From an uncultured Selenomonadales bacterium (GTDB lineage Bacteria; Bacillota_C; Negativicutes; Selenomonadales; Selenomonadaceae), in NCBI GenBank assembly GCA_946407175.1, contig CAMJNB010000002.1:1-15476 (forward strand): a DNA stretch of 15,476 nucleotides, written 5' to 3'. How positions within the stretch are numbered: the first letter of the stretch is position 1; the number at the start of each line of letters is the position of its first letter. The notes under the pieces were generated by a model. The model was given only the letters and a program-made list of their open reading frames with translations. It was not told where the DNA came from and searched no databases. Shown piece after piece: positions 1 to 15,476 of the stretch. Both the position numbers and the translations under genes were made by a program.

Positions 1-9
1 TTGAGATAA

Positions 10-987
10 ATGACACTGAAAGAAATTTTGCGCGACGCGGTAGAGTTAAATGCATCGGACATACATTTAACGGCGGGACAAAAAATTTTTCTGCGCGTGA
101 ACGGCGACTTGGTACAACGCGGCGACGTGTTATCTGTAAACGATTTACAAAATATTTTAAATGAGTTGGTACCGAAAAAATCAGCCGCGCATTTGGAAAA
201 AAATTTGTCGATAGACTTTTCGCACGTTGAAAAAGATTTATCGCGCAGATTCCGCGTAAACGTCTACTATCAGCGAAAAAATTTGGCAGCGGCACTGCGA
301 TTAATTCAAAAAAAAATTCCTACCCTTGACGAGATAGGCGCACCTGCGGCGTTAAAAAAATTTATAAATGCGTCACAAGGTTTAATCTTAGTCACGGGCA
401 GGACAGGCTCCGGCAAGTCCACGACAATCGCCGCCTTTTTAAATGAACTCTGCCACGTACGCCCCTGCCACTTATTGACGCTTGAAGACCCTATAGAATT
501 TGAGTACGACGCTGAAAAATCTTTTGTAAGCCAGCGCGAATTGGGACAAGACTTTTTAAACTTTGCGGACGCGATACGAACGGCGCTTAGAGAAATGCCG
601 GACGTTTTATTAATCGGCGAAATACGCGACGCGGAGACAATGCACGCGGCATTAGAGGCGTCGGCGGCAGGTGTCTTGGTGTTGGCGACGTTGCATACAA
701 AATCTGCGGCAGAAACGGCAATGCGTGTCGAAACAATGTTTCCTTTGGTGCAACGTGACGCGATACGTGATTTGTTTGCGGACGAATTCAGCGCGATAAT
801 TTCTCAGCAACTTTTGAAAACGTCAAGCGGCAAAAGAGTCTGCGCGGCGGAAGTTTTATTGGCTAATCCCGCGTCACGGTCTTTGATACGACAAGGCAAG
901 TATGTGCAACTGCCGACGGTTATGATGAGCGGACAGGCGCAGGGCATGCAGACAATGGAAATGGCGGTTAAACGAATTAAGAATTAA
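10..987 (+). CDS. pilT: Type IV pilus retraction ATPase PilT
   Basis: Hexameric cytoplasmic ATPase that powers depolymerisation of type IV pili (twitching, DNA uptake). The 325-residue protein shows the full secretion-ATPase set: Walker A GRTGSGKS at 130-137 with K136, Asp box LEDPIEF at 158-164, Walker B DVLLIGEIRD at 198-207, and His box LATLHT at 225-230. It lacks the PilB N-terminal domain and tetracysteine motif, so PilT fits better than PilB. The family's AIRNLIRE signature is degenerate here (ASRSLIRQ, 288-295), and Walker A has Arg131 where Pro is usual. The protein is slightly short for the family (about 340-370). The ATG follows directly on TAA at 7-9, so it may be tightly coupled to a gene outside the window. 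No other pilus gene is visible. The stop codon lies inside a GAATTAA repeat. Confidence 0.93.
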   Translation: MTLKEILRDAVELNASDIHLTAGQKIFLRVNGDLVQRGDVLSVNDLQNILNELVPKKSAAHLEKNLSIDFSHVEKDLSRRFRVNVYYQRKNLAAALRLIQKKIPTLDEIGAPAALKKFINASQGLILVTGRTGSGKSTTIAAFLNELCHVRPCHLLTLEDPIEFEYDAEKSFVSQRELGQDFLNFADAIRTALREMPDVLLIGEIRDAETMHAALEASAAGVLVLATLHTKSAAETAMRVETMFPLVQRDAIRDLFADEFSAIISQQLLKTSSGKRVCAAEVLLANPASRSLIRQGKYVQLPTVMMSGQAQGMQTMEMAVKRIKN

Positions 988-994
988 GAATTAA
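974..994. repeat. Heptamer tandem repeat GAATTAA x3 at the pilT 3' end
   Basis: Three exact tandem copies of GAATTAA (974-980, 981-987, 988-994), followed by the degenerate unit AGATTAT. The pilT stop TAA is the end of the second copy, so the repeat encodes the last residues of PilT and continues into the intergenic space. Confidence 0.85.
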
Positions 995-1043
995 AGATTA
1001 TGCTAACCACTATTTAACAATTCATTTTTCAATGTAACTTTTT

Positions 1044-1072
1044 TTTACTTTTCACAGTGTAAAATTTATAAT
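1044..1072 (+). promoter_or_regulatory. Sigma-70 type promoter of the AAA/zipper cassette
   Basis: A perfect -10 TATAAT (1067-1072) lies 17 bp downstream of TTTACT (1044-1049, 4 of 6 matches to TTGACA). It sits in the 138-base gap between pilT and the AAA gene and would start transcription near 1079, about 45 bases before the chosen start codon. This suggests the downstream cassette is transcribed independently of pilT. Confidence 0.6.
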
Positions 1073-1107
1073 ACAAACAGGTATTAATTTTAAATTTTTT
1101 TTACACT
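1056..1107. promoter_or_regulatory. 9-bp inverted repeat flanking the -10 (possible operator)
   Basis: AGTGTAAAA at 1056-1064 and its exact reverse complement TTTTACACT at 1099-1107, separated by 34 bases. The left arm lies between -35 and -10, so it is not in the mRNA from this promoter and cannot act as a leader hairpin. The arm centres are 43 bp apart, close to four helical turns. A paired operator is possible; a binding protein cannot be named. Confidence 0.4.
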
Positions 1108-1125
1108 ATGAAAGGCGTGGTTTTT

Positions 1126-2613
1126 ATGAACTTGAAAGAAAAAGTCGAACGCTACATGAACGCGGGTTTTCCCCTGCTTTACATTGAGACGTTTGAAGAG
1201 GACAAAGCGGATACCTTGATTCACTCCGTTACAAGAGGCAGAAAAATTATTGAATACAGTATCAGAGGGATTAAAAACTACAAGGAAAATATTTTTAATC
1301 CGGCTACACATTTGGCGGACGCGTTGGAAATTTGGCTGGCAGATTTGAACAGCGTGAAACAGTCTATCATAGTTTTGAAAGACGCGCATTTTTTTCTTGA
1401 AATGCCGGAAGTCATTGCAAGATTAAAATATTTGTTGCAGGCGATAAATGCCGGTCAAGCAGATTGCAACGTGGTTATAATCGCGCCGACTTTAAAGATA
1501 CCGCGTGAATTGGAAAACTTCATGACAATTTTGTCGCTCGATTATCTTAAACAAGCGGACATTCGTAAAATCATTGCGGCTTTTTGCAGGGAACAGGACA
1601 TTGAACCGTTGAAAGACGATTTATTAAATGACTTGTCGCTGACATTCAAAGGCTTGAGCGAATTTGAAATTAAAAATATTCTCGCTTTGGCATTAGCCGA
1701 CGAAGGCACGATAACCAGCACCGACCTTTCACTGATTTTTGAACAGAAACAGCAGGTCATTAAAAAATCCGGTATTTTGGAAATGATACCGTTGAAAGAA
1801 TCGCTTGACGATATCGGCGGCTTGGAAAGTCTTAAGAAATGGTTAAAGCGCAAGAGTAAAATTTTCCAAAACATTGATAAGGCTGAATCGTACGGCGTCG
1901 ATATTCCGAAAGGCGTTTTGATAGCCGGTCTGCCCGGTTGCGGCAAATCACTCAACGCAAAGGCTACTGCCAAACTTTTCAACGTGCCGTTGTTGCGTTT
2001 GGATATGGGCAGGCTTATGGGCAAGTACGTCGGCGAATCTGAGGCGAATTTGCGTAAAGCCATTTCTCTTGCTGATGCAATATCGCCTTGCGTGTTGTGG
2101 ATTGATGAACTTGAAAAAGCCTTTGCCGGTATCGGAAGTGAAGGTGGCGGCGGTGATGTTGTAACGCGGCTTTTCGGAACGTTTTTGACTTGGTTGCAGG
2201 AAAAAGACAGTTTGACTTTCGTTGTTGCCACTGCGAATGACATAAGAACAATTCCGCCGGAACTGCTGCGCAAAGGTCGCTTTGATGAAATTTTTTATGT
2301 CGGCTTGCCGAAACCGGATGAGCGTAAAAAAATTTTTGAAATTCATATTCGTAAGCGTCGCAAGAATGACCTTGACAAAATTGATGTGTCAAAGTTAGTG
2401 AAACTTACCGACGGTTACAGCGGCTCGGATATTGAAGGCGTAGTGCGTGACGGCGTTGAGGATGCTTTTTCAAATGATAAAAATGCTGTGACCACAGATG
2501 ACATTATTAAAGCCATTAAAAATACTCATTCGCTTTCTGAAATTATGAAAGACGAGTTGAACAAAATGAAAGACCTTTACGAAACACGTAAGTTTAAAAA
2601 TGCGTCTGAATAA
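1126..2613 (+). CDS. Ycf46-like AAA+ ATPase
   Basis: Predicted AAA+ remodelling ATPase of 495 residues, resembling the Ycf46 family of cyanobacteria and plastids and relatives in other bacteria. The N-terminal region carries FPLLYIETFEE (15-25), like the YPLIYI-type start of Ycf46, in a degenerate P-loop-like domain up to about residue 210. The C-terminal AAA+ domain has Walker A GLPGCGKS (268-275, K274), Walker B LWIDE (324-328, D327/E328), sensor 1 ATAND (368-372), arginine-finger region LRKGRFDE (381-388) and sensor 2 GSD (433-435). ATG 1126 was chosen because AAGGCGTGG lies about 6 bases upstream of it, whereas in-frame ATG 1108 has no ribosome binding site. It is first in a plus-strand cassette, 14 bases before the next gene, which suggests it acts on the product of that gene or the one after. 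The family is fairly sure; the substrate is unknown. Confidence 0.85.
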   Translation: MNLKEKVERYMNAGFPLLYIETFEEDKADTLIHSVTRGRKIIEYSIRGIKNYKENIFNPATHLADALEIWLADLNSVKQSIIVLKDAHFFLEMPEVIARLKYLLQAINAGQADCNVVIIAPTLKIPRELENFMTILSLDYLKQADIRKIIAAFCREQDIEPLKDDLLNDLSLTFKGLSEFEIKNILALALADEGTITSTDLSLIFEQKQQVIKKSGILEMIPLKESLDDIGGLESLKKWLKRKSKIFQNIDKAESYGVDIPKGVLIAGLPGCGKSLNAKATAKLFNVPLLRLDMGRLMGKYVGESEANLRKAISLADAISPCVLWIDELEKAFAGIGSEGGGGDVVTRLFGTFLTWLQEKDSLTFVVATANDIRTIPPELLRKGRFDEIFYVGLPKPDERKKIFEIHIRKRRKNDLDKIDVSKLVKLTDGYSGSDIEGVVRDGVEDAFSNDKNAVTTDDIIKAIKNTHSLSEIMKDELNKMKDLYETRKFKNASE

Positions 2614-2627
2614 GGAGGATTATTATT

Positions 2628-4259
2628 ATGGAAACTAAAAATGAAAACAAATTTATCGCCGCCGAAGTTACTGCCGTTGCTGACAAAGACTTTGTCGTAT
2701 TTGAAGGTATGGGCGAAACTGAGGCAAAGGCGTTTAAGCCGATTTTGCATGACTTCGTGACGTCTTACACGCAGAAGGCGAAAGACGTTTCGGTCGAATC
2801 TTGGCTTACGCAAAAATTGACTGCGGAACTTCCCGACAAATCCCCCGCCGAAATTCAGTCTATCAGCCGCGAAATTGTTTCAAGCGTAACCACGTTTGAC
2901 AAAAATCTTGCGTCAATCAATGAAGACTGCGACAACGGCAAGCTCAAAGAAGTGTGGTTTAAAGAAAAAATTCAAGACGCTTGCTCCGGCATGAGCGTGA
3001 ATGAATACGGCAACTATCTTGCAAATATCGACCGCGACTTGTACCAAACAAATGTACAAATGATGCGCACCATTCAAAGGCAGGACGGCGGTATCAGTCA
3101 AAATCCCAATCTTGACGGCTTTATCGCCGAACAGCAACACGTAAACGACTTCAACACGCAGGCGGCGCTTGAAAATCAATCTTACAGAGCCTATGTGCAA
3201 GCTCCAGGTGAAGGCGGTTACGCAAAAAATTCCGTCGATATCACGATAAAAGACGGCGGCAAAATTATTCATCAGTATCAAGCCAAATTCGGTAAAGACG
3301 CCGACAGAACGATTGCTATGATTAAAAGCGGCGATTACCATAATCAAAGGCTTTTAGTCCCTGCCGACCAGGTTGAGGCAGTTCAAAAGGCTTTCCCCGA
3401 TAAAACCGTTACTGCTTATATTGGCGGCACCGATAAAATTTCTACTAAGTCCAACGGTCTGACAAAGGCTGATGTTAAAAAGCAACAGCTTGACGCGCAA
3501 GCGAAAAATAAAATCAAGGATACGAATTGGGACAATATAAGCACAGAAAAGGTAGCATTGAATCTCGGTCAAAACGCGTTACTTACCGGAGGGCTCGCGG
3601 CAAGAAATGCTGTAGGATTTTATCTTGCAAAAAAAATTTTGTCCGGCGAAAAAATTAATCCCAATGAAATGGTTAAAGAGGCATTGGAAACAGGCGCGGA
3701 CGCGGGCGTAAAAGCGGCGGCGGCAGGTGCGTTGAAAGTTGCCAGTGAAAAAGGAATTATTTCAATGTTGCCGAAAGGTACGCCTGCAGGAATTATTGCC
3801 AATATCGCCTGCGTCGGCATTGAAAATTGCAAAATTATTTGGAAGTGCGTTAAGGGCGAAATCAGCGTTACTAAGGCGATTGACTTAATGGGACGTACCA
3901 CCACTTCAATGGTTGCGGGGCTTGCCGTTGCGGCTAAAGGCGCGGCTATCGGTGCGTCTATCGGCTCCGTCATTCCAGTAGTAGGAACAGCTGTAGGCGG
4001 CTTTATCGGCGGGGCAGTCGGCTACCTTGCAGGCTCCGAAATTGGCAATGTAGTTTATGAAGGCGCGAAGAAAGTTGCGCATACTGCCAAAACCTTTGTT
4101 CAAACAGCTTACAATGCCGCTAAGTCTGTCGGCAATGCAATTGTAAGCGGCGCAAAATATGTTGCTAATGCCGTAAGCAATGTCGTCACGTCCGTTGTAA
4201 GCACCGTGAGCGATATTGGCAGTAGCATAGTTAATGGTTTCAAAAGTATTTTTAATTAA
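2628..4259 (+). CDS. Nuclease-like, glycine-zipper protein of unknown function
   Basis: 543 residues, preceded by a strong AAGGAGG. Three parts are visible. Residues 1-160 are mostly helical and hydrophilic. Residues 164-266 form a compact region with GFIAEQQHVNDFN (E168), NSVDI (D204) and YQAK (Q218, K220), in the order and spacing of an E...D...QxK active site of PD-(D/E)XK nucleases. Residues about 310-543 are Ala/Gly-rich: a hydrophobic glycine-zipper run at 437-476 (GAAIG, GSVIPVVGTAVGG, FIGGAVG) is followed by amphipathic Ala/Val/Ser repeats to the C-terminus. There is no signal peptide. The layout resembles an effector with a catalytic core and a membrane-inserting tail, but that is inference. 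The gene lies between the AAA ATPase (14-base gap) and the frameshifted third gene (20-base gap). It could instead be a phage-like structural or membrane protein. Confidence 0.7.
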   Translation: METKNENKFIAAEVTAVADKDFVVFEGMGETEAKAFKPILHDFVTSYTQKAKDVSVESWLTQKLTAELPDKSPAEIQSISREIVSSVTTFDKNLASINEDCDNGKLKEVWFKEKIQDACSGMSVNEYGNYLANIDRDLYQTNVQMMRTIQRQDGGISQNPNLDGFIAEQQHVNDFNTQAALENQSYRAYVQAPGEGGYAKNSVDITIKDGGKIIHQYQAKFGKDADRTIAMIKSGDYHNQRLLVPADQVEAVQKAFPDKTVTAYIGGTDKISTKSNGLTKADVKKQQLDAQAKNKIKDTNWDNISTEKVALNLGQNALLTGGLAARNAVGFYLAKKILSGEKINPNEMVKEALETGADAGVKAAAAGALKVASEKGIISMLPKGTPAGIIANIACVGIENCKIIWKCVKGEISVTKAIDLMGRTTTSMVAGLAVAAKGAAIGASIGSVIPVVGTAVGGFIGGAVGYLAGSEIGNVVYEGAKKVAHTAKTFVQTAYNAAKSVGNAIVSGAKYVANAVSNVVTSVVSTVSDIGSSIVNGFKSIFN

Positions 4260-4279
4260 ACTCGAAAGGGCGGAATACT

Positions 4280-4510
4280 ATGGCTAAAAAAATCAGATTC
4301 TCTTTAAAATTGAACAATGTCATTGTTAATGATATTGCAGAGCTGAAAGAAAATTTCAATTTAAAAAAAGTCACCGAGTACTTTCTCGACGGCAGACTTC
4401 TCCGCTTTTTGAAAGATCGTTATAACGAAGATGTAGCTTACGAAGACTTAGCCGAAAAAATTAGTTACTTGAGCAAGGACGATAAAAATTTAGGCAAAAA
4501 AAATTTGTAA
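4280..4510 (+). CDS. Third cassette protein, N-terminal part (frameshifted)
   Basis: 76 residues starting with ATG behind AAGGGCGG. The sequence is basic at the start (KKIRFSLKL), then has the segment YFLDGRLLRFLKDRY and an acidic helix. Such segments occur in longer proteins of unknown function in which they continue with a KICKIFGVEY-type stretch. Exactly that continuation is encoded immediately downstream in another frame (4503 onward: ICKIFGVEYTGEEFD). The ORF ends at TAA 4508 just after an A8 run (4496-4503). Deleting one A would join this ORF to the next in a 296-residue protein. It is most likely the 5' part of one gene, broken by mutation, sequencing error or slippage, and not a stand-alone protein. 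Function unknown. Confidence 0.65.
   Translation: MAKKIRFSLKLNNVIVNDIAELKENFNLKKVTEYFLDGRLLRFLKDRYNEDVAYEDLAEKISYLSKDDKNLGKKNL
4496..4503 (+). other. A8 homopolymer at the +1 frameshift site
   Basis: GGC followed by eight A and TTT. With eight A the frame reads GKKNL-stop. With seven A it reads GKKICKIFGVEY and continues into the downstream ORF without interruption. A homopolymer of this length is a known spot for transcriptional slippage, replication slippage and read errors. Confidence 0.75.
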
Positions 4511-4547
4511 GATTTTCGGCGTTGAGTATACCGGCGAAGAATTTGAC

Positions 4548-5171
4548 GTGGACGACATTGCACGGCAGAATGAAATTTTAGCTGTACTCAAACAGCATAC
4601 GGCAGATAAAGAAATTCTTTCGCACTATAAGCAAGTCGCACTTACGCAGGAGGATTTGGCAGACCTGCTTGATGATGAAGTTACGCCTATTTATCTTTGC
4701 GGCGAACAATTTTCTATACCTCTGAGCCTTGAAAATCGCAAGTATATCGGCATTCTCGGTACGCCGAAAATTAAAATTACCGCCAAAACTGCTGAAGAAT
4801 TGACGGCAAGGGGAATTACCTTTGAAAATGTAAATATGCCTGAAAACCTTTTGCCGAAACCGGAAATTGTTGAAGTTGTTCCAGGTCGCGCTATAATTGA
4901 TGGCTTCCCTAATCGTCATCAGATTAGGGCGACAATGCTTCAAGGAACGTTTTCTGAGAACTCCAAGATTCGCATCTTTAGCCCCTACTCGTATCCCCAT
5001 TATAATATTTATGACAACACGTATTCCCCGAATTATATTCATTACAACACGATTTCTGGTTTAGATTATAGTGGTGATACTGTTTATATTAGCCCTAGCA
5101 GTCGCTTTACAGGACTTGACAAAGGTGACATTATCGAAGCCTATGATGTTGAAGAGTCCAAATCTGAATAA
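4548..5171 (+). CDS. Third cassette protein, C-terminal part (frameshifted)
   Basis: 207 residues if read from GTG 4548, but that codon has no convincing ribosome binding site and the open frame extends back to the A8 run, giving about 15 more plausible residues. It therefore looks like the continuation of the gene that starts at 4280. The first ~100 residues are hydrophilic and acidic, with LTQEDLADLLDDEV and the stretch IYLCGEQFSIPLS. The last ~100 look beta-rich and are strikingly rich in Tyr, Ser and Pro (residues about 140-175, including SPYSYPHYNIYDNTYSP). No catalytic motif, signal peptide or membrane segment is seen. It closes the cassette; the next gene is convergent, 50 bases on. 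Function unknown; a partner or adaptor of the AAA ATPase or the zipper protein is inference from position only. Confidence 0.65.
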   Translation: MDDIARQNEILAVLKQHTADKEILSHYKQVALTQEDLADLLDDEVTPIYLCGEQFSIPLSLENRKYIGILGTPKIKITAKTAEELTARGITFENVNMPENLLPKPEIVEVVPGRAIIDGFPNRHQIRATMLQGTFSENSKIRIFSPYSYPHYNIYDNTYSPNYIHYNTISGLDYSGDTVYISPSSRFTGLDKGDIIEAYDVEESKSE

Positions 5172-5221
5172 AACTACTGCTTAGCAAGTTGCAATTTCAT
5201 TTTCAAAATTGGCGGAGCGAT

Positions 5222-6337
5222 TCAAAAGTTCCACAATTGCATTTTCAAAATGCGGCGTACGGATTCGTTGATTCTCTCTTCGGAAATTTCGCCGCTCTTA
5301 ACCGCGTCCAAAATGCTGAGATAAACTTTTTGTTGCGCGTCGTATTCGTGACAGACAAGCGCAATATCAACGCCGGCTTTAATCGCCTTGACGCCGATAT
5401 TGTCAGCGTAATTATCGGTGGCGCCCATTTGTAAATCGTCGGTAATAATAACGCCGCTAAATTTCAATTCGTCGCGCAGAAGTCCCGTGATAATGGCGGG
5501 CGAAATACTGGCGGGATTTTGATCGTCAAGCGCGGTGTACTTCAAGTGCCCCATCATCACCATAAATTTTGAATTGTCATTTTCGGCGATAACCTTTTTG
5601 AAAGGCGGCAGGTCTTCAGCGTCCAAAACTGCCTTGCTGTCCTCAATATCCGAAATGGCTTTATGCGGGTCAATCTTACTCTTGCCGATGCCGGGAAAAT
5701 GTTTCAAGGTGTAGAAAAAGTTTTCGGACTCGTAACCTTTCGCGGCGCTCTCTACAAATTCAGCAACAACCTGCGGGTCTTCAGAAAAATGCCGCGTGTC
5801 TTTGCCGACGTCGGCAACCGGAGCAAAGTTTATGTTGACGCCGATTGCACGAAGATTCTGCGCGGTAAGTTTAGCGCAGTTGTAAGCCTCATTGACGTTG
5901 CCGGTTAAACCGACTTCTTGTTGTGACGGCATAACCTGCAGATCGTGTTTCATACGTGCAACCCTGCCGCCTTCTTCGTCAAGCGCGATGAACAGCGGCA
6001 CTTTTTCATTTGCAACGGCGTTTAAATCCTCTGTAAACTTTTTCACCTGCGCTTTATTCTGCATATTTCTATCAAAGAAAATTATGCCGCCGAAGTGATA
6101 TTGATTCAGCAAAAATTTAATATCGTCGTTCATTTCGGTGCCGTGTACGCCGATTAAAACCATTTGCCCGATTTTTTCAGTGAGCGACATTGACTTCAAA
6201 ATTTCTTCTACGGGGTCGGGCTTTTCAACTTTCGCCGCAACGTTTTTGTCCGCAGGATTTTCAGCGTTGGCGAAACAGCCGCCGGTAAACGCAACAATAA
6301 AAAATATCGCCGCAATGCTTAAAATTTTTAACTTCAA
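5222..6337 (-). CDS. nagZ: Beta-N-acetylhexosaminidase, GH3 lipoprotein
   Basis: Predicted to remove N-acetylglucosamine from muropeptides in cell-wall turnover. GH3 signatures (numbered from upstream GTG 6349): DEEGGRVAR 124-132, KHFPG 216-220, the Asp-His dyad DPH 227-229 that supplies the general acid in NagZ, and the nucleophile region TDDLQMGA 303-310 with D304. The N-terminus is a lipoprotein signal ending TGGC, so the enzyme should be anchored outside the cytoplasmic membrane. TTG 6337 is preferred because AAAAGGTGG lies 8 bases upstream; GTG 6349 overlaps that ribosome binding site. Oddity: the usual KHFPGHG reads KHFPGIG here, losing the second His. The gene diverges from ftsW and converges on the AAA cassette. 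NagZ is the most likely call; another GH3 exo-glycosidase is possible. Confidence 0.85.
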   Translation of the reverse strand: MKLKILSIAAIFFIVAFTGGCFANAENPADKNVAAKVEKPDPVEEILKSMSLTEKIGQMVLIGVHGTEMNDDIKFLLNQYHFGGIIFFDRNMQNKAQVKKFTEDLNAVANEKVPLFIALDEEGGRVARMKHDLQVMPSQQEVGLTGNVNEAYNCAKLTAQNLRAIGVNINFAPVADVGKDTRHFSEDPQVVAEFVESAAKGYESENFFYTLKHFPGIGKSKIDPHKAISDIEDSKAVLDAEDLPPFKKVIAENDNSKFMVMMGHLKYTALDDQNPASISPAIITGLLRDELKFSGVIITDDLQMGATDNYADNIGVKAIKAGVDIALVCHEYDAQQKVYLSILDAVKSGEISEERINESVRRILKMQLWNF

Positions 6338-6375
6338 TTTATTTACCACCTTTTATTAGAGGTTGTTGATAAATC

Positions 6376-6395
6376 CAAAATTCAAAATTCAAAAA
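6376..6395. repeat. Heptamer repeat CAAAATT upstream of nagZ
   Basis: Two exact CAAAATT units (6376-6382, 6383-6389) and a third degenerate one (CAAAAAG, 6390-6396), lying about 40 bases upstream of the nagZ start codon. It has the same 7-base period as the arrays at other gene boundaries in the window. Confidence 0.65.
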
Positions 6396-6513
6396 GACGG
6401 CGCGGATGTATTCGCTGCGGTCAGCCACGTCGGAATTACCGTAACCTTGTTCGTACGTTAAAGTTTGAATTACAACCAACCCTGCGAGCAACATCCGCGC
6501 CATGTTTTCTTTG

Positions 6514-6542
6514 CTACTTTCTTTTGCGCCAAAAGAAAGTAG
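6514..6542. repeat. Perfect 13-bp inverted repeat (hairpin)
   Basis: CTACTTTCTTTTG, a CGC spacer, then CAAAAGAAAGTAG: a perfect 13-bp stem with a 3-base loop. It lacks a GC-rich stem followed by a T run and does not sit at the 3' end of any gene, so it is not a standard intrinsic terminator. It could be the end of a miniature mobile or dispersed intergenic element. Confidence 0.75.
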
Positions 6543-6671
6543 ATTCAAAAAATTTTTTGGATTTTATAAACAGCCCCTAGTTAATATTAAATAAATTTTA
6601 ACAAAAATTTCACATTCACGCCACAAAATTTTAACGTCGACTAAAACTTTCACTTTATTTTCAAAAAGATT

Positions 6672-6682
6672 TATGCTAAAAT
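6672..6682 (+). promoter_or_regulatory. Extended -10 promoter of ftsW
   Basis: TATGCTAAAAT matches the extended -10 pattern TRTGNTATAAT with one mismatch in the hexamer (TAAAAT). No strong -35 lies at the right distance, as is usual for extended -10 promoters. It is about 48 bases upstream of the ftsW start codon. Confidence 0.5.
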
Positions 6683-6729
6683 TTTATAAAACTTAAAGCC
6701 GCGAGCTTAAGGCTTGGGAGGTGAAATTT

Positions 6730-7875
6730 TTGGCGACTTCTCAAAATGCGGTAAAAACCAATTCAACTGCGGAAGGCGAAAAGAAAAGATTTTGGAACAA
6801 CGACACGGAAGCTATCATCGGCATTATGGTCGTACTTTTGATTTTGGGAACCATAAACGTATTCAGTTCGAGTTTCATCATTGCAGAGGCGGAATTTGAT
6901 TCACCGTATTTTTTTCTGAAAAGACATTTGATTAACGTAGCAATAGGATTCATAGCATTCGGAATTTGTTTCAAGGTAGATTATCACAGATGGCGCGGGT
7001 TAATGCCGTTCATACTTTTATTTACGCTGATATCACTGCTGTTGGTGCTTATAATAGGTCCGACGGTAAACGGTGCGCGACGATGGTTGCCATTAGGCGT
7101 TGCACAATTCCAACCGGCGGAAATGGCTAAGCTCGTTGCAATAATGATTATGGCGGCGTACTTGGCACTGCAGGTAAAGGCTAATCGTGAGATAAAATTT
7201 TTTACGCCGCAAATCGGCATAATCGCGGTAATGACAATTTTGACAGAGCAGGAACCGGATATGGGTACGGCGTCGATAATTTTGGGCATACCGATAATTA
7301 TGATAATCGTGTCAGGATTGGAAACAAAAAAAGTTTTAAAACTTCTCGGCGCGGTAATTGTCGGCGTAATACTTTTAATCCTGCGTCAACCGTACCGATT
7401 GGAAAGATTGAAAGTCACCTACGATCCATGGTCGGACGCGCAGAATTACGGCTATCAAACCGTTCAATCACTTTCGGCGATAGGCTCCGGCGAATTGACG
7501 GGAATGGGATTGGGCGTCGGCGTTTCAAAGTACGATTACTTACCTGAGGCTCATACGGATTTTGCCTTCGCGATTTTCTGTCAGGAAAACGGATTTTTAG
7601 GCGCGGTATTTGTATTTTTACTTTTCGCGGCACTGACGATTTACGCGGCGCGTGTCGCCGGTCGTGCACGTGACGAATACGGACAAATTTTATCAATGGG
7701 CATTATGGTTTTAATCGTCGGTCAAGCCGTTGCAAATTTGTTAATGGTCGGCGGAATGTTTCCTGTCGTCGGCGTACCGTTGCCGTTCATAAGTTACGGC
7801 GGCACGTCGCTGATTGTGACAATGGCGGCTATCGGTATTCTTGCCAATATCGGTCGGCTTGGGAATAGGGATTAG
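6730..7875 (+). CDS. ftsW: SEDS peptidoglycan glycosyltransferase, FtsW type
   Basis: Polytopic membrane enzyme that polymerises lipid II into glycan strands at the septum together with a class B PBP. 381 residues with about ten hydrophobic segments. SEDS signatures: GARRWLPLG (115-123), QPAE (128-131), EPDMGT (175-180), LPEAHTDF (271-278, the essential Asp at 277) and PFISYGGTS (352-360). FtsW is favoured over RodA by the IGSGELTGMGLG and LPEAHTDF stretches, but RodA or SpoVE cannot be excluded. TTG 6730 is preferred over GTG 6721 because GGGAGGTG lies 6 bases upstream of the TTG and itself contains the GTG. It is monocistronic and convergent with the binding-protein gene 10 bases downstream. 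The stop codon lies in a heptamer array. Confidence 0.88.
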   Translation: MATSQNAVKTNSTAEGEKKRFWNNDTEAIIGIMVVLLILGTINVFSSSFIIAEAEFDSPYFFLKRHLINVAIGFIAFGICFKVDYHRWRGLMPFILLFTLISLLLVLIIGPTVNGARRWLPLGVAQFQPAEMAKLVAIMIMAAYLALQVKANREIKFFTPQIGIIAVMTILTEQEPDMGTASIILGIPIIMIIVSGLETKKVLKLLGAVIVGVILLILRQPYRLERLKVTYDPWSDAQNYGYQTVQSLSAIGSGELTGMGLGVGVSKYDYLPEAHTDFAFAIFCQENGFLGAVFVFLLFAALTIYAARVAGRARDEYGQILSMGIMVLIVGQAVANLLMVGGMFPVVGVPLPFISYGGTSLIVTMAAIGILANIGRLGNRD

Positions 7876-7902
7876 GGGCTAGGAGTTAGGAGCTAGTCAC
7901 TA
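7861..7902. repeat. Degenerate heptamer array at the ftsW / binding-protein junction
   Basis: Six consecutive 7-base units ending in TA: GGGAATA, GGGATTA, GGGGCTA, GGAGTTA, GGAGCTA, GTCACTA. The ftsW stop TAG (7873-7875) and the stop of the convergent gene (TAA on minus, 7886-7888) are both inside it. Confidence 0.75.
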
Positions 7903-8824
7903 AATCACGTACAAATTTCACGGCGTCGGGGTAGCGCAGACCCGGACTTAACAAAAATAAATCTTGCGGCAGGTAGTACACCTGCTTATTTTTTATTGCG
8001 CCGATAGTCTGCCATGCGTCATTTTCGGCGATAGCTTTTTCCATATTCGATTTTATTTTTTCAATGTCGCCCATACTCGTGACAAAAATAATTTCGGGAT
8101 TCTGCGCGGCAAGCGTCTCCATGCTGTACGGCGCGGCGTCGGGATTATTTTCAAGCGGCGTCATACATGCGGCAACATTTTCCCAGCCGAACATTTTTAT
8201 CACGCAACCTGCAATACTGCCGTCAAGCTGTACGGTTAACCCCTGCGCGGTGCTGTGCAAAATGGCAACGCGCTTTTTTTCGTGCGGCGTACTGTCCAAA
8301 ATATTTTTTATCTTCGCGTCCATTTTATTTACAATCTCGGCACCTTTATCCGTGTTGCCGGTAACCTGCGAAAAAATTTTTACCTCGCGCTTAACGTCGT
8401 CATAAGTTTTCATATTAAGTACAAGCGTGGGAATTTGATTCTGCTCCAACACGTCAAGCAACTTTTCATTCATACCTTTGTTGAGTATCACCAAGTCCGG
8501 TGCGCAGGCTAAAAGTTTTTCCACGTCAATTTGGTAGACGTGACCAATCTCGGCAATGTCTTTCGCCCAATCCGGCGTATTGGTTTTGGACGCGGGGCGC
8601 CCCACGATATTACCGCCTACTTCGTGCAACGGTTCCAAAAATGACGCTGACGTCACGGCAATGCGTTCAGGCTTTGTCTTGAGATAAATTTTCCGCCCCG
8701 CGTCGTCCTCAACTATCGCAAAAACTTTGTCCGGTACGCTTTCAACCTTTTCAGCGCCGCAACCGGTTATAAAAAAAATTGCGGCTATCAATACCGCCAC
8801 ACTAAAAATATTTTTCAAGCTCAT
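7886..8824 (-). CDS. ABC transporter substrate-binding lipoprotein, BtuF/FepB type
   Basis: Predicted to bind an iron-siderophore, heme or corrinoid and deliver it to an ABC importer. 312 residues: lipoprotein signal with ITGC (Cys22), then the two-lobe helical-backbone fold of the periplasmic-binding 2 family. Typical elements are DDAGRKIYLKTKPERIAV (40-57), the middle stretch EKLLACAPDLVILN and the end stretch KNKQVYYLPQD. The ligand cannot be told from the sequence. No permease or ATPase gene is adjacent. Instead it lies 3 bases after the methyltransferase gene, and its ribosome binding site AGGTGA contains that gene's TGA stop, so translation is probably coupled. The 3' end lies in a heptamer repeat. 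Confidence 0.82.
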   Translation of the reverse strand: MSLKNIFSVAVLIAAIFFITGCGAEKVESVPDKVFAIVEDDAGRKIYLKTKPERIAVTSASFLEPLHEVGGNIVGRPASKTNTPDWAKDIAEIGHVYQIDVEKLLACAPDLVILNKGMNEKLLDVLEQNQIPTLVLNMKTYDDVKREVKIFSQVTGNTDKGAEIVNKMDAKIKNILDSTPHEKKRVAILHSTAQGLTVQLDGSIAGCVIKMFGWENVAACMTPLENNPDAAPYSMETLAAQNPEIIFVTSMGDIEKIKSNMEKAIAENDAWQTIGAIKNKQVYYLPQDLFLLSPGLRYPDAVKFVRDLVTSS

Positions 8825-8827
8825 TCG

Positions 8828-10417
8828 TCACCTTTCAACCATAATGTCGCGCGGAATTTTTTTGAACTCTATCTTATACCGCTGCAAAAATTCTTCTCCT
8901 ACTGCGCAACTCTCCGCAAAAATTATGTACGAATCTGCGCGGGTTCGCATTGTCGCCAAAAAGTCATAATCCAATGCGCCTAAATGAAAATAGTACGCCT
9001 CGCCCTTGTACACGCCCATAAATGCCGCGCAGTCATCGCACGCAGGCTTTTCATATTTTGTCGCAGTTTCAGTCGCCCATACATACGCGCGTACCTGTTC
9101 AATGTCTACCGCAGGATTTATTTCATCTTCTACAAAAAGCGGCTCGCCTACCTCATAATAATCAAAACTCCCGCCCGTGCCTTCTACTTTGCCGTAACCT
9201 TCTATCACGCGCCGCACTCTTTCAGCTGTTATCGTTTCGGCGTATGGCTCCATTTCTATCAAAATAAATTTCCTACTGCCGCCGTCCGCCGCATTCAAAT
9301 TTAATACCGCGTGCGCCGTCGTGCCGCTACCTGCAAATGAATCAAGCACGATTGAATTTTTGTCCGTCGCAATAGCAAATAAATTCATCAATAATTCAAT
9401 CGGTTTCGGCGTATCGAAAACATTTTTGTCATCGAAAATTTCTTGCAATAATTTTGTGCCTTTTGTCGCCGTCCCGTACTTGTCGGCATTGAACCACGAA
9501 TTGGGTACGGAGCCGAGCTGTTGCTGTTCACTCAAAAAAACTTTCAACTGCGGTTTGGTTTTGCCGGTCTTGCCAAAAATTATTCTGCCGTCTGCCAACA
9601 GTTCATAAAATTTTTCAGGCAAAACGCGCCAACATCTTCCTTGCGGCGGCAAAAATTCTTCACCTGTATTTGGATTTTTTATTTTGTAAGTCAAATTTGG
9701 TCTGATATTCGGCGCGTCAAACGGGTCAGCCTTCCAAGCGCCGCGCGGGTCATTATCGGGATTTGAAAATTTTGATTCGTCAACCGGCAACGGCAAAAAT
9801 GCAAATTCTTTTATTGAATGCCAAAAAGCCGCATTGGAATTTTTAAGCCGCCGATTTTGTTGCCGCCGCCTTTTGGCGTATGTGATAATGTATTCGTGAT
9901 TTATGCTTAAGTCTGTATCGTTTTGAAGTGACTGCCGAGATTGCCAAGGCAATGCCGTTATAAAATTCTGCGCGCCGAAAATCTCATCGCAAATCAATTT
10001 CAAGTTGGCAACTTCATTGTCATCAATGCTGATAAAAATAGCGCCGTCATCAGCAAGCAGACGCTTAAGCAGTTTTAAGCGCGGATACATCATGCAAAGC
10101 CATTTATCGTGCCGGCTGTAGTCTTCGCCTTCACGTCCGACAACTTGACCAAGCCATTTTTGAATCTGCGGGGAATTTACATTGTCATTGTAAACCCAGC
10201 CTTCATTGCCGGTGTTGTACGGCGGATCTATATAAATGCATTTAACCTTGCCTTCGTACAGCGGCAGGAGAGATTTCAGCGCAATAAGGTTATCGCCGTG
10301 AATGATTTTGTTGCCGGATGTGCCGCCGAAATTGTAACCGTGATTAAGTACGTGGTATGGAACGTGCGCGGCGTAATTTACAATTTTGTCCTTACCAAGC
10401 CAATTAAGTGTAGGCAA
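8828..10417 (-). CDS. Type III Mod-like adenine DNA methyltransferase, solitary
   Basis: Predicted N6-adenine methyltransferase (beta class: catalytic motif before the AdoMet motif). 529 residues with DPPYNT at 64-69 and FAGSGTT at 361-367. The region between is the presumed target-recognition domain. The C-terminal ~100 residues, ending in a FKKIPRDI stretch, resemble the tail of type III Mod subunits. No Res helicase/endonuclase gene is next to it, so it may be an orphan methylase or the remnant of a type III system. Start TTG 10417 is 8 bases after GGAAGGAG. It follows the unknown membrane-protein gene by 18 bases and is translationally coupled to the binding-protein gene downstream. Target sequence unknown. 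Confidence 0.87.
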   Translation of the reverse strand: MPTLNWLGKDKIVNYAAHVPYHVLNHGYNFGGTSGNKIIHGDNLIALKSLLPLYEGKVKCIYIDPPYNTGNEGWVYNDNVNSPQIQKWLGQVVGREGEDYSRHDKWLCMMYPRLKLLKRLLADDGAIFISIDDNEVANLKLICDEIFGAQNFITALPWQSRQSLQNDTDLSINHEYIITYAKRRRQQNRRLKNSNAAFWHSIKEFAFLPLPVDESKFSNPDNDPRGAWKADPFDAPNIRPNLTYKIKNPNTGEEFLPPQGRCWRVLPEKFYELLADGRIIFGKTGKTKPQLKVFLSEQQQLGSVPNSWFNADKYGTATKGTKLLQEIFDDKNVFDTPKPIELLMNLFAIATDKNSIVLDSFAGSGTTAHAVLNLNAADGGSRKFILIEMEPYAETITAERVRRVIEGYGKVEGTGGSFDYYEVGEPLFVEDEINPAVDIEQVRAYVWATETATKYEKPACDDCAAFMGVYKGEAYYFHLGALDYDFLATMRTRADSYIIFAESCAVGEEFLQRYKIEFKKIPRDIMVER

Positions 10418-10435
10418 AAAATCTACTCCTTCCGA

Positions 10436-10888
10436 TTACCAACGCAATTTTTTCTGCCAGCTCTGCAACTCGGCAGGACTAAGCGGCAAGTCAATTTCCT
10501 GCCCGTTGTCGTAGAAAAATTTAAATCTCACTTCCTTAGCGGCAGGGACACCTTTCAAACTTTCTTTCGGCAGACTGACGAACAATTTATTTTCGTGCTG
10601 AAATTGCAGTTGAGTTTGCCTGGTCGCGGCAGGAAGTTCAAATTCTTCGTCGTCAACATAAAGCACGGCTTGCGGAAGAAGTTTTGCGCTGTCGTAGCGA
10701 TAATCCCACAAATTAAGTACGCCGCCTTCCAAGTTGCCCTTGCCGTCGCGTGAAATTTGAAAATCGGTCGCCGCGTACTCTTCAAGCGTCGCAACCTGCC
10801 TGTGATCGTAGTTCCAAACATAAAACATACCGAAAGCGCCGATGCCGATAAAGACAATGCCGAACGCTATAAAAATTTTATGTAACAC
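10436..10888 (-). CDS. Unknown single-span membrane protein
   Basis: 150 residues, not recognised. It has one hydrophobic N-terminal segment (about residues 5-25, IFIAFGIVFIGIGAFGMFYVW) with no lipobox, so probably a membrane anchor. The rest is soluble, looks beta-rich, and contains acidic and Gln-rich stretches. No catalytic motif is seen. Start GTG 10888 lies 8 bases after GGAG. It sits between the zinc-finger gene (30 bases upstream) and the methyltransferase gene (18 bases downstream), apparently in one transcript, but the context gives no clear role. Confidence 0.65.
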   Translation of the reverse strand: MLHKIFIAFGIVFIGIGAFGMFYVWNYDHRQVATLEEYAATDFQISRDGKGNLEGGVLNLWDYRYDSAKLLPQAVLYVDDEEFELPAATRQTQLQFQHENKLFVSLPKESLKGVPAAKEVRFKFFYDNGQEIDLPLSPAELQSWQKKLRW

Positions 10889-10918
10889 TGATTTAACTCC
10901 AAAATTTTAAGCCAAATT

Positions 10919-11149
10919 CTACGCAGCAATTTTTTTAAAATCCACAACTACAATGTCAGTCAAAGAAAGTTTTACTTTATCGACGATTTTTTCAAGTTCG
11001 CGAATAGTTTTGCCGCTGTAAATAACTTCGTCACATTCCGAGCATTTTCTACAAGGAATGTTTCTGATAACCAAAATACATTCATCAAATTCAATTACGT
11101 CAGTTGTTTTATCGGCAAAAGTTTCTGCGCCGCATTTAACACACCTCAA
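10919..11149 (-). CDS. YgiT/MqsA-type zinc-finger protein (orphan antitoxin-like)
   Basis: 76 residues beginning MRCVKCGAE. Cys pairs C3-C6 and C36-C39, with an extra C33 in the segment IPCRKCSECDE, match the YgiT-type zinc finger found in MqsA antitoxins and in short antitoxins paired with DUF4258-type toxins. It ends after the zinc-finger unit and has no HTH domain. TTG 11149 is preferred: GGAGGAG is 8 bases upstream, whereas in-frame TTG 11155 would leave only 2 bases. No toxin gene is found on either side: upstream is a 100-base gap then fhs, downstream a membrane protein. It is therefore either orphaned or uses an unusual partner. Confidence 0.75.
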   Translation of the reverse strand: MRCVKCGAETFADKTTDVIEFDECILVIRNIPCRKCSECDEVIYSGKTIRELEKIVDKVKLSLTDIVVVDFKKIAA

Positions 11150-11190
11150 TTTCAACGCTCCTCCAATTTAGTTGGTAGCTGTTAATCGCT

Positions 11191-11252
11191 AATTCTAATT
11201 CTAATTCTAATTCTAATTCTAATTCTACATTCTTAATCCTTAATCCTTAATT
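11191..11252. repeat. AATTCT x6 hexamer array plus CTTAATC heptamer array
   Basis: Six exact AATTCT copies (11191-11226), then three CTTAATC-type heptamers (11232-11252, last one CTTAATT). They fill most of the gap between fhs and the zinc-finger gene. The fhs stop (TAG on minus, 11254-11256) abuts the heptamers. Read on the minus strand, each hexamer junction contains TAGAAT, one mismatch from a -10 box, but no suitable -35 was seen. Confidence 0.85.
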
Positions 11253-11253
11253 C

Positions 11254-12921
11254 CTAAAACAAGCCGCTGATAATGCCGTCGGGCGTGATATCGATTTTTT
11301 CAGCGGCGGGACGTTTAGGCAAGCCGGGCATAGTCATAATGTTGCCGAGTAAAACTACAACAAAGCCGGCGCCGGCGGAGATTTTAACTTCGCGAACGGT
11401 GACATTAAATTTTTTCGGTCTGCCCAATTTCTTCGCGTCGTCGGAAAGTGAATACTGAGTCTTTGCAATGCAAACGGGTAAGTTGCCGAAACCGAGCTTT
11501 TCAATTTCAGCAATTTGTTTCTGCGCGGCGGGAAGGAAGTCAACTCCTTTAGCGCCGTAAATCTTTTTGGCAACGGCGGAAATTTTATCGGCAATGCTTT
11601 CATCATCTGCGTAGGTGAAATGAAAATCTTTCGGCGCGTCGAAGACTGACTCAACTGCCAACGCTAAACCGATACCGCCGACACTGCCTTCAGCGAAAAC
11701 TTTTGAACGAGCGAACTTTACATTTTTATCCGCGCAGAAAAGTTCGACTGCCGCAACTTCCTCATCAGTGTCGGTAGGAAAATCATTCAGCGCAACTACG
11801 GCAGGAAGTCCGAAGCCTTGAACGTTTTCAATATGCTTTTCAAGATTTTCAAGCCCGCGTTTCAGCGCTTTGACATTCGGCTTGGCAAGTTCATCTTTAG
11901 TAACGCCGCCATGCATTTTCAACGCGCGAATTGTGGCAACGATAACAACGGCGTCGGGACGCAGACCGCTTAACCGGCATTTGATATCCAAAAACTTTTC
12001 AGCGCCTAAATCTGCGCCGAATCCCGCCTCCGTGACAACAACGTCGGCAAGTTTAAGCGCGTACTTAGTCGCCATGACCGAGTTACACCCATGCGCAATG
12101 TTGGCAAAGGGACCGCCGTGAATCAGAGCGGGAGTGCCTTCAAGCGTCTGCACCAAGTTAGGTTTAATCGCGTCTTTCAAAAGCAACGCCAATGAGCCGG
12201 TAACCTTTAAATCGTCGGCAGTTATCGGTGCGCCGTCGACATTGTACGCCACAATAATTTTTCCGAGCCGTGATTTTAAATCTGCAAAGTCATTTGAAAG
12301 ACAGAGTATCGCCATCATTTCTGACGCAACGGTAATGTCAAAGCCGCTTTCACGCGGTACGCCGTTCGTCTTGCCGCCTAGACCTACAATGACATTTCTC
12401 AAGGCGCGATCGTTTAAATCTAAAACTCTTTTCCATACAACGCGGCGAACGTCAATTTTCAATTCGTTGCCTTGATGCAGGTGGTTATCCAAAACTGCGG
12501 CAAGAAGATTGTGTGCGGTGGTAAGCGCGTGAAAATCGCCGGTGAAATGCAGGTTAATATCTTCCATAGGTACAACCTGCGCGTAGCCGCCGCCAGCCGC
12601 GCCGCCTTTTATGCCGAAACACGGACCGAGACTGGGTTCACGCAGTGCGACACAAACTTTTCTGCCGAGTCGGTTTAAAGCGTCGGCAAGTCCGATTGAA
12701 GTTGTAGTCTTGCCTTCACCTGCGGGAGTCGGTGTTATCGCCGTCACCAAAATTAATTTGCCGTCGTCATTATCCTTTACGCGGTTCCAAACGTCCGCGC
12801 AGATTTTAGCTTTGTACTTGCCGTAAAATTCTAAGTCGTCATCAGTCAAGCCCAACTTTGCGCCGATAGAATTTATTTTTGAGATTTTAGCTTGTTGAGC
12901 AATTTCAACGTCACTTAACAT
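11254..12921 (-). CDS. fhs: Formate-tetrahydrofolate ligase
   Basis: Joins formate to tetrahydrofolate with ATP to give 10-formyl-THF, feeding purine synthesis and, in some anaerobes, the Wood-Ljungdahl methyl branch. 555 residues, normal for the family. Signatures: P-loop [11 protein letters not shown] (64-74), [19 protein letters not shown] (about 94-112), the HFTGDFHA stretch (125-132) and the C-terminal [13 protein letters not shown] 12921 was chosen because GAGGTG lies 6 bases upstream; GTG 12930 falls inside that ribosome binding site. It follows 5-FCL by 32 bases, so two folate enzymes are probably co-transcribed. The C-terminus ends at a heptamer array. Confidence 0.97.
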
Positions 12922-12936
12922 TTTAATCACCTCATT

Positions 12937-12978
12937 AGTTTTTAGCTTAGAGCTTAGAGCTTGGAGCTTGGAGCGGTT
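12937..12978. repeat. AGCTTAG/AGCTTGG heptamer array between 5-FCL and fhs
   Basis: Units AGCTTAG (12944, 12951), AGCTTGG (12958, 12965) and degenerate AGTTTTT and AGCGGTT at the edges. The 5-FCL stop (TAA on minus, 12954-12956) and its last residues SSKL are encoded by the repeat. Confidence 0.8.
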
Positions 12979-13526
12979 ATCACCATATCAACATTCACGT
13001 CAAAACTGTCAGCCGGTACGCTGTCGACAAGTTGACAATCGTACGCCAGCGCAATTTTTTTCGCATTAACCGCGCGTGCCAAAAATTTATCATAAAAGCC
13101 GCCGCCTTTGCCGAGCCTGTGTCCGTGCTTATCGAAGGCAAGACCCGGCGTTATCACGCAGTCAATTTTTTCTGCGTCAACAAATTTTCTCACGTCACTT
13201 TTAACCGTTGCAATGCCGTAAGCGCCGACTTCAAGCGAATTGAAATTCGGCAACGTCGCCGCAGTCATTTCACCCGCCGCAATGAACGGTACGGCTAAAA
13301 TTTTTTCATCTGCAAATGCCGCCGTAAAAAATTCGTGGAGCTGAATTTCGTCAGGCATTGAAAGGTATGCCATGATAATTTTCGCGTCACGGTAAACGGG
13401 TAGCGCCAAAAATTTTTGTATGACTGCGCGGCTTAAATTTAATTTTTCGTCCGGTGAAAGTTTTGCCAGCCGCGATTTTATTTCACGCCGCAATAATTTT
13501 TTTCGTGCTATGATATCCTCCGCCAT
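12954..13526 (-). CDS. 5-formyltetrahydrofolate cyclo-ligase
   Basis: Converts 5-formyl-THF to 5,10-methenyl-THF with ATP, returning a stored folate to the one-carbon pool. 190 residues, normal for the family. A basic N-terminal helix ([17 protein letters not shown]) is followed by the conserved PGLAFD (127-132) and GKGGGFYD (139-146) substrate and ATP-binding region. ATG 13526 was chosen because GAGGAA lies about 7 bases upstream; the frame is open back to 13568 but that stretch overlaps the upstream gene. It starts 13 bases after the TIGR04076-like gene and 32 bases before fhs, a sensible pairing in folate metabolism. Confidence 0.92.
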
Positions 13527-13539
13527 AAAAATTTCCTCA

Positions 13540-13854
13540 CTAATCGGCGTCTTCATCAAGCGTCTCAATCAGAAAGCTTACGGGACGAAAACCGTCATTG
13601 CAGGATATCATTGCGGATTTCGGATTTTTCATCCAGCCGCTGTAAAAATTTTCGGCGCCGTGCGACAGAGCCATAACAAAGGCGGACATACTCTCCCACG
13701 CACTTTCGCAAAAACCTTCGGGCCGTTGCCAGCCGTTTGCAATGAAAACCTGCCCTTCCTCAACCGTGCAAGCATTTTCAATGGGATTTTCGTAGCGGTC
13801 AATCAAATCTTGGTGACAAGTTTTTTTAATCACGGTAATTTTTATTTTTTTCAT
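13540..13854 (-). CDS. TIGR04076-like small protein
   Basis: 104 residues resembling the TIGR04076 family of unknown function: a KIKITVIKKTCHQDL start, the central EEGQVFI and RPEGFCESAW, and an ISCNDGFRPVSF end. Three Cys residues (about 11, 28, 49) plus a fourth near the end could bind a metal or be redox-active, but this is not shown. ATG 13854 is preferred over 13866 because its ATGA overlaps the TGA stop of the protease gene, a classic coupling arrangement. It precedes 5-FCL by 13 bases. Confidence 0.75.
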   Translation of the reverse strand: MKKIKITVIKKTCHQDLIDRYENPIENACTVEEGQVFIANGWQRPEGFCESAWESMSAFVMALSHGAENFYSGWMKNPKSAMISCNDGFRPVSFLIETLDEDAD

Positions 13855-15476
13855 TTCACATACCATTCACGTGTAGAATGATTAGCCGCGTACGTCACGC
13901 CTTCCAACAGGTAACCGACATTCGCAGTGCCTTCTACACGCAGACTTCCGCCGTCAGCAAAGTTTAAATTCACGCTGTTTGCCGTAATTTCCGCCGCTGA
14001 AATTTGTCCCAACGTGACGCCGAGAAGGTTCACAATATCATTGTCACCGGCATTTTGAATCACGTCAATGCCGCTACCCATAGCGAAGAAAAATTCATCT
14101 CTACCGTCGCCGCCTACCAACGTATCAGCGCCGCCGTTCGCTCCCCATAAGCTTGAGCCGACGTCATTGGCGTAAATTATATTTGCCGCGTGATCCATAC
14201 CAATCATAATTTCAACCGCGTCATTTTTACTTCTGCCGTCAATCGTGCCGCCGTTCGACGCAACGTAAGAATACGCGGCAAGGTCACCGTTTGCAAAACC
14301 GTAGCTGATATATTTATCACGCGCATTTTGAATTTCAAGTTGCCCGTTGCTCGAATTAATATAAAAACTATTTCCGTTCAAGTCAATGCCGCGATATTCG
14401 CAGTTGAGATTAATTTTGTCGCCTTCGGTATAGTCGGAAATGGTTTGATAGCCGCCGCTGTAAACATAGACAGTTGAAGTGGAAGGCGCAAGATATTCAT
14501 CGGGAAAAATCATGGTCAAGCCTTTGTAGTAGTAGTCGGATGAAGGCAGTACCCAACTTGAAGGCTCTGTACTTTCCGGTACAACGTCAGTATAAGTTTT
14601 ATAATCGCCGCCGCCCGCGTCGTAGCCGGTTATTGCGCCGCTGTCGCCAACGTCCCAAACATTTGTCCACGTCGTACGTGTAGTGTTGCCTTCCGTGACG
14701 GTTTGTTCATCGGTCTTAACCCAGCCGCCTACGTCAATGTCGGCAACTGATTTTAAAAATCTGTCGGCGTCATCGTCACTGCTTATGTCGTAGCTTTCAA
14801 CCATGTCAGCGAAACTTGAAATTAAATCGTCTTCACTTGTAAAAAGTCCGTTCGACGCATGGTAAATTGCGCTGTCGTAGCTTGACTGCTTACCGCCATT
14901 CGCGGCTAAGTACGTCATTAAATCTTTCATGACTTGAACAACATCTTTGCCGAATGTGTCATTGGTAGTTTTGGCAAGGTAGCGCAGAAGCATGTAACCT
15001 GCCGCGTAATCGTACTGCGAAGAGTAATATCCTTGATAAACGCCGATTAAAGTCGACGTGCCGTTTCTTAAAAGCGTGCGCATATTTGCATAGGTGCTGT
15101 CGCCGCCGCCGGTAAGATCCGCCGAACCTTCTTTGAAGTAGCCCGGCAACTCACTGAAGTACGCGATATTCGCCTGCATAACGGAATGGGTCAGCTCGTG
15201 CGACATTGTAACATCAAAGGGGCTGATATTATTTTCAAGCGCGCCGCTTGCGTCAGTCGTATCAATGCCACTGCAACGCGACATATTTACGTTAAGCGTC
15301 AAGTCAAATGCCTTGCCGTCACTTTCGTAGTACTGATAGCCCGCCGTCGCCAAATTTGATTCACTGCCGTTTTCAACGAAGTTCAAAGTAATTTCGTGCG
15401 TCGAGGCGCTGTTGCTTTGAAAACTCAAGCCGTATGAATTTTCAATGAGGTCAAGGCACTGTTTCATCCATTCATT
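13851..15476 (-). CDS. Zinc metalloprotease with RTX-like C-terminus (partial)
   Basis: The frame is open to the window edge, so the N-terminus is missing; at least 541 residues. Numbered from Met at 15467, HELTH at 90-94 followed by FKEG with E113 forms a gluzincin-type zinc site. The surrounding stretch (DVTMSHELTHSVMQAN...YFSELP) resembles flagellinolysin, a protease domain found inside some flagellins. Residues about 445-461 (GGADTLVGGDGRDEFFF) are an RTX-type calcium-binding nonapeptide repeat, followed by about 77 residues with no further RTX units, consistent with type I secretion. The middle is rich in Asp, Ser, Thr, Gly and Tyr, fitting an extracellular protein. It overlaps the next gene by 4 bases (ATGA). 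Protease and secretion are inferred from motifs; the substrate is unknown. Confidence 0.82.
   Translation of the reverse strand, partial: NEWMKQCLDLIENSYGLSFQSNSASTHEITLNFVENGSESNLATAGYQYYESDGKAFDLTLNVNMSRCSGIDTTDASGALENNISPFDVTMSHELTHSVMQANIAYFSELPGYFKEGSADLTGGGDSTYANMRTLLRNGTSTLIGVYQGYYSSQYDYAAGYMLLRYLAKTTNDTFGKDVVQVMKDLMTYLAANGGKQSSYDSAIYHASNGLFTSEDDLISSFADMVESYDISSDDDADRFLKSVADIDVGGWVKTDEQTVTEGNTTRTTWTNVWDVGDSGAITGYDAGGGDYKTYTDVVPESTEPSSWVLPSSDYYYKGLTMIFPDEYLAPSTSTVYVYSGGYQTISDYTEGDKINLNCEYRGIDLNGNSFYINSSNGQLEIQNARDKYISYGFANGDLAAYSYVASNGGTIDGRSKNDAVEIMIGMDHAANIIYANDVGSSLWGANGGADTLVGGDGRDEFFFAMGSGIDVIQNAGDNDIVNLLGVTLGQISAAEITANSVNLNFADGGSLRVEGTANVGYLLEGVTYAANHSTREWYVK

Follow-up and report, generated by a model that had tools for sequence, protein, structure and literature searches.

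Gene organization at the locus

The stretch of DNA analyzed here (the window) comprises 15,476 nt of a Selenomonadaceae contig (CAMJNB010000002.1, assembly GCA_946407175.1) and carries three same-strand genes for a AAA+ ATPase, a protein with a putative nuclease core and a glycine-zipper region (the middle protein), and a third protein whose gene is broken (Table 1). The contig ends 1.1 kb to the left of the AAA+ gene. An ORF check agrees with the first two ORFs as an earlier, sequence-only reading of this DNA had given them, and with gaps of 14 bases between the AAA+ and middle ORFs and 20 bases between the middle ORF and the third ORF at 4280. The same reading had placed all three genes under one shared promoter. 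A sigma-70-like match does lie 5' of the genes, but the evidence for a single common promoter is weak because 15 sites of the same score (10/12) occur between 900 and 5400 compared to a shuffle mean of 8.4.

Table 1. Features of the three-gene locus, in window coordinates
Feature	Position	Strand	Description
Sigma-70-like promoter match	1044..1072	+	5' of three genes; 10/12 match; weak
AAA+ ATPase gene	1126..2613	+	495 aa; ATG at 1126, in-frame ATG at 1108; PF00004 match
Middle protein gene	2628..4259	+	543 aa; helical N-domain, PD-(D/E)xK-like core, glycine-zipper C-region
PD-(D/E)xK-like core of middle protein	3111..3443	+	residues 162-272; E168, D204, Q218, K220
Glycine-zipper, possibly membrane-inserting region	3897..4049	+	residues 424-474
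Third gene, 5' piece	4280..4510	+	N3 domain about 4280-4477; frameshift, then stop
Third gene, 3' piece, other frame	4503..5171	+	C3 about 4503-4868; variable tail about 4869-5168, IF-2 C-terminal-like family

The third gene had been taken for one intact ORF, and this did not hold up. Its 5' ORF encodes 76 aa and ends at a stop at 4510, the remainder continues in another frame to 5171, and the span 4280-5168 contains 30 stops if read in a single frame. Two relatives cover both pieces, P0245 (322 aa) and P0244 (237 aa, shorter at its end), and neither has a 5-residue insertion that is present in the 5' piece of the window. The insertion would fit real decay or rapid change of the gene; the frameshift could still be an assembly error. 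Given the frameshift, the copy of the module in the window may be inactive.

The AAA+ ATPase and the middle protein

The N-terminal half of the AAA+ protein appears degenerate and its C-terminal AAA+ domain (residues about 224-467) looks active, with a Pfam AAA match (PF00004) on residues 264-393 (E 3.8e-29). Walker A (GxPGCGKS, 1927-1950), Walker B (about 2089-2109, D327/E328), R382 and G384-E388 are all invariant among 26 relatives. A P-loop pattern is restricted to the C-terminal half in 89 of 90 AAA+ rows, the exception (L002) being an N-truncated ORF. By sequence, the closest solved structures are CDC48/p97 proteins, and comparisons with Pfam, NCBIfam and PDB returned AAA/CDC48/FtsH-type matches only, with no MoxR. 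None of these matches names Ycf46, the label first attached to this protein, which we take to be a loose one. Some relatives have a C-terminal extension, made up in the scanned examples of HEAT/LRV-type repeats or a biotin/lipoyl-like domain.

The middle protein had been described as a putative nuclease core joined to a membrane-inserting tail, and this description stands in part. In the predicted model the core adopts the alpha-beta-beta-beta-alpha-beta order that the PD-(D/E)xK superfamily requires, and modest fold matches support it. The core quartet is conserved (E 82/82, D 82/82, Q 82/82, K 81/82) across loci that were chosen by patterns including E168 and QxK, but not D204. The core is nevertheless optional: within a single bacterial family, 19 of 26 sites with the middle gene lack it. 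The zipper was recognized by composition and by Gly-zipper matches under Pfam's cut-off, with a single hydropathic segment at residues 434-452 (1.63), and this region possibly inserts into a membrane.

Co-occurrence and distribution

A same-strand AAA+ gene lies within 5 kb of 94 of 104 middle ORFs in 98 loci (the window, L001-L081, L086-L100 and L120), and in 77 of these cases the gap is no more than 200 bases. The ten remaining middle ORFs include seven within 1.6 kb of an end of the fetched DNA, two pieces of a split ORF (L035) and one in L042. Given this conserved co-occurrence, which extends over several phyla, the association of the two genes exceeds chance. The check proposed earlier, co-occurrence of the three genes within 5 kb, gave a strongly positive result for the AAA+/middle pair and a mostly positive one for the third family, whose N3 domain is present in 67 of 97 loci; in the window the third gene is broken.

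In the Selenomonadaceae (the family of L002 Selenomonas), the middle gene was found in 24 of 151 genomes (E <= 1e-20) and a close AAA+ (E <= 1e-170) as 24 copies in 21 of the same genomes. All 24 copies have a middle gene within 2 kb, the 24th having been detected by HMM in L120. The three genomes with a middle gene and no close AAA+ are G058, where the copy contains stops, and G066 and G117, where matches are partial. Twelve more distant AAA+ matches in this family (1e-135 to 1e-100) had no middle gene nearby at E <= 1e-20. N3 (E <= 1e-6) occurs in 20/21 of the genomes with a close AAA+ versus 17/130 of the others. Elsewhere the middle gene is rare: it is present in 3/150 genomes of the family of L008 Schaedlerella, presumably Lachnospiraceae, all three with a close AAA+, and in 1/148 of the family of L073 Pseudomonas, and a Klebsiella-type pair occurs in 3/5426 E. 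coli genomes. In the Pseudomonas family, AAA+ proteins of a more distant group are common where the middle gene is absent, and 95 genomes have an AAA+ match at E <= 1e-70. Taken as a whole, the sequence comparisons indicate that the module is real and patchily distributed among bacteria.

A constant module with exchanged tails

N3 and C3 make up the N-terminal ~185 residues of the third protein; they are conserved, and no Pfam model matches them above its cut-off. One to four genes for N3-C3 proteins with tails occur per locus, and in two loci (L095 and L098) N3 is fused to AAA+. Among pairs of proteins with modules at least 85% identical (n=413, collected via the constant module, with individual proteins recurring across many pairs), tails were less than 35% identical in 208 and reached 60% identity or more in 186. 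By comparison, identity fell under 35% in 0/62 control pairs, for which C-terminal portions of the middle protein were aligned. These comparisons favor reading the third family as one constant module whose tails are swapped. The closest relative of the window provides an example, as its middle protein (P0001) is 98% identical to ours and its third protein (P0245) has a similar constant part and a different tail. P0001 and P0245 are likely neighbors, since both derive from one source and each lies on a lone contig of 3035 bases.

The partner of the AAA+/middle pair is either a separate N3-C3 protein with a swapped tail or an extra region at the C-terminus of the AAA+, and the two are nearly exclusive. 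Away from contig ends, a separate N3 gene accompanies short AAA+ forms in 53/55 cases and long (C-extended) forms in 3/20, a contrast confounded by ancestry in that the long forms are mostly from Pseudomonadota.

Pfam recognized a variety of domains in the tails of 89 N3 proteins drawn from loci L001-L100 and L120: Sel1 repeats (10), pentapeptides (3), TPR (3), beta-propeller (3), Lcl_C (2), DUF6273 (2), AAA (2, the fusions), DNA ligase (1) and a rubredoxin-like domain (1). In ten further N3 proteins, taken from genomes where no core was detected, the tails matched HPr (4, one with Sel1), FliN (2) and EF-Tu (1), and the domain search gave no match for the other three. A profile built from four tails, including that of the window, matched the C-terminal domain of IF-2 (PDB 1d1n) at E 1.7e-6 and other IF-2 entries at 0.63. 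Single tails reached E 0.051 and 0.014 at best, the tail piece of the window alone gave no IF-2 match at E <= 1 and Pfam returned no IF-2 match on the IF-2-like tails. The resemblance differs from IF-2 itself in that the tails are fused to the N3-C3 module.

Genomic neighborhood

A WYL-family gene was found within 5 kb in 38 of 80 related loci; for this count a single member was scanned from either of two clusters, and a third cluster was assigned by profile comparison. The L071 cluster member scored above Pfam's WYL cut-off; that of L062 was under it (19 versus 21.8 bits) but matched a PADLOC WYL model at 1.1e-10. No WYL match was found among the ORFs of the window, where the left flank of the AAA+ gene is just 1.1 kb. 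In several Lachnospiraceae-type loci, adjacent clusters match DUF932, YqaJ, RadC and Rad52-like families, which suggests a mobile-element setting.

In two cases, a Klebsiella plasmid and E. coli ZF34, the pair sits inside a VWA/CARF/PP2C/kinase/helicase operon. In ZF34 the pair is flanked by BREX genes and by a Card1-like gene; pglX, pglZ and brxL are upstream, separated from it by two insertion sequences. Relatives of the VWA/PP2C/kinase/helicase genes of the Klebsiella operon were detected in 5/80 loci (tblastn, E <= 1e-5, a search that distant forms may escape). Six VWA/TerY-P/CARF/helicase-type proteins of L081 had no tblastn match in the window at E <= 1e-3, the left side again being only 1.1 kb.

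Relation to known systems

The pair had been put forward as part of an undescribed system, and in this respect the claim fails: Type III-A CoCoNuT extensions that contain it are in print (eLife 2024, reportedly by Bell et al.). In that paper (PMC11090510), a SpoVK/CDC48-like ATPase is paired with a zipper protein whose PD-(D/E)xK-type fold is called inactivated, a non-catalytic fold and a tmRNA/non-stop link are proposed, and the authors suggest that such extensions could act as stand-alone cassettes. The likeness to our locus lies in the tandem AAA+ with Walker motifs in its C-terminal half only, and in the adjoining protein with a PD-(D/E)xK-type fold and a C-terminal glycine zipper; the Klebsiella plasmid and ZF34 operons match the extension as described there. 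There are also differences. The window has no VWA, CARF, PP2C or kinase match (with a left flank of 1.1 kb), a tailed N3-C3 protein, often along with WYL, is found here where the extension has a C-terminal fusion on the AAA+, and the core quartet is conserved in our middle proteins. Because of this conservation the core looks intact and we regard the verdict of inactivation as doubtful.

MoxR-vWA ternary conflict systems (PMC7159879) likewise build on a AAA+ chaperone core, to which they join exchangeable modules and a third component that diversifies, but the AAA+ here is CDC48/FtsH-type rather than MoxR and the window has no vWA gene. PADLOC IetA models detect a related AAA+ domain (E 1.6e-28), the similarity being confined to that domain, and IetS models matched neither the middle protein nor either third-gene piece. 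The literature searched gave no account of a stand-alone form that uses tailed adaptors, nor of N3-C3 proteins as a family. The AAA+/nuclease pair is already known inside a larger defence system, and its swappable N3-C3 partner appears not to have been described.

Discussion

The constant core of this module is a tandem AAA+ plus a glycine-zipper protein, optionally with an intact-looking PD-(D/E)xK core. Defence is the best reading of the sequence evidence, and we favor the possibility (at a probability of roughly 0.55) that this is a patchily distributed conflict module, probably anti-phage, in which tails sense and the AAA+ triggers a zipper/nuclease effector. Our reasoning draws on (i) the co-occurrence of the core genes; (ii) the fusions of N3 to AAA+ and the finding that a separate adaptor gene and an extended AAA+ nearly exclude each other; (iii) tail swapping; (iv) WYL neighbors and BREX/CARF contexts and (v) conservation of the core quartet. 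In a plausible scenario, a tail would bind or sense an infection-related ligand, and the N3-C3 module would dock onto the AAA+ ring, as the fusions in L095 and L098 predict. ATP-driven remodelling would then free or assemble the zipper protein, which would harm the membrane and, if the core is present, DNA or RNA, so that phage spread might be halted at the expense of the host cell. What has been known as a CoCoNuT accessory would become a candidate conflict system in its own right, served by an adaptor family that no Pfam model matches, and a core recurring across phyla would be set apart from a rapidly exchanged recognition part.

The most serious competitor, which we nonetheless consider improbable, is a CDC48-like quality control system responding to stress and not to phage, in which the tails of N3 adaptors recruit host complexes (translation factors, PTS, flagellar parts) for a AAA+ unfoldase, while the zipper/nuclease-fold protein serves as an anchor to nucleic acid or membrane. 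Among solved structures the AAA+ is indeed nearest CDC48/p97, tails resemble IF-2, EF-Tu, HPr and DNA ligase, and PMC11090510 proposes the tmRNA/non-stop link and non-catalytic fold, but such a role sits poorly with a sporadic distribution (24/151, 3/150, 1/148 and 3/5426 genomes), with WYL neighbors in 38/80 loci, with the conserved quartet and with tail swapping in 208/413 pairs.

It is quite unlikely that the AAA+ delivers the zipper/nuclease and N3-tailed proteins as effectors against other bacteria. A constant N-module with swapped tails does recall polymorphic effectors, and glycine zippers are reported in secreted bacterial toxins. However, the tails that could be identified consist of repeats or host-like domains and not of toxin domains, and the identified neighbor clusters (a minority of all clusters being annotated) are regulators and mobile-element-type genes rather than secretion genes, with an immunity gene recognized in none. 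We attach similarly little weight to the idea that the pair is merely a CoCoNuT accessory cassette with no independent role: it is embedded in such operons in Enterobacteriaceae and in PMC11090510, yet in tblastn searches, which distant forms may escape, relatives of the Klebsiella-operon genes appear in just 5/80 loci and not in the window.

Plant immune receptors use integrated decoys. A more specific idea, and a rather speculative one, is that the N3-C3 module works similarly, displaying ligand-binding repeats or look-alikes of host proteins that are targets of phages or phage products, such that tampering with the bait makes the AAA+ fire the zipper/nuclease effector; exchange of tails between loci would then provide a renewable bait repertoire. 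If the tails are baits, bacteria would share the integrated-decoy logic of plants, and one could read from the tails which host processes are attacked. The look-alikes in this scheme are the IF-2 C-terminal-like tail of the window and, in relatives, truncated EF-Tu, HPr, FliN, acyl-carrier protein and NAD-dependent DNA ligase.

Variation in the core pair

At the loci L086-L098 and L120, which hold relatives of the core pair from other genomes, the middle proteins lack the nuclease core and retain the helical and glycine-zipper parts, and we found that the AAA+ partner is kept beside these core-less proteins. In Helicobacter bizzozeronii (locus L049) the AAA+ gene is broken up over two ORFs, and the middle gene beside it is intact; fragmentation of CoCoNuT ORFs in Helicobacter has been reported (PMC11090510). 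A partial match to the middle protein (E 4.7e-17) was also seen in a 484-aa ORF of L106 that lies near an N3-FliN gene, and the genome holding this locus has no close AAA+ match (E <= 1e-170).

Locations of individual features
Feature	Location	Positions	Strand
T2SSE-type ATPase	window	10-987	shared with the three genes
DNA methyltransferase-like ORF	window	8828-10417	-
Large ORF with metalloprotease-like motif	window	13851-15467	-
DNA ligase/N3-C3 protein	L017	5894-8299
Split AAA+ gene	L049	8149-9931
Partial middle-protein match	L106	1106-2560	-
EF-Tu/N3-C3 fusion	L109	612-2348	-

Tails of the N3-C3 proteins

The constant module of the third-gene family, N3-C3, also occurs with host-like domains. 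Directly downstream of one core pair it carries the adenylation and OB domains of an NAD-dependent DNA ligase, and elsewhere it is fused to a truncated EF-Tu whose sequence is 76-82% identical to EF-Tu-type ORFs in 7 of 8 related genomes. N3-C3 proteins of L101, L104, L110 and L111 end in an HPr domain; they come from genomes in which no core pair was detected, and the L101 copy has an RNase R gene nearby.

Neighboring genes in the window

Immediately upstream of the three genes is the T2SSE-type ATPase (PF00437, E 5.2e-42). As read from the sequence, the methyltransferase-like ORF has no obvious adjoining restriction partner, and the large ORF combines a metalloprotease-like HELTH motif with an end rich in glycine and aspartate.
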